DNA of 64,000 nt from Alphaproteobacteria bacterium MarineAlpha5_Bin9 (GTDB lineage Bacteria > Pseudomonadota > Alphaproteobacteria > HIMB59 > GCA-002718135), in assembly GCA_002937895.1 (NCBI GenBank), contig PTKV01000005.1, forward strand, positions 1 to 64,000, in the 5' to 3' direction. Position 1 is the stretch's first letter, and each line of letters starts with the position of its first letter. The notes under the pieces were generated by a model that made no database searches, was not told where the DNA came from, and worked only from the letters and a program-made list of their open reading frames with translations. A program made the position numbers and the translations under genes. This document shows positions 1 to 64,000 of this stretch, piece after piece.

Positions 1-76
<76 letters not shown>

Positions 77-130
77 ATTTTCAATATTATTTTTTATATA
101 TTTCATATGAATAATATTCAAGATAAGAAA

Positions 131-631
131 CTAGTTTTTTTGATTTAATTTATTTAAAGTATTTTTTGATACAAATTTAGATACATCTCCATTTAATTTA
201 TGAACTTCTTTTACAAAGTTGGATGAAATAAATGAGTTTTTTTCTGAAGACATAAGGAAAATGGTTTCTATCGATGGATCTAGTTGATAATTCATACCAG
301 TCATCTGAAATTCGTATTCAAAATCAGAAACGGCTCTTAAACCCCTAATAATGGATGAAGCTTTGTTCTTTTTTGCAAAATTAGTTAACAAGCCAGGTAG
401 TTTTTTGATTATAATTTTATTTTTAGATTTTATTATTTTTTTAATATCATTTTCAATCATTTTTATTCTATCATCAATAGTAAAAAGAGAAATTTTATTA
501 ATATTATTTGCCACTGCAATTATTAATATATCTACTAATTTTAAAGATCTTTTTATAATATCAATATGACCAAATGTAATTGGGTCAAAAGTTCCTGGAT
601 ATACAGCAATTCTATTTTTCTTCATCTTCAT
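131..631 (-). CDS. coaD: Phosphopantetheine adenylyltransferase
   Basis: Penultimate step of coenzyme A synthesis: transfers AMP from ATP to 4'-phosphopantetheine in the cytoplasm. The 166-residue length is normal. Nucleotidyltransferase motifs are visible: [12 protein letters not shown] near the N terminus (the T/HxGH site), [13 protein letters not shown] in the middle and ISSNFVKE near the C terminus. The annotated start overlaps the 3' end of gyrA by 20 nt; a second ATG at 623-625 (MKKNR) would also fit and would still overlap, so the two genes are almost certainly co-transcribed and translationally coupled. tRNA-Lys follows 54 bp downstream. Confidence 0.97.
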
Positions 632-3296
632 TTAAATCTTGCACTCTAGATATTGAGACAATTTTTTCATCATTTGGTATATTAAAAATTGAAACCCCTT
701 GAGTTGATCTACCAGCTATTCTTATTTGATTAACATTCACTCTAATTATTTTACCTTTATCACTAACTAATATAATTTGATCATCTTTATTGACTATAAA
801 TGAATCTACAACTTTACCTGTTTTATTTGTTACTTCAATAGCTTTACTACCTTTAGAATTAGTATTTCGTTTTTCAAGAATTCTATAATGATAAGCTGAT
901 GATCTTTTACCAAAACCATTTGATGTAACTGTCATTATAAATTCTTCATTTTTTTGTAATTCTAAAAACTGCTCATTAATAATATTTGGTTGATTATTTT
1001 TTCTTTGTTCAGATGAAAATTTTAAATATTCATTTCTAGTTTCTATATCAATTTTTGAATGTTTTAAAATAGATGAAGATACTACGAAATTATCATTATC
1101 TAAAAATATTGATTTGTTTCCCTGTGTATTTAAACCACTTTTAGTTGAAAGTGAATAAACAGGAAATCTGACAAATTTCCCACTTGAAGTAGTTAAAAAT
1201 ATATCTTTATTATCGTTAGTTAAATTAGCGCCAATTAATTCATCATCCTTTAACAACTTAATAGACATTTTTCCAGTTTCTCTTAATTCCTTTTTTCCAC
1301 TTTTCGCAACATCATTTAAATTGTTTTTTCTAACCATTCCTTTTTTGGTAGAAAAAATTAAAAAAAGATTTTTCCAATTATCTTCATTTATTGGCAAAGG
1401 AACTATTGTAGCTATTTTTTCATCATTTGAAAAAGGAAGTAAATTAACAATGGGTTTACCTCTAGCTTTTAGACTTGCTTCTGGAATTGAATAAGAATTT
1501 AACTTGTATACTTTACCTATTGAAGAAAAAATAAGAAGTTTAGTATGTGTATCAGCAATAAATAATTGTTTAACAAAATCATCCTCTCTTGTAGACATAC
1601 CGGTTTTACCTTTACCTCCTCTATTTTGAGATCGATAATTCACCAATAGGCTTCTTTTAATGTATCCATTATTTGAAATAGTTATTACAATATCTTCTTT
1701 TTGTATAAATTTAATTTCATCTTCTTGTTTATACTCTTTGGTGATAATTTCTGTTTTTCTTGGTGTTCCAAATTCCTGATTTATTTTATTTAACTCGCTT
1801 TTAATAACATTAAGTAATTTTGATCTTGAATTTAAAATTTCTAGATATTTTTTTATATCCACAATTATAGCTGATAAATCAGCAGAAATTTCTTCTCTCT
1901 CTAACCCTGTTAATCTATGTAATCGCAGTTCTAAAATTGCCTTTGCTTGTTCTTCACTAAAATTATATATATTATTCTTTAACTGTGTATTTTCACTTTC
2001 GATTATATTAATAAAATTAATAATATTCTTAGATATTTTCCATGAAATTTTTTTTAAATTCTCTTTAGCTATTTTTGAATCCTTAGATTCTTTAATTAAA
2101 TTTATGATTTGATCAATATTTTCATTAGCTACAACTAATCCAATAAAAACATGCGCTTTAGCTCTAGATTTGTTTAGTTCAAATATAGTTCTTTTTGTTA
2201 CTATTTCTTCACGAAACGAGATAAAATATAATAAAAGTTGTTTAATATTTAATTGTTCAGGTCTACCTTTATATAAAGCTAGCATATTACTATTAAATGA
2301 GGATTGTAATAAAGTATGTTTAAATAATTGATTTAGAATAATCTTTGAATCAACATCTCTCTTTAATTCTATAACAATTCTAACGCCTTTTCTATCTGAC
2401 TCATCCCTTATATCTGAAATTCCTTCTATAATCTTATTATTAACAGTTTCGGCAATTTTTTCTATTAATCTTGATTTATTAACTTGGTAGGGAATTTCAT
2501 CTATAATTATGGATTCTCTGTCTTTTTTAAACTCTTCAATAGAAGTCTTTGCCCTAATAACACAAGAACCCTTGCCTGTTTCAAAATATTCTGTAATTCC
2601 CTTAGTTCCTATAATTTGTCCACCTGTTGGAAAATCTGGACCTAAAATTATATTATTAATGTCTTCAATTTCACAATCAGGATTATCAATTAGATGTAAA
2701 GTGGCATTAATTACTTCAGTTAAATTATGAGGTGCTATTTGAGTCGCCATTCCTACTGCAATACCACCAGATCCATTTACTAGTAAATTCGGGAATTGTG
2801 CTGGTAAGACACTTGGCTCTATGGTTGAATCGTCATAATTAGGATTAAAATCAACAGTTTCTTTATCTAAATCACTAACTATATTATCTGTTACTTTTGC
2901 TAGTCTTGCTTCTGTGTATCTCATTGCTGCAGGTCGATCACCATCCATACTTCCAAAATTCCCTTGACCATCAATTAATTCTAATCTCATGGAAAAATTT
3001 TGAGCCATTCTTACCATTGAATCATAAATAGCAGCATCCCCATGAGGGTGAAATTTACCCATTACGTCACCTACAATTCTTGCTGATTTTTTATAAGCTT
3101 TATTGTAAAAATAACCTGATTCACTCATTGAATAAAGAATTCGTCTGTGAACAGGTTTTAGTCCATCTCTTACATCAGGAAGGGCCCTACTTACAATTAC
3201 ACTCATAGCATAATCCAAATAAGACTTTTTCATCTCATCAGAAAGAGATATACTACCTATGTTTTCTTTAGTTGAATTATCTTGATCTATACTCAA
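612..3296 (-). CDS. gyrA: DNA gyrase subunit A
   Basis: Breakage-reunion subunit of gyrase, which with GyrB introduces negative supercoils. The 894-residue protein has the N-terminal winged-helix/tower region with catalytic Tyr127 in the [10 protein letters not shown] motif, then a C-terminal beta-pinwheel domain containing the GyrA box ([11 protein letters not shown]), which separates it from topoisomerase IV ParC. In the quinolone-resistance region the motif reads [10 protein letters not shown]: Ala88 stands where E. coli has Ser83, while Asp92 matches Asp87. It is followed by coaD with a 20-nt overlap; the 138 bp upstream toward ssb contain no gene. Confidence 0.98.
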
Positions 3297-3434
3297 TTCT
3301 TGGAAATCCTTAATTTTTGATAATTCTTTATATCAAAAATTACTCTAGCTAACAATTTTATAATTTGATAATATCTATAAAATTATATCTATTTATCAGA
3401 CAATAATTTACATAAATTGATTATAATTATTAAT

Positions 3435-3914
3435 TTAAAAGGGTATATCGTCATCTAAATCATCACTCGATTTAGAATCCGGAGTATCATTAGAAATATC
3501 CGATAAATTATTATCATCAATATTCTGAACATCTTGTTTAGATTCTAGTTGGTTAGAATTAGATCTTGAGTCTAATAAAGTTAAATTACAATTATATCCC
3601 TGCAAAACAACTTCAGTAGTATATCTATCTTGTCCTGATTGATCTTGCCATTTTCTAGTAGAAATTTCTCCCTCAATATACAATTTTGAGCCTTTTTTGA
3701 CGTATTTTTCAACAATATCTACAAGTCCATCACCAAAAACAACAACATTGTGCCATGATGTTTTTTCCTTCTGTTCCTGAGTATTCTTATCCTTCCATCT
3801 TTTAGAAGTTGCAATAGAAAAAGCTGCCAATTTATTACCATTTTGAGTAGATCTAATGTCAGGATCTTTTCCAACATTTCCTAAAAGAATTGCTTTGTTA
3901 ACACTACCAACCAT
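3435..3914 (-). CDS. ssb: Single-stranded DNA-binding protein
   Basis: Coats single-stranded DNA during replication and repair and recruits partner proteins through its acidic tail. The 159-residue protein has an N-terminal OB fold (MVGSVNKAILLGNVGKDP, then a KTSWHNVVVFG strand), a low-complexity Asn/Ser/Asp-rich linker from about residue 115, and the diagnostic C-terminal DDDIPF tip. It is divergent from uvrA across 54 bp, the classic ssb-uvrA arrangement. No LexA-like box was recognised in that spacer. Confidence 0.97.
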   Translation of the reverse strand: MVGSVNKAILLGNVGKDPDIRSTQNGNKLAAFSIATSKRWKDKNTQEQKEKTSWHNVVVFGDGLVDIVEKYVKKGSKLYIEGEISTRKWQDQSGQDRYTTEVVLQGYNCNLTLLDSRSNSNQLESKQDVQNIDDNNLSDISNDTPDSKSSDDLDDDIPF

Positions 3915-3968
3915 AAAATATCAATATATATTATAATATAATAATTTAATTATATCATTAATTATTTC

Positions 3969-6794
3969 ATGAGTTTAGATAAAATTATAATAAAAGGTGC
4001 AAAACAGCATAACCTGAAGAATTTTAACTTAGAAATACCTAAAAACAAATTAGTTGTTATTACTGGAGTAAGCGGATCTGGGAAATCTACTCTTGCTTTT
4101 GATACTATATATTCTGAAGGACAAAGAAAATATGTAGAAAGTTTATCAGCATATGCAAGACAATTTTTGCAAATGATGAATAAACCAGATGTAGAAAGTA
4201 TAGAAGGTCTTTCACCAGCTATTTCAATAGAGCAAAAAACTACACAAAAAAATCCTAGAAGTACTGTTGGTACAGTTACCGAAATTTATGATTATCTTCG
4301 GGTTTTATTTGCTAGGGTTGGGGTCCCCTACTCTCCAACAACTGGATTACCTATAAGATCTCAATCTGTTAATGAAATTACTAATTTAATATTAAAAAAT
4401 AACAATAACAATAAAATTTATTTACTATCACCTATTGTTAGAAGTAGAAAAGGTGAATACAAAAAAGAAATAGATGATTTAAAAAAGAAGGGTTATCAAA
4501 GATTAAAAGTTAATAATAAGATATATGAAATTGATGAAGTTCCAAAATTAAAAAGAAATTTTAAACATAATATAGATGTTTTAGTTGATAGATTAATAAT
4601 TAAAAAAAATATAAATCAAAGAATATCTGAAAGTATTGAAACATGCTTGTCTTTATCTAATGGTTTATTATATGTAGAAAATCTTGATAATAACAAAATT
4701 GATATTTATTCTTCTAAATTTGCATGCCCAGTATCAAATTTTACAATTGAAGAAATAGAACCAAGATTATTTAGTTTTAATGCACCACAGGGAGCCTGCA
4801 AAGAATGTGATGGATTGGGGTTAGAAAAATTTTTTGATCCTAATAAAATTATTCCAGATGACTCTAGATCAATTATTGAAGGTGCTATTAGACCATGGGA
4901 AACAAAAGTTTTTGGATATCAAAGAAACATGTTTATTGATACAATATCAAAAATTCTTAATAAGAATAAAATTAACAAAAATAAATCTTGGAAAGAAATA
5001 CCTGAAAAAATTAAACATATAATTCTATATGGGGATGAAAATTTTGATGGAATAATAAGTTATATTGATAAAAAATATAACAAAACTGAAAGATTTTGGG
5101 TTCAATATGAACTTGAAAAATATCTATCAGAGAGAAATTGTGAATTATGTAAAGGATATAGACTAAATGAGAAAGCTCTTTCAGTCAAAATAGATAATAT
5201 ACATATAAGCCAATTAACTAAAAAACCAATTAATGAATGTCTAATGTGGTTTAACAAACTTGATAATAAACTAAACCATAATGAAAAAATAATAGCTAAG
5301 GGAATTGTAAAAGAAATCAAAGATAGATTAATTTTTTTAAATAAAGTGGGTCTTGAATATTTAACTTTATCTAGAGCTAGTAAGTCACTTTCAGGAGGTG
5401 AGTCGCAAAGAATAAGATTGGCTAGTCAAATTGGTTCAAAATTAACTGGAGTATGTTACTGCTTAGATGAACCTAGTATTGGATTACATCAAAGAGATAA
5501 TCAAAAGTTAATAGAGACACTAATAAAACTAAGAGATTTAGGAAATACTGTTATAATAGTAGAACATGATGCAGACACTATTGAAGCTGCCGATTATATT
5601 ATTGATATAGGTCCAAAAGCTGGAATACATGGAGGGGAAATAATTTTTAATGGTAATTATCGTGAACTTTTAAAAAATAAAAAAAGCATAACTGCACAAT
5701 ATTTAAACAATAGTAAAAAAATAGAGGTTCCTAAAGAAAGAAAAAGTATAGATAAGAAAAAATTGTTAAATCTATATAAAGTAAATACAAATAATTTAAA
5801 AAATTTAGATATAAATATTCCACTAGGTTTATTTTGCTGTATTACAGGTGTTTCAGGATCAGGAAAAAGTTCATTAATAATCGATACTTTATATGAACGT
5901 CTTAATAATTTTTATAATAATTCACTTATAAAGAATGAAAAAAACTTTAATATAAAAGGAACAAAACATATTGATAAAGTAATTGATATAAATCAATCTC
6001 CAATAGGAAGAACTCCTAGATCTAATCCAGCCACTTATACTGGTTGTTTTACGCCTATAAGAGATTGGTATGCTAGCTTAAATGAATCTAATATTAGAGG
6101 TTATAAACCAGGAAGATTTTCTTTTAACGTTCCATCTAATAAAAAAGGAGGTAGATGTGAAAGTTGTGAGGGTGATGGAGTAAAAAAAATAGAAATGCAT
6201 TTTTTAGCAGATGTTTTTGTAAAATGTGATGTCTGTAATGGAAAAAGATATAATAAAGAAACATTAGAAGTTAAATATAATAATAAATCTATTGCAGATG
6301 TTTTAGATATGACTGTTAAAGAAGGATATAATTTTTTTGAAAAAATACCTTCTATAAAAATGAAATTGCAAACATTAATGGATGTTGGATTAGATTATAT
6401 AAAAATTGGTCAATCAGCAACCACACTTTCAGGAGGAGAAGCTCAAAGAATAAAATTATCAAAAGAATTATCAAAAAAATCTACGGGAAAAACTCTATAT
6501 ATTTTGGATGAACCAACTACTGGTCTTCATTTTGATGATATAAAAAAATTGTTAAATATTCTTCATACTTTAGTTAAAGATGGTAATACTGTTGTAGTAA
6601 TTGAACATAATTTAGACGTTATTAAAACAGCTGATCACATTATAGATCTTGGAATTGAGGGTGGAGATAAAGGAGGAAAAATAATATTTGAAGGAACACC
6701 AGAAAATATTGTAAAAGATAATAATAGTTATACTGGTATTTATTTAAAAAAAATATTACAAACAATGAAAAGAGGTAAAAATGATAAAACTTGA
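3969..6794 (+). CDS. uvrA: Excinuclease ABC subunit A
   Basis: Damage-recognition ATPase of nucleotide excision repair. The 941-residue length is normal. Two ABC modules are visible: Walker A GVSGSGKSTLAF near residue 33 and GVSGSGKSSLI in the second half, with signatures LSGGESQRI and LSGGEAQRI. The C-terminal zinc finger is complete (CESC ... CDVC). The first finger reads CPVS ... CKEC, so the second Cys is Ser, a form I recall from other alphaproteobacterial UvrA proteins. The 3' end overlaps sodB by 14 nt, implying co-transcription. Confidence 0.98.
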   Translation: MSLDKIIIKGAKQHNLKNFNLEIPKNKLVVITGVSGSGKSTLAFDTIYSEGQRKYVESLSAYARQFLQMMNKPDVESIEGLSPAISIEQKTTQKNPRSTVGTVTEIYDYLRVLFARVGVPYSPTTGLPIRSQSVNEITNLILKNNNNNKIYLLSPIVRSRKGEYKKEIDDLKKKGYQRLKVNNKIYEIDEVPKLKRNFKHNIDVLVDRLIIKKNINQRISESIETCLSLSNGLLYVENLDNNKIDIYSSKFACPVSNFTIEEIEPRLFSFNAPQGACKECDGLGLEKFFDPNKIIPDDSRSIIEGAIRPWETKVFGYQRNMFIDTISKILNKNKINKNKSWKEIPEKIKHIILYGDENFDGIISYIDKKYNKTERFWVQYELEKYLSERNCELCKGYRLNEKALSVKIDNIHISQLTKKPINECLMWFNKLDNKLNHNEKIIAKGIVKEIKDRLIFLNKVGLEYLTLSRASKSLSGGESQRIRLASQIGSKLTGVCYCLDEPSIGLHQRDNQKLIETLIKLRDLGNTVIIVEHDADTIEAADYIIDIGPKAGIHGGEIIFNGNYRELLKNKKSITAQYLNNSKKIEVPKERKSIDKKKLLNLYKVNTNNLKNLDINIPLGLFCCITGVSGSGKSSLIIDTLYERLNNFYNNSLIKNEKNFNIKGTKHIDKVIDINQSPIGRTPRSNPATYTGCFTPIRDWYASLNESNIRGYKPGRFSFNVPSNKKGGRCESCEGDGVKKIEMHFLADVFVKCDVCNGKRYNKETLEVKYNNKSIADVLDMTVKEGYNFFEKIPSIKMKLQTLMDVGLDYIKIGQSATTLSGGEAQRIKLSKELSKKSTGKTLYILDEPTTGLHFDDIKKLLNILHTLVKDGNTVVVIEHNLDVIKTADHIIDLGIEGGDKGGKIIFEGTPENIVKDNNSYTGIYLKKILQTMKRGKNDKT

Positions 6795-7383
6795 TTTGCC
6801 AAAACTTCCATATAGTTTAGATGCTCTAGAACCATTTATGTCAAGTGAAACACTTGAATTACATCATGGTAAACACCACTTAGCATATGTTACTAATGGA
6901 AATAAGTTTATAGAAGAGCAAAAAATTGAAGAATCTGATTTAAATAAAATAGTTATAAATTCATACCAAAATAAAAATGCACCAATCTTTAACAATGTTT
7001 CTCAACATATAAATCACATTCATTTTTGGGAAATTATGTCAAATAACCCAAATGGAAAAATACCATCTGAATTAGAAAAAAAAATAATTGATGATTTTGG
7101 ATCAATTGATCAAATGAAATCTGATTTCATAAATGCTGGTTTAGGGCAATTTGGTTCAGGTTGGTGTTGGTTAGTTTTAAATAATGGAAAATTAGAAATC
7201 ACAAAAACAGCTAATGCTGAAAATCCTATTGTTCATAATTTAATTCCATTGCTAGGTTGTGATGTTTGGGAACATTCTTATTATGTTGATTATAAAAATA
7301 GAAGACCAGATTATCTTAAATCATTTGTAGATAATTTAGTCAATTGGGAAAAAGTTGCTGATGAGTTAAATAAAAATATATGA
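6781..7383 (+). CDS. sodB: Superoxide dismutase, iron type
   Basis: Converts superoxide to oxygen and hydrogen peroxide. The 200-residue protein has the four metal ligands of the Fe/Mn family: His in LELHHGKHH, His in INHIHFWE, and Asp and His in DVWEHSYY. Gln precedes the second ligand helix (NNVSQHINH), the position used by Fe-dependent enzymes, and the equivalent Mn-type Gln further down is absent. The metal assignment is an inference from that residue. It starts inside the last codons of uvrA and is convergent with secF across one base. Confidence 0.95.
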   Translation: MIKLDLPKLPYSLDALEPFMSSETLELHHGKHHLAYVTNGNKFIEEQKIEESDLNKIVINSYQNKNAPIFNNVSQHINHIHFWEIMSNNPNGKIPSELEKKIIDDFGSIDQMKSDFINAGLGQFGSGWCWLVLNNGKLEITKTANAENPIVHNLIPLLGCDVWEHSYYVDYKNRRPDYLKSFVDNLVNWEKVADELNKNI

Positions 7384-7384
7384 T

Positions 7385-8278
7385 TTAATCTTCTTGCGGT
7401 CTAAATTTAAATAATAACAATGTAGGTATAGATATAAAAATTGATGAATAAGTTCCTATAATAACACCTACAATCATTGTAAAAGCAAAGGATTTAATAA
7501 CATCACCTCCAAAGAAATATAAACTAAATAATGCACATAAAGTTGTTAAACTAGTTATAATTGTTCTGGATAAAGTATTATTTATAGAAAGATTAAATAA
7601 ATTAATCATATCCATTTTTTTATATTTTCTTAAGTTTTCCCTAATTCGATCATATATTACAACGGTATCATTGATAGAATATCCTGCTATAGTTAGGATA
7701 GCAGCTATAGTTGATAAATTAAAATCAATATTTAATAAAGATAGAATTCCTAATGTAATTAATACATCATGAGAAAGTGCTACTACTGCCCCGAAACCAA
7801 ATTGCCACTCAAATCTGATCCAAATATAAAATAGAATTGCTATAAGTGAAAAAGTGATAGCTTGAATACCCTTAAATAACAATTCAGAACTTATAGTTGG
7901 TCCTACAAACTCAGATCGTCTGTATTCAACAACATTTTTATCTATTACTTCTTTAACTAAATTTATTGTGTCAATATTTGTATCTTCATTATTATTTTGT
8001 AATCTAATAATAATCACATCCTTTTCTCCAAATTCTTGAATAGAAACATCATTAAAATTATTGTTTAAAATTGATCTTATTTGACTAATTGAAGTATTTT
8101 TAGTTTTAACCTCTAATAATAAACCACCTTTGAAATCGATTCCTAAATTTAAACCTTTAAATACAAGTAAGGAAATAGAAATAAAAATAAATGCAATTGA
8201 AATAAAAACCATTAATTTTCTCAAATTCATAAATTTAAATTGAGGTTCAGTAGGTATTATTTTATCAAAGCCTAGCAT
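7385..8278 (-). CDS. secF: Protein translocase subunit SecF
   Basis: Inner-membrane partner of SecD; uses proton-motive force to drive late steps of Sec export. The 297-residue protein has a first transmembrane segment, a periplasmic region starting with the GLNLGIDFKGGLLLEV motif, and a C-terminal bundle of five segments including the conserved SINDTVVIYDRIREN loop. Its ATG shares one base with the secD stop codon (TAATG), so translation is coupled to secD. Confidence 0.97.
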   Translation of the reverse strand: MLGFDKIIPTEPQFKFMNLRKLMVFISIAFIFISISLLVFKGLNLGIDFKGGLLLEVKTKNTSISQIRSILNNNFNDVSIQEFGEKDVIIIRLQNNNEDTNIDTINLVKEVIDKNVVEYRRSEFVGPTISSELLFKGIQAITFSLIAILFYIWIRFEWQFGFGAVVALSHDVLITLGILSLLNIDFNLSTIAAILTIAGYSINDTVVIYDRIRENLRKYKKMDMINLFNLSINNTLSRTIITSLTTLCALFSLYFFGGDVIKSFAFTMIVGVIIGTYSSIFISIPTLLLFKFRPQED

Positions 8279-9825
8279 TATAACTTTAAAACCTTATTTT
8301 TATTAAAAGAAAGCCAGAAATAAACTAAAAAATTAGTAAGCATTATTGCTGTAAACATTGAGGATAAAACTCCTAGAGATAAAGTTATAGAAAAACCCTT
8401 TATTGGGCCAGATCCAAAAACAAAAAGTAAAAAAGCTGCAATTAAAGTAGTTATATTAGCATCAAGAATAGTTGCAATTGCTTTTGAGAAACCTTCTTTT
8501 ATTGCCACTAAATTCTTAGAACCTTTTTTTAATTCTTCCTTTAATCTTTCAAATATTAAAACGTTTGCATCTACAGCCATACCAATTGTTAAAACAATTC
8601 CTGCTATTCCAGGTAAGGTTAAAGTAGCACCAATAAGACTTAATAAAGATACAATTAAAAATAAATTCGCAATAAGGGATATATTAGCGATAATTCCAAA
8701 AGGTCCATAGAAAAGTATCATAAAAATACAAACTAAAATTAAACCTGTAATACTAGCTATTTTACCTGCACTTATAGAATCAGCTCCAAGTCCAGCACCT
8801 ACAGATCTTTCTTCAATAATATCTAAAGGAGCAGGTAAAGCCCCTGCTCTTAAAAGAACAGCTAAATCTGAAGCTTCTTGACTTGAAAAATCACCAGTTA
8901 TGACTCCTGTTCCTCCAGTAATTGCAGATCTAATAACAGGAGCGGTAATTACATATCCGTCTAATATAACTGCTAATCTTTTTCCTATATTATCACTAGT
9001 TGTTTTTCCAAATTTTTGAGCACCAGTTGTATCAAATCTAAAAGTAACTGCATGACCTTCGGTTTGATCAAAACTAGCTTTTGCATCAACTAAATTTTCC
9101 CCACCTACTCTAGATTTTTTTTCTACTAAATATTTAATATTGTTATCAATCAGATCTGAAATAATCATTCTTCCAAATGGAGCTCTATTTTCAGAAAGAG
9201 ATTTAATATCTTCATCAACAATATGAAAAGTAAGCTTTGCTGTTTTTCCAATAAGATCTTTAATTCTTTCAGGATTTTTAATTCCCGGAAGTTGTAATAA
9301 AATTCTATTTTTGCCTGATCTTTGAATTAAAGGTTCTTTGGTTCCAGATTCATCTATTCTTCTTCTTACTATTTCTAGTGATTGTTTTATAGCAGATTCT
9401 TGAATACTTTCCTTAAATGTCTCATTTATTCTTATTGATAAAATATTTTCTTGAATATTTATAATCAAGTTTCTAAATTGAGAATTAATTTGTGTTTTTA
9501 TTTTTTCTAACTTATTTTTATTAAAATATTCAAAAATAATTTCATCTCTATTTGTAATAATGTTTTGAATTCTTATATTTTCTTCTCTAGAAAATTGTCT
9601 AACAATATCATTTAAATTATCTAATTGTTCAGAGATTAAAACTTCTGATTTTACCTCTAACAATAAATACGAACCTCCTTGTAAGTCAAGTCCGAGATTA
9701 ATTTTTTTATTTAAATACCAATTTTCTGAGTCTGTTTGATTAAGAAAAGTAGGTAGAGAAAAAATAATTGCTAAAATTAATACTATAAAAATAATTGACC
9801 ATTTCCAAATTGGGTAAGTTTTCAT
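8278..9825 (-). CDS. secD: Protein translocase subunit SecD
   Basis: Large RND-type subunit of the SecDF-YajC complex. The 515-residue protein has an N-terminal membrane segment, a KINLGLDLQGGSYLLLEV motif, a long periplasmic domain (about residues 60-345) and a C-terminal six-segment membrane domain with GMAVDANVLIFERLKEE. It sits 6 nt downstream of yajC and overlaps secF by one base, giving a yajC-secD-secF operon read leftward. Confidence 0.98.
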   Translation of the reverse strand: MKTYPIWKWSIIFIVLILAIIFSLPTFLNQTDSENWYLNKKINLGLDLQGGSYLLLEVKSEVLISEQLDNLNDIVRQFSREENIRIQNIITNRDEIIFEYFNKNKLEKIKTQINSQFRNLIINIQENILSIRINETFKESIQESAIKQSLEIVRRRIDESGTKEPLIQRSGKNRILLQLPGIKNPERIKDLIGKTAKLTFHIVDEDIKSLSENRAPFGRMIISDLIDNNIKYLVEKKSRVGGENLVDAKASFDQTEGHAVTFRFDTTGAQKFGKTTSDNIGKRLAVILDGYVITAPVIRSAITGGTGVITGDFSSQEASDLAVLLRAGALPAPLDIIEERSVGAGLGADSISAGKIASITGLILVCIFMILFYGPFGIIANISLIANLFLIVSLLSLIGATLTLPGIAGIVLTIGMAVDANVLIFERLKEELKKGSKNLVAIKEGFSKAIATILDANITTLIAAFLLFVFGSGPIKGFSITLSLGVLSSMFTAIMLTNFLVYFWLSFNKNKVLKL

Positions 9826-9831
9826 ATATAT

Positions 9832-10173
9832 TTATTTCTTTTGAAATAAATTTGATAAAAAACTTTTATTTTTATTATCATCTTTAATTGGTTCTTTTTT
9901 TTCTATATTATCTAAATTATATAATCCTTCAATCATTCCTGGAAAAAGTTTAATTTCAACATTATCAGAAATTTGTAATTGAATTTCTTTATTATCCCTA
10001 ATTTTATTAATTTCTCCGATAATTCCTCCTTTAGTTACAATTTTATCACCTCTTTTTAAATTGTTTACCATATCTCGATGTTGCTTAGCTCTATTAAGTT
10101 GAGGTCGGATTAGAAATATGTAAAAAACAAAAAAAATCAGTATAAACATGAATAATTGTGGCATAGCTTCCAT
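9832..10173 (-). CDS. yajC: Preprotein translocase subunit YajC
   Basis: Small single-span protein of the SecDF-YajC accessory complex. The 113-residue protein has one N-terminal transmembrane helix (about residues 5-22) ending in FLIRPQ, then a cytoplasmic domain with the conserved LKRGDKIVTKGGIIGEI segment. First gene of the leftward yajC-secD-secF operon and divergent from the DUF815 ATPase across 70 bp. Confidence 0.96.
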   Translation of the reverse strand: MEAMPQLFMFILIFFVFYIFLIRPQLNRAKQHRDMVNNLKRGDKIVTKGGIIGEINKIRDNKEIQLQISDNVEIKLFPGMIEGLYNLDNIEKKEPIKDDNKNKSFLSNLFQKK

Positions 10174-10243
10174 AAATAATATCCTTATTTTATAATTATG
10201 TTATATTTAGTATATATAATTTAATTAATAATGATTAATAAAA

Positions 10244-11050
10244 ATGTGGTTATATACATATTTCATCACTAAATTTCTATTAAAAAATAACGTATGTTTT
10301 GTATGGAGTTCAAATAATCAAACTATAAATAGCTTTAAAAAAATTAACTTTCTTCCTATAGAATTATTAATAGGAATTGATAATCAAAAATCATTATTAT
10401 TGAGTAATACAGCAAACTTTGCTAAAAATAATTATACAAATAATGCTCTTTTATGGGGTGCTAGAGGAAGTGGAAAAAGCACACTAATAAAATCAGTATT
10501 TTATAACATATCTAAGCAATATGATAATCTAAGATTATTACAGATAAATAAAGATAATATTCCAGATTTAGAAAATATTTATAAATTTGCTAAAGATAAT
10601 AATAAATATAGATTTATTCTCTATATTGATGATCTATCATTTGAAAAACTTGATGATACTTATAAGATCATTAAGTCAAAACTTGATGGTAGTATACAAA
10701 ATCAACCAAGAAATTTAATAATATACACAACTTCAAATAGAAGACATTTGATGTCTAAAGATATGATAGATAATGAAAGATCTTCAGCAATTCATACAGA
10801 TGAGAATATAGAAGAAAAAATATCATTATCAGATAGATTTGGTTTATGGATTGGCTTTCATCAAATATCTCAAGATATTTATTTAGAAATGATTAGTTCA
10901 TATTCAAAGTATTTTAAAATACCAATAGATGAAAAATTAAAAAGAGAATCATTACAATGGAGTATACAAAGGGGAAATAGAAATGGAAGAACTGCTTGGC
11001 AGTTTATTTTGAATAAAAATGCAGAGAATAATTTACAGATTAAATACTAA
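10244..11050 (+). CDS. DUF815-family AAA+ ATPase
   Basis: Uncharacterised P-loop ATPase of the DUF815 family, often found beside yajC in alphaproteobacteria. Walker A GARGSGKST lies near residue 76 and Walker B FILYIDDLSFE near residue 125. The family-typical stretch TTSNRRHLM then a conserved acidic/DRFGLW region follows. The N terminus, before the GID segment that opens the conserved domain, carries a hydrophobic stretch that could be membrane-associated. Its 3' end overlaps the convergent permease gene by 4 nt. The substrate is unknown. Confidence 0.88.
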   Translation: MWLYTYFITKFLLKNNVCFVWSSNNQTINSFKKINFLPIELLIGIDNQKSLLLSNTANFAKNNYTNNALLWGARGSGKSTLIKSVFYNISKQYDNLRLLQINKDNIPDLENIYKFAKDNNKYRFILYIDDLSFEKLDDTYKIIKSKLDGSIQNQPRNLIIYTTSNRRHLMSKDMIDNERSSAIHTDENIEEKISLSDRFGLWIGFHQISQDIYLEMISSYSKYFKIPIDEKLKRESLQWSIQRGNRNGRTAWQFILNKNAENNLQIKY

Positions 11051-11778
11051 TATTTTAATTTTTTTTCCATTAATCTAACTAAATATGAAATAAAAATAAT
11101 GAGTAACAAGTATTCAATTACTAAGAAAGTATATATTTCTAAAGGTCTATAAATAGTTACTACTAATTCATTTGCTTTTCTTGTTAAATCTGCAAGTCCA
11201 ATAATTGACACTAGAGACGACATTTTTAAAACATAAATAAATTGATTTCCAATTGCTGGTAAAATAATTCTGAAAGCTTGAGGTAAAACTATAAATCTCA
11301 TTTCTTGATATCTATTTAATCCTAAAGATTTTGATGCGTCTCTTTGGCCTAGCTTAATAGATTGTATACCAGCTCTAAATATTTCAGCTTCAAAAGCAGA
11401 GTCACTTAAAGACAGTGAAATAATTCCAGCTAAAATAGGACTAAGAGAAATAGAAAAAATTACTGGTAATCCATAGTAAACCCATAATAATAAAACTAAA
11501 ATAGGAATAGATCTAAATACTTCTACATATATTTTATTTAAATAATTCAAATGTTTAGTTTTGTTAAAAGCTAAAAGTGAAATAAAAAAACCAATAATTA
11601 ATGAAAAAAATATTGAACAAATTGAAATAATTAGAGTTATTTGTAATCCACTTAATAAAAATTTAATATTGTTAAATCCTTCATCTAAAGTAGGATTAAT
11701 AACATACCACGCCCAATTATAATTATTTGAACAACCAGGAATAATAGTTATTATAAAAATTAAAAAAAAATATTTCAA
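11047..11778 (-). CDS. Polar amino acid ABC transporter permease
   Basis: Membrane subunit of a HisM/GlnP-type importer. The 243-residue protein has about five membrane segments and the EAA loop FEAEIFRAGIQSIKLGQRDASKSLG that docks onto the ATPase. The first segment ends in a lipobox-like IIPGC, so the N terminus may be processed as a lipoprotein or may simply be a hydrophobic lead segment. It follows the binding-protein gene at 11826 by about 47 bp. No ATPase gene is adjacent, so it must be supplied from elsewhere. Confidence 0.9.
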   Translation of the reverse strand: MKYFFLIFIITIIPGCSNNYNWAWYVINPTLDEGFNNIKFLLSGLQITLIISICSIFFSLIIGFFISLLAFNKTKHLNYLNKIYVEVFRSIPILVLLLWVYYGLPVIFSISLSPILAGIISLSLSDSAFEAEIFRAGIQSIKLGQRDASKSLGLNRYQEMRFIVLPQAFRIILPAIGNQFIYVLKMSSLVSIIGLADLTRKANELVVTIYRPLEIYTFLVIEYLLLIIFISYLVRLMEKKLKY

Positions 11779-11825
11779 AATATTTATAATATTAAAGAAT
11801 TATAATAAAATATAAAAGCAATTAA

Positions 11826-12602
11826 TTACAGAGATTTTAAATTCCATTTATTCATCATTTCATCAAAATAACCTCTAGATTTTTTAATTTTTATCCAATG
11901 GTTAATATAATTAATCAAAATTTGATCTTCTTGAGAAACCAACCATGCTAACGGAGTTGGAAATTTTGGTTCTTTAACAGGAACTATATAAAGTTCAGGA
12001 TATTTTTCAACTAATGCTGCTGCTTCTATATTAGAAGTTAAGTGAACATCAGCTCTTTCTGCTAAAACTTCCTGAAAGTCTCTTGCAGGAGATTCAATAA
12101 CTTTTAATTTTGCATTTGGAAAAAGAATTTTAGCATATTGCTCTTGAACTGTTCCTAATGTTACAGCAACAGTTACACTTGAATTATTTATATCTTGCCA
12201 ATCAACATATTGAGATGAATTTTTTTTCAATGTCAATGGAACTGTAGCTAATTTAAAAAAAGAATTGGTATAGCCAGTAGTTAAAGCTCTTTTTTCACTT
12301 AAAGAAGCACTTGTTGATATATCATATTTATTTGCTAAAATTCCGGTAACTAAAGTTTTCCATTCTGTAGGAATAAATTTAATCTCCACGCCCATATCTT
12401 TTGCTAGTTCTCTAGCAATTTCAATGTCAAAGCCCATATATTCATTAGTTGATGGGTCCTTGTATGTCATTGGATTCCAATCTCCAGTTGTTCCAACTCT
12501 TAATTCTCCATTTTCTAGTATAGATTTTAATCTAGATTCAGCATTGAGAGTTGATGAAATGATTAAAAAAAATAAAGAAATAAAACAAGTTATATATTTC
12601 AT
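11826..12602 (-). CDS. Periplasmic amino acid-binding protein (SBP family 3)
   Basis: Soluble receptor likely feeding the adjacent permease. The 258-residue protein starts with a signal peptide (hydrophobic residues 4-20, AES cleavage region) followed by a bilobed SBP-3 domain: LKSILENGELRVGTTGDWNPMTY, then GFDIEIARELAKDMGV. It resembles the PheC/cyclohexadienyl dehydratase branch as well as true transport receptors. The neighbouring permease favours transport, but enzymatic activity cannot be excluded from sequence alone. Confidence 0.85.
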   Translation of the reverse strand: MKYITCFISLFFLIISSTLNAESRLKSILENGELRVGTTGDWNPMTYKDPSTNEYMGFDIEIARELAKDMGVEIKFIPTEWKTLVTGILANKYDISTSASLSEKRALTTGYTNSFFKLATVPLTLKKNSSQYVDWQDINNSSVTVAVTLGTVQEQYAKILFPNAKLKVIESPARDFQEVLAERADVHLTSNIEAAALVEKYPELYIVPVKEPKFPTPLAWLVSQEDQILINYINHWIKIKKSRGYFDEMMNKWNLKSL

Positions 12603-12698
12603 AGAATATTAGTTATTTATCTTAAACTAATAATCAATATGATTAAATATAAAAAATTAATATTAATTATTACTGTAAAAACAATAAAAATAAAGAGT

Positions 12699-13643
12699 TT
12701 ATAAAGAATAATGATTCAACAAAAAATAGAGAACAATAGGAGTTGTAAAAGTTGAAAGAATGGTAGTTAACATAATTGAATTAGATGTTTGATTTAAAAA
12801 GGAATTATAAAAACCTGCCATAGCAAATACATTTGAAGCAACAGGTAAGGATGAACATAAAATTGCTGTACTTATCCATAAATTAGGTATATTATTGCCT
12901 GGTAAAACTAAAAAAATTAAAAAAATTAATGTAGGATGAATAAATAACCTAATTATTGTTATTAATATTATTGGATAAATGTAATTTCGATTTATCTTAC
13001 TAACTAAAGTAATACCAATAGCAAATAATGCTGTTGGAGGTGCTGCAACAGAAAGAATAGACAAAAAATTAAATATTTGAATATTGATATTAATATCTAA
13101 GATTAAGAAAAAAAATCCTAATATAACTGATAATAAAATTGGATTTTTAAATATTTTATAAAAATTTATTAAAAAGTTTCTAAAGTTTTTAAAATCATTA
13201 ATTTGTGCTAAATATGATGTGATAGTAAATAATACAATTGAGTCACTTAATAATATTAAACTTATTGGTATAGACGCATTCTCTCCAAAAGATAAAATAC
13301 ATAATGGTATACCTAAATATCCATAATTTGGATATGCTGCATTTAATGAAAATAAAGATGAGTTTTCATTATTGTATTTTAAGTTAAATTTAGAAAAAAA
13401 ATAACAAGAAAACAAAATTAAAATTGTTATTATTTCAAATCTAATGATAAATTCCCAATTAATTAATTTATTATTTGAAGATTTAATTATATTTAAAAAA
13501 ATATAGGGAGGAAGTGTAATATATAATGCAAATTTTGTTAAAATTCTTGAAGATTCCTCATTAAAAATTTTAATAAATCTAAAAAAAGATCCTAAAAAAA
13601 TAATAGCAAAAAAAGGAATTGTGATAGATAATACAACTTGCAT
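12699..13643 (-). CDS. AEC-family (auxin efflux carrier) transporter
   Basis: 314-residue integral membrane protein with about ten hydrophobic segments in two halves. Typical AEC features include LGIPLCILSFGENA in the first half and SVAAPPTALFAIGITL in the second, and the Asn/Pro-rich broken helices of this fold. Bacterial AEC proteins carry small organic acids such as malate or malonate; the substrate here is unknown. It stands alone, divergent from the DUF1330 gene by 26 bp. Confidence 0.85.
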   Translation of the reverse strand: MQVVLSITIPFFAIIFLGSFFRFIKIFNEESSRILTKFALYITLPPYIFLNIIKSSNNKLINWEFIIRFEIITILILFSCYFFSKFNLKYNNENSSLFSLNAAYPNYGYLGIPLCILSFGENASIPISLILLSDSIVLFTITSYLAQINDFKNFRNFLINFYKIFKNPILLSVILGFFFLILDININIQIFNFLSILSVAAPPTALFAIGITLVSKINRNYIYPIILITIIRLFIHPTLIFLIFLVLPGNNIPNLWISTAILCSSLPVASNVFAMAGFYNSFLNQTSNSIMLTTILSTFTTPIVLYFLLNHYSL

Positions 13644-13657
13644 AATTTAATATATTT

Positions 13658-13663
13658 AAGGAG
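13658..13663 (+). promoter_or_regulatory. Strong Shine-Dalgarno site of the DUF1330 gene
   Basis: AAGGAG lies 6 nt upstream of the ATG at 13670. Such perfect sites are uncommon in this window, so it fixes the start codon and suggests good translation. Confidence 0.75.
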
Positions 13664-13669
13664 ATTTAT

Positions 13670-13957
13670 ATGTCAGGATATTTAATAGCTCAAGTTAATA
13701 TTATAAATGATGAACCTTATGAAGATTACAAAAAAAGAACTGGTAAGGTAGTTAAAAAGTATGGTGGAGAATTTTTAGTTAGAGGTGGAAAATATACAAA
13801 AGTTTTAGGTGATTGGGATTTTGCAAGAACTGTTATAATTAAATTTGCTTCTTATGAAAAAGCTCTAGAGTGGTATCATTCAGATGAATATAAACCTATA
13901 AAAAAAATTCGAGAAGATAATTCGATAGGAAATGTAATCATTATTCAAGGAGTTTAA
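13670..13957 (+). CDS. DUF1330 domain protein
   Basis: 95-residue cytoplasmic protein matching the DUF1330 dimeric ferredoxin-like fold: MSGYLIAQVNI opening strand, a GGEFLVRGG motif at mid-length, and WYHSDEYKPIKKIRED. The biochemical role of this family is not settled. It is flanked by convergent and divergent genes, so it is probably monocistronic. The start is fixed by the AAGGAG site. Confidence 0.88.
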   Translation: MSGYLIAQVNIINDEPYEDYKKRTGKVVKKYGGEFLVRGGKYTKVLGDWDFARTVIIKFASYEKALEWYHSDEYKPIKKIREDNSIGNVIIIQGV

Positions 13958-13958
13958 A

Positions 13959-14708
13959 CTATTTCAGTTTAAAACCTAGTTTTTTCCATTTTTCAATTCC
14001 ACCTGATAAATTATATATATATTTATAACCCAATTGTTCTGCAAATCCATTAGCTAATATTGAAGAAACTTCACCATTAGTACCTATAAATATAACCTTA
14101 GATTCAAGTTCATTTTTTTTAGTTATTGATTGAAAAATATTAATGAATCCAGGATTAAAATTCCCTTGAGGATCAAAAGCATTAATTTTTTTAGATCCTT
14201 TGATAATTCCAGTTTTTTTCCATTCATCTTCAGTTCTTATGTCAATTAAAATAAAATTATTAATTTTTGATTCAGTCAATTCATTTGGCTCAATATTTAT
14301 ATATTTATGTTCTTGAATAGATATAACTTCAATTTCAAATATTAAAGTTGAATTTGCTGGAATAAGATCAGTTACTGCGTTGTCTCCATAAGCTAATTCA
14401 GGGGGAATTTTTAGTTTTCTTTTACCACCAACCTTCATGCCCATTAAGCCTAATTCCCATCCTGGAATTACTTGTCTTACACCAATTTGAAACACAAAAG
14501 GTTGATTTCGTTTAAAGCTACTATCAAATTCTGTTCCATTTTCTAAAAAACCTCTATAATGAACGCTAACTTTATAATGATTTTTAATTTCGGGACCTGT
14601 CCCCGGAGTATCAGATAAAATTTCTATTTTAGACGCAAATAAGGGACTGTTTAATAAAAATAAAAAGATAAATATTGTAGATTTTTTAAACATATTAAAG
14701 AATATCAT
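13959..14708 (-). CDS. Exported FKBP-type peptidyl-prolyl isomerase fused to a rhodanese-like domain
   Basis: 249-residue two-domain protein. A signal peptide covers about residues 1-25; a second ATG (MFKKSTIF, codon 6) may be the true start. Residues 30-132 are an FKBP domain: VHYRGFLENGTEFDSS, QVIPGWELGL, AYGDNAV. Residues 135-249 are a rhodanese fold with the LIDIRTEDEW motif and a C-terminal NLSGGIEKWKKLG. The catalytic loop reads VIFIGTNGEVS, with Gly209 where active rhodaneses have Cys and Val214 where they usually have Arg, so sulfurtransferase activity is unlikely. A periplasmic folding role is inferred. Confidence 0.9.
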   Translation of the reverse strand: MIFFNMFKKSTIFIFLFLLNSPLFASKIEILSDTPGTGPEIKNHYKVSVHYRGFLENGTEFDSSFKRNQPFVFQIGVRQVIPGWELGLMGMKVGGKRKLKIPPELAYGDNAVTDLIPANSTLIFEIEVISIQEHKYINIEPNELTESKINNFILIDIRTEDEWKKTGIIKGSKKINAFDPQGNFNPGFINIFQSITKKNELESKVIFIGTNGEVSSILANGFAEQLGYKYIYNLSGGIEKWKKLGFKLK

Positions 14709-14732
14709 GTATTTTTACAAAAAGTAGCTTCA

Positions 14733-15614
14733 TTAGTTAACTTGTTGTTTAATTTGAGCTGGAATAGATATTAAACCACTTATTATTATAAAAAAAGCTC
14801 CTATTAAAGGAATAAGGGTTAATTTTTCATTGAAAAATATAATTCCAAGAATCATTGAAAATAATATTTGAACATATATTAAAGAATTTAAGGATCCAAA
14901 AAAATTAATGGATTTTTGACAAGCTAAGAACCATAAAATAATTGCTATATTAACAAATATAGATGATATTGTAATCAATAAAAAAGTAAAAAAATCTATA
15001 AAAATAGGATCAAAAAGGAAAAATATAATTGAAATTAAGTGTGTAAAAATACCTCCATAAATAAAAAAACCAATATTTGATGCCACGTTATTGTATTTAT
15101 TTACTAACATTCCATTTAAAGCTAATAAAAAAGCAGTTATTAAAACTGGCAAATAATAGTGACTATAACTATCAAAACCAGGCCGAATAACTAATAAAAC
15201 TCCAATAATTCCAAATAAAAATGAAAAAATTATAAATTTATTAATTTTTTCCTTTAAAAATAAAATTGAAATTATTATTCCAAAAATAGGTGTGGTCATA
15301 TTTAATGTTGTAAATTCTGGTAAAGAAATGTTTCTTAAAACTATAAAACTTAAAATAGGCATTGGAACAAATATAATACTTCTTAATATTGGAATAAAGT
15401 AGTTAGTACATTGAAGATTCTTTTTTAACTTACCAATTAAAAGATAATATATAGGAATTAATAGATATATTGGTGTGCCATAGAAAACAAAATGATAAAA
15501 CTCAATTCCTTTAGGAGAAAGATAATTAATTACTGCATCATTACAAACACCTAAGAAGCATGCTAAAATAATAAATGAAGAGCTATATATAATATTTTTA
15601 TTAATATTAATCAT
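14733..15614 (-). CDS. EamA/DMT-family transporter
   Basis: 293-residue membrane protein with ten predicted helices in two EamA repeats. Each half has the family pattern near its end: EFTTLNMTTPIFGIIISILFLKEK in the first and FFGSLNSLIYVQILFSMILGIIFFNEK in the second. The family exports metabolites such as amino acids or nucleosides; the substrate is unknown. It is 15 nt downstream of the aminotransferase gene and probably in the same transcript. One of four EamA genes in this window. Confidence 0.88.
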   Translation of the reverse strand: MININKNIIYSSSFIILACFLGVCNDAVINYLSPKGIEFYHFVFYGTPIYLLIPIYYLLIGKLKKNLQCTNYFIPILRSIIFVPMPILSFIVLRNISLPEFTTLNMTTPIFGIIISILFLKEKINKFIIFSFLFGIIGVLLVIRPGFDSYSHYYLPVLITAFLLALNGMLVNKYNNVASNIGFFIYGGIFTHLISIIFFLFDPIFIDFFTFLLITISSIFVNIAIILWFLACQKSINFFGSLNSLIYVQILFSMILGIIFFNEKLTLIPLIGAFFIIISGLISIPAQIKQQVN

Positions 15615-15629
15615 TTAGTAAAAATAGTT

Positions 15630-16967
15630 TTAATTTTTAAAAACAGATTTTAGAGTTTTATTAAGCATTTCAAACATAAAGTCTATTTCTTTTTTAGTTA
15701 TTATAAATTGAGGACATAAAACTATAGAAGGACCTATAGGTCTGCAAATTAATCCATTATCTAAAGATTTATTTGCAACTTTTTCACCAATGGAAATATT
15801 ACTTTCAAAATAAGTTTTATTTTTTTTATCTTTAACAATTTCTAATGCAGCCATTAAACCAACTCCTCTAACTTCACCGATATTTTCATATTCATCAAAT
15901 TTTTTTAACTCAGTTAAAAAATATGGGGATATTTCTCTAACTTTATCTAATAATCCTTCTTTAGTTATAACATCAATAGATTTAAGTGCTATTGCACAAC
16001 CAACTGGGTGACCTCCACTAGTAAATCCATGAGGGAATTCTTCAAATGATTTTGAAACTTCTAATAATTCATCAGCAAAATTTTTTTTCATAATTACTGC
16101 ACCCATTGGGAAAAAACCACAAGTTAAACACTTTGAAGATATTATAACATCAGGATCAATATTATAAGTTTGAGAACCCCATAAATTTCCGGTTCTACCA
16201 AAACCACATATCACTTCATCTGCAATAAATGGAATATTATAATTTTTTAATACTTTTTGAATTATTTCGAAATAGTTTTTGGGAGGGGGTATTACTCCAC
16301 CTGCACCAATAACAGGTTCTGCAAAAAAACCTGCTATATTTTCTTCTCCATGATTTAATATTAAAGTTTCTAAATTTTTGCCTAATCTAATTGAAAATTC
16401 TTCTTCTGATTCATTCTCTTTTCTATATTTCCAATAATGAGGACAATCTGTATGAATAAAATCTTCATTGGGCAATCCAAATTCTTTATTATAAGGCTTA
16501 CCTGTCATAGAAGAAGCAGCTAGAGTAACACCATGATATGAATTTGTTCTTGTAATTATTTTTCTTTTCTTATTTAAGTTTTTTCTTTTATTTATCATCC
16601 ATAAAATTTTAACAGCTGTATCATTAGCTTCAGAGCCTGAATTTGTAAAAAAAACTTTTCCTGAATCAAATGGTGACACTTCAATTATTTTTTCAGATAA
16701 TTCAAGAACCACATCTGCCAATCTTCCAAACAAAGAGTGGTATCCTGCAAATTTATTATATTGATCTTTAGCTACCTCAATTAATCCAGGATGATCAAAT
16801 CCTGCACATGCATTCCATAATCCAGAATTTGCATCTAAATATTTTCGATTATTTTTATCATAAACATATATACCTTCACCATGAGAAATCACCAGGGGAC
16901 CTCTTTCTTCTAATGATTTTAAATCTGTAAAACCATAAAAGTGGGAAGATTCATTTATATAATTCAT
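15630..16967 (-). CDS. Class III omega-aminotransferase
   Basis: 445-residue PLP enzyme of the acetylornithine/omega-amino-acid group, probably transferring the amino group of an omega-amino acid (beta-alanine, taurine or a polyamine) to pyruvate. Visible motifs: TNSGSEANDTAVK (phosphate cup), NSYHGVTLAAS, FFAEPVIGAGGV, FIADEVICGFGRTG and SSKCLTCGFFPMGAV containing the PLP lysine. The N-terminal HFYGFTDL and full length fit the pyruvate-dependent branch. The start codon directly abuts the stop codon of a 45-codon membrane-protein gene. The exact substrate is not determinable here. Confidence 0.92.
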   Translation of the reverse strand: MNYINESSHFYGFTDLKSLEERGPLVISHGEGIYVYDKNNRKYLDANSGLWNACAGFDHPGLIEVAKDQYNKFAGYHSLFGRLADVVLELSEKIIEVSPFDSGKVFFTNSGSEANDTAVKILWMINKRKNLNKKRKIITRTNSYHGVTLAASSMTGKPYNKEFGLPNEDFIHTDCPHYWKYRKENESEEEFSIRLGKNLETLILNHGEENIAGFFAEPVIGAGGVIPPPKNYFEIIQKVLKNYNIPFIADEVICGFGRTGNLWGSQTYNIDPDVIISSKCLTCGFFPMGAVIMKKNFADELLEVSKSFEEFPHGFTSGGHPVGCAIALKSIDVITKEGLLDKVREISPYFLTELKKFDEYENIGEVRGVGLMAALEIVKDKKNKTYFESNISIGEKVANKSLDNGLICRPIGPSIVLCPQFIITKKEIDFMFEMLNKTLKSVFKN

Positions 16968-17105
16968 TTATTTTGTTACTAATATTGAAATAATAAAAGG
17001 AATTATTAGCAATAATGAGCCTATAATTGATATATTAAAAAGCCAATATAATAAGCCAAAAGAAAACAATATCATCCAAAATTCATTTTTGTATAAAAAA
17101 TTCAT
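16968..17105 (-). CDS. Small membrane protein, 45 residues
   Basis: Short reading frame found by hand between the aminotransferase and SRAP genes. It begins ATG at 17103-17105 (MNFLYKNEFWMILFSFG) and ends with TAA at 16968-16970, exactly adjacent to the aminotransferase ATG. Two hydrophobic stretches (about residues 10-25 and 27-43) separated by Asn suggest a membrane hairpin. There is no clear Shine-Dalgarno sequence, as for many genes here. Tight coupling to the downstream gene supports it. The family was not recognised. Confidence 0.55.
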   Translation of the reverse strand: MNFLYKNEFWMILFSFGLLYWLFNISIIGSLLLIIPFIISILVTK

Positions 17106-17145
17106 ATCTTAATTAATAATAAATAAATTCACATTTATATCTATA

Positions 17146-17802
17146 TTAATAATTATTTTTTTGTATACATAATTTAGAATTATTTTTTGGATAATTAACA
17201 ATTTTGCTTACTTGATAATATTCAATATCATTTTCTAGTTCAGAATGTGAGCTCAATTCTTTATAACTGTATTGATTTTCTAAGTAGTTAATTGCTTCAT
17301 TATAGCTTAAAATAATTGGCATTCTATTATGAATAGAACATATAGATTTATTAGCATTTTTTGTAATAATTGAAAAATTATTAAGTTTATTATTTTCGTT
17401 TATAGATTCCTTCCATATTCCTGCAAAAAAGAAAGTATTTAAATTTGCAATATGTATAAAAAAAGGTAATTTTTTTCCATTTTTATTTAACCACTCATAA
17501 TATCCATTTGTAGGAATAATACATCTTTTTTTAAAAAATGATTCTTTAAATATAATTTTATTATTGATAGTTTCTATTCTTGAATTAATTATTTTAACAA
17601 CTTTATTATTAATTTTATCAAAAAAATCTATACCCCAATTAAAATTTTTAAATTTAAAATCATTTTCTAAAGATATTGCAAGAGAATTTTGTGAAGGTGC
17701 TATATTATAAGATTGAGAATAATTAAAACTTGGGTTTACATTAATTTCAAAAAATTTTTTTAATTTAGATAACTTATTAATATTTATAAACCTTCCACAC
17801 AT
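17146..17802 (-). CDS. SOS response-associated peptidase (SRAP/HMCES, YedK-like)
   Basis: Forms a covalent thiazolidine link to abasic sites in single-stranded DNA, shielding them during replication. The 218-residue protein keeps all catalytic elements: Cys2 exposed after Met removal (MCGRF), Asn in INSRIET, Glu in NGYYEW and His in IHNRMP. Length is close to that of E. coli YedK. It lies 6 nt downstream of the DUF4864 gene on the same strand. Confidence 0.93.
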   Translation of the reverse strand: MCGRFININKLSKLKKFFEINVNPSFNYSQSYNIAPSQNSLAISLENDFKFKNFNWGIDFFDKINNKVVKIINSRIETINNKIIFKESFFKKRCIIPTNGYYEWLNKNGKKLPFFIHIANLNTFFFAGIWKESINENNKLNNFSIITKNANKSICSIHNRMPIILSYNEAINYLENQYSYKELSSHSELENDIEYYQVSKIVNYPKNNSKLCIQKNNY

Positions 17803-17808
17803 ATCTAA

Positions 17809-18264
17809 TTATGCAGAATTAGAAATTTTCATAGGTTGTGAAACACCAATTGTCATCCAACAATTATAAAAATCTCCTTTATCTGTAACTTTTTGAACTG
17901 TCCATTGAAAACCATATTCTATGCCATATTTATCAATAATCTTTACAAAAAAATATGACATATTGTTACTGTTTTTGACAGGTATAATTTGATGTTGTTT
18001 GTGATTTAACATAGTAGAATAATATTTTGAATACATCATATTTGAAAAGTTACTTAAAGGACCAGTAAACATTTTATTTTGAGGATGTGCAAATTCCCAT
18101 GTTTGTTCAATTCCAGCATTAAAATATGGATTATTATTATCTTTAAGAGCTGTAAGCTGTATAGAAATTACTTCTTCAGGTAATAATGAAGGTGCAGGTT
18201 TAATTAATTCATCACAATACGCTTTTGTTATAAAAAATATAGAAAAAATTATAATAAATCTCAT
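17809..18264 (-). CDS. Exported DUF4864-like protein
   Basis: The preferred start is the ATG at 18262-18264 (MRFIIIFSIFF), one base after the stop of the large fusion gene. An in-frame ATG at 18277-18279 would add five residues and overlap that gene by 14 nt. The remaining 151 residues have a signal peptide (to about AYCDE) and a domain with ISIQLTALKDNN and a TWEFAHPQNKMFTGP segment resembling DUF4864. Function unknown; probably periplasmic. A Cys near the C terminus (YNCWMTIG) is conserved-looking. Confidence 0.75.
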   Translation of the reverse strand: MRFIIIFSIFFITKAYCDELIKPAPSLLPEEVISIQLTALKDNNNPYFNAGIEQTWEFAHPQNKMFTGPLSNFSNMMYSKYYSTMLNHKQHQIIPVKNSNNMSYFFVKIIDKYGIEYGFQWTVQKVTDKGDFYNCWMTIGVSQPMKISNSA

Positions 18265-18265
18265 A

Positions 18266-21244
18266 TCAATACTGATCAAAAAAATTGTTTAATTCATATG
18301 ACAGAAAATCAGAATCTTCAATATTAAATTTTAATGGAGGCTTTATCTTAATAACGTTTTCATATGGACCATCAATACTTAATAATATTCCTCTGTTTCT
18401 CATATAATTAATTAATTTATTCGCTAATTTTTTATTTGGTACATGATCCTTGTTTTTAATTAAATCTATTCCAATAAACATCCCTCTTCCCCTAACTTCT
18501 GAAATTAAACTTGAATATTTATTTTGAATTTTTTTTAATGATTTTAATAAATGATTACCAACTATATAAGCTTTTTGTTGTAATTTTTCTTTTTCAATAA
18601 CTTCTAAAACTGTATTTCCAATAGCACAAGAAACTGGATTACCACCAAATGAATTAAAATATTCCATGCCATTATCAAAAGCAGAAGCAATTTTTTTTGT
18701 TGTAATAACTGCTGCCATTGGATGTCCATTGCCCATTGGCTTTCCTAAAGTAACAATATCTGGAATAACACTCTCATCTTGAAATGCCCAAAAGTTTTTG
18801 CCCACTCTTCCAAAACCAGTTTGAATTTCATCAGCAATGCATAATGAATTTATTTGTCTTATTTTGCTAAATATTTTTTTTAAATAATTTTTTGGTAAAA
18901 TAATTTGCCCACCACAACCAAGAATAGATTCAGTAAAAAAACATGCTATCTTTCTATTGTTTTTTATTTTATCAATTTTATCTAATGCATCTTTAATATA
19001 TTTATTAGTCCAATTTACATCTTTGTACTTCCATTTTCCTCTTATTGGATCTGGCATATCTAAAACATGAACATGATCTTTTTTACCCAATCCACCTTTA
19101 CCATTAAATTTATATGGACTTATGTCTATTAATGAATTTGTATGACCATGATAAGCATTATCAATAACTATAACATCTTTTGCATTAGTATAAGCTTTAG
19201 CAATTCTATAAGCCAAATCATTTGCTTCAGATCCTGTGCAAACAAAAAAAACTTTATTTAATTTTGAGGGAAATTTATTTAATAAATTTTCACTATATGT
19301 ATTAATAATTTCATATAGATATCTTGTATTAGTATTCATTTTTTTGTTTTGTTCAATTATAGATTCTTGTATTTTAGGATGAGAGTGACCTATGTGTGAA
19401 ATATTATTAACACAATCAAGATATTTTTTTCCATAATGATCAAAAAAATATTGATCTTTTGATTCTAAAAAATGTAAGGGATTTTTATAGGCTATTGAAT
19501 AATTATTGGGAATATATTTTTTTCTTTTTTTTAAAATTTCTTGAAGTTTTGATTTTCTGTGAAAAAAAGTTGTTGGTAATTTTAATATTAAATTTGGATC
19601 TGGTGATATAGTTAACCAGATATCTGAGAGAAAATCCTCTCCAACCCCAGGGAAATTTTTATTGTTTCCCATTAGATCTAAAATAATTTGAAAATGCAAA
19701 TGAGGTAGCCAATTTCCATTTTCTTTATATGATCCTATTTTACCAATTAATTGACCAGATTTAATTCTTTGACCAATTTTAAAATTTTTAAGCATTTTTT
19801 TTGATAAATGACCATAAAGTGTATAAAATTTAATGTTATTTTCGAAATGTTCCAATACCAAAGTGGGACCATAATCATATTTAATATTATTATTTTCTAA
19901 TATTACAATTTTTCCATTCATTGGAGCGTAAATTGGTATTCCTTTTTTAATGAAGATATCAATACCCAAATGAATATTTCTTCTTTTTTTATTATCCAAT
20001 AAAGATATAAAATTTTTACCATTATAAACATTTCTAATTTCACTATACAAACCAATAGCTATTTTAGAATTTTCTTTAAATAATTTTTTATCAAAATTAT
20101 TATTAATAGAATATTTTCTAGAATTTAAATATATAATTGATTTGTTTACACTTGTAAGATCAAAATTAAAAATACTCGAAAAATTTTTATATTTTAAGAA
20201 ATTAATAATCTTATTATGATTTATTATAATTGGATATTTGCATATATCTCTAATGATATAAATTAAAAAATTAGGTTTAATTTTTGATAATTTTTCAAGA
20301 AGTTGCCAAGCATGTTCTTCACTTATACTTAAATATTTATTATTGGGATATTTTAATGATTGTTTTTTTGCCATTACAACAGTGATTAGTAATCTTGATT
20401 TACAAAGGGACATTAAAGAATAAATTTCTCGATCGCTAATTGGAAAAACTTTATGATATGAAGATATAATATTTGATAATGTAGAATATAAATTTTTGTT
20501 ATCCATTAGAGCATAAGAAAGTGAAATTGCAAGATCGTTTATTGTTGGTGCGTATAAAGAGTCACCATAATCAATTAACCCAGTAATTTGATTATTTTTA
20601 ATTACTAAATTATAATTATTTGGATCCGAATGAGTTATAGAGAAGCGTAAATATTTTAAATTAGATTTTACATAAAGTTGATATTCATTAATTACATTTT
20701 GAATTATATTTTTTTTATTACCATAAAATAATTTTATATGTTTTTTTATCCAGTCAATTTTCGATGGATCCCATTCAAAAACTCTAATAGCTGATTTATG
20801 AATAAATGTTTGTAACTGCAATGAAACATGACCCAAAGAAGATCCTAGTGATTTTTCAATGCTATGATTAATTTTAGATTTGGCATACATATTTCCCTCT
20901 ATAAAAGATAAAATACGGACGTAAAAACTTTTGTTTTTGTATATATATATTTTAATTTTACGATGATAAATCTTTGGAATTATTTTTTTAATATTCTTGT
21001 TTTTTGATAAGTGGTTAATTAATTGATCTTGATATTTTAAGAATTCTAATTTTTCAGCTGAATTAGATATTTTTACTACATATTTATGATTATTATTTGT
21101 TGTAATAAGATAATTCTTATCTCTTTCACTATTTAATTCATTTAATTTTATAGTTTTACAAGATAAGAATGAATAATTGGTTTTTAACCAAAAAATTAAT
21201 TTTTTTTTATTAATTATTGGTGGCTGTTCATCAAAAACTGTCAT
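18266..21244 (-). CDS. Three-domain fusion: APH-type kinase, M23 peptidase fold, class III phospholyase/aminotransferase
   Basis: 992 residues. About 30-300 is an aminoglycoside-phosphotransferase/hydroxylysine-kinase-like domain with catalytic THSDPNNYN (205-212) and metal-binding DYGD (225-228). About 420-540 is an M23/LytM domain with the zinc-ligand pattern HLGID (His425, Asp429), LYGHLS and HLHF (His515/517). About 575-990 is a class III PLP enzyme with [22 protein letters not shown] and Lys835 in TLGKPMGNG, most like ethanolamine-phosphate or phosphohydroxylysine phospho-lyases. A kinase plus phospho-lyase would phosphorylate an amino alcohol and then eliminate phosphate and ammonia; the M23 part is unexplained. 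No signal peptide is seen. It is divergent from psuK by 22 bp. Confidence 0.9.
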
Positions 21245-21266
21245 AAGTTATATTTTATAATTCAAA

Positions 21267-22178
21267 ATGATAAAATCTAAAAATGTTTTTATATGTTTCG
21301 GGGCTGTTCATTATGATTATTTGCTGAAATTAAAAAATAATCTCATAAAACTAAGAACTAATCCGATAAATCAATCAAAAAAAATTGGTGGAGTAGCCTA
21401 CAATATTGCAAAAATATTATCTATTTTTTCAAAAGTAACATTAGCAAGCTTAAAAATCTCCAAAACACTTAAAAAAGAAATTAGTAATGAAAATATAAAA
21501 ATACTAGAACTAAACAAAAAAAATATAGATAGATTCTATATTTCTTTATCAGATAAAAATAATAACTTCCTACTAGGTTTAGCTAATACAATTAATTATG
21601 AAAAAAATAATTCATTTATCAAAAATTTTCCAAAATTAAATCGTAAGATAGTTATATTAGATTTAAACTTTTCAAAATTTTTTATTAAAAAATTAGTTAT
21701 GAATTATTATAAAAAAAACTATATAATAGTATGCGGAACTTCAGTACACAAAGTATACAAAATTAATACCTTATTGAAATATCTAGATTGCATTTTTTTG
21801 AATAAAGGTGAATTATTTAAACTTACAAAAATAGATAATATTAAAAAATCATTAAAAAAAATTATAAAGATAAATAAAAATATTAAGATTATTGTAACTA
21901 ATGGATCTAAAAATGTTTATTTTTTAAATAAAAATGTAATTTTAAAGGGTATGCCTCCTAAAATTAAAATTAAAGATGAAAATGGCGCAGGTGATGCTCT
22001 ATCAGCAATAATGATATTATTATTAAATTTAAAATTTAATATTAATAAAGTTTTAAAATATGGAATAGCTGCTGGATCTCAATATGCAACTGGAAAAAAA
22101 ATAACAAAAAAAACAGATTTGGGAAAGATTCATAGATTATCAAAAAAAATTATTATAAAAAAAGAATATCTCCAATGA
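21267..22178 (+). CDS. psuK: PfkB-family carbohydrate kinase, probable pseudouridine kinase
   Basis: 303-residue ribokinase-fold enzyme with the N-terminal glycine motif GGVAYNIAK near residue 40 and the C-terminal signature DENGAGDALSA, containing the catalytic Asp and anion hole. It overlaps the pseudouridine-5'-phosphate glycosidase gene by 4 nt (ATGA), so the substrate assignment to pseudouridine rests mainly on that partnership. The sequence is divergent and Lys-rich compared with E. coli PsuK. The product would feed PsuG. Confidence 0.82.
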   Translation: MIKSKNVFICFGAVHYDYLLKLKNNLIKLRTNPINQSKKIGGVAYNIAKILSIFSKVTLASLKISKTLKKEISNENIKILELNKKNIDRFYISLSDKNNNFLLGLANTINYEKNNSFIKNFPKLNRKIVILDLNFSKFFIKKLVMNYYKKNYIIVCGTSVHKVYKINTLLKYLDCIFLNKGELFKLTKIDNIKKSLKKIIKINKNIKIIVTNGSKNVYFLNKNVILKGMPPKIKIKDENGAGDALSAIMILLLNLKFNINKVLKYGIAAGSQYATGKKITKKTDLGKIHRLSKKIIIKKEYLQ

Positions 22179-23089
22179 TTAAAGATAAAATATTTATTAA
22201 TGATGAAATAAAAACTGCTATATTTGAAAAAAAACCGATAGTTGCGCTTGAAAGTACTCTAATTAGTCATGGTTTTCCATATCCACAAAATATTGAAGTT
22301 GCCTTATCTTCAATCAAAGCTGTAAGGAAAGCTGGTGCAATTCCTGCAACTATAGGAATAATGAAGGGGAAAATTAAAATAGGATTATTAAATAAAGATA
22401 TAGAAATTTTTGCAAAGTCAAAAAATGTTAAAAAGGTATCAAATCATAACTTTTTAATTTCATTAAAAAATAATGAAACAGCATCAACAACTGTAGGTAG
22501 TAGTATAATGATTGCATCAATGTTTAAAATTAAATTTTTTTCTACAGGTGGTATTGGCGGAGTTCATAGAAATTTTGAAACAACAGGTGATATTTCTAAT
22601 GACTTAATATCTTTAAGTAAAAATTCTACTTTTGTTATATGTAGTGGGCCTAAATCTATACTTGACATAGATAGAACTTTTGAACTTTTAGAAACATTAG
22701 GAATTCCAAGAATTGGCTATAATACAAAGTTTATGCCTGGTTTTTGGTTTTCAAAAACTAATAAAATTCTTGATTATAATTTTAAAAAAAATAATGAATT
22801 AATTTCATATCTAAAATTACATGATCATATACAGAAAAATAATTCCGTTTTAATTTTTAATCCAGTTCCTAAAAATAAAAGTTTAAAGAAAATTCAAGTT
22901 GAGAATTGGATAAATAAATCTTTAGAAGTTTGTTTAAAAAAAAATATTAGCGGTAAAGAAGTTACTCCTTTTTTAATTAAAGAAATTAATAGATTATCAA
23001 ATAATGCTTCTTTGAAAGCTAATTCATCTTTAATAATTAATAATGCTTATTTAGCTGGTAAATTAGCAAAAAAGTTTTATTCAAATTAA
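22175..23089 (+). CDS. psuG: Pseudouridine-5'-phosphate glycosidase
   Basis: Cleaves the C-C glycosidic bond of pseudouridine 5'-phosphate to uracil and ribose 5-phosphate. The 304-residue protein shows family motifs: VALESTLISHGFPYP, AIPATIGI, TASTTVGSSIMIA (active-site region) and FFSTGGIGGVHR. Translationally coupled to the upstream kinase. It meets the convergent nucleoside hydrolase gene with no intervening base. Confidence 0.95.
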   Translation: MIKDKIFINDEIKTAIFEKKPIVALESTLISHGFPYPQNIEVALSSIKAVRKAGAIPATIGIMKGKIKIGLLNKDIEIFAKSKNVKKVSNHNFLISLKNNETASTTVGSSIMIASMFKIKFFSTGGIGGVHRNFETTGDISNDLISLSKNSTFVICSGPKSILDIDRTFELLETLGIPRIGYNTKFMPGFWFSKTNKILDYNFKKNNELISYLKLHDHIQKNNSVLIFNPVPKNKSLKKIQVENWINKSLEVCLKKNISGKEVTPFLIKEINRLSNNASLKANSSLIINNAYLAGKLAKKFYSN

Positions 23090-24034
23090 TTAATTTAGTT
23101 TTGATAAATTTTTATTTAATAAATCAAAAAATATTTTTGAATTTGCATCATAAATAACATTACAATTTGCTTTATAATTTGTAACACCCAGCCAATCTGT
23201 AACTGTTTTCCCCCTAGTTAATAATGAATTTTCTTCAACTTGAACATTTACATATTTTCCTTTGAATATTGATTTATCAATTAAATAACCTATGACACAT
23301 GGATCGTGCAAAGGTGACTCATTTGTTTTGTATAATTTTCTATGAAATCGAGAGTAGAATTCCATTAATTTTGCAAAAAATATTGAAGCTTTATTATTAT
23401 TTGATTTAATTTTTTCAATTATATTATCATTCACATTTACTTTATGAGTTACATCTAAACCAATCATTGTTATAGGGACTCCTGAATTTAAAACTATATT
23501 TGCGGCATGAGGATCAACATATATATTAAATTCAGCAGATGGAGTAATATTACCCAAACACATAGCTGCTCCCCCCATAAAAACAATTTCCTTTATTTTA
23601 TTAATTATTGAAGGATCTTTTTTTAAACTTAATGCAATATTTGTAAGTGGCCCTGTTGGACATAAATAAATCTTATCATTAGATTGATGACAAGTATTAA
23701 TAATAAAATCTACAGCATTAAGATCTTGAACTTTATAAGAAGAATCAACTAATATCTCTTCACCTTCAATATCTAATCCGCTTTTTCCATGAACATGTTC
23801 AGCGGTTACTAATTCATGATGAATAGGTTTATCTGAACCTGCATATACATTAATATCTGTTCTATTTATTAGAGAACATACTTTTAATGCATTTAATTTA
23901 GTATTTTCTAATGTTGCATTGCCAGCCACACAAGTTATTCCTAAAATTTCTAAATTTTCATTAGCTGCGGCAAGCATTATTGCAACAGCATCATCATGAC
24001 CTGGATCACAATCAATAATTATTTTCTTTTTCAA
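23090..24034 (-). CDS. Nucleoside hydrolase (IunH family)
   Basis: 314-residue ribonucleoside hydrolase that splits nucleosides into base and ribose. Calcium-binding aspartates are in the N-terminal IIDCDPGHDDAVAIMLA motif, a third metal ligand region is VTMIGLDVTHK, and the active-site His/Asp lies in ESPLHDPCVIGY. Specificity (pyrimidine, purine or broad) cannot be fixed. It overlaps the dioxygenase gene by 4 nt and lies beside psuKG, consistent with a nucleoside-salvage locus. Confidence 0.94.
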   Translation of the reverse strand: MKKKIIIDCDPGHDDAVAIMLAAANENLEILGITCVAGNATLENTKLNALKVCSLINRTDINVYAGSDKPIHHELVTAEHVHGKSGLDIEGEEILVDSSYKVQDLNAVDFIINTCHQSNDKIYLCPTGPLTNIALSLKKDPSIINKIKEIVFMGGAAMCLGNITPSAEFNIYVDPHAANIVLNSGVPITMIGLDVTHKVNVNDNIIEKIKSNNNKASIFFAKLMEFYSRFHRKLYKTNESPLHDPCVIGYLIDKSIFKGKYVNVQVEENSLLTRGKTVTDWLGVTNYKANCNVIYDANSKIFFDLLNKNLSKLN

Positions 24035-24906
24035 TTAATGAATCCTTTAAAAGGAAAATTTGCTGGTCTTTGTAGCCAATTAAAACTAGGATAAGTATAT
24101 TCTCCGTTAATTACATGCATAGTATATGCATGTCTAGATTTAAGGCTTTTATTATGAGTAGAATAATGTGGCAATCTTCCATGGAGTAATATTAGTGTTC
24201 CTTTATCAACTTCTAATGGGGTAGTTAATTCTTTAAAAGGAGTTTTATCTATAGTCTCCATTTCTAATATATTATTCTTTCTTTTAAATAATTTTCTTAA
24301 TGGCTCCTTATGCCCCCCTCTATCTGCCCACATACATCCATTTTCAATATTTGCATCTTCTATAGCAATCCAAAAACCAACTACAGAGTCTGGAATAGTA
24401 TATAAGAATGTAGAGTCTTGATGACAAATGACTTCTCCTCCAATCCTTGGCTGCTTAAAAATATACATTGACTGAACTAACAAAGGATTATTAATCTTAA
24501 TGCCTTTAGCAATATCATCTAATTCTTTTTTATGAGAAAAATTAATAAATATTGGATCTAAATCATGCATTGCATGACCAATTTTATTTATCAAAAATTC
24601 AATATCATTAGTTAGCTCACCATTTTCTTTAAAGGAATTTTCTTCAAAAAAGAATCTTATTTTATCTCCTGATTCTAAAAAATAATCGTCTTTTACTTTA
24701 TTTTGTTTATTTGTATTAAAAACTGATTGATGATTCTGATAATCAAAGTTTTTTACAAGATAATTAGCTTGATTTTTTAAAGTTTCACATTCTAAATCTG
24801 AATAAAAATTATTTATAATTAAGAACCCATCATTTTCCCATGATCTTAGCATAGAATCATTAAAAGGTAAGTCAGACTTATTATAATGCAATATACCCAT
24901 TATCAA
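24031..24906 (-). CDS. Phytanoyl-CoA dioxygenase (PhyH) family protein
   Basis: 291-residue Fe(II)/2-oxoglutarate oxygenase. The 2-His-1-carboxylate triad is visible: HQD in VICHQDSTFLY and the distal His in RLPHYSTHN, with Arg in SRHAYTMHV to bind 2-oxoglutarate. The opening SWENDGFLIINNFY is typical. The substrate is unknown; eukaryotic relatives act on phytanoyl-CoA but bacterial homologues are varied. It overlaps both neighbours by 4 nt (ATGA), so it is part of a three-gene leftward unit with the nucleoside hydrolase. Confidence 0.88.
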   Translation of the reverse strand: MIMGILHYNKSDLPFNDSMLRSWENDGFLIINNFYSDLECETLKNQANYLVKNFDYQNHQSVFNTNKQNKVKDDYFLESGDKIRFFFEENSFKENGELTNDIEFLINKIGHAMHDLDPIFINFSHKKELDDIAKGIKINNPLLVQSMYIFKQPRIGGEVICHQDSTFLYTIPDSVVGFWIAIEDANIENGCMWADRGGHKEPLRKLFKRKNNILEMETIDKTPFKELTTPLEVDKGTLILLHGRLPHYSTHNKSLKSRHAYTMHVINGEYTYPSFNWLQRPANFPFKGFIN

Positions 24907-25124
24907 ATACCTATAAATTTTGTAATAAAAGGAAGGAGCATTTTTAATATATTAAAAATTTGAGGTAAAATAAATTTACCTGATGTAGCTAAAAAAAATA
25001 ATAAACCGAGTATGATAATGAGAATAATTATATTTCTATATAATTTAGCATTTTTTTTATTTCTAGATCTTAAAATAAAAAAAATAATTAAGAGAATAAA
25101 TAGAACTATTAATAATCTAATCAT
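24903..25124 (-). CDS. Small membrane protein resembling the N terminus of alphaproteobacterial membrane DnaJ
   Basis: 73 residues with a first transmembrane helix (about 2-18), a short basic linker (RSRNKKNAKLYRN) and a second hydrophobic region (about 30-46), ending FITKFIGI. The layout matches the membrane-anchor portion of TIM14/DjlA-like DnaJ proteins of alphaproteobacteria, but no J domain (HPD) follows: a stop comes first and the next gene begins 4 nt inside it. It could be a reduced homologue or an unrelated small protein. The assignment is an inference from layout only. Confidence 0.6.
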   Translation of the reverse strand: MIRLLIVLFILLIIFFILRSRNKKNAKLYRNIIILIIILGLLFFLATSGKFILPQIFNILKMLLPFITKFIGI

Positions 25125-25494
25125 AAATTTATATTTATATTAGTAATATAGTTAAAATATAAGGATATATAAAATAAGAATTAAATATAATTATAATATG
25201 AAATTAAATGTTAGTTTTTAAGGAAAAAAACATGAATATTTAAAAAAAATGCATTTTTTCGCTATTTCTCTGATTTTTTTTCATTTTAATTTAATAACTT
25301 TTTATTAAGAAATATGAGAAAAATAATAACAAATTTCCTTAAAATACAAAGGTTTATTTATAAAAAGCTCAATTATTTCGATTCCGATAAATAAATAGCT
25401 ATAAAATAAAAATAATTGTCTATTATTTCAATAACTTAGCAATATATATCATTTTTTAATTACTAAATCCTTTTCTAGAATATAGATATCTGGC

Positions 25495-25515
25495 CACTTA
25501 AGGTGAGCTTAAGTG
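25495..25515 (+). promoter_or_regulatory. Perfect 8-bp inverted repeat in the leader of the tandem small genes
   Basis: CACTTAAG and CTTAAGTG flank a 5-nt spacer GTGAG, ending 27 nt before the first ATG. It could be a mRNA leader hairpin that stabilises the transcript or modulates initiation, or a dimeric-protein operator. No U-tract follows, so it is not a terminator. Confidence 0.6.
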
Positions 25516-25532
25516 ACGTGATGAATTAAATT

Positions 25533-25537
25533 AGGAG
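25533..25537 (+). promoter_or_regulatory. Shine-Dalgarno site AGGAG of the first small gene
   Basis: AGGAG sits 5 nt before the ATG at 25543, near-ideal spacing and clearly stronger than the ribosome-binding sites of most neighbours. It fixes the start. Confidence 0.75.
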
Positions 25538-25542
25538 AAAAT

Positions 25543-25770
25543 ATGTGGGTTGACACTATTAAAGGCTGGCTAAAGGACATAGCAGAAGTTGGTCTTCTGA
25601 TTATTGCTGCAGCTGTTGTTCTCGAAGTTATTTTCGGATCACCTGTTCCTTTTATAGGATATGGGATTACTGACAACATCACGGCGCTAACGCGTGAATT
25701 GGGCAGTCAAGGTATCGTTGGTATAATAGCTATAGGTATCATTGTTTGGCTTTATTTACGCAGATCTTAA
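25543..25770 (+). CDS. Small two-helix membrane protein, first tandem paralogue
   Basis: 75 residues, family not recognised. An amphipathic N terminus (MWVDTIKGWLKDIAE) leads to a hydrophobic segment at about 16-31, a FGSPVPFIG turn, a polar helix with DNITAL, a second hydrophobic segment at about 57-72 and a basic end (RRS). There is no export signal or catalytic motif. GC is about 41% by hand count (93 of 228), far above the flanking genes, with ACG, GCG and CGT codons rare around it. About 30 positions are identical to the next gene 16 nt downstream. High expression or foreign origin could explain the composition. Confidence 0.85.
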   Translation: MWVDTIKGWLKDIAEVGLLIIAAAVVLEVIFGSPVPFIGYGITDNITALTRELGSQGIVGIIAIGIIVWLYLRRS

Positions 25771-25771
25771 A

Positions 25772-25777
25772 AAGGAG
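25772..25777 (+). promoter_or_regulatory. Shine-Dalgarno site AAGGAG of the second small gene
   Basis: AAGGAG begins one base after the first gene's stop codon and lies 9 nt before the ATG at 25787 (12 before the adjacent second ATG), favouring the first. Confidence 0.7.
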
Positions 25778-25786
25778 TAATGCGAA

Positions 25787-26005
25787 ATGATGAATACTAT
25801 TCAAGATTTCATTAAAGGCGTTATGGGATTAGCTATGGCTGTTATCCCTTTAAGCGTTGTACTTGGCGTAATATTTGGTCCAGCTGTACCTTTCATCGGG
25901 TTTGATGTAATTGATAATATTTCTGCATTAGTATCAGATTTAGGTGGAAGTGGCCTAGTTGGAGTTATTACTGTTGGTATACTATGGGCTCTATTTAGAC
26001 GATAA
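25787..26005 (+). CDS. Small two-helix membrane protein, second tandem paralogue
   Basis: 72 residues, same plan as the upstream protein: amphipathic start (NTIQDFIKG), hydrophobic segment about 13-30, FGPAVPFIG turn, DNISAL helix, second hydrophobic segment about 57-70 and terminal RR. The shared core VIFGxxVPFIG, DNIxAL and LGxxGxVGxI suggests a duplicated pair that may assemble together. GC is about 37% by hand count. Two adjacent ATGs are possible starts. An intrinsic terminator follows 28 bp later. Confidence 0.85.
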   Translation: MMNTIQDFIKGVMGLAMAVIPLSVVLGVIFGPAVPFIGFDVIDNISALVSDLGGSGLVGVITVGILWALFRR

Positions 26006-26033
26006 TATACTTACAATAAAATTTCTTATACTT

Positions 26034-26066
26034 AAGCCCTCTTTTTAAACAGAGGGCTTTTTTTTT
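26034..26066 (+). terminator. Rho-independent terminator of the small-gene operon
   Basis: An 8-bp stem (AAGCCCTC / GAGGGCTT) with a 10-nt loop is followed by nine T residues (26058-26066). It is the clearest intrinsic terminator in the window, and its T-tract ends at the base before the mazG ATG. Confidence 0.92.
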
Positions 26067-26834
26067 ATGAAATCAAAAAATCATTCAAAAATAGATTATT
26101 TATTAAAAATAATGAAGAGGTTAAGAGATCCTGTAAAAGGATGTCCATGGGATAAAAAACAAACTTTAGAATCAATTATTCCCCATACAATTGAAGAAGT
26201 ATATGAAGTATCTGAACAAATACACAATAAAGATTATGTAAAATTAAAAGAAGAATTAGGAGATTTACTCTTTCAAGTAATTTATTTATCTCAAATTGCA
26301 AAAGAAAGGAATAAATTTAATTTTAATCATATAGTTTCATCAGTAACTAATAAAATGATTAAACGACATCCTCATGTGTTTAAGAATAAAAAATTTAAAA
26401 ATTCAGATGAGTTTAGAATTTTCTGGGAAAAAAGTAAAAATCATAAGTCAAATGGTTTACTAGATTCAATACCCAGTAATTTTCCAGCCATTATCAAAGC
26501 TTTCAAAATACAAAAAAAAGTTGCAAATGTTGGATTTGATTATAAAAATAAATTAGAAACTATAGATAAAGTTATTGAAGAAGCTAAAGAATTAAAATTA
26601 GAAATTAAGAAAAAAAACTATAAAAAAATAAATGAAGAATTAGGTGATTTAATTTTTGCATCCTTAGATGTTGCAAGAAAATTAAATGTTCACCCAGAAA
26701 ATATATTAGCGAAAGCTAATAATAAATTTATTAGTAGATGGAGAAAAGTTGAAAAAATAATTAATCAGAATAATCAAAACATTAAAAATTTATCTACAAA
26801 AGATTTAAATAATCTCTGGAAAAGAATAAAATAA
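26067..26834 (+). CDS. mazG: Nucleoside triphosphate pyrophosphohydrolase MazG
   Basis: Hydrolyses nucleoside triphosphates to monophosphates and pyrophosphate, a house-cleaning and alarmone-modulating activity. The 255-residue protein has two MazG repeats: RDPVKGCPWDKKQT with EEVYEVSEQ ... EELGDLLFQ, then EEAKELKLE ... EELGDLIFA. The ATG immediately follows the terminator T-tract, so expression requires readthrough or a promoter inside the preceding gene. A later start (the ATG at about 26112) would cut into the conserved start of the domain, so the first ATG is kept. Confidence 0.94.
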   Translation: MKSKNHSKIDYLLKIMKRLRDPVKGCPWDKKQTLESIIPHTIEEVYEVSEQIHNKDYVKLKEELGDLLFQVIYLSQIAKERNKFNFNHIVSSVTNKMIKRHPHVFKNKKFKNSDEFRIFWEKSKNHKSNGLLDSIPSNFPAIIKAFKIQKKVANVGFDYKNKLETIDKVIEEAKELKLEIKKKNYKKINEELGDLIFASLDVARKLNVHPENILAKANNKFISRWRKVEKIINQNNQNIKNLSTKDLNNLWKRIK

Positions 26835-26836
26835 TT

Positions 26837-27424
26837 TTATTTTTTTTTATAAAATATTTTGAAACATAAAAGTGATATAATTATAAATATTATTAATAAT
26901 AAATCCAGAGTAAATATATTATTCACTTTTAAACTATTAATTTGAGATAAATTATTTATTTTATTTCCGAGAAGAGTAGAAAATAATACTATGGGAGTAA
27001 ATCCTATAATTGTAGATAAAATAAATTTGTAACTAGAAATATCTAAAGTAGACAATATAAAATTTTGAACGGCAAGAGGTGTTCCAGGAATCATTCTAAA
27101 AATTATTAAATACTCTAGAGAAGATTTTTTTATTAATAAATTAATTTTAGATAAATATTTTTCAAATTTCATATAAATGTAATTTTTAAAAAAATGTTTA
27201 GATAAAAGAAAAAATAAATGACTTCCAAATGAAATACTTAATATTGTTAAAAAATAACCTATAAATGAACCGAATGCATAACCTGAAAAAACTATAAAGA
27301 CTAATAATCCTGGTAAAGATATGGCTGAGTATAAGTAAATAAATATAAAAAACAAAAACATAGATAAAAAATAATTTAGCTCAACCCAATTAGAAAAACT
27401 CAACAATATTTCATTATAAGTCAT
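26837..27424 (-). CDS. TVP38/TMEM64-family membrane protein
   Basis: 195-residue integral membrane protein of the DedA-related VTT fold. Diagnostic features are the FSGYAFGSFIGYFLTILSI re-entrant region and FRMIPGTPLAVQNF followed by a FTPIVLFSTLLGN segment. Homologues are thought to move lipids or maintain envelope homeostasis; the role here is not known. It is convergent with mazG (2-bp gap) and 8 bp downstream of grxC. Confidence 0.82.
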   Translation of the reverse strand: MTYNEILLSFSNWVELNYFLSMFLFFIFIYLYSAISLPGLLVFIVFSGYAFGSFIGYFLTILSISFGSHLFFLLSKHFFKNYIYMKFEKYLSKINLLIKKSSLEYLIIFRMIPGTPLAVQNFILSTLDISSYKFILSTIIGFTPIVLFSTLLGNKINNLSQINSLKVNNIFTLDLLLIIFIIISLLCFKIFYKKK

Positions 27425-27432
27425 TAATATTT

Positions 27433-27687
27433 CTATTTAATAATTTTATCAAATTTTCCAGTATTAATAATCGATTTTAAATCATCATAACCACCTATAT
27501 GCATTTTATTTATAAATATTTGTGGTAATGTTTTCATTCCATTTGATATTTTAATCATTTCATTGAATTTTTTAGGCTCTTTGTTAATATTATATTCTGT
27601 ATAATTTATATTTTTAGATTTGAAAAAATTTTTTGCTCTATCACAATAACCACAAATATCTTTTGTATAGATTATAACTTTATTCAT
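27433..27687 (-). CDS. grxC: Glutaredoxin 3
   Basis: 84-residue thioredoxin-fold protein that reduces disulfides and glutathione adducts using glutathione. The active site is CGYC (YTKDICGYCDRAK) instead of the common CPYC; the cis-Pro TLPQIFI motif and the GGYDDL glutathione-binding segment are intact. It overlaps the amidohydrolase gene by 4 nt. Confidence 0.93.
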   Translation of the reverse strand: MNKVIIYTKDICGYCDRAKNFFKSKNINYTEYNINKEPKKFNEMIKISNGMKTLPQIFINKMHIGGYDDLKSIINTGKFDKIIK

Positions 27688-28856
27688 TTACTAAAATACT
27701 TATTAACAAGTTCAACCCAAAAATTAACACCAATAGGTAATAAATTATCATTAAAGTCATATTTACTTGTATGTAGACCCGCATAATGATTTTCATCTTT
27801 CTGACCTATATATAAATATGAACCAGGTTTTTCATTAAGCATATATGAAAAATCCTCACCTCCCATAGATGGGTTGATATTTGTAAATACTTTATCCTTT
27901 CCAACCAAATCTTTTGCGACATCTGATGCAAATATGCTTTTTTCTTTATGGTTTATTGTTGGAGGATATTTATTATAATATTGTATATGAGCTTTAGCAT
28001 TATTTGCCAAAGCAATACCAGATGCAATTTCTTTTATTTTTTTTTCAATATCTACTCTGGTTTCATTTTTAAAAGTTCTTACTGTTCCATTTAAACTAAC
28101 TTTATCATCAATAACATTATAAGCTGTACCTCCGTGAATTTTAGTTATACTTACTAATGCTTTATCAACAGGATCTATAAATCTACTTACTATTGTCTGC
28201 ATTGATAAAACAATTTGTGAAGCTATAACTATAGGATCAACAGCTAAATTAGGTAGAGCAGCATGACCTCCCTTTCCTTCAACAATAATATCAAATTCAT
28301 CAACAGCTGCCATCATCGGACCATCAGTCACTCCAAATTCTCCAAGAGGTAATTCAGGCCAATTATGGAGTGCATAAACTTCATCGATCTCAAAATCTTT
28401 AAATAATCCATCATCCATCATCATTTTTCCGCCACCCCAACCTTCTTCTCCTGGTTGGAAAATAAAAAAGACTGTTCCATCAAAATTAGGATTTTCTTTT
28501 AGGTATTTAGCAGCACCCAAAAGCATTGTAGTGTGTCCATCATGTCCACAAGCATGCATCATCCCTTCGTTTGAAGATTTATGTTCAAAATTATTGTGTT
28601 CTGGCATAGGCAATGCATCCATATCAGCTCTTAATCCAATAGATTTTTTACTATTACCTTTATTTCCTTTAATCCATGCAACTAAACCAGTGTTAGCATA
28701 TCCAGATTTATATTCAATTTGCCAAGTTTTAAGTTTTGTTTGAATATATTGAGAAGTTTCTTTTTCTTTTAAACCTATTTCAGGATTTTTATGAAGATCT
28801 TTTCTCCATTTAGTCATTTCATTTAACATTTGATTTATACTATTTAATATTGCCAT
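27684..28856 (-). CDS. M20-family amidohydrolase (hippurate hydrolase / aminoacylase type)
   Basis: 390-residue di-metal peptidase-fold enzyme that hydrolyses N-acyl amino acids or similar amides. Conserved metal-site motifs: LHKNPEIGLKEKET, RADMDALP, MHACGHDGHTTMLLGAA, FQPGEEGWGGGKMM and the dimerisation-domain GGHAALP. The C-terminal MGGEDFSYM supplies the last ligand. There is no signal peptide. Its start overlaps the preceding gene by one base and its end overlaps grxC by 4 nt. Confidence 0.94.
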   Translation of the reverse strand: MAILNSINQMLNEMTKWRKDLHKNPEIGLKEKETSQYIQTKLKTWQIEYKSGYANTGLVAWIKGNKGNSKKSIGLRADMDALPMPEHNNFEHKSSNEGMMHACGHDGHTTMLLGAAKYLKENPNFDGTVFFIFQPGEEGWGGGKMMMDDGLFKDFEIDEVYALHNWPELPLGEFGVTDGPMMAAVDEFDIIVEGKGGHAALPNLAVDPIVIASQIVLSMQTIVSRFIDPVDKALVSITKIHGGTAYNVIDDKVSLNGTVRTFKNETRVDIEKKIKEIASGIALANNAKAHIQYYNKYPPTINHKEKSIFASDVAKDLVGKDKVFTNINPSMGGEDFSYMLNEKPGSYLYIGQKDENHYAGLHTSKYDFNDNLLPIGVNFWVELVNKYFSK

Positions 28857-29488
28857 TAGAGTAACCCAAATATACCTTTCTTATTTAATTGATTTTCACA
28901 TTTAATTAATTGATTGTTATATTTCTTTGAATTTTTTTCAACCTTCTTAGCTACATCAATAAGCCATTTTTTTGTTTTATATGATTGATTTTTCCAACCA
29001 TTATGACCTTCATGATAAGCTAAATACTGATTATATGTATCTTTTTTTGATAAACCTAACATTTTATGAGAATTATTTACATACCAGCCAATAAAATCAG
29101 AAATATCATTAAAGTTTGCTCTTGAGGCATTAGTATTGCCAGTACTTTTTTTATACCAATCCCAGGTAGGATTAGTTACTTGTGCAAAACCAAAAGCTGT
29201 TGAAGGTCTTTTTGGAGATGGAATAATTCCAAATATTTTTTTTCGTTTAGGCTTTGCAAATTGATTAAAAGATGATTCTTGTTTTACTATAGCTAGCTGT
29301 AGTGATATAGGAGCCCCCCATTTATCATAACTTTTTTTAGTTGCTTTATACCAATTTTTTTTCTCTTTAAATAAAATACAAGAGTCTTCTGTTAAATTGC
29401 TATCAATTTTAGTACAGGCAATAACAAAAATAGTCAAAATACATATAGATATTAAGAAATTATCAATACGCATATTTTTTTTTAACAT
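28856..29488 (-). CDS. Lytic transglycosylase-like lipoprotein
   Basis: 210 residues. The N terminus has a hydrophobic segment ending in the lipobox FVIAC, so it is probably a lipid-anchored envelope protein. The SLT-like domain has the candidate catalytic Glu in LAIVKQESSFN, followed by TAFGFAQVTNPTWDWY and YLAYHEGHNGW. Predicted to cleave peptidoglycan between MurNAc and GlcNAc. First gene of a leftward run with the amidohydrolase and grxC; divergent from htpG. Confidence 0.85.
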   Translation of the reverse strand: MLKKNMRIDNFLISICILTIFVIACTKIDSNLTEDSCILFKEKKNWYKATKKSYDKWGAPISLQLAIVKQESSFNQFAKPKRKKIFGIIPSPKRPSTAFGFAQVTNPTWDWYKKSTGNTNASRANFNDISDFIGWYVNNSHKMLGLSKKDTYNQYLAYHEGHNGWKNQSYKTKKWLIDVAKKVEKNSKKYNNQLIKCENQLNKKGIFGLL

Positions 29489-29557
29489 AAAATTTGTGAT
29501 TAAACAAAAATTGTGTCAAAAATACTTACAATATATTCAATTATTGTATAAATAAGC

Positions 29558-29563
29558 TATAAT
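29558..29563 (+). promoter_or_regulatory. Possible -10 element upstream of htpG
   Basis: A perfect TATAAT lies 6 bp before the htpG ATG, in the 81-bp divergent spacer. No convincing -35 or heat-shock sigma-32 box was found at correct spacing, and TATAAT is common by chance at this AT content, so this is tentative. Confidence 0.25.
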
Positions 29564-29569
29564 TAATTA

Positions 29570-31435
29570 ATGAACGAAACAGCAAAAAAAAATAAAGAAA
29601 AATTAAATTTTCAGGCTGAAGTAAGCAAACTACTGCATTTAGTTGCTAATTCTCTTTATAGTGAAAGAGAAATTTTTTTAAGAGAATTAATCTCAAATTC
29701 TGCGGATGCATGCGAAAAAATTAGATATCTTGCAATAAAAAAGCCTGGGATAATTAAGAAAAGTGATCAATTATCAATTTTTGTAAAATTTTCAAAAAAA
29801 AATAATTTAATTATCGTTGAAGACAATGGGATAGGTATGACCAAATCTGAATTAATAGAAAATTTAGGAACTATCGCAAAATCTGGAACTAATAAATTCA
29901 TCGAAGCTATGTCTAAAAAACAAGCCTCAAATATATCTACTATAGGACAATTTGGTGTAGGTTTTTACTCAAGTTTTATGATTGCCGAAAAAGTTACTGT
30001 TGAGTCACTTTCAGCTGAAAATAAAGATTCATATTCGTGGGAATCAGATGGAAAAAATGATTTTATCATTCAAAAAATTAATAAAATTTCGAGAGGAACT
30101 TCTATATTTTTAAATATAAAAAAAGATGCTCAAGAATTTCTAGATATATTTAAGTTAAGATCAATTATTACTAAATATTCAAATTATATTCCTTTTCCAA
30201 TATATCTTAAGGATATTGATAAAAAAGAAAATGAAGAAAAAATTAATGAAGGGGAACCTCTATGGTTAAAAAATAAAAAAGATATAAAAAAAGATGAATA
30301 TAAACAATTTTATAATAATATTTCATTTAATTTTGATGAACCTCTCAAAACAATTCATTTTGAAGCAGAAGGAATTATAAATTATAATTCTTTAATTTAT
30401 ATACCTTCAAAGCAACCAATGGATCTTTTTAATCCAGAACGAAAAAATAAAATAAAACTTTATGTCCAAAAAATATTTATTACTGATGATTGTGAAGAAA
30501 TTATTCCTTCTTGGCTAAGATTCATCCCAGGAGTTGTAGATTCAAAAGATATTTCTTTAAATATTAGTAGAGAAATGCTTCAAAACAATCCTATAATATC
30601 TAAAATAAAAAAAGGATTAATAAACAAAATATTAAGCGAATTGAATAACTTATCAGAGGATAATGATAAATACTTAATTTTTTGGAAAAACTTTGGATCT
30701 GTAATTAAAGAAGGGCTGTATGACAATAATGAGTATCATGAAAAATTATTAAATTTAATAAGATTTCAAACATCAGAAGATGATAATTATATTAGCCTAG
30801 ATGAATACATAAAAAAAATAAACAAAGATCAAAAAGAAATTTTTTATTTTTCTAGTGTAGAAAAAAATAATATAAAAAATAGTCCTCAATTAGAATCTTT
30901 TATTGATAAAAAAATTCCTGTAATCTTAATGACAGATGCAGTAGATGAATTTTGGATACCAAATGTTCAAAAATATAAAAATCTAAATTTTAAATCAATT
31001 ACAAAAGGAAAAGTGGATTTATCTAAATTTTCAAGTGAAAAAGAAAAACATATAAAAAATTCAGATATATCTAATGAATTCAATAACTTAATAGATATAT
31101 TAAAGAAAGAACTTAAAGAAAATATTAAAGATGTGATTGTTTCTGAAAGGCTAACAAAAAGTCCATTAATATTAATAGCTGACGAAGAGAACATGGACAT
31201 AAATATGGAAAAATTAATGAAAATGCATAACAAAGATATGCAATCAAGTAAAAAGATTTTAGAAATAAATATAAAACATCCCATGATAATTCAATTATCA
31301 AAAGTAATAAAAAATGTTGATAAAAAAAAGATTGCTAATTTAATTCTTGATCAAGCTAATATACTTGATGGAAATACTTTATCCGATCCATCACGATACA
31401 TAGAAAATTTAACTGATATATTTATGAAAAAATAA
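29570..31435 (+). CDS. htpG: Molecular chaperone HtpG (Hsp90)
   Basis: ATP-dependent Hsp90 chaperone. The 621-residue length is standard. The N-terminal GHKL ATPase is clear: AEVSKLLHLVANSLYS, ELISNSADACEKIRY, VEDNGIGMT and IGQFGVGFYSSFM (lid). The middle domain includes the LNISREMLQ catalytic Arg motif, and the C-terminal dimerisation domain ends in SRYIENL. It is monocistronic between divergent and convergent neighbours. Confidence 0.98.
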   Translation: MNETAKKNKEKLNFQAEVSKLLHLVANSLYSEREIFLRELISNSADACEKIRYLAIKKPGIIKKSDQLSIFVKFSKKNNLIIVEDNGIGMTKSELIENLGTIAKSGTNKFIEAMSKKQASNISTIGQFGVGFYSSFMIAEKVTVESLSAENKDSYSWESDGKNDFIIQKINKISRGTSIFLNIKKDAQEFLDIFKLRSIITKYSNYIPFPIYLKDIDKKENEEKINEGEPLWLKNKKDIKKDEYKQFYNNISFNFDEPLKTIHFEAEGIINYNSLIYIPSKQPMDLFNPERKNKIKLYVQKIFITDDCEEIIPSWLRFIPGVVDSKDISLNISREMLQNNPIISKIKKGLINKILSELNNLSEDNDKYLIFWKNFGSVIKEGLYDNNEYHEKLLNLIRFQTSEDDNYISLDEYIKKINKDQKEIFYFSSVEKNNIKNSPQLESFIDKKIPVILMTDAVDEFWIPNVQKYKNLNFKSITKGKVDLSKFSSEKEKHIKNSDISNEFNNLIDILKKELKENIKDVIVSERLTKSPLILIADEENMDINMEKLMKMHNKDMQSSKKILEINIKHPMIIQLSKVIKNVDKKKIANLILDQANILDGNTLSDPSRYIENLTDIFMKK

Positions 31436-32371
31436 TTATAAATTATTAACAATTTTACCTTCAATAAAATAATCAATAATTTGTTTAGCTATTTGTATTG
31501 CAACATTCTTTTGAGCCTCAAACGTTGATGCTGCTATATGAGGAGAGAGTATTAAATTTTTGGTATTAAATAAAATGTTTTTAGTTGCGGGTTCACTCAT
31601 GTAAACATCTAAAGCTGCACCCATAATTATTTTATTTTCTAAAGCATTTTTCAAATCAATTTCATTTATCAAACTTCCTCTCGCTGTATTTATTATGAAA
31701 GAAGAATCTTTCATTTTACTAAATTCATTAGTATTAAATAATGGTTTATTATCAGGAGAAGATTTACAATGTAAACTAATAATATCACAAGTTGTTAAAA
31801 TTTCATCAAATGAGAGATTAGTAACATATGGATAAAGATTTTTTTTATCTTTAAAAGATTTAGAGAAAGTATAAATTTTCATTCCAAAGCCATTTGCAAT
31901 TTCTGCTACTCTAGCTGAAACATTACCAAAACCAATTAGTCCTAGATTTTTATCTTTAAGTTCAACTCCCTTAAATAATTTTTTTTCCCAAAGACCTTTG
32001 TGTGTCGAAAAATTAGCTTTAGTTATATTTCTTAATAAGGATAATATTAATGCAATAGTATGCTCAGCTGTAGCATTAGTATTTGCCCCTGGAGTATTCA
32101 TAACTATAATATTTTTTTCTTTAGCTGATTTAATATCTATATTATCTGTTCCAGCACCTGCTCTACCTATAATTTTTAATTTTTGTGAAGATAAAATAAT
32201 GTCTTTTGTTACCTTAGTAGCTGATCTGACTACCAAAGCATCATATTGATTAATAATATTTTTTAAATCATCTGAAGATAAATCAGTTATTACATCACAA
32301 TCTATATTGTTTTGAATAAATAATTCTTTAGCGATGTTATCCATTGAATCAGAAATCAAAACTTTACTCAT
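31436..32371 (-). CDS. serA: D-3-phosphoglycerate dehydrogenase-type 2-hydroxyacid dehydrogenase
   Basis: NAD-dependent D-isomer-specific dehydrogenase, likely the first step of serine synthesis. The start is set at the ATG of MSKVLISD, giving 311 residues and an 8-nt overlap with the DUF1015 gene; an upstream ATG at 32392 would add seven residues and deepen the overlap. Motifs: IGRAGAGTDNIDI, LGLIGFGNVSARVAE (NAD-binding), NTARGSLINE with catalytic Arg, and the C-terminal LSPHIAAST containing His. No ACT domain, so it is probably not serine-inhibited. DUF1015-serA linkage supports the assignment. Confidence 0.88.
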   Translation of the reverse strand: MSKVLISDSMDNIAKELFIQNNIDCDVITDLSSDDLKNIINQYDALVVRSATKVTKDIILSSQKLKIIGRAGAGTDNIDIKSAKEKNIIVMNTPGANTNATAEHTIALILSLLRNITKANFSTHKGLWEKKLFKGVELKDKNLGLIGFGNVSARVAEIANGFGMKIYTFSKSFKDKKNLYPYVTNLSFDEILTTCDIISLHCKSSPDNKPLFNTNEFSKMKDSSFIINTARGSLINEIDLKNALENKIIMGAALDVYMSEPATKNILFNTKNLILSPHIAASTFEAQKNVAIQIAKQIIDYFIEGKIVNNL

Positions 32372-33590
32372 AATTGTTTTCTCCAAAATCATAAACTACC
32401 ATACCATCTAAAGGCTTAGGCTCAAACCAAGTAGACTTAGGTGGCATAGTTAAATTATTTTCCGCTATATCTATAACATCATCTATTTGTGTTGGAAATA
32501 TCGAAAATGCAATACTATTTGTGTTATTGTCAACTTTTTTTTCTAGAGCAATCAGTCCGTGACATCCTGCAATAAATCTTATCCTATCATCAGTATTTGC
32601 ATTTTCTATACCTAATAAATTTTTTAAACAAAAATTATTAATGATATTAATATCTAGCTTAGATAAAATATCATTATTATCTAAAAGATGCTCATTTTTA
32701 AAAAATAAATGATACCATTTTTTATTGTGATACATACCAAAGTTTCGCGATTTTTTTGGTAAATAAGGATTATTACTTTCCTTAATAACAAAATTTGATG
32801 ATAAAAGATTTAAAAAATTATTTAAATCTAATCCATTTAAATCTTTAATTACTCTATTATAGTCATAAATTTTAGTTTTCGTTTTTGGAAAAGCTGCTAT
32901 CATAAAATATTTATTTAAATTATTTTTTTTATTGGGATGTTCGTGTTGAAATTCATATATTTTTTTCATAGCAGATATTCTATGATGACCATCACATATA
33001 TATAAAGTCTCAATTTGATTAATTAATTCCGAAAATTTTTCTTTTTTATTTTTGTCATTTAGAATCCATAATGAGTGAATAGAACCATCAAATGAACTAA
33101 AATGAAAATGAGGTTTTGAATTGCTGGTTTCAATAAGGAAATTATCTAAATTAATAATGTCATTATATGCTACGTATATAGGTCCAATTTGAGCATGTAG
33201 ATTTAACATTTGATCTGCTCGTTCTTGAGCTCTATTTTCGTAAATTAATTCATGTGATTTGATATAATTATGTATAAATGAATCTATATTAGCTAAAGCA
33301 ATAAATCCTAATTGTATATGAGATTTGTGATTTATCTTATATAAGTAAAAAGAAAGATTGTTATCCTTTTTAATAATTTCATATTTTTTCATTTTTTGAA
33401 AATAATTTTTAGCAAACAATGCAGTATTATCATTTTCAACTTGAGGATTTAATATATTAATATAGTTCCAATTATCTTTAAATAAATAATCTAATTTATC
33501 CTCACTTAAATAATCTGTGCTTGGAGCTATTAAATTTTCTGGTGGTTCTTTATAGGGTAAAAATCCTTTGAATGGTTTTAAATCAATCAT
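32364..33590 (-). CDS. DUF1015 family protein
   Basis: 408-residue cytoplasmic protein of unknown function that commonly travels with serA. The family signature YICDGHHRISAMKKI is present near residue 205 (typically DGHHRY-type), together with an N-terminal FKGFLPYK and a C-terminal STWFEPKPLDGMV. It precedes serA by overlap and follows the TrpB-like gene. The conserved DGHHR suggests nucleotide or phosphate binding, but this is unproven. Confidence 0.9.
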   Translation of the reverse strand: MIDLKPFKGFLPYKEPPENLIAPSTDYLSEDKLDYLFKDNWNYINILNPQVENDNTALFAKNYFQKMKKYEIIKKDNNLSFYLYKINHKSHIQLGFIALANIDSFIHNYIKSHELIYENRAQERADQMLNLHAQIGPIYVAYNDIINLDNFLIETSNSKPHFHFSSFDGSIHSLWILNDKNKKEKFSELINQIETLYICDGHHRISAMKKIYEFQHEHPNKKNNLNKYFMIAAFPKTKTKIYDYNRVIKDLNGLDLNNFLNLLSSNFVIKESNNPYLPKKSRNFGMYHNKKWYHLFFKNEHLLDNNDILSKLDINIINNFCLKNLLGIENANTDDRIRFIAGCHGLIALEKKVDNNTNSIAFSIFPTQIDDVIDIAENNLTMPPKSTWFEPKPLDGMVVYDFGENNYE

Positions 33591-33643
33591 ATTTATAAAT
33601 ATATAAAGTTTATAAAAAAAATATTAAATAAGCTATATTAATA

Positions 33644-35008
33644 TTAAGATATGTCCGGCAATACTGAAAGAGCTTTATTAACCTTCTCTTCTTCATAAAC
33701 ATCTTCAGCTAGTCTACCAGAAAAATAATCATCATAAGCTGTCATATCAAAATGACCATGACCACATAAATTAAATAAAATAGTTTTACTTTCACCCTTT
33801 AATTTACAATCCAAAGCAGCATCAATAGCACCTTTTACAGCATGTGTAGCTTCTGGAGCTGGTATAATACCCTCTTGCTTCCCAAAATTAACACCAGCTT
33901 CAAAACATTCTTTTTGACCATAAGCTTTTGCTCTCATTAATCCTAAATTGTATAAGTGACTCAAATGATAAGACATACCATGATATCTCAATCCTCCAGA
34001 ATGATTTGCTGGAGGTAGAAAATCTGAACCTAAAGTATGCATTTTAATTAAAGGTGTCATTTTAGCCATGTCACCATGATCATAAGCATATTTACCTTTG
34101 GTAAAAGATGGGCATGATAGTGGTTCACAACCAATAATATCAATCTTTTGCCCTCCTCTAAGTTGTTGGCCTAAGAAAGGAAACATAAGTCCAGACAAGT
34201 TACTTCCTCCACCTGTGCAACCTACTATAATATCAGGATAATCCCCTGCTTGTTCCATTTGAAGTATTGCTTCATTACCATTAATTGTTTGATGCATTAG
34301 AACATGACCTAAAACACTACCTAATGAGTATTTTGCATTTCCTTGACTTTTTACAACTGCCTCAATAGCATCAGAAATTGCAATACCAAGACTACCAGGA
34401 TTTTCAGGATTCTCTTCTAAAAGCTTTTTTCCAAAATCAGTTAATGAAGAAGGACTTGAGTGACATTTAGCACCAAAAGATTGCATCATCAATTTTCTAT
34501 ATGGCTTTTGATCAAAACTAATTTTTACCATAAAAACTTCAACATCGATATCAAACATTTGGCCAGCAAAAGCTAGAGAGCTACCCCACTGCCCTGCTCC
34601 TGTTTCTGTATATATTTTTTTAACACCTTCTTCTTTATTATAGAATGCTTGAGCTACTGCAGTATTAGGCTTATGACTTCCAGTGGGACTGACTCCTTCA
34701 TATTTATAATATATTTTTGCAGGAGTATCTAAAAATTTTTCTAATCTTCTAGCCCGATATAATGGAGAAGGTCGCCATTGTTTATAAATATTTCTTACAG
34801 GTTCTGGTATTTCAATTTCTCTTTCAGTAGATACTTCTTGCATTATTAATCCCATAGGAAATAATGGTGCAAAGTCATCAGGTCCTGCGGGCTGTTTTGT
34901 TCCAGGATGAAGTGGTGGTGGTGGGGGACTTGGTAAATCAGAATTTATATTATACCAAAATTTTGGAGCTTTCGACTCCTCAAGAAAATATTTTACTGAA
35001 TCTGTCAT
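33644..35008 (-). CDS. TrpB-like PLP-dependent enzyme (TrpB2 family)
   Basis: 454-residue relative of tryptophan synthase beta chain. The PLP lysine motif is TGSHKPNTAVAQAF, the phosphate-binding loop is GCTGGGSNLSG, and the segment ETGAGQWGSSLAFAG is typical of the TrpB2 subgroup, as is the extra N-terminal region rich in Pro. No trpA is adjacent, so it may act alone on indole/serine or on another substrate. A 149-bp gap lies upstream. Confidence 0.93.
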   Translation of the reverse strand: MTDSVKYFLEESKAPKFWYNINSDLPSPPPPPLHPGTKQPAGPDDFAPLFPMGLIMQEVSTEREIEIPEPVRNIYKQWRPSPLYRARRLEKFLDTPAKIYYKYEGVSPTGSHKPNTAVAQAFYNKEEGVKKIYTETGAGQWGSSLAFAGQMFDIDVEVFMVKISFDQKPYRKLMMQSFGAKCHSSPSSLTDFGKKLLEENPENPGSLGIAISDAIEAVVKSQGNAKYSLGSVLGHVLMHQTINGNEAILQMEQAGDYPDIIVGCTGGGSNLSGLMFPFLGQQLRGGQKIDIIGCEPLSCPSFTKGKYAYDHGDMAKMTPLIKMHTLGSDFLPPANHSGGLRYHGMSYHLSHLYNLGLMRAKAYGQKECFEAGVNFGKQEGIIPAPEATHAVKGAIDAALDCKLKGESKTILFNLCGHGHFDMTAYDDYFSGRLAEDVYEEEKVNKALSVLPDIS

Positions 35009-35157
35009 AATTAAAAACTATATTGCTCTAAAAAAATAAACAAATCAACTATAATTTATATATAAAGAAGTATAAAAAAGTAAAATGAAGAATTTAAATG
35101 CAGGAAATATATCAATAATAATAGCTATAATATTAATAATATATGCTATTTATAGCT

Positions 35158-36045
35158 TTATATAATAGTACTATTTTTTTTGAATTGCCCTAAAAAAATG
35201 CCAATAATAATTAATATTAATCCTATAAATGCATTTAATGATACTCTTTCATCAAGAAAAATATAGCCCCAAAAAATTGCAAAAAAAGGTATTAGATATG
35301 AAACATATGACAAAAACATTGGTCCTGCTTCTGCAATAATTTTAAATCGTAACAAAAACGCTAATGCAGTAGGAAAAATACCTAAATAAATTATTGGTAT
35401 CACACTATCTAAATTATATGAATTAAGTCTATATAATTCTGTAAAAATTAAAAAGGGGAGCGAAAATATTGCAGCACTTAATGTTACGTATGTAGTCAAA
35501 GTTAGAATATTAACTTTCTCTATATTATAAGCAAGAATAGAAGAAAAAACATAACCTAAAACAGAAACAATAATTAAAATCTTAGGAATTAATGTGGAAT
35601 TATCAAAATAAAATTTTTGAAATATATTAAATTCAAAAATGAATAAAACTCCAATTAATCCTAATATTACTGAAATTAATTTAAAATAATTAAATTTATC
35701 ATTCTTAATAAGAAAATGGGTAAGTATTAATGCAAAGATTGGACCAACAGACATCAATAATCCAGCTGTGTTAGATTGAATAAATTTTTCTGACCAACTA
35801 ATAAACACAAAGGGAAGAAAATTTCCAATAACTCCAATAAAACAAATTATCAATAATAATTTAAAATTTAAATTAAATTTCATTTTTTTTATTTTAAAAT
35901 AAATAATTAAAACAATTGAGGCAATAATTAAACGTAAAGAAGCTATTGCAAAAGGATGTATTGAAACTACTGCAATCTTTATAGCAAAAAATGATGATCC
36001 CCAAATTGAAGAAAGAATAGTTAAAAGAATAAAATTTTTAATCAA
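35158..36045 (-). CDS. EamA/DMT-family transporter
   Basis: 295-residue ten-helix exporter with duplicated EamA halves: SSIWGSSFFAIK at the N terminus, AGLLMSVGPIFALILTHFLI and YVSYLIPFFAIFWGYIFLDER near the ends of each half. Substrate unknown. It lies 3 bp downstream of the 99-residue protein gene on the same strand. Confidence 0.88.
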   Translation of the reverse strand: MIKNFILLTILSSIWGSSFFAIKIAVVSIHPFAIASLRLIIASIVLIIYFKIKKMKFNLNFKLLLIICFIGVIGNFLPFVFISWSEKFIQSNTAGLLMSVGPIFALILTHFLIKNDKFNYFKLISVILGLIGVLFIFEFNIFQKFYFDNSTLIPKILIIVSVLGYVFSSILAYNIEKVNILTLTTYVTLSAAIFSLPFLIFTELYRLNSYNLDSVIPIIYLGIFPTALAFLLRFKIIAEAGPMFLSYVSYLIPFFAIFWGYIFLDERVSLNAFIGLILIIIGIFLGQFKKNSTII

Positions 36046-36048
36046 AAA

Positions 36049-36348
36049 TTATTTTCTACTTTTAGGAGTTGGAAGTGAAACTTGTTTATATGGCTTCATC
36101 AATTCTTCTCTTTGTCCATCCCACAAATACTCAGTATAATTAAAATTTTTTATGTTTCTATCAGATCTTTCAAAAGTAAGGCCATATTTTCTACAATAGC
36201 TTGCAAATTCTTCTGCATTTTCTGATGACAAACTAGATACTGTCCATTTTTTCGCACTTCTATCAAATTTAAAACCCTTTTTTTTAAACCAGTCTCTATG
36301 ATAATATGAATCTCTGCCAAAAGCTGAAAAAATAATTTTTTTTGTCAT
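36049..36348 (-). CDS. 99-residue hypothetical protein
   Basis: Small basic protein with no signal peptide. The N-terminal part reads IIFSAFGRDSYYHRDWFKKKGFKFDRSAKKW, a pattern recalling DUF5710-type modules in which a KGFKWD...KKWY motif follows a short helix; this is a resemblance only. The rest is charged and ends SRK. Co-directional with and just upstream of the EamA gene. Function not known. Confidence 0.7.
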   Translation of the reverse strand: MTKKIIFSAFGRDSYYHRDWFKKKGFKFDRSAKKWTVSSLSSENAEEFASYCRKYGLTFERSDRNIKNFNYTEYLWDGQREELMKPYKQVSLPTPKSRK

Positions 36349-36472
36349 AAATTAAGAAATTTTAATGAAAAAACATATATATTATTTTTTTTTTATAAAC
36401 AATATAATATTATTCTTATAAAAATAAAAAATTATTATATCATTAAAACAAATATAAATATACAATATACCT

Positions 36473-36805
36473 ATGGTTATATTCAAAAAAAGCGAAATAA
36501 ATGTTCATGAATTAAGTAAGTTAAAAGAAAAAAATAAAAATATTCAAATAATTGATGTAAGAGAAGATTCTGAAAGAAATCATGCTTCAATTACTGGCAC
36601 TATTCATATCAAATTAACTGAAATTGCAAATAGGGCTAAAGAACTAGATAAAAATAAAAATATTTTTGTTATGTGTCATACAGGAACTAGAAGTCAAAGT
36701 GTAGTTAAGTGGTTAAAATCTCAAGGGTTTGATAAAGCAGTAAATGTTTTAGGTGGAATTGATGCTTGGGCAGCTTTGATCGATAAATCAATAAGAAGAT
36801 ATTAA
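36473..36805 (+). CDS. Rhodanese-like domain protein
   Basis: 110-residue single rhodanese domain, cytoplasmic. It has IIDVREDSER (CH2A-like motif) and an intact active loop VMCHTGTRSQS with the catalytic Cys, then NVLGGIDAWA. Likely a sulfur carrier or persulfide transferase. Its 3' end overlaps the convergent small membrane gene by 4 nt. The upstream 124 bp hold nothing recognisable. Confidence 0.9.
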   Translation: MVIFKKSEINVHELSKLKEKNKNIQIIDVREDSERNHASITGTIHIKLTEIANRAKELDKNKNIFVMCHTGTRSQSVVKWLKSQGFDKAVNVLGGIDAWAALIDKSIRRY

Positions 36806-36990
36806 TCCAAACTCTCAATATATAAAGCAAAAATAATAATAATAATAGATATGAAAAAAAATGAAATTCTAAGTAAAATTTCAGTAAATTTATTAATTTT
36901 GAATATTTTTTTTATTGTAATCTTATAAAAAGGATTACTTAAACTTAAAGAAAGAATTAGAACTCCTAGGATTAGAATAATCCAGTGCAT
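36802..36990 (-). CDS. Small two-span membrane protein, 62 residues
   Basis: Two hydrophobic segments (about 2-18 and 39-58) separated by a Lys-rich loop. It lies 13 bp downstream of the phosphoribosyltransferase gene in the same direction, so is probably the last gene of the purine operon transcript. No family recognised. Confidence 0.6.
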   Translation of the reverse strand: MHWIILILGVLILSLSLSNPFYKITIKKIFKINKFTEILLRISFFFISIIIIIFALYIESLD

Positions 36991-37003
36991 ATCATTATAA
37001 TAT

Positions 37004-37513
37004 TTATTTATTTTTTAAATCTTCTATAGTTATTTCTTCATATCTCTCAAAAGGCATATGAATCCATGGAGAATCTTTTAAATAATCAACATAATAATCT
37101 GGTTTAAATGTTGAAACAGATTTATAAAAAAGCACTCCTGTTCTAACTGGTTCTTCTAAATAAAAACCATAAAAGTGTTCTAGCCATTCGATACTTTTTT
37201 TTAGAGTAATCCCTGAATCTGCCAAATCATCTACAAGTAATATTTTTGAACCTATATTTGGAGTAGTTTTAGCTAAGTCTCTTGAAAAGGTTATAGCTCC
37301 TCTTTTGTTTTTAGTGGTTTCACCTTTATATGATTCAACTGAAAGAATTGCTAGAGGAACTCTGAATAATCTAGCAAATATATCACCTACTCTCATACCT
37401 CCTTTAGCTATACAAACAACTTGATTAAAATTCCAACCATCATCATAAACTTTTATAGCCAACTCTTCAGTTTTTTTATGATATTCTTCCCAAGAAATTC
37501 TTAACTCATTCAT
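37004..37513 (-). CDS. gpt: Xanthine/guanine phosphoribosyltransferase
   Basis: Purine salvage: transfers phosphoribose from PRPP to xanthine or guanine. The 169-residue protein has the PRPP-binding motif KILLVDDLADSGITLK and the N-terminal AKGGMRVGDIFAR loop; the C-terminal YLKDSPWIHMPFE resembles Gpt-type enzymes. It follows the BMP transporter genes across a hairpin, so imported xanthine or guanine could be salvaged here or oxidised by the Xdh enzymes encoded 8-12 kb away. Confidence 0.85.
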   Translation of the reverse strand: MNELRISWEEYHKKTEELAIKVYDDGWNFNQVVCIAKGGMRVGDIFARLFRVPLAILSVESYKGETTKNKRGAITFSRDLAKTTPNIGSKILLVDDLADSGITLKKSIEWLEHFYGFYLEEPVRTGVLFYKSVSTFKPDYYVDYLKDSPWIHMPFERYEEITIEDLKNK

Positions 37514-37555
37514 ATTTTCAATTTCTATTTATTTAAATACAAAATTTAATGTAGT

Positions 37556-37581
37556 GACCCTCCATATCTTAATGGAGGGTC
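37556..37581 (-). terminator. 10-bp hairpin between the BMP gene and gpt
   Basis: GACCCTCCAT and ATGGAGGGTC pair perfectly around a 6-nt loop, GC-rich against this background. Read leftward it follows the BMP gene stop by 23 nt but has only a weak U-tract, so it may attenuate transcription into gpt or stabilise the binding-protein mRNA rather than stop transcription. Confidence 0.65.
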
Positions 37582-37604
37582 TAAATAAATAATATTAATA
37601 TATA

Positions 37605-38681
37605 TTATTGTGGAATTTCACCATCTATCCCTTGGACATAAAAGCTCATTCCTGCTAACATTCCATCATCTGCATTTTGTCCTTCAGGAACAACTAACTC
37701 ACCTGCTTGATTATAAATAGGTCCAGCAAAAGGATGAAGTGTGCCATCCTTAATAGCTATTTCCATATTTATTGCTTCTTGTATCAAATCTGCAGGCATT
37801 AATTTTGAATTGTATGGAGACATAACAACCATACCTTCTGCCATTCCATCCCAAGTATCTTGTGATGTCCATGTACCTTCAACAACAGCTTTTGCTCTCT
37901 CAGCATAATATGGGCCCCATATATCTTCAATTGCTGTTAAATGAGCATTAGGACAGAACTCTTCTTGATTAGAAGCTTGTCCAAAAGCCATAACACCAGC
38001 TTTTTCAGCAGCCTGGCAAGGTGCAAATGTATCAGTGTGTTGAACAATAATATCTGCCCCTTGGTTAATTAAAGTATTTGCAGCATCTGCTTCTTTTCCA
38101 GGATCATACCATGTAAAAACCCATATTATTTTAATTTTAATATCTGGATTGACTTTTGAAGCAGCCAAATAAAAAGCGTTAATACCCCTTATAACCTCTG
38201 GTATTGGAAAAGAGGCAATGTATCCAACTGTATTAGTTTTTGACATTTTACCTGCTATATGACCTATGATAGTTCTACCTTCATAAAATCTAGCTGAATA
38301 TGTTGAAACATTATCAGCTCTTTTATAACCAGTTGCATGTTCAAATTTTACATTAGGAAACTCTTTAGCAACTTCAAGTGTTTGATCCATATAATTAAAA
38401 GAAGTTGTAAAAATCAAATCATGTCCTGAAGCAGCAAGTTTTCTTATTGCTCTAACTGCATCAGCATTTTCAGGAACTCCTTCTATGTAAGTTGTAGAAA
38501 TTGAATCACCTAGCATTCTTTCAGCATGAATTCTACCTACATCATGCATATATGTCCAACCATGATCACCTGGAGGACCAATATATATAAAACCTACTTT
38601 TTTAGGATCTGCAATTGCATTTGAGAATGCAAAGATAGAAAAAGTAGAAATTACAAATAAATATTTAAATATTTTTATCAC
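37605..38681 (-). CDS. BMP-family ABC transporter substrate-binding protein
   Basis: 358-residue periplasmic receptor of the BmpA/PnrA type, a family that binds purine nucleosides. It starts at GTG (38679-38681), preceded by a good AGGTGAGG site. The signal peptide runs to about AIADP. Motifs: VGFIYIGPPGDHGWTYMHD, FEHATGYKRADNVSTY, GYIASFPIPEVIRGINAF. It is encoded after its two permeases and ATPase in the purine-degradation operon, so a purine or purine-degradation product is the likely ligand (inference). Confidence 0.92.
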   Translation of the reverse strand: MIKIFKYLFVISTFSIFAFSNAIADPKKVGFIYIGPPGDHGWTYMHDVGRIHAERMLGDSISTTYIEGVPENADAVRAIRKLAASGHDLIFTTSFNYMDQTLEVAKEFPNVKFEHATGYKRADNVSTYSARFYEGRTIIGHIAGKMSKTNTVGYIASFPIPEVIRGINAFYLAASKVNPDIKIKIIWVFTWYDPGKEADAANTLINQGADIIVQHTDTFAPCQAAEKAGVMAFGQASNQEEFCPNAHLTAIEDIWGPYYAERAKAVVEGTWTSQDTWDGMAEGMVVMSPYNSKLMPADLIQEAINMEIAIKDGTLHPFAGPIYNQAGELVVPEGQNADDGMLAGMSFYVQGIDGEIPQ

Positions 38682-38778
38682 TTTAACCTCACCTGTTAAA
38701 TATTAATGATTATTCAATACTGTTTTTAATAAAGTCTCAACGATTCTAAAAAATATATTTTCTAATTAAGTGGATATC

Positions 38779-39648
38779 TTAATTGCCCTTATGGAAAGGT
38801 ATAGTAAGAGAGGCTGGAGCGCTTAGTTTAATTCTTAGCTTATTACTTGAAATAATTACTAGAACCAGCATTGTTGCTATATATGGGGCCATATTAAAAA
38901 ATTGAGCAGGTAATCTTAATCCAAAAGCCTGTAAATTCATTTGTAATATAGTTACCCCTCCAAATATATATGCTCCTAAAAGAATTCTACTAGGTTTCCA
39001 GGTAGAAAATACTACAAGCGCAAGAGCAATCCAACCTCTTCCTGCTGTCATACCTTCTTGCCACATAGGCGCATAACAAATAGACATATATGATCCAGCC
39101 AAAGCACACATTGAGCCTCCAAACAATATAGAATAAAGTCTAATTTTAATAACATTATATCCTAATGCATGAGCTGAAGTATGTGATTCTCCTACTGCAC
39201 GAAGTATTAATCCATGCTTTGTTTTATAAAAAAAGTAACTAATTAGAAAAATAATAATAAAAGAAAAAATAACAAAATACCATGGCGTTAAACCATCAAT
39301 TGGTGTGCCTATATATTCTTTTCCAATCATTGAACTTAATCCGATACCAAAAATAGTCAATGCTAAACCAGTGGCTACTTGATTAGACATTAAAATTAAA
39401 ACTAAAAATGCAAATAAACCTGACATAAAAATACCAGATAATATTGAGAAAATAAATGCAAGAAAATAACTGCCAGTTATTACAAGGGTTACAAAAGCAG
39501 TTACGGCCCCTACTAACATCATACCCTCAACTCCTAGATTTAAAACTCCAGATTTTTCAGTAACTAATTCCCCTATGGATGCAAAAACAAGAGGTGTAGT
39601 TGCAATAAGAACAATTTGAATTACACCTATTAAAGATTCTAAATTCAT
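38779..39648 (-). CDS. BMP-type ABC transporter permease (second subunit)
   Basis: 289-residue membrane protein of the branched-chain/BMP permease family, with the N-terminal FASIGELVTEKSGVLNLGVEGMMLVGA motif and the loop AVGESHTSAHALGYNVIKIRL that contacts the ATPase. It overlaps the other permease gene by 4 nt. A 97-bp gap, with no gene, separates it from the binding-protein gene. Confidence 0.93.
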   Translation of the reverse strand: MNLESLIGVIQIVLIATTPLVFASIGELVTEKSGVLNLGVEGMMLVGAVTAFVTLVITGSYFLAFIFSILSGIFMSGLFAFLVLILMSNQVATGLALTIFGIGLSSMIGKEYIGTPIDGLTPWYFVIFSFIIIFLISYFFYKTKHGLILRAVGESHTSAHALGYNVIKIRLYSILFGGSMCALAGSYMSICYAPMWQEGMTAGRGWIALALVVFSTWKPSRILLGAYIFGGVTILQMNLQAFGLRLPAQFFNMAPYIATMLVLVIISSNKLRIKLSAPASLTIPFHKGN

Positions 39649-40727
39649 TTATTTTTTCTAAATTCTAATTTATAATTAACTAAAAAATCTGCCCCTAGTA
39701 AGTAAAAAAGAACTAAACCTTGAAAAACAAATCCCACAGCTGCAGGTATTTGCATAAAAAGTTGTGCATCTTCAGCACCAAGATACGTTAGAGCTATAAC
39801 TAAAGATGCAAATATGATTCCAATAGGATGAAGTCTTCCTAAAAAGGCAACTATAATAGCAGTAAATCCATAATTAGGAGAAATATCTCTATATAATAAT
39901 CCTATTGGACCAGACACTTCTGCTAATCCTGCTATTCCTGCAAATGAACCACAAATTGCAAAAGCTAAATAGACTAATCTATTTTGATTAAATCCTGCAT
40001 ATCTTGCAGCTGAAGGACTAAAGCCGGATACTTTAAGCTGAAAACCAAATATTGTTTTGGTAAAAATAAACCAGGAAAAAAATATTAAAAATAAAGTTAT
40101 AAACAATCCAAAATGAATTCTCAATCCAGAAAATAATAATGGCATTCTTCCAGAATCACTAAAAGATCTAGTTTTTGGAAAGCTATAACCCTGAGGATCT
40201 TTCCAAGGCCCAACTACTAAATAGTCTAAGATTAATAGAGCTACGTAAACTAACATTAAACTTGTTAAAATTTCATTTGTATTAAATTTTGTTTTTAATA
40301 AAGCTGGAATTAATCCCCATAAAGCTCCACCAATTGCCCCTGCTATTATCATTAGTGGTAATAACCAAAAACCATTAGTATCATGGAAAAATATTCCAAC
40401 CCCTCCTCCAAAAATAGCTCCCATCGTTAATTGACCTTCTGCCCCTATATTATAAAGATTATTTTTAAAACAAAATGCTAATCCTATTGCTATTAAAGCT
40501 AGAGGTGTTGCTTTAACTAATAATTCTGAAATACCATAAGCTGAAGAAATTGGTGAAATAAAAAAAGTATGCAGTGCAAAAATAGGATTAAAACCCATTA
40601 AAGAAAAAATAATTGAACCAGTCATCAATGTTAATATAACAGCAATGATTGGTACAAATAAGCTCATCAATTTAGATGATTGCGATCTAGAAACTACACT
40701 TGGCAAAAAATTAATCATTTTTTCCAC
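39645..40727 (-). CDS. BMP-type ABC transporter permease (first subunit)
   Basis: 360-residue permease; about ten membrane segments. Motifs: ATPLALIAIGLAFCFKNNLYNIGAEGQLTMGAI and the cytoplasmic loop KVSGFSPSAARYAGFNQNRLV. It overlaps the ATPase gene by 17 nt and the next permease by 4 nt, forming a tightly coupled set. Confidence 0.93.
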   Translation of the reverse strand: MEKMINFLPSVVSRSQSSKLMSLFVPIIAVILTLMTGSIIFSLMGFNPIFALHTFFISPISSAYGISELLVKATPLALIAIGLAFCFKNNLYNIGAEGQLTMGAIFGGGVGIFFHDTNGFWLLPLMIIAGAIGGALWGLIPALLKTKFNTNEILTSLMLVYVALLILDYLVVGPWKDPQGYSFPKTRSFSDSGRMPLLFSGLRIHFGLFITLFLIFFSWFIFTKTIFGFQLKVSGFSPSAARYAGFNQNRLVYLAFAICGSFAGIAGLAEVSGPIGLLYRDISPNYGFTAIIVAFLGRLHPIGIIFASLVIALTYLGAEDAQLFMQIPAAVGFVFQGLVLFYLLGADFLVNYKLEFRKNK

Positions 40728-42231
40728 CCATAAGTAATCCTAATCTAGATATGTCCACTTTATCTGTTTGTAAGGGTTCAGACAATTTTCCTTCAAATAT
40801 AACTGATATACGATGAGTTATTTCAATTAGTTCATCAAGATCTTGGGAAATTACAATAATTGAAGTTCCATTTTTTGACAATTTTATAAGAGCTTCCCTT
40901 ATTGAGTGTTCGGCTCCTGCGTCTATTCCCCAAGTAGGGTGTGAAATAATTAAAAGTTTTGGTATTGAAGAAATTTCTCTTCCAATAACAAATTTTTGTA
41001 AATTGCCTCCAGATAAACTAGAAGCTAGAGCATCAGATCCTGGAGTTACAACATTAAAATTTTTAATAACTTTATTAGCGTATTTATCTATAGCTTTTTC
41101 ATTTAGAATCCCATTAATAGAAAATTGATTATTAGGAAATTGACTCAAAAGTATATTTTCAGTTAATGATAACTCTGGAACAGCACTATGCCCTAGTCTA
41201 TTCTCTGGGACAAAAGCTATAGATAAATTTCTTCTTTGTTGAGGATTAAATAACTTGATATTTTTTTTATTAAAAATAATTTCACCTTCATCTATCAAAG
41301 TGTTTTCTCCAGTTAAAATATCCATCAATTCAGATTGTCCATTACCAGCTACTCCAGCAATTCCATAAATTTCTCCTTCTCTAACTTGAAATGATATGTT
41401 TTTAAGATCAGTTAAAAAAGGATCATTGAATGAACAAGATATATTATTTACAATAAAATTTTCTATATTTTTTATATGTGAATAATCAGTTTTTAAATCT
41501 TCTAATTTTTGTCCTAACATCTTTGTAGCAAGACTTTTTGCTGTTTGATCTTTTGTTGTGCAAGAATCAATAACTTTACCATTTCTCATGATTGTTACAT
41601 CATTGCATATTTTAATAACTTCTTCTAGTTTATGAGTTATATACAAAATAGTTCTTCCTTCTTTAACTAAGTAATTTAATGTAAGGAATAAATTTTCAAC
41701 TTCTTTTGGAGTTAAAACTGATGTTGGCTCATCCATAATCAGTAATTGAGGATCTTGAAGAAGAATTCTGACTATTTCTACTCTTTGTTTTTCACCTGCA
41801 GAAAGAGAAGTAATTGGAGCATCTAAATCTAGTGGTAAATTATATTTTGATGAAATATCTTGAAGTTTGTTTTGTAAATTTGAATAAGATATCTGATCAT
41901 CTATTCCTAAAATTAAATTGTCTCTTACAGTTAAGGACTCAAATAAAGAAAAATGTTGAAATACCATGCCAATACCTTTTTTTCTTGCTTGTGAAGGAGA
42001 ATTAATTTTAAGAACTTCATTATTAAAATTTATATATCCAATATCAGCTGACAACAAGCCATAGAGAACTTTAACTAAAGTAGATTTTCCAGCTCCATTT
42101 TCACCTAACAAAGCATGAACTGATCCTTTTTTAATATTAAATGAAATATTATTATTGGCTATTACTCTAGGAAATTTTTTTGTTATGTTTTTAAATTCTA
42201 CGAAATGATTGTTATATTTATTATTTAACAT
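40711..42231 (-). CDS. BMP-type ABC transporter ATPase (double nucleotide-binding domain)
   Basis: 506-residue protein with two ABC modules, like sugar/nucleoside RbsA-type ATPases. The first has Walker A GENGAGKST, signature LSAGEKQRVEI and Walker B LLIMDEPTS; the second has GVAGNGQSE, LSGGNLQKF and a degenerate LLIISHPTWGID, as usual for the non-hydrolysing half in this family. It overlaps allA by 11 nt and so belongs to the purine operon. Confidence 0.95.
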   Translation of the reverse strand: MLNNKYNNHFVEFKNITKKFPRVIANNNISFNIKKGSVHALLGENGAGKSTLVKVLYGLLSADIGYINFNNEVLKINSPSQARKKGIGMVFQHFSLFESLTVRDNLILGIDDQISYSNLQNKLQDISSKYNLPLDLDAPITSLSAGEKQRVEIVRILLQDPQLLIMDEPTSVLTPKEVENLFLTLNYLVKEGRTILYITHKLEEVIKICNDVTIMRNGKVIDSCTTKDQTAKSLATKMLGQKLEDLKTDYSHIKNIENFIVNNISCSFNDPFLTDLKNISFQVREGEIYGIAGVAGNGQSELMDILTGENTLIDEGEIIFNKKNIKLFNPQQRRNLSIAFVPENRLGHSAVPELSLTENILLSQFPNNQFSINGILNEKAIDKYANKVIKNFNVVTPGSDALASSLSGGNLQKFVIGREISSIPKLLIISHPTWGIDAGAEHSIREALIKLSKNGTSIIVISQDLDELIEITHRISVIFEGKLSEPLQTDKVDISRLGLLMGGKND

Positions 42232-42718
42232 AATTTAATAAAATCTTTTCATTATTCTGAAATTTATAAATTTCAAGGTTTGATAAAGAGTCTTTTTTAT
42301 CTATAGTTAAGAAATTTGAATCATTAGTGGCTATTAAAGGAAAATGCCAAACTTTAGGTTTAAAATTAATACCATCTTCAGGATTTACTTTAAATGCTTC
42401 TAAAAGCTTGATATCTGGGATTTTAGAAATTGGTGCAACTACTACAATAAAATTTGTTTTACTTAAAGGTATAAAAGCTTGAGAACTAAAAGGATGATTT
42501 TCCATCATATCAATTTCTATAGGAAAATTACGTTTTTTTGTTTTGAAAATATTAATTCTCGGACTTTTATCATCTCCATATATTTCAATATCTGCCAAAT
42601 CATTAAAACTATCTGTGGTATTATTATTAATTGTTTTTGGGATTATACCCTTTGCTGATATTATTTGACCATAATTTTTAAAATTATCTTTATTAATTTT
42701 TTTTATTTTTAAATTCAT
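42221..42718 (-). CDS. allA: Ureidoglycolate lyase
   Basis: Splits ureidoglycolate into glyoxylate and urea, the last step of this pathway. I place the start at the ATG at 42716-42718 (MNLKIKKINKDNFKNYG), one base after the allantoicase stop, because this matches the usual AllA N terminus; the longer frame to 42766 adds unrelated residues overlapping alc. 165 residues with HPFSSQAFIPL and FKPKVWHFPL typical of the cupin-like AllA fold. Confidence 0.9.
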   Translation of the reverse strand: MNLKIKKINKDNFKNYGQIISAKGIIPKTINNNTTDSFNDLADIEIYGDDKSPRINIFKTKKRNFPIEIDMMENHPFSSQAFIPLSKTNFIVVVAPISKIPDIKLLEAFKVNPEDGINFKPKVWHFPLIATNDSNFLTIDKKDSLSNLEIYKFQNNEKILLNYVK

Positions 42719-42719
42719 T

Positions 42720-43706
42720 TTAAAATTTAACCTTACCATAAATTTTAAAACGAGAAATGCCACCATCTGGAAAAATATTTAGTTTGATATAATTAATTTT
42801 TTTATTATTGTTTTTAAGAATTCTAATTGAATTATTAGCCTTTAATTTAGTTTTTTCTATAATAGTATTCCATTTTAGACTATGATGAATAATTGATTTT
42901 GTTGATAATTTTTTACCATTCATAGCTCCTTGAATAGAAAAAGCATCTGGAAAATTACCTTTGAAATGATGAGTATTAATTTCATATAAATTTGGTATTG
43001 CTGGAATTGCAAGTTTTATTATTACCCAATCATAACCTAAGCCTCGCCTTCTTCTAGTTTCCCAACCATTACCCATATTTTTTGATTTACCAGGTAATAA
43101 TATATTATTTGCATTGCCAAAATGTTCATCACTACAAGCAATTACTCGTGAGCCATTCAATATAGAAATTAAATTGGTATTTTTATTTAGTAAAGATTTA
43201 TTAATAGAAATATCAATTAATCCCATTATTTTTAATCTTGCAACTCCTCCATCTGGATAAATATTTAGACGAATATGTGTAAAGGTTTTTGAGGTTATTG
43301 ATTTTAATATATTGCTCGAATCTGGTTTAATTTTAATTTTATTTGTTATTTTTTGCCATTTGGTTTTTTTTGATAAATTATTTGTTGAATATGTTCCGTC
43401 TATTTGAGCATATTGTGGTTGATTACCATTAAAAAAAGAAGTGTCGACATCAAAATATTTAATCTTTCCAGCTTTACCTAATTTTATTACAAGATAATCA
43501 TTACCTTTATCTCTTCGTCTTCTTGTCTCCCAACCATCCATCCATTTTCCATGATTATCATATACTCCTTCTTTAAAAATAGGGGCTTCTGGATTTATTA
43601 TTCTTTTAGCAGGGGCAAAAAATTGATCTGAAAAGATTAAAATTTTTGTTCCTAAATTAGGATTGGCCAAATCAATATTATTCTTTTTTATAAATTTCTT
43701 ACTCAT
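42720..43706 (-). CDS. alc: Allantoicase
   Basis: Hydrolyses allantoate to ureidoglycolate and urea. The 328-residue protein is the typical two-repeat beta-jellyroll allantoicase: DGWETRRRRDKGNDYLVIKLG in the first half and NGWETRRRRGLGYDWVIIKL in the second; both halves carry an RLNIYPDGG/KLNIFPDGG motif. It overlaps uraD by 8 nt. Confidence 0.96.
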   Translation of the reverse strand: MSKKFIKKNNIDLANPNLGTKILIFSDQFFAPAKRIINPEAPIFKEGVYDNHGKWMDGWETRRRRDKGNDYLVIKLGKAGKIKYFDVDTSFFNGNQPQYAQIDGTYSTNNLSKKTKWQKITNKIKIKPDSSNILKSITSKTFTHIRLNIYPDGGVARLKIMGLIDISINKSLLNKNTNLISILNGSRVIACSDEHFGNANNILLPGKSKNMGNGWETRRRRGLGYDWVIIKLAIPAIPNLYEINTHHFKGNFPDAFSIQGAMNGKKLSTKSIIHHSLKWNTIIEKTKLKANNSIRILKNNNKKINYIKLNIFPDGGISRFKIYGKVKF

Positions 43707-44208
43707 TAATAATTTCCTCTAACCTAAAAAAAGCAATTTTTTTTACTTGTTTAATGGATTCATCTAGTTGATATTTTATATTATTTTTTTTCAAACGTTT
43801 TTTAAATTCATTCATAATTAATGATTTGTTTGAACCTTTCACAGCATATATAAATGGAATTTTAAATTTAGACTTAAATTCCTGATTCATTTTGCTAAAT
43901 AGTAAATACTCTTCATCATTGCAATTATCTAAACCAGCATTTTTTTGTTCAGTTTTTGACATTTCAGTTAATAAGTTATTAACTTTAAATTTATTCCCTA
44001 GGTCAGGATGATTTTTGATTATATCTTTTTTTTTATCTAAGTTTAGATTATCAAATTCATTCATAAATGATTCAATTATATGTTTTTTATCTGCAAAAGG
44101 TCTTATTTTTTCTAACATAATTGCAATAAAAGTAGTTTTTTCAAATATGTTTTTAAAATTATTAATAAATAAATCGGAACTCATATCATTAATATCTTCA
44201 ATTTTCAT
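43699..44208 (-). CDS. uraD: OHCU decarboxylase
   Basis: Decarboxylates 2-oxo-4-hydroxy-4-carboxy-5-ureidoimidazoline to S-allantoin. The start is set at the ATG 44206-44208 (MKIEDINDMSS), one base after the puuE stop; the longer frame to 44274 overlaps puuE heavily and looks spurious. The 169-residue protein has NHPDLGNK (active-site region) and the MSKTEQKNAGL motif with the Glu/Gln that bind substrate. Confidence 0.91.
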   Translation of the reverse strand: MKIEDINDMSSDLFINNFKNIFEKTTFIAIMLEKIRPFADKKHIIESFMNEFDNLNLDKKKDIIKNHPDLGNKFKVNNLLTEMSKTEQKNAGLDNCNDEEYLLFSKMNQEFKSKFKIPFIYAVKGSNKSLIMNEFKKRLKKNNIKYQLDESIKQVKKIAFFRLEEIINE

Positions 44209-44209
44209 T

Positions 44210-45103
44210 TTAAGAATAATTTTTATACCAATGATCTGCAATATCTTCTCGCTTACAAATCCAAATATCATCATATTGTTGAATATAGTCTAAAAATTTT
44301 AATAACGATTGAAATCTTCCAGGTCTACCAATTAATCTACAATGTAATCCTATATTCATCATTTTAGGAAAATCTCCCCCTTCACTATATAAACAATCAA
44401 ATGAATCTTTTAAATATTGCAAAAATTGATCACCATTGTTAAAACCTTGATTGGTGACAAATCTCATATCATTATTATCTAAACTATAAGGTATAACTAA
44501 ATGCTTCTTGTTTGAAACAGTGACCCAATAGGGTAGATCATCATTATATGAATCACTATCATAAATTACTTTTGTATTTTCTACTACTAATCTTCTAGTA
44601 TTGGGACTAACTCTTCCAGTATACCAACCCTTTGGAGGTGAACCAAAAATATATTTAATTGTTTCATATGATTTTAGAATATGATCCTTTTCAATTTCTT
44701 CATCTATAAATTGATAATCAATCCATCTATATCCATGACTAGCTACTTCATAATTAGCTTCTTTTATTGCAGAACAAATTTCATTGTTTTGTTTTAATGC
44801 TAATCCTACTCCAAAAATTGTTAGAGGTAGTTTTCTATCAACAAATAATTTATAAATTCTCCAGAAACCCATCCTAGAACCATATTCATAAATCGATTCC
44901 ATGTTCATATTTCTACCGCTAATAGGTTTGGCGCTAATAATTTCTGAAAGAAAACTTTCTGAGTATTTATCTCCATTAAGAATACAATTTTCGCCACCTT
45001 CTTCATAGTTTAAAACAAATTGAACTGCTAATTTTGCATTATTAGGCCAATTTATTTTTTTTCCTTGTTTACCGTAACCTATAAAATTTCTATTATTGTT
45101 CAT
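44210..45103 (-). CDS. puuE: Allantoinase, PuuE polysaccharide-deacetylase type
   Basis: Opens the allantoin ring to allantoate. The 297-residue protein belongs to the metal-light PuuE family, not the amidohydrolase AllB family: KLAVQFVLNYEEGGENCILNGD, the EVASHGYRWIDY motif and PPKGWYTGRVSPNT are typical. First gene of the leftward purine operon, divergent from uraH over 47 bp. Confidence 0.93.
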   Translation of the reverse strand: MNNNRNFIGYGKQGKKINWPNNAKLAVQFVLNYEEGGENCILNGDKYSESFLSEIISAKPISGRNMNMESIYEYGSRMGFWRIYKLFVDRKLPLTIFGVGLALKQNNEICSAIKEANYEVASHGYRWIDYQFIDEEIEKDHILKSYETIKYIFGSPPKGWYTGRVSPNTRRLVVENTKVIYDSDSYNDDLPYWVTVSNKKHLVIPYSLDNNDMRFVTNQGFNNGDQFLQYLKDSFDCLYSEGGDFPKMMNIGLHCRLIGRPGRFQSLLKFLDYIQQYDDIWICKREDIADHWYKNYS

Positions 45104-45134
45104 AATGATCCATTTAAAAATTAAAAATTTTCTG

Positions 45135-45140
45135 TATAAT
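45135..45140 (+). promoter_or_regulatory. Candidate -10 element for the uraH-xdh-puuD operon
   Basis: A perfect TATAAT lies 10 nt before the uraH ATG in a spacer of only 47 bp that must also serve puuE. If used, transcription would begin within a few bases of the ATG, giving a nearly leaderless mRNA. No clear -35 is visible. Confidence 0.35.
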
Positions 45141-45150
45141 TACATTTATC

Positions 45151-45504
45151 ATGACTAAAGGTTTTTTATCAACCCATGTTCTTGACATTTATAATGGAAA
45201 GCCAGGAAATGGAATAAATGTTGAATTATATAGCATTGATAAAAAAAGAGTTAAAATTAAATCGTTTTTATTAAACAAAGATGGACGAACAAAAGAACCA
45301 ATATTAATGGGGAAAAAATTTAAAAAAGGTAAGTATGAACTAATTTTTTATATAGGTTCATATTATAAAAAAATTAATACATTAAAAAAGCCTTATTTTT
45401 TAGATGATATAGTAATTAGATTTGGTATTAATAATTCATCTGAACATTATCATGTTCCTTTACTTGTATCTCCATGGAGTTATTCAACTTATAGAGGAAG
45501 CTAA
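45151..45504 (+). CDS. uraH: 5-hydroxyisourate hydrolase (transthyretin-like)
   Basis: Converts 5-hydroxyisourate to OHCU. The 117-residue length is typical. Signature sites: LSTHVLDIYNGKPG at the N terminus, the EHYHVPLLVSPWSYSTYRGS ending with the diagnostic YRGS, and two active-site His plus Arg. It is the first gene of the rightward operon, sharing one base with xdhA (TAATG). Confidence 0.96.
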   Translation: MTKGFLSTHVLDIYNGKPGNGINVELYSIDKKRVKIKSFLLNKDGRTKEPILMGKKFKKGKYELIFYIGSYYKKINTLKKPYFLDDIVIRFGINNSSEHYHVPLLVSPWSYSTYRGS

Positions 45505-46943
45505 TGTCCTCTAAAATTAAATTTGTTTACAATAACAATATTATTGAATTAGAAAACATTGATCCAAATGAAACACTATTAAACTTTATAAGAAACAATT
45601 TAAAAAAAACTGGGACAAAAGAAGGTTGTGCAGAGGGAGGTTGTGGAGCCTGTACTGTTGTTCTTGGAACTTTAAAAAATAATAAAATATTATATCAAGT
45701 AGTTAATTCTTGCATAATATTTGTACCAATGATTCATGGAAAACAACTTATAATAGTTGAAGATTTGGAATCAAAAAAAGATTTACACCCTGTACAAAAA
45801 GCAATGATTAAACATAACGGTTCTCAATGTGGATTTTGTACTCCTGGTTTTGTTATGTCTTTATTTTCAATGTATAAAAATAATAATAATTATACTGAAA
45901 AAATCATAAAAGATTCTATTTCTGGGAATCTTTGTAGATGTACTGGTTATAAACCGATAATAAATGCGGGAAAAGAATTGAATAATTATTTTAAACCAGA
46001 CAAATTTGAAATAAACAAAAAAATAGATATTGAGCTTATTAAGAAAATTCAAAATGAAAAAAAACCCATAAAAATTAACTATAATAACAAATTATATTTT
46101 TCACCTTTATCAATTAAAGAGCTTTTATTAATTATTAAAAATAATCCTAATGCAAAATTAATTAACGGTGGTACAGATTTGGCACTAACAGTTACTAAAA
46201 GTAGAAAAGATTTGAATTCATTAATTTATTTAGGAAACATAAAAGAATTAAATTATATAAAAGAAAATCAAAATAATATAGAGATCGGATCATCCACACC
46301 TTTAATAGAGATAGAAAAATTTATAAGTAAATATTACTCAGATTTTAGTGAAATATTAAAAAGATATGGCTCATATCAAATAAGAAATATTGCAACAATA
46401 GGGGGTAATCTTGGGACAGCATCACCTATTGGAGATACTTTACCTATTCTGTTATCATTGAATGCTTTAATTATTACTCAAAAAAACAATATTTCTAGAA
46501 AAATTTTAATTAAGGATTTTTTTACAGGATATAGAAAAACAAAACTTAAAAAAAATGAATTTATAAAAGCAATAATAATACCAAAAAACAAATCTTATAT
46601 TTTTAGAGCTTATAAAATATCAAAAAGATATGATGATGATATTTCAAGTGTGTGTATGGGAATCAATCTAAATTTAGAAAGAAACATTATAAGAAATATA
46701 ATTATAGCCTACGGTGGAATGTCAGAAAAACCAAAAAGAGCAACAAATTGTGAAAAATATTTAAATAATAAAAATTTTGATAAAGAAACTATAATTAAAT
46801 CTCAAAAAGAATTATTAAAAGATTTTAATCCTATTAATGACATGCGAGCTTCAAGTGAATATAGAAAAAATATTGCGAAAAATTTACTTCTAAAATTTTT
46901 TTTCGAAATTAAAAAAAATAAAAATATAAGAATATATGATTAA
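45504..46943 (+). CDS. xdhA: Xanthine dehydrogenase small subunit (2Fe-2S and FAD)
   Basis: 479 residues. N-terminal ferredoxin domain with GCAEGGCGACTVV, then the second cluster HNGSQCGFCTPGF and NLCRCTGYKPI; from about 190 the FAD domain (INGGTDLAL and IRNIATIGGNLGTASPIGD). Passes electrons from the molybdenum centre to NAD. Coupled to uraH and overlaps xdhB by 8 nt. Confidence 0.96.
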   Translation: MSSKIKFVYNNNIIELENIDPNETLLNFIRNNLKKTGTKEGCAEGGCGACTVVLGTLKNNKILYQVVNSCIIFVPMIHGKQLIIVEDLESKKDLHPVQKAMIKHNGSQCGFCTPGFVMSLFSMYKNNNNYTEKIIKDSISGNLCRCTGYKPIINAGKELNNYFKPDKFEINKKIDIELIKKIQNEKKPIKINYNNKLYFSPLSIKELLLIIKNNPNAKLINGGTDLALTVTKSRKDLNSLIYLGNIKELNYIKENQNNIEIGSSTPLIEIEKFISKYYSDFSEILKRYGSYQIRNIATIGGNLGTASPIGDTLPILLSLNALIITQKNNISRKILIKDFFTGYRKTKLKKNEFIKAIIIPKNKSYIFRAYKISKRYDDDISSVCMGINLNLERNIIRNIIIAYGGMSEKPKRATNCEKYLNNKNFDKETIIKSQKELLKDFNPINDMRASSEYRKNIAKNLLLKFFFEIKKNKNIRIYD

Positions 46944-49242
46944 AAATAATATAGAATCCTTATTTACAGAAAATCTTCCTCATGACAGTGCTCAAAAACA
47001 TGTGAATGGAAAAGCTAGATACACTGATGATATTTTGGAACCTAATAATATTTTTTATGCAGCAATAGGTTGGAGTAAGAAATCTAATGCCATAATAGAT
47101 AAAATAAATCTTGATGATGTTATTAAAAGTGAGGGTGTTATAGATATAGTTACTTATAAGGATATACCAGGAAGAAATGATGTTGGACCTGTCTTTGATG
47201 GAGATCCAATATTTCCTAAAAATAAAGTTGAGTATTTTGGTCAGCCAATATTTGCTGTTTTAGCGACTACGAATGAACTAGCAAGAAAAGCAGTTTTAAA
47301 AGCTAAAATTTCGTACATAGAAAAAAAACCTATTATTACGATACAAGAAGCACATAAAATCAAATCATACATTTTCAAGCCAAAACAGATCCATAGGGGT
47401 AGTCCAAATATTGCCTTAAGAGATGCAAAAAATTATCTTAGAGGTAATTTTTCTACAGGAAGCCAAGAGCATTTTTACTTAGAAGGTCAAATATGCATGA
47501 CAATTCCACAAGAAGACAATGATTTAATTGTTTATTCATCAACTCAACATCCCTCTGAGACTCAGCAAATTATTTCAAAAATGCTAAAAATTAAAAATAG
47601 TTCAATTGCTGTGAAAGTTAGAAGAATAGGTGGTGGTTTTGGAGGAAAAGAAACTCAATCATTTATTTTTGCAGCTATTTGCACCCTTCTTGCAAATAAA
47701 ACAAAATTACCTGTAAAATTAAAAATAGACAGAGATGATGATATAATTATTACAGGGAAAAGGCATGATTTTTTTTCTGAATATGAAGTTGGTTTTAATA
47801 ATAATGGTCAAATAAAAGGATTAAAAATTAATCTATACTCAAGATGTGGTATTTCTGCTGACTTATCAGCTGCTATTAATGATAGAGCTCTATTTCACAT
47901 TGACAATGCATACTATATTCCAAACATTTTAGTTAACAATTATTATTGTAAAACAAATACAGCTTCAAATACAGCATTTAGAGGATTTGGTGGGCCTCAG
48001 GGAATGATGGTGATAGAAAATATCATTGATAATATCGCAAGGTATCTAAAAAAAGATCCAACAACAATTAGAAAAAATAATTTTTATAAAAAAAATACTA
48101 ATAATATTACTCATTATAATATGAAAATAGAAGACAATATTATAAATGAAATCTTTGAAGAATTAATTACCTCATCTAGATATATTAATAGAAATAAACA
48201 AATTAGAGATTTTAATGATAAAAATAATTTAATAAAAAAAGGAATTGCTATTACTCCTGTAAAATTTGGCATATCTTTTACAAAGAATTATTTAAATCAA
48301 GCTGGTTCGTTAGTGCACATCTATAATGATGGTAGTGTTTATTTAAACCATGGTGGGATAGAAATGGGTCAAGGAACTTTAACAAAAATTGCACAAATTG
48401 CCTCTAATGAATTAGGAATATCAATAAATAAAATTAAAATATCAGAGACAAATACATCCAAAGTTCCTAATACATCAGCATCAGCTGCTTCATCAACTAC
48501 AGATTTGAATGGTGCTGCAGTATTAAATGCAATTGAAAAAATTAAAAATAATATTAATCACTATGTGAGAAGTAAATACAAAATATCTATTGATAAAGTC
48601 AAATATAGAAATAACAAAGTTATTTATAGAAATAAAATTTTTAATTTTAATGATTTGATTATGGAATCCTATTTAAATAGAGTTTCATTATCATCAACAG
48701 GATTTTACAAAACTCCAAAAATAAACTTTGATGATAAGAATTTTGAAGGTAGACCATTTTACTATTTTGCTTATGGAGCTGCGGTATCAGAAGTTATAAT
48801 AGACACTTTAACTGGTGAAAATAAATTAACTCAAGTAGATATATTGCATGATGCTGGCAATCCTATAAATGAAAATATTGAAATTGGTCAAATAGAAGGA
48901 GGCTTTATCCAAGGTATGGGTTGGCTAACTTTTGAAGAAGTTAAATGGAGTGAAAAAGGAAATATATTAACCCATTCACCATCAACTTATAAAATACCAG
49001 CATCAAATGATACTCCTACAAAATTTAATGTAAAATTATTTAAGGGAAATAATATTGAAAAAGTTATTAATAGATCTAAAACAACTGGAGAACCTCCTTT
49101 GATGTTATCAATGTCAGTTTTTTTTGCAATTAAAGATGCTATTGCAAGTGTAGGTGATTATAAAATTATACCAAAAATAAACGCCCCAGCTACACCAGAA
49201 GAGATTTTATCTTCAATAAATATTATTAAAAAGAATTTATGA
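46936..49242 (+). CDS. xdhB: Xanthine dehydrogenase large subunit (molybdopterin)
   Basis: 768-residue molybdenum hydroxylase that oxidises hypoxanthine to xanthine and xanthine to urate. Visible motifs: VRRIGGGFGGKETQ (cofactor binding), AFRGFGGPQG, MGQGTLTKIAQIA and TTGEPPLML with the catalytic Glu. Opens with NLPHDSAQKHVNGKARYTDD, standard for XdhB. Overlaps xdhC by 4 nt. Confidence 0.97.
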   Translation: MIKNNIESLFTENLPHDSAQKHVNGKARYTDDILEPNNIFYAAIGWSKKSNAIIDKINLDDVIKSEGVIDIVTYKDIPGRNDVGPVFDGDPIFPKNKVEYFGQPIFAVLATTNELARKAVLKAKISYIEKKPIITIQEAHKIKSYIFKPKQIHRGSPNIALRDAKNYLRGNFSTGSQEHFYLEGQICMTIPQEDNDLIVYSSTQHPSETQQIISKMLKIKNSSIAVKVRRIGGGFGGKETQSFIFAAICTLLANKTKLPVKLKIDRDDDIIITGKRHDFFSEYEVGFNNNGQIKGLKINLYSRCGISADLSAAINDRALFHIDNAYYIPNILVNNYYCKTNTASNTAFRGFGGPQGMMVIENIIDNIARYLKKDPTTIRKNNFYKKNTNNITHYNMKIEDNIINEIFEELITSSRYINRNKQIRDFNDKNNLIKKGIAITPVKFGISFTKNYLNQAGSLVHIYNDGSVYLNHGGIEMGQGTLTKIAQIASNELGISINKIKISETNTSKVPNTSASAASSTTDLNGAAVLNAIEKIKNNINHYVRSKYKISIDKVKYRNNKVIYRNKIFNFNDLIMESYLNRVSLSSTGFYKTPKINFDDKNFEGRPFYYFAYGAAVSEVIIDTLTGENKLTQVDILHDAGNPINENIEIGQIEGGFIQGMGWLTFEEVKWSEKGNILTHSPSTYKIPASNDTPTKFNVKLFKGNNIEKVINRSKTTGEPPLMLSMSVFFAIKDAIASVGDYKIIPKINAPATPEEILSSINIIKKNL

Positions 49243-50090
49243 ATTTAATAGAAATTGAAACAATTGATAAAATTAAGCAAAAAATGATTTTAGCAAAAAT
49301 TATCTCTACTAAAGGATCTTCACCAAGAGATGAAAATACATATATGATTATAAGCAAATCGAAATTTTTTGGAACTATTGGAGGCGGAGAATTAGAATTT
49401 CAAGTTATTAAAAATTCTTTAAGTATTCTAAAAAGTGATTCTGATAATATAAAAATTATTGATTTTCCTTTAGGACCATTACTTGGCCAATGTTGCGGTG
49501 GATATGTTAAAGTAGAATTAAAGAAATATCTAAATGGAAAAACATTAATTAAAGAAAATGATCTTAAGAATTCAATTATGAAAAATAATATTAATTTATA
49601 TATCTTTGGCGCAGGACATGTTGGAAAAGCTATCATAGATAAGTTAGAAGGTATCGGTTTTAATGTTTTTGTCATAGATTCTAGACAAAACTATATTTCA
49701 AATATTAAAAAAAATTATGTCGAAGCAATATATTCTAAAGATAACAACACTATTATTAATCATACTAGAAATAATTCTTTTTATTTAATTATGACTCATA
49801 GCCATAAAATAGATTTGGAGTTATGCGCATTGCTTCTTAAAAAGAATGACTACTCTTTTATTGGCTTAATTGGATCTAAAACAAAAAAAAATAAATTTAA
49901 TAAAAGACTATTAGATATTGGTTTTGATCAATATTCAATAAATCAAATTGAATGTCCTGTAGGACTTAAAAACATTGAAGGTAAAGAACCAAATATAATT
50001 GCAATTTCTATTATCGGAAGATTAATTGAATATAGATCATTAATTTTTAATAAAAATAAAAATAATTATAAAAATGTGGTAAATAAGTAA
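49239..50090 (+). CDS. xdhC: Xanthine dehydrogenase accessory protein XdhC
   Basis: Inserts the sulfurated molybdenum cofactor into XdhB. 283 residues: N-terminal XdhC/CoxI domain with GTIGGGELEFQ and LGQCCGGYVKVEL, then a Rossmann domain with IFGAGHVGKAI, MTHSHKIDLELC and FIGLIGSKTKKNK. Two bases separate it from puuD. Confidence 0.94.
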   Translation: MNLIEIETIDKIKQKMILAKIISTKGSSPRDENTYMIISKSKFFGTIGGGELEFQVIKNSLSILKSDSDNIKIIDFPLGPLLGQCCGGYVKVELKKYLNGKTLIKENDLKNSIMKNNINLYIFGAGHVGKAIIDKLEGIGFNVFVIDSRQNYISNIKKNYVEAIYSKDNNTIINHTRNNSFYLIMTHSHKIDLELCALLLKKNDYSFIGLIGSKTKKNKFNKRLLDIGFDQYSINQIECPVGLKNIEGKEPNIIAISIIGRLIEYRSLIFNKNKNNYKNVVNK

Positions 50091-50092
50091 TA

Positions 50093-51313
50093 ATGAATCT
50101 TTTAAGTTCCTTAAGTCCTTTTTTTTTAGATTGGTTGGATTTAATTGTTAGATGGTTTCATATAATTGTTGGAATTGCTTGGATTGGAACTTCTTTTTAT
50201 TTTAATTGGCTAGATAGTAAACTCGATAGAAATATTGATGAAGAAAATATAGAGGGTGAACTATGGTCAGTTCATTCTGGAGGATTTTATAATATAAATA
50301 AATTAAAAGGACCTCCCAAAGAATTCCCAAAGGAACTTCATTGGTTTAAATGGGAAGCCTATTCTACTTGGTTAAGTGGATTTATTTTACTAGTAATTGT
50401 ATATTATTTAAATTCAGAAAGTCTTTTGATTGATCGAAGTGTTTTAATTATTAATACGTGGCAAGCTATAATCATTTCATTATTCTTTCTGTTTGGATCA
50501 TGGTTTGTTTATAATTTTTTATGCAATTCAAAACTAATTAATAATTCAATTGTATTTACTTCAACCTGTTTTATTCTTGCAATCTTCATTTGCTTTATTT
50601 TAACTCATATCTTTGGTTCGAGAGCTGCATATATTCATGTTGGTGCTTGCTTAGGAACAATTATGGCAGCTAATGTTTTTAGAGTTATAATACCATCTCA
50701 AAAAAACATGGTTGATTCAGCACTAAATAATCAAAAACCAAATCTACAAATGGGTATTAACGCGAAAAACAGATCAATGCACAATAATTATATTACTTTA
50801 CCAGTAGTTTTTATTATGATTAGTGCTCATTATCCATTCACGTATGGACATGAATATAATTGGTTAATTTTAGTTATTATTTCTTTAAGTGGAGCATTAA
50901 TTAGACATTATTTTAACTTGAGAAATAAGAGAAAATATAAATTTTGGATTTTACCAGTCGCTTTTTCATTAATGATTTCACTATTTTTCTTTACCTCTTT
51001 ACCTAAATTATATTTTAACAATATTAATTATATAAAAAATAATGAAGATGTTAAATTTAATGAGGTTAAAAATATTATTAAATACAGATGTGGAGTATGT
51101 CATGCAAAGAATCCTACATTCGAAGGTTTACCTAGTGCTCCTCTAGGTATTATTTATGATAATGAAAACGATATCTTAATGAATATATCAAAAATTAAAG
51201 AACAAGCCTTAGATTCAGATATAATGCCCCCAGGAAATATAACAGGAATTACTAAGCATGAGAGAAATAAATTAAGATTATGGATAAAACAAGGATCTAA
51301 AACTAATAATTAA
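50093..51313 (+). CDS. puuD: Membrane-bound urate oxidase PuuD with cytochrome c domain
   Basis: 406 residues: eight or so membrane helices with WFHIIVGIAWIGTSFYFNWLD and HWFKWEAYSTWLSG, then a periplasmic cytochrome c domain with one haem site CGVCH and a distal Met candidate (IMPPG). Oxidises urate to 5-hydroxyisourate and passes electrons to the respiratory chain instead of to O2 directly. It replaces cofactor-free uricase or HpxO in this pathway. Overlaps the convergent alkA gene by 11 nt. Confidence 0.93.
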   Translation: MNLLSSLSPFFLDWLDLIVRWFHIIVGIAWIGTSFYFNWLDSKLDRNIDEENIEGELWSVHSGGFYNINKLKGPPKEFPKELHWFKWEAYSTWLSGFILLVIVYYLNSESLLIDRSVLIINTWQAIIISLFFLFGSWFVYNFLCNSKLINNSIVFTSTCFILAIFICFILTHIFGSRAAYIHVGACLGTIMAANVFRVIIPSQKNMVDSALNNQKPNLQMGINAKNRSMHNNYITLPVVFIMISAHYPFTYGHEYNWLILVIISLSGALIRHYFNLRNKRKYKFWILPVAFSLMISLFFFTSLPKLYFNNINYIKNNEDVKFNEVKNIIKYRCGVCHAKNPTFEGLPSAPLGIIYDNENDILMNISKIKEQALDSDIMPPGNITGITKHERNKLRLWIKQGSKTNN

Positions 51314-51920
51314 CATTAATTGGATCAATACTTCTCCAAAGATACCAAGTAGCAATAGAATTATAAGGTTCCCACTTTTTATAAAAGAAATTTAGTTTTT
51401 TTTCATTTATCGGTAAATTAATTTTATAATTTATTGATATAGCCTTCATAAGACCTAAATCTTTAATAGGAAGAATATTTTTCTTGCCCAATGAAAATAT
51501 TAAAAACATATCTATAGTCCAATCACCTATACCTTTAATAGTAATTAAATTTTTTCTAATATCATTTTCGTTCAAATAATTAATTTTTTTAATAAATTCT
51601 TTATTATTAAGGAAAAAAATACATAGATTTCTAATATATGAAATTTTTTGCCTTGAAAGACCAATTTTTTTTAATCTATGTAAATTTATTTTTAATACTA
51701 TTTCCGGCTTAATTATTTTTTCAAGAGAAAAAAATTTTTCTTTAATTGAACTAGCAGCTCTAACTGAAATTTGCTGACCAATAATAGAATTTAAAATACT
51801 TTCAAAATAGTTTTTATTAATAAATAAGTTATCTTTTGAATGTTTTTCAATTATTTTCTTTAAAATCTTATCTTTTTTTGATAAGTAACTTTTACCTTTA
51901 CTCCAATAGTGAGGTTTCAT
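51303..51920 (-). CDS. alkA: DNA-3-methyladenine glycosylase II
   Basis: Removes alkylated purines from DNA. 205 residues with the helix-hairpin-helix ITIKGIGDWTIDMFLIF and catalytic Asp in LPIKDLGLMKA. The N-terminal domain of E. coli AlkA is absent, giving the short form common in alphaproteobacteria. It is convergent with puuD and divergent from a 57-residue membrane gene. Confidence 0.92.
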   Translation of the reverse strand: MKPHYWSKGKSYLSKKDKILKKIIEKHSKDNLFINKNYFESILNSIIGQQISVRAASSIKEKFFSLEKIIKPEIVLKINLHRLKKIGLSRQKISYIRNLCIFFLNNKEFIKKINYLNENDIRKNLITIKGIGDWTIDMFLIFSLGKKNILPIKDLGLMKAISINYKINLPINEKKLNFFYKKWEPYNSIATWYLWRSIDPINVNY

Positions 51921-51921
51921 T

Positions 51922-52095
51922 ATGATGTATTATAACCAATTTAAAAAAATAATATCCTATTTAAATTACATATTTGGTATTTATTTATGGATATTAATTA
52001 TTTACAGTATTCTAAATTATACCGGCTTAATTAAATCATCACCATTAGGCAAAATTCTTTTATATCCTATAGAAATCATAATTTCACAATTCTAA
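51922..52095 (+). CDS. Small membrane protein, 57 residues
   Basis: Found by hand in the 197-bp gap between alkA and the EamA gene. Frame from ATG at 51922 (a second ATG follows at 51925) to TAA at 52093-52095: MMYYNQFKKI start, a hydrophobic helix about residues 17-32, then TGLIKSSPLGKILLYPIE. Good protein-like composition with Pro, Gly and Tyr, and no alternative use of the space. No family recognised. It ends 22 bp before the EamA ATG. Confidence 0.55.
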   Translation: MMYYNQFKKIISYLNYIFGIYLWILIIYSILNYTGLIKSSPLGKILLYPIEIIISQF

Positions 52096-52117
52096 TAGAT
52101 TAGATAAATTAGATAGG

Positions 52118-53011
52118 ATGCTTATTTACTATATTATAGCCTTAATTGCAGCCTTCTGCTGGTCTGTATCCTCTTTAATATCTGCTGATGTTTCAAGAGA
52201 ATTAGGAGGAATAGGATTTAATCGACTTAGATTAATATTAGTATCTATAATGTTATTAATTTTTACATTTTTTGATAATAATTGGGTAACTATTAAGCAT
52301 GAATATATAGCAATTATTCTTATTTCTGGGATCATAGGTGTATTAATTGGTGATACTTTATTATTTATTGCTCTTCAAAGGATTGGTCCTAGAAGAAATA
52401 ATATTTTATTTGCTTTAGCTGCTCCTTTTACAATAATTCTTAATATTTTCATTTTAAAAGAAAATATGAATCTTTTGGAATTTCTTGGTTGTATCGTAGT
52501 GTTTATAGGGGTGGTCTTAGCTATAACTTATGGTAGTAATAAAAAGAATGAACATAGATGGGAGATTATTGAAGGTTCTATTATATATGGAATCATATTA
52601 GGAGTTTTAGCTGCTTTATGTCAAGCAATAGGCATAATTATGATGAAGCCAATTTTAAATAATGGAGCTGATCCTATAGTATCTGCAGCTTTAAGAACCA
52701 GCGTATCTGCACTAATTCTTTCATTATCATTTTTGACAAATTATAAATTATTTAAAGATAAAACTAAATACACATTTAAAATTTTTTACAAAACCACTAT
52801 TGCAGGCTTCATGGGTATGGCTTTAGGAATGAGTTTATTATTAATATCTTTAAAATATGCTGATGCGGGTATAGTCGCAACTTTATCTTCTACCAGCCCT
52901 ATAATTATTTTATTTTTGATTTGGTTAATAACAAAAAAAATACCTACTTTTGGGGCATGGCTAGGAACTATATTTGCAATTGCAGGAACTGGTATGATTT
53001 TTATAAATTAA
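52118..53011 (+). CDS. EamA/DMT-family transporter
   Basis: 297-residue ten-helix exporter: ALIAAFCWSVSSLISADVSRELG start, GDTLLFIALQRIGPRRNNILFALAAPFTIILNIFILKEN in the first repeat and STSPIIILFLIWLITKK in the second. Substrate unknown. It is followed after 2 bp by a conserved small protein gene. Confidence 0.88.
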   Translation: MLIYYIIALIAAFCWSVSSLISADVSRELGGIGFNRLRLILVSIMLLIFTFFDNNWVTIKHEYIAIILISGIIGVLIGDTLLFIALQRIGPRRNNILFALAAPFTIILNIFILKENMNLLEFLGCIVVFIGVVLAITYGSNKKNEHRWEIIEGSIIYGIILGVLAALCQAIGIIMMKPILNNGADPIVSAALRTSVSALILSLSFLTNYKLFKDKTKYTFKIFYKTTIAGFMGMALGMSLLLISLKYADAGIVATLSSTSPIIILFLIWLITKKIPTFGAWLGTIFAIAGTGMIFIN

Positions 53012-53013
53012 GT

Positions 53014-53241
53014 ATGAACAATAAAAATAAAAAAATTTTATGGAAAGAAATATTATCTGCTGGGGACTTTCTTAATGGAAAATTACCACCTCACCCCAAC
53101 CATCCAAAAGGAAGGAATGCCTATGCACATGTAGCTTTAGAAATTAAAAATAAATACAAAAAATCATATAAAGAAATTCAAGATGAAAAATTACAAGAAG
53201 TTATTGAGTATATAAATTTTTTAAAAAAAAATCCTTTTTAA
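53014..53241 (+). CDS. Conserved 75-residue hypothetical protein
   Basis: The start is placed at the ATG 53014-53016, two bases after the EamA stop; an upstream in-frame ATG at 52921 would run through the EamA gene and looks spurious. The protein has KEILSAGDFLNGKLPPHPNHPKGRNAYAH, which looks like a conserved motif, then a charged helix with KSYKEIQDEK. Probably cytoplasmic; I do not know its function. Convergent with the MFS gene (4-nt overlap). Confidence 0.75.
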   Translation: MNNKNKKILWKEILSAGDFLNGKLPPHPNHPKGRNAYAHVALEIKNKYKKSYKEIQDEKLQEVIEYINFLKKNPF

Positions 53242-54416
53242 TTTGTTTTGTATTTAGTAACTGGCAAGAAAAATGTCATTATTGAAATAATCAACATAAT
53301 TATTGCACTAAGAATGAATAACATACCAAATTCAGAAGTAAGCTTATAAACTAATGAAATTAAATAAACTGCTAAAGGTCCAGAACCAAAAGCTACTATA
53401 AATTTAATACCATACATAGAACCATGATGTCTACGAGGTGTATATTTAGCTAGTAATATATTTTCAGTTGGTAATATACTTGCATTAAATAAAACTGTTA
53501 ATAAACATACTATTACAAGAGGAATTCCGGTAAAAAAAGAGATAAAAATAAAAAATGGAATTTGGAATATCATTCCTATCAAATAAATTTTTTTTAAAGA
53601 AAATTTATCTGCTAATAATCCACCTATTAATGACATCAAGCCAGATAAACCATATATTAATGCAACAATTGCTCCAATTTGATATGTTGAAATATTCTCT
53701 ATTCTTAAATCAAAAAGTTTGGGCAATGAAGTTTGCATAAATTGGAAAGTTAACCCTAAACCAAACATGGCAGTTAATAAAATAATAGCAACTAATATAA
53801 GTTGAGATGAAGAATGTTTTTCATCAAAACTTTTAACCGATATATTCCTAAAGGATATATATTTACTTATTATTAGAAAAAATAAAATAATTGAAAGAAT
53901 TATAGAAATAACTCCAGGTATAATAAAAGCCAATTGCCATCCATAAACTTCAACTAAAAGTCCTGCTACATAAGCTCCTGTTCCAATCCCTATTCCACCA
54001 AATATTCCATTAATTCCAAGAGCTTTTCCTCTTTTTTTATAAGAATTTACTATCCATGCTACTCCTACAGGATGATAAATAGAACAAAACAATCCTAACA
54101 AAGATAATCCAATAAACAAAAATAATTTATTTTCACTTAAACCGCATATAATTGAAGAAAAACCCATGCCTAAAAACATTATAACCATCATCATTGATCG
54201 ACTCCATCTATCACTAATCCATCCAGCAGGAAGTGCTCCAATTCCTACTAACAATGATCCTAAAGTCCATAGTCTAATAAGTTCATCATATGATATCATC
54301 CATTGATCTTCAATTGCTAGAATAATAACAAAATAAAAAGCTGCAAACATATGCATAAAAGCATGGCCAACAGAAGAAAAGATAAGAGTTAAGTTATTAT
54401 TATTCACTTTTAACAA
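53238..54416 (-). CDS. MFS transporter (Fsr-like)
   Basis: 392-residue twelve-helix major facilitator. The A-loop motif is GWISDRWSRSMMM between helices 2 and 3; GVAWIVNSYKKRGKALGINGIFGGIGIGTGAY covers helices 4-5. The general pattern recalls the fosmidomycin-resistance group. The substrate cannot be assigned. It starts inside msrB with a 17-nt overlap. Confidence 0.87.
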   Translation of the reverse strand: MLKVNNNNLTLIFSSVGHAFMHMFAAFYFVIILAIEDQWMISYDELIRLWTLGSLLVGIGALPAGWISDRWSRSMMMVIMFLGMGFSSIICGLSENKLFLFIGLSLLGLFCSIYHPVGVAWIVNSYKKRGKALGINGIFGGIGIGTGAYVAGLLVEVYGWQLAFIIPGVISIILSIILFFLIISKYISFRNISVKSFDEKHSSSQLILVAIILLTAMFGLGLTFQFMQTSLPKLFDLRIENISTYQIGAIVALIYGLSGLMSLIGGLLADKFSLKKIYLIGMIFQIPFFIFISFFTGIPLVIVCLLTVLFNASILPTENILLAKYTPRRHHGSMYGIKFIVAFGSGPLAVYLISLVYKLTSEFGMLFILSAIIMLIISIMTFFLPVTKYKTN

Positions 54417-54795
54417 GATTTAAAGATGAAGAATTAATACAATATCTTTTTCCTGTAGGTTGAGGACCATCATCAAAAAGATGGCCTAAATGTGCATTAC
54501 AATTTGAACATAAAACTTCAATTCTTTTCTTGCCTAAAGAGTTATCAATTTTAGAAGTAATATTTTTTTCTTCAAGCAAATCATAAAAACTTGGCCATCC
54601 ACTTTGAGAGTCATACTTTGTTTCACTAGAAAATAATTCAGCATTACAACATTTGCAACAATATATACCTGTAGATTTTTCATTATTGTATTTACCAGAA
54701 AAAGGTTTTTCTGTTCCAGCTTGTCTAGTAATATAAAATGTTTGTGGATCTAATATCTTTTTCCATTCTTCTTCAGTTTTTTTAATTTTCTTCAT
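54400..54795 (-). CDS. msrB: Peptide-methionine (R)-S-oxide reductase
   Basis: Repairs oxidised methionine. 131 residues with zinc-binding CxxC pairs (CCKCCNAEL and CSNCNAHLGHLF), substrate segment SQSGWPSFYD and catalytic Cys in KRYCINSSSL. It overlaps the upstream EamA gene by 4 nt, and the MFS gene begins inside its end. Confidence 0.96.
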   Translation of the reverse strand: MKKIKKTEEEWKKILDPQTFYITRQAGTEKPFSGKYNNEKSTGIYCCKCCNAELFSSETKYDSQSGWPSFYDLLEEKNITSKIDNSLGKKRIEVLCSNCNAHLGHLFDDGPQPTGKRYCINSSSLNLVKSE

Positions 54796-55697
54796 GATGA
54801 TTTAATTCTTTTGTTTACTAAATATATACCAATAAAAATCAAAATTGCTCCAATAATATGATAAAATTCTAAAATTTCATTTAAAAATATAATGGAAATA
54901 GTGCCTGCAAAAACTGGTATTAGATTTAAAAATAAACCTGAATTACTTGGACCAATTATTTTTATTGATTTTACCCACAATAGAAAGGATATCATACCAG
55001 GTCCAATACCGACATATAAAATCAATAAAAGTCCATTATTTTCATTAATAAAAAAATATTGATTGTTAATAGACTCGATAATAAAGAATGGTAAAAGAAA
55101 AATATTACCTATAAAAAATATCAAAAATAAAAATACAATAATATCAATAGTTTGAGGTAATTTTCTTAATAAAGCCGAATATATTGACCAACCTGTTACT
55201 GCTGCAAACATCCATAAATCACCAATAACAAAATTAAAATTACTTAAATTAACTAAATTTCCTTTAATAATTATACAAACAAAACCTATAAATGAGATAA
55301 TAACGCCTAAATATTGATATAAATTTATCTGAACTTTAAAAATGAAATAAGATAAAATAATAATTATTGCAGGTGCAAATGCTGGCATTAATGATGAGGT
55401 TAAAACACTACTCGTGTTAAGTGAAATATTCATACATGAATTAAATAATCCTCCACTTAAAAAGCAAAGAAATGTTATTATTTTCCAATTTTTAAATAGA
55501 ATTTGTCTATTTTGATAAAATTTTTTATATATGAAGGGTGTTAAAATTATTACTGCAACTAAATTTCTATAAAAACTCAACTTAATAGGTTCTAGCGATA
55601 CAATACTAGCAAGCTTTGCTGCTATAACGTTACCTCCCCATAAAGAAGAGGCAAGAATCAGATATAGATAAGCAATATATTCTTTGTTTAATTTCAT
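54792..55697 (-). CDS. EamA/DMT-family transporter
   Basis: 301-residue exporter with two EamA repeats: ILASSLWGGNVIAAKLAS start, TSSVLTSSLMPAFAPAIIIILSYFIFK, GPSNSGLFLNLIPVFAGTISIIFLNE. Start is 14 nt downstream of the hydroxyisobutyrate-dehydrogenase-type gene. Substrate unknown. Confidence 0.88.
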   Translation of the reverse strand: MKLNKEYIAYLYLILASSLWGGNVIAAKLASIVSLEPIKLSFYRNLVAVIILTPFIYKKFYQNRQILFKNWKIITFLCFLSGGLFNSCMNISLNTSSVLTSSLMPAFAPAIIIILSYFIFKVQINLYQYLGVIISFIGFVCIIIKGNLVNLSNFNFVIGDLWMFAAVTGWSIYSALLRKLPQTIDIIVFLFLIFFIGNIFLLPFFIIESINNQYFFINENNGLLLILYVGIGPGMISFLLWVKSIKIIGPSNSGLFLNLIPVFAGTISIIFLNEILEFYHIIGAILIFIGIYLVNKRIKSS

Positions 55698-55711
55698 ATT
55701 TCAGAATATTT

Positions 55712-56584
55712 TCAATTTTTATTTAACAAAGAAATTAAACTAGAAGTATCCCATCTGTTTCCACCTAAATTCTGTATTTGCGAATAAAATTTATCAACTA
55801 TTACAGTAATTGGTAAATGTGCTTTATTTTTCTTCGCTTCTTCAAAGCAGATTGCCAAATCTTTTCTCATCCAATCAACAGCAAATCCAAAATTAAAATC
55901 TCCATCAAGCATAGTTCTGTATCTATTTTCCATCTGCCATGATTGTGCAGCTCCTCTTGATATAACTTTTAAAACTTTTTCCATATTTAATTTAGATTTA
56001 ACTCCAAAAGCTAGTCCTTCAGATAATCCTTGGACTAAACCTGCTATGCAAATTTGATTTATCATTTTTGTTAATTGACCTGAACCCGATTCTCCTATTA
56101 ATTCAATTGCTTTAGCATAAGACAAAATAGTTTTTTTTACCTTATCATAAGGATCTTTATCCCCTCCTACCATTATAGAAAGTTGTCCATTTTCAGCACC
56201 AGATTGCCCACCAGATACAGGTGCATCTAAAAAATGAAAACCATTTTTTTTACATATACTATAATATTTTCTAGCAATTTCAGCTGATGCGGTAGTATGA
56301 TCAACTATTATAGTTCCTTGTTTAATATTATTTAAAATACCCTCTTCTCCTTCCATTACTTCGTTCAGATCATTGTCTTTACCAACACAGATAAAAATAA
56401 AATCTGAATTTTTTGATGCTAATCCTGGAGTTAATTCAAAAGTTCCTTTGTATTCATTGATCCATTTTTCAGATTTAGATCTAGTTCTATTATAAACAAT
56501 CACTTCATTATTATTTTTTTTAAGATGTCCAGCCATGGGATATCCCATTACACCTAAACCTATAAAAGTTATTTTTTTGCTCAT
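55712..56584 (-). CDS. 3-hydroxyisobutyrate dehydrogenase-family NAD(P)-dependent oxidoreductase
   Basis: 290-residue beta-hydroxyacid dehydrogenase. N-terminal Rossmann motif FIGLGVMGYPMAGHL, substrate motif DAPVSGGQSGAENGQLSIMVGG and catalytic Lys in GSGQLTKMINQ. Could be 3-hydroxyisobutyrate dehydrogenase or tartronate semialdehyde reductase (GarR/GlxR); the latter would accept carbon from glyoxylate, a product of the purine pathway, but this is speculation. Confidence 0.9.
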   Translation of the reverse strand: MSKKITFIGLGVMGYPMAGHLKKNNNEVIVYNRTRSKSEKWINEYKGTFELTPGLASKNSDFIFICVGKDNDLNEVMEGEEGILNNIKQGTIIVDHTTASAEIARKYYSICKKNGFHFLDAPVSGGQSGAENGQLSIMVGGDKDPYDKVKKTILSYAKAIELIGESGSGQLTKMINQICIAGLVQGLSEGLAFGVKSKLNMEKVLKVISRGAAQSWQMENRYRTMLDGDFNFGFAVDWMRKDLAICFEEAKKNKAHLPITVIVDKFYSQIQNLGGNRWDTSSLISLLNKN

Positions 56585-56587
56585 TAT

Positions 56588-57388
56588 TTACTCCATTAAT
56601 TTATTTAAAATTTTTTTTCCTAATTGATAATTGCCAGTAACTATCAAATTTTGCTCATCAGAACAATGATTGTAACTTCTTTCAGTAAAATAAGAATCAA
56701 AACCACCAGCTTCTCTTACTATTAATATTCCCGGTAAATGATCCCACGGATAAAGTTTGGACAAAACTAAAAAATCTCTAATATTTCTAGCTATATCTAC
56801 ATATTCAAGACCTATACATCCGTAACTAGATATTTTTTTAAAAGAATTTTTTAATTTAATAATTTTTTCATATTTATCATTATCCCAATATTTTGAACTT
56901 ATCGAACCAATTGAGTCATTGATATTTTTTGTATTGGTAATTATTAATTTTTTATCATTGAAATAACTTCCATAATTCATTCGAGATGATACTAAATCTT
57001 CTGTTAAAGGATTATATATCCATGTTTGTAAGATATTCTTAAAATAAGTAAGTGAAATCATGATTACAAATTTTTCTTTTCCATTTATATAGTTCTTAGT
57101 TCCATCAATAGGATCTACAGTCCAACAATAATTTTTTTCATTGTATTGATTGATAATTTCAGGGGTTTTAGAAAATTTTTCCTCTCCGATAAAATAAGAG
57201 TTTGGGATAATATTTAATAACTTTTTATTTAATTCTTCCTCGACATTTATATCAACAACTGTAACAAGATCATTTTTATTTTTAAACATAATATCATTAT
57301 TAGAAAGATTTTTATATTTTGGTAAAATAAATTTTTTGCTAATATCAAAAAGTAATGTTTTTATTTTATAATTATCAATTTCAATCAT
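56588..57388 (-). CDS. Inositol monophosphatase-family phosphatase
   Basis: 266-residue metal-dependent sugar phosphatase fold. Metal ligands in GEEKF (Glu), VDPIDGTKNYINGKEKF (two Asp) and YPWDHLPGILIVREAGG (Asp). Substrates of this family include inositol phosphate, histidinol phosphate and 3'-phosphoadenosine nucleotides; not resolved. It overlaps the aminotransferase gene by 8 nt. Confidence 0.9.
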   Translation of the reverse strand: MIEIDNYKIKTLLFDISKKFILPKYKNLSNNDIMFKNKNDLVTVVDINVEEELNKKLLNIIPNSYFIGEEKFSKTPEIINQYNEKNYCWTVDPIDGTKNYINGKEKFVIMISLTYFKNILQTWIYNPLTEDLVSSRMNYGSYFNDKKLIITNTKNINDSIGSISSKYWDNDKYEKIIKLKNSFKKISSYGCIGLEYVDIARNIRDFLVLSKLYPWDHLPGILIVREAGGFDSYFTERSYNHCSDEQNLIVTGNYQLGKKILNKLME

Positions 57389-58223
57389 TCAATTTCTCAG
57401 TATAAAGTTTTGCTAATTTTATTGAAATCTTACCAATTTTACCATTATTTATCTTATTAGAATCTACTTTTATAATAGGTGTAACAAAAGAAGATGAACT
57501 AGTTAAAAAAACTTCATCAGCATTATATAATTGCTTTATAGTAAATCGCTTTTCTTTAAGAATTAAGTTGTTTTCTTTAATTAAAATTTTTATTCTTTCT
57601 CTTGTAATTCCTTTCAAGATATCAGTATTTGATGGATGGGTAATTAAAATATTTTTTTTTATAATCCAAATATTAGAAGCTGTAGCTTCAGTTATATATT
57701 TATTATCTACTAGAATAGCTTCAAAAGCATTTTTCTTTTCAGCTTCTTTTTTAGCTATAACATTAGCAAGTAATGAAACAGTTTTAATATCTCTTCTTTT
57801 CCATCTTAAATCAGGATATGTAATAACACTTTTACCTTTAAATTTAGAGTTTGGTAAATTAAATTTTTTTTTGATTATGTATACAATAATATTAGGTTTT
57901 AAATTTTTTTTATATGCGTGATCTCTTGATTGAATTCCTCTTGTTATTTGTAGATATATAATCCCATTTTTAATTTTATTTAAAAAAATTAATTTATTAA
58001 ATATATGATTTAATTTTTTATCATTTACTTTGTAATCAAATTTTAATTCATTAAGAGAATATCTCAATCTGATTAAATGAAATTTTAGATCTATTAATCT
58101 GTTATTATAAAAAGAGACAACTTCATATACACTATCTGAAAATTGTAGTCCCCGATCTTCAATATGAATTTTTGCATCTCTAAACTTAATATATTTAGAG
58201 TTTAAAAAAACAATATTACTCAT
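57381..58223 (-). CDS. dat: Class IV aminotransferase, D-amino acid aminotransferase type
   Basis: 280-residue fold-type IV PLP enzyme. Motifs: IHIEDRGLQFSDSVYEVV, the Lys region VSLLANVIAKKEAEKKNAFEAILVD and TEATASNIWIIKK. Likely makes D-glutamate or D-alanine for peptidoglycan, though a branched-chain or aminodeoxychorismate role is possible. Sits between trkA (shared single base) and the IMPase gene. Confidence 0.87.
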   Translation of the reverse strand: MSNIVFLNSKYIKFRDAKIHIEDRGLQFSDSVYEVVSFYNNRLIDLKFHLIRLRYSLNELKFDYKVNDKKLNHIFNKLIFLNKIKNGIIYLQITRGIQSRDHAYKKNLKPNIIVYIIKKKFNLPNSKFKGKSVITYPDLRWKRRDIKTVSLLANVIAKKEAEKKNAFEAILVDNKYITEATASNIWIIKKNILITHPSNTDILKGITRERIKILIKENNLILKEKRFTIKQLYNADEVFLTSSSSFVTPIIKVDSNKINNGKIGKISIKLAKLYTEKLND

Positions 58224-59587
58224 TAATCAACAGATAAAAGTTTCTCTAATTTTTTTATACAACTAGTTTCAGAAAAAAATACTACGTCATCATTAATTTC
58301 AAAGATTGTATCCATATTTGGTATTATGATATTATTTTTTCTTAATATTGCACCAATTCTAATATTTTTTGGTAAATTTAAATCTGACAATTTTTTATTA
58401 GCAAAATCAGAATTATCAATAATTTCAGCTTCAATAACTTCACCAAATCCATCTCCCAAAGTATAGATTCTTCTAATTTTTCCACTTCTGACTTTTTCAA
58501 GTATGGTAGAAATTGTAATAAGTCTGGGATCAATTATAATATCTATCCCTATATTACTTAATAATGATGAATAGGATGATTTATTTACTAAAGTCATACA
58601 ACTTTTACATCCTGCTTTTTTTGCTAATAATGAAGCTAATATATTAACCTCATCATCATTAGTTATAGCAATTAAATTATCTGAATTTGATATATCTACT
58701 TCTTCTAAAATGTTGGTTTCTAATGCATCACCATTAAATACGGTTAGTTTTTTCAGATTTGATGCTAAATATTCAGATCTTTCTTTGTTATATTCTATTA
58801 AACTTGTAGACATTGCTTTATCTTCTTCTTCAATAATTTTACAAAGAGGGTACCCTATATTGCCTCCCCCTACGATTACTATTTTTTGTGATTGAGTTTC
58901 ATCATGACCAAAAGATTGCATAGCTTCATTAAAATTTTCATTTTTAACAACAAAATATACAATATCATTCTCTAATAATATAGTTTCTGAATCAACTACG
59001 AATTTATTTTCTTCTCTTATTATAAATAAAATATTTAATAAAAAATCTTTATTTATTGATGATATTTTTTTTATAGGAGTGTTTAAAATTGGACATTTTT
59101 TTTCACATTTTAATCCAACTAATTTTAAATTATTATCAGCTAATTCTAACATATCAATAGCTCCTGGTGCTTGTAGTCTTCTAAAAATGGCTTTTGCTAC
59201 TTCTAATTCTGGTGAAATTATTGAATCAATAGGTAAATTTTCCTTGTTATATAAATTTGTCCACTCTAGTTTTAAATAATCAGGTTGTCTAACTCTTGCA
59301 ATTTTTGATGGAATTTTAAATAAAGAATAAGCTATTTGACATGCTATCATATTTGTTTCATCACTTTTAGTAACAGCTATTAAAATATCACAATCTTTTG
59401 CACCTGCAGATTCTAAAATACTTGGTTGACTAGCTGCTCCAACAATAGTTTTAACATCTAATGATTCAGAAATTTTTTGAATTAATTCACGTGATTCATC
59501 AATTACTGTTACATCCAATCCCTCATTTGATAAACTTTCAGCTATACTTCTACCAACGACCCCGGCTCCACAGACAATAGATTTCAT
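58223..59587 (-). CDS. trkA: Trk potassium uptake regulator TrkA
   Basis: 454-residue peripheral NAD-binding regulator of the Trk K+ channel. Two RCK halves, each with a Rossmann motif (VCGAGVVGRSIAE near residue 5 and VIVGGGNIGYPLCK near residue 232), each followed by a TrkA-C domain. It follows ntrX by 17 bp. The membrane subunit TrkH is not in the window. Confidence 0.95.
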   Translation of the reverse strand: MKSIVCGAGVVGRSIAESLSNEGLDVTVIDESRELIQKISESLDVKTIVGAASQPSILESAGAKDCDILIAVTKSDETNMIACQIAYSLFKIPSKIARVRQPDYLKLEWTNLYNKENLPIDSIISPELEVAKAIFRRLQAPGAIDMLELADNNLKLVGLKCEKKCPILNTPIKKISSINKDFLLNILFIIREENKFVVDSETILLENDIVYFVVKNENFNEAMQSFGHDETQSQKIVIVGGGNIGYPLCKIIEEEDKAMSTSLIEYNKERSEYLASNLKKLTVFNGDALETNILEEVDISNSDNLIAITNDDEVNILASLLAKKAGCKSCMTLVNKSSYSSLLSNIGIDIIIDPRLITISTILEKVRSGKIRRIYTLGDGFGEVIEAEIIDNSDFANKKLSDLNLPKNIRIGAILRKNNIIIPNMDTIFEINDDVVFFSETSCIKKLEKLLSVD

Positions 59588-59593
59588 ATGATT

Positions 59594-59611
59594 GTTATGT
59601 TATGTTATGTT
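59594..59611. repeat. Short tandem repeat, GTTAT x 3.6
   Basis: Three full copies of GTTAT plus GTT span the ntrX stop codon and the start of the 17-bp spacer to trkA. Slippage would alter the last residues of NtrX or the spacer. Possibly chance in AT-rich DNA. Confidence 0.7.
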
Positions 59612-60942
59612 TTATTTATATCAATATTTAATATTTTGAGTTTTCTATAAAGTGCGGTTCTCTCCATACCAGTAAATTCTGATATTTTTGATATATTACC
59701 ATTAAATCTTTTAATTTGCGATAAAAAATAGTCTTTCTCAAATTTTTCTCTTGCTTCCTTAATTCCGGAATCAAATTTATATTGTGATTTTGCTGAAATT
59801 TGCTCAATATCTTCAGGAAGTTTAGTTATTTCTGTATCACTCTTAGAAATCATATTTTGATTTAATATTAAAATTCTTTCAATGTAATTTGAAATTTGTC
59901 TTACATTTCCAGGCCACTCATAATTTTCTAATTTATTTTGAGCATTTTTAGATAAAAAAACTTTAGTTTTATAGTTATTAAATTTATTTAAAAAATAATT
60001 ACATAATGGAATTATGTCTTCTCTTCGATCTTTGATAGATGGAATATGAATAGGGATAACATTTAATCTATAATAAAGATCTTTATTAAATTTATTTTGG
60101 TCAACTAAATTTGATAAATTTTCTGAAGATAAAGATATAAATTTTAAATCTATATGAACATTATAACCTTCAAGTTTTTCAGGATTTTCTAAAAGAAATA
60201 AAAGTTTTTTTTGAGACTCTAAAGAAGATTTATTTATATTTTCACATATTAAAGATGTTTTATTTGAATTTACAAAAATATTAGTATTAATACTTTTATA
60301 ATTTATTTCAAAAACTTCACTCATTTGATCTTTATCTAATGATGAAAAATCTAATATATTCGCTAATGAATCTTTATAATTAGAAAGATTGTGAATAGAT
60401 TTTGCAAATAGTTTTTTTCCTGAACCTATTGCTCCTGTTATCAATATACGTGAATTAGATTGGCTAATTTTTTTTAAGTTTTTTTTAATTTCTAAGATAA
60501 ATTTGGATTCACCAACAATTTCTGATTTTGTGTTATTTGATTTTTTAAGATAATTATTTTCTTTTATTAATTTTGCATTTTCAATAGCTCTATTAGATAA
60601 AATAATTAGTTTTTCACTATTAAAAGGTTTTTCTAAAAAATCATAAGCACCATTTTTTATACAATTAACTGCCATATCTATATTACCATGTCCGCTTATA
60701 ATAATAATAGGAATCGATGAATTTAGCTGTTTAAATTTTTTTAATAATTGTATTCCATCAAGGTCACTATTTGAAAGCCATACATCTAAAATAACTAAAT
60801 CAGGTTGAAAATCATTAAAAAATTTAATTGCATCTTTTGAATTTAATGCGCTTTTAGTCAAAAATTTTTGATCATTTAAAATTTCAGAAATTAAAAAACA
60901 TATATCTTTTTCATCATCAATAATTAAAACTTTATTATTCAT
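59605..60942 (-). CDS. ntrX: Response regulator NtrX, with degenerate AAA+ domain
   Basis: 445 residues: receiver domain with phosphoacceptor Asp53 (LVILDVWL), an AAA+ sigma-54-type domain from about 140, and a Fis-type helix-turn-helix at the C terminus (NGNISKISEFTGMERTALYRKL). Walker A is GAIGSGKKL and the LYYRLNVIPIHIPSIKDRREDI stretch is kept, but the GAFTGA loop is absent and Walker B reads SLICENI, lacking the usual DE. Pairs with NtrY, sharing one base. It probably no longer activates sigma-54 holoenzyme. Confidence 0.93.
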   Translation of the reverse strand: MNNKVLIIDDEKDICFLISEILNDQKFLTKSALNSKDAIKFFNDFQPDLVILDVWLSNSDLDGIQLLKKFKQLNSSIPIIIISGHGNIDMAVNCIKNGAYDFLEKPFNSEKLIILSNRAIENAKLIKENNYLKKSNNTKSEIVGESKFILEIKKNLKKISQSNSRILITGAIGSGKKLFAKSIHNLSNYKDSLANILDFSSLDKDQMSEVFEINYKSINTNIFVNSNKTSLICENINKSSLESQKKLLFLLENPEKLEGYNVHIDLKFISLSSENLSNLVDQNKFNKDLYYRLNVIPIHIPSIKDRREDIIPLCNYFLNKFNNYKTKVFLSKNAQNKLENYEWPGNVRQISNYIERILILNQNMISKSDTEITKLPEDIEQISAKSQYKFDSGIKEAREKFEKDYFLSQIKRFNGNISKISEFTGMERTALYRKLKILNIDINKT

Positions 60943-63080
60943 TATATTTTAAATGTAACTGTAACTGTAGATCCTGATAACTTTGTATTTTTTTCTATTT
61001 TAATAGAGCCATTATGATCTTCAAGGATTTTTTTAACAATCGATAATCCTAAACCTGTGCCTTTTTCCTTTGTGGTATAATATGGTTCAAATAATTTTCT
61101 AATATTTTCACTTTTAACTCCAATTCCATTATCAATAATCTTTATTATCACTTTTTGACCAACTTTATTAAAAATAATTTTAATTGAGGGATTAGGAATA
61201 TTTACAACAGCTTCAATAGAATTTTTTATCAAATTATTTAATGCTTGTGATATTTGAAATTTATCAAATTGAAAATTGATAGTATGTTTATCTTCTTCAA
61301 GAGCAAATTTTATTTCATTATAACTATTTGAAAAAAAATCAAAGCACTCCTGTATTGTAAGATTTAAATTTTCAAGTTTCATTTCAGGATTTGGCATTCT
61401 CGCAAATGAGGAAAATTCATCAATCAATTTCCCTATATCATCTACTTGTCTAGAGATTGTATTAGTTAGTTTAATTAAATCATCTTTATTTAAATTTTTA
61501 TCTATAAACTTTGTTTGAATTCTTTCTGAAGATAATTTAATTGGAGTTAAGGGATTTTTTACTTCATGAGCTATTTTTCTTGCTATATCAGACCATGCAG
61601 CATGTTTTTCGGCTAATATTAATGATGTCATGTCATCTATTGTTACTACATATCCTGAAATTTGATTATTTTCTTTTTCTTTAATTATTTTAATATTTAG
61701 ATTTCTTATATTATCATCTATTATATATTCTAATTGGTGTTGAGAAATATTTAAATTAGAGCTTTTAAAATCTTCAAAAATTTTTTTTAATTCTGGAAAA
61801 ACATTTATTATATCAGTTGATATAAGATCTTCTTCATCTTTCTTTAATATTCTTAAGGAGGATTTATTTATTAGATTTATCTTGAAATTTTGGTCTAAAG
61901 ATATCACTCCTGTGGTTAGTAAACTTAATATTGCTTCAATAAATAATCTTTTCTTTTCATCTTCTTCGCTCTTAGCTAAAATTACATCTTGATTATTTTT
62001 AATTTCATTAATCATTTGATTATATGATCTAATTAAAACATTAATCTCTTTAAATTGTTGATCTTCATCAACAAATGAATTTAAGTTACCTGTAGAAATT
62101 CTGTTTGCAGATTCAATAAGTTTACTCATAGGTTTAGATAATCTTCCTGCTAGTCTTAATCCAATTAAAATAGCAATTAAAATAAAACATATAGAAAATA
62201 GAACGAATATCATTGAAAATGTAATTTGAATTCCTTTACTTTCTTCTTCTTTTGAAGTGTATATCTCAAAAGCACGACTTGTATCTTCAATATGTTTCCA
62301 AATATTATTATTAAATTTTCTGTTAATTTGTAAATATGTATCATCAAAAAAGAATAATTTTTGATATGCAGTAATAGAATTTTCCTCTGGTTGATAAATA
62401 TATATTTGACTTTTATCTAAAATATTAAAAATATTATTTGAAGGGTAAATAAAATTTTTTAATTCTTTATCATTAAAACTAGATAATACTTTTTTATCTA
62501 AATTAAATACATATATATTGGAAATAGTTCTAAGATTAAGATAATCTTGTAATTCTTTATCCATTAAATCTTTATTAACTTCATTATTTCTAGCAACTTT
62601 AATAATTTCTCGAGATATAAGTTGAATATCTGAAATTAATTCCTCTTGAATTTCATTTGAATAACTTCTAGCTACAATATTAGAATTAATAATAGCTTCT
62701 TTTACTGCTTTTCCATACCAAGTTCTTAATTCTAAATTGAAAAATAGTGATGTGATAATTACTACACCTATTGCTGGGCCAAGAGCTATTAATGTAAATA
62801 AATTTACAAATTTTATATGTAGTCTTGATTCTTGATAATTTCTTTTTCTAAATATTAAAATTAAAATGATTTGTCTTGTTAAAAGTCCAAAAAGTAAAAT
62901 AACTAAAATTACATCAATTGATAATAAAATTAATAAATTCTGAGGATCTTTAACTAATTCATTATTTGGCAATAAAAGATAAAATGTTATACTAAAACTA
63001 ATAATTATTAATGCTATCAACACATAAAAAGATGATTGATTTATGTGAATTAAATTAAGAAATTTTTTAAAATTATTCAT
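60942..63080 (-). CDS. ntrY: Sensor histidine kinase NtrY
   Basis: 712-residue membrane kinase: N-terminal cluster of about three helices, a periplasmic loop, a further helix near residue 290, HAMP (about 305-360), PAS domain (about 370-485), HisKA with the phosphoryl His in ARKIAHEVKNPLTPIK and HATPase with IKNSIEAVVN, DNGIGV and GTGLGLSIVKKI. Typical alphaproteobacterial NtrY linked to nitrogen, redox and envelope signalling. Its ATG is divergent from ispDF by 83 bp. Confidence 0.96.
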   Translation of the reverse strand: MNNFKKFLNLIHINQSSFYVLIALIIISFSITFYLLLPNNELVKDPQNLLILLSIDVILVILLFGLLTRQIILILIFRKRNYQESRLHIKFVNLFTLIALGPAIGVVIITSLFFNLELRTWYGKAVKEAIINSNIVARSYSNEIQEELISDIQLISREIIKVARNNEVNKDLMDKELQDYLNLRTISNIYVFNLDKKVLSSFNDKELKNFIYPSNNIFNILDKSQIYIYQPEENSITAYQKLFFFDDTYLQINRKFNNNIWKHIEDTSRAFEIYTSKEEESKGIQITFSMIFVLFSICFILIAILIGLRLAGRLSKPMSKLIESANRISTGNLNSFVDEDQQFKEINVLIRSYNQMINEIKNNQDVILAKSEEDEKKRLFIEAILSLLTTGVISLDQNFKINLINKSSLRILKKDEEDLISTDIINVFPELKKIFEDFKSSNLNISQHQLEYIIDDNIRNLNIKIIKEKENNQISGYVVTIDDMTSLILAEKHAAWSDIARKIAHEVKNPLTPIKLSSERIQTKFIDKNLNKDDLIKLTNTISRQVDDIGKLIDEFSSFARMPNPEMKLENLNLTIQECFDFFSNSYNEIKFALEEDKHTINFQFDKFQISQALNNLIKNSIEAVVNIPNPSIKIIFNKVGQKVIIKIIDNGIGVKSENIRKLFEPYYTTKEKGTGLGLSIVKKILEDHNGSIKIEKNTKLSGSTVTVTFKI

Positions 63081-63163
63081 TTTTTAACTTATATCATTAG
63101 TAATTAATTAATAAAAATTATAAGTAAATTTAATTAATTATAAATTACTATATACTGATAAAT

Positions 63164-64000
63164 ATGAAAAACATTTCTAATAGTTTAATTTTATTAGCTG
63201 GAGGTAAGGGAAAAAGGTTAAAAAATTCTAAAAATATACCAAAACAATATATTAATTATGGAAATTCAAACATTATAGAGCTTTTTCTAAATAATCTTGA
63301 TCACAATATTTTTGATATAATTATAATAGTATGTGAAAATAAATATAAAAAAAAATACTTATCCAAATTAAACAATAAGTTTCCCTATCATAATATTCAT
63401 TTTACTTTATCAGGGAAAAATAGACAAGAATCATCAAAAAATGGAATTTTATATTTAGAAAGATATAATCCAAAAAAAGTTTTAATACATGATTCAGCAA
63501 GACCTTTTGCAACAAATAAAATTTTTAAAAGAATTATTAATAATTTACAATTTAACGACTCATGCATACCATACATTAAATCAAATGATTTGTTAATTAA
63601 CACAAATAGAAATATCTATTTTAATAATAAAGATATTATACAAATTCAAACTCCCCAAGGATTTAAATTTAATAAAATCAAAAATGCACATAAGAGGACA
63701 AAAAATTTTGATGCAAAAGATGATGGCATAATTTTTAGCAAAATATATTTAAAAAATAAATTAATAAAAGGAGAGAAAAGCAATATTAAAATTACAGAAA
63801 ATAATGATTTAATTTTTTTAAAACTTAATTTAAAAAAAGATATAAGAACTGGAATTGGTTATGATATTCATAGAATAAATTATAATTCAAATAAAAAACT
63901 CACTCTTTGTGGAGTTAAAATAAATCATAAACCATTAATAGGTCACTCAGATGCTGATGTAGTATATCATTCAATATGTGATGCAATTTTTGGTTCTTTA
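63164..64000 (+). CDS. ispDF: Bifunctional IspD/IspF, 3' truncated by the window end
   Basis: Open from ATG at 63164 through the last base. The first part is IspD (MEP cytidylyltransferase): LLAGGKGKRLKN, PKQYI, IHDSARPF and TENNDL; it is followed directly by IspF (MEcPP synthase): GIGYDIHRI and GHSDADVVYHSICDAIFGS, with its metal-site His and Asp. Fusion of the two MEP isoprenoid enzymes is common in alphaproteobacteria. The IspD part looks short and lysine-rich (about 222 residues). The C-terminal half of IspF lies beyond the window. Confidence 0.93.
   Translation, partial: MKNISNSLILLAGGKGKRLKNSKNIPKQYINYGNSNIIELFLNNLDHNIFDIIIIVCENKYKKKYLSKLNNKFPYHNIHFTLSGKNRQESSKNGILYLERYNPKKVLIHDSARPFATNKIFKRIINNLQFNDSCIPYIKSNDLLINTNRNIYFNNKDIIQIQTPQGFKFNKIKNAHKRTKNFDAKDDGIIFSKIYLKNKLIKGEKSNIKITENNDLIFLKLNLKKDIRTGIGYDIHRINYNSNKKLTLCGVKINHKPLIGHSDADVVYHSICDAIFGSL

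Follow-up and report, generated by a model that had tools for sequence, protein, structure and literature searches.

A tandem pair of small membrane proteins with a predicted structured leader represents an unnamed alphaproteobacterial family

Two adjacent genes, here called A and B, in a 64,000-nucleotide stretch of contig PTKV01000005.1 from the Alphaproteobacteria bacterium MarineAlpha5_Bin9 (referred to below as the window) encode tandem paralogues that define a widespread family of alphaproteobacterial membrane proteins, unnamed in any library searched. Judging from the sequence, its members appear to be inner-membrane proteins of about 75 residues that are confined to the Alphaproteobacteria. 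The interpretation that we tentatively favour overall is that of a non-essential, oligomerising helical-hairpin protein of the inner membrane that is produced from a structured transcript. Hetero-pairs have arisen repeatedly within the family, and the seemingly foreign GC signal of the two genes is explained by composition and RNA-level selection, not by gene transfer. The initial annotation had proposed the locus as a candidate for an undescribed system; it belongs to a genuine, uncharacterised family and provides no evidence for a multi-part system that is yet to be described.

Both open reading frames lie at the positions initially assigned to them (Table 1), each is preceded by the Shine-Dalgarno sequence AGGAG, and an intrinsic terminator closes the two-gene unit. 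The estimated 30 or so identical positions between the two products correspond to 32 of 72 residues (44%, E=6e-21). They had been described as two-helix proteins; three helical segments (about residues 2-31, 40-53 and 56-72) fit better, because an amphipathic stretch lies between the two transmembrane helices in low-confidence models. These AlphaFold models, which are based on shallow alignments and have pLDDT values of 61.5 and 67.5, place helices at about residues 2-31, 40-53 and 55-74. Together with the charge pattern of 66 family members, whose C-termini carry a mean charge of +1.9 and whose loops carry one of -1.4, they suggest that the proteins probably comprise a cytoplasmic amphipathic helix, a first transmembrane helix (TM1), a periplasmic amphipathic helix with the pattern GxDxVxNLxxLxxxLG, a Gly-rich second transmembrane helix (TM2) and a basic cytoplasmic end. 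Another 73-residue two-helix membrane protein is encoded at 24903-25124 on the reverse strand, adjoining a PhyH-family gene; it has no Pfam match, and the relatives examined conserve it together with its neighbours.

Table 1. Features of the A-B locus (positions within the window).
Feature	Position	Strand	Description and basis
Near-invariant CGATTC	25379-25384	+	Upstream alignment
IHF-like site TTTCAATAACTTA	25426-25438	+	One mismatch to WATCAANNNNTTR; predicted
Candidate -10 element TATAGA	25481-25486	+	Conserved column block; TATAAT in most relatives
5' leader hairpin CACTTAAG-gtgag-CTTAAGTG	25495-25515	+	Just 3' of the probable transcription start
Leader motif ACGTGATRAA	25516-25525	+	Near-invariant columns, single copy
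5' strand of predicted helix, CGTGATG	25517-25523	+	Core of the leader motif
Ribosome-binding site of A	25533-25537	+	AGGAG, 5 nt 5' of ATG; by sequence
Gene A	25543-25770	+	75-aa membrane protein; ORF
Layout of the gene A protein (N to C)			Amphipathic N-terminal helix, TM1, amphipathic helix, TM2, basic C-terminus; family alignment A1
3' strand of predicted helix, CATCACG	25677-25683	+	Codons of A for Asn-Ile-Thr
Ribosome-binding site of B	25773-25777	+	AGGAG; by sequence
Gene B	25787-26005	+	72-aa paralogue of A, 44% identical; ORF, alignment A1
Rho-independent terminator 3' of B	26034-26066	+	9 pairs, 5 GC

The family profile, derived from alignment A1, matches both proteins over their full length, with 107 bits for A and 95 bits for B, both of which are themselves rows of this alignment. 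Members range from 71 to 86 residues in length and share invariant Gly56 and Gly59 as well as near-invariant Asn44, Leu52 and Gly53 (B numbering), with A and B conforming at all of these columns. A fixed polar position in TM1 is occupied by Glu in A, Gly in B and usually Gln in other lineages. The genes are under purifying selection (pN/pS about 0.2-0.3), and the A homologues of relatives are 62-78% identical to A. That no family had initially been recognised agrees with our profile searches of curated libraries, none of which produced a match above its cut-off. Neither protein had a passing match in Pfam, NCBIfam, PHROG, the PDB or a fold search; in the latter, the models retrieved no PDB entry and a single viral match that is meaningless. 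A PDB sequence match to EhpF (E=0.016) was taken as chance, since it aligned membrane helices to a soluble enzyme. A literature search likewise returned nothing on this family, on its peptides or on a pair of this kind.

The two genes are the sole family copies in their own genome. In the window's own family, which probably corresponds to the AEGEAN-169/HIMB59-like group (compare PMC10308909), the pair is found in 22 of 110 genomes, nearly always as adjacent A-B genes and at a syntenic, fixed place in all six genera; the prospect that it might be absent from all related genomes, raised in the initial annotation, thus did not materialise. The named records that carry it come from marine Alphaproteobacteria, as single-cell genomes or MAGs, and include MarineAlpha5_Bin7. 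Three genomes of genus g3 that were read in detail (L167, L170 and L172) keep the flanking genes yet lack the pair. The mazG gene is also absent at that place in these three genomes, but L062 and L074 lack it next to the pair as well. A fixed locus across genera, combined with clean absence where the flanks are kept, indicates that the pair is old in its own family and dispensable. In the class at large, homologues occur in 31 of 288 and 42 of 386 other genomes (about 11%; two overlapping samples), and the phylum sample contained one weak partial match.

In a tree based on 78 columns, with many forks lacking resolution, A and B form supported sister clades among the alphaproteobacterial members, which dates their duplication to before the radiation of the window's family. 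Other tandem pairs (e.g. L036/L037 and L046/L051/L053/L055/L129) are placed elsewhere in the tree, and this scatter indicates more than one origin of tandem pairing. One genome of the window's own family carries a further tandem pair of A/B-type genes that is strongly diverged (L126, G104:C45, about 3571-4110; contig GC 29.7%). By sequence inspection, the neighbours of family genes in the class-wide loci examined are unrelated and differ between lineages, resembling MurA, GntR-type regulators, transporters, hydrolases and others, and the attempt to derive a function from them was therefore abandoned. A terminator follows 44 of 66 family genes as compared to 21 of 107 control ORFs (p=8e-10), which, together with the unrelated neighbours, implies that family genes are usually self-contained units.

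The initial annotation had missed the conserved leader of gene A, as well as its complementarity to the coding region. Upstream of it, most relatives have two IHF-like sites, 82-83 bp apart, which flank the CGATTC block; the distal one is degenerate in the window. Promoter-like matches were near background (8 versus 6.9 expected). The leader hairpin is kept in all relatives that were read, with a compensatory change (ATTTAAG/CTTAAAT) in L060 and L061, and is followed by the motif ACGTGATRAA. This motif occurs once in the genome; further matches appear only at three mismatches, the level of a reversed-pattern control. Rfam yielded no gathering-level match in the leader region, with permissive scans giving hits only far below the cut-offs, and assignment to a known RNA family was dropped. 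Across the class, a strong 5' hairpin is a modest trend (mean z -0.86 versus -0.20, p=8e-4). Two side observations concern other lineages. Within one family, the leader hairpins of L042 and of L044/L045 differ in sequence and, by eye, are alike in form (TTGTAAGTA/TACTTACAA versus GGTAAGTA/TACTTACC). In addition, L038, L039 and L041, all from one genus, share an invariant, single-copy 34-nt element in the 3'-UTR of the family gene (CACCCTCCCGAATTTGATCCCGACACGGTGAAGG), which holds a CCCTCCC sequence resembling an anti-ribosome-binding site, although pairing with the start site was not confidently predicted.

The core of the leader motif is complementary to a segment within gene A, and pairing with codons 43-46 is possible in each of the 20 relatives, which, owing to their shared ancestry, amount to far fewer than 20 independent observations. 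The long-range helix was present in 20 of 20 single-transcript folds, mostly with pair probabilities of more than 0.9 (about 0.6 in the weakest fold). It had first been spotted by eye, with the tests coming after: the leader together with A was more stable than synonymous shuffles in 20 of 20 genomes (mean z -2.87), 97.4% of cells in three helices could pair as opposed to 29-39% when slid, and, for each genome, no more than 2% of codon-usage resamplings reached complementarity of such strength, while the leader still paired with some distal site in 38% of codon-shuffled controls. The rare codons AAC ATC ACG at the 3' strand are kept across genera. Covariation is thin, with two pairs showing double changes that probably reflect few evolutionary events. 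The leader of L060-L062 reads CGTGATAA and the coding side TATTATC(GCG), which preserves pairing in the aligned register through a single GC-to-AU double change plus two G-U pairs; alternatively, 8 bp can form with a shift of one codon. A second proposed helix, between UCGAG beside the ribosome-binding site and CUCGA in codons 25-26, exists in most relatives and is lost in the window, so sequestration of the ribosome-binding site by this helix was given no weight. The mRNA effect is clear for A in the window's family and weaker for B and the class at large. It is conceivable, if somewhat doubtful, that these elements constitute a new bacterial cis-regulatory RNA, in which a hairpin precedes the invariant motif ACGUGAURAA, whose pairing with the coding region of a small membrane-protein gene some 160 nt further downstream is maintained through selection acting on rare codons; the gene would then encode a protein and at the same time belong to its own RNA switch.

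It is tempting to combine these features into a single model. A and B may each form a helical hairpin in the inner membrane, with their Gly-rich helices suggesting oligomerisation and the repeated tandem duplication suggesting hetero-oligomers in which a main subunit is joined by a variant one. Expressed from their own operon, they would likely act as a non-essential membrane-organising or accessory protein. In the fold predicted for the A transcript of this lineage, the leader pairs with codons 43-46 and encloses the start site in a domain that translation would have to open, and this fold, together with the conserved upstream region and its IHF-like sites, could set the timing and amount of protein.

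The main rival, which we consider unlikely, is that the proteins serve a larger inner-membrane complex, such as a respiratory enzyme, a transporter or a translocon, as small accessory subunits. Accessory subunits are usually of such a size, contain two transmembrane helices and are taxonomically restricted, all of which applies to A and B, and the polar residue found at a constant position of TM1 would also suit this role. However, the unrelated neighbours across the class point to no complex, and the family is carried by only about 11% of class genomes and is cleanly absent in close relatives of the window.

Less likely still is that the two proteins form pores or act like holins, or that they resemble type I toxins, with a structured mRNA restraining translation. 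Type I toxin mRNAs combine a small hydrophobic protein, tandem copies and long-distance pairing (reviewed in PMC8309996; for Helicobacter, see PMC6733600), and the A-B locus shares the small hydrophobic proteins and the tandem copies, with long-distance pairing in a structured transcript being predicted for it. Yet the pair has a long history of vertical inheritance at one locus under purifying selection, and its products have two transmembrane helices, family lengths of 71-86 residues and strong ribosome-binding sites. Moreover, the search for phage holins or phage-borne proteins produced no significant match in PHROG, phage records or IMG/VR, and no family copy was found in phages (50,697 records), IMG/VR viral contigs or plasmids, so a phage or plasmid origin was rejected.

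The GC content initially estimated at about 41% for A and 37% for B was measured as 41.3% and 37.0%, compared to a mean of 25.4% and a maximum of 34.9% among 57 ORFs of the window. Given the genome's own codon usage, as determined from the 64-kb window and one ribosomal-protein region, the A and B proteins would be expected to have gene GC contents of 33.4% and 34.6%, respectively. Amino-acid composition, which is rich in Gly, Ala and Val, hence explains the GC of B and about half of the excess in A. A codon-level excess is real in A only, where 23 of 75 third positions are G or C (10.8 +/- 2.4 expected, z about 5); in B, the 14 observed compare with 11.4 expected (p=0.19) and the codons fit the genome. 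The remainder of the excess in A fits selection on its mRNA. Since ribosomal-protein genes have almost no codon bias relative to background, with the codons of A resembling neither, codon adaptation cannot reveal the expression level of the pair; the strong ribosome-binding sites and class-wide terminators would make high expression plausible. The elevated GC3 of A is what would speak for the recently transferred cassette initially suggested. We consider this scenario very improbable and reject it given the fixed place in all six genera and the clean absence in one sub-lineage; moreover, A and B branch as clades inside the alphaproteobacterial tree, the phage, viral and plasmid records searched contain no copy, the genes are also of higher GC in all AT-rich relatives, and the GC of B follows from its amino-acid composition. 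An older gain in the ancestor of the window's family is possible, because the sister family lacks the pair (0 of 4 genomes).

Equally improbable, and largely refuted, is a VirB2/TrbC-like or integrating-element membrane protein: the best partial library matches of A, to TIGR03745 (E=8e-5, 22.3 bits), DUF2976 (16.6 bits) and TrbL, fall far below the curated cut-offs of 52.5, 28.2 and 25.9 bits, respectively, B matches none of the three, only 3 of 25 family members match TIGR03745 and 2 of 25 DUF2976 at E<=0.1, no conjugation gene was recognised by sequence among the nearest neighbours in the class-wide loci examined, and there are no plasmid copies.

Among known systems, the TIGR03745/PF11190 (DUF2976) proteins of integrating conjugative elements resemble A and B in length and in their two transmembrane helices, with a weak profile similarity to A, but differ in that A stays below the cut-off, B has no match and the pair lacks a mobile-element context. 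Type I toxin mRNAs of the Hok, AapA1 and ZorO kinds are similar to A in encoding a small hydrophobic membrane protein, in distant mRNA pairing (predicted in A) and in tandem copies, whereas A and B are longer, have two transmembrane helices and occupy a stable orthologous locus throughout the window's family. The closest parallel is with the unnamed conserved small membrane proteins of Alphaproteobacteria, of which the A/B family is one; what sets this branch apart from the others is its fixed hetero-pair and its conserved leader with a predicted fold.
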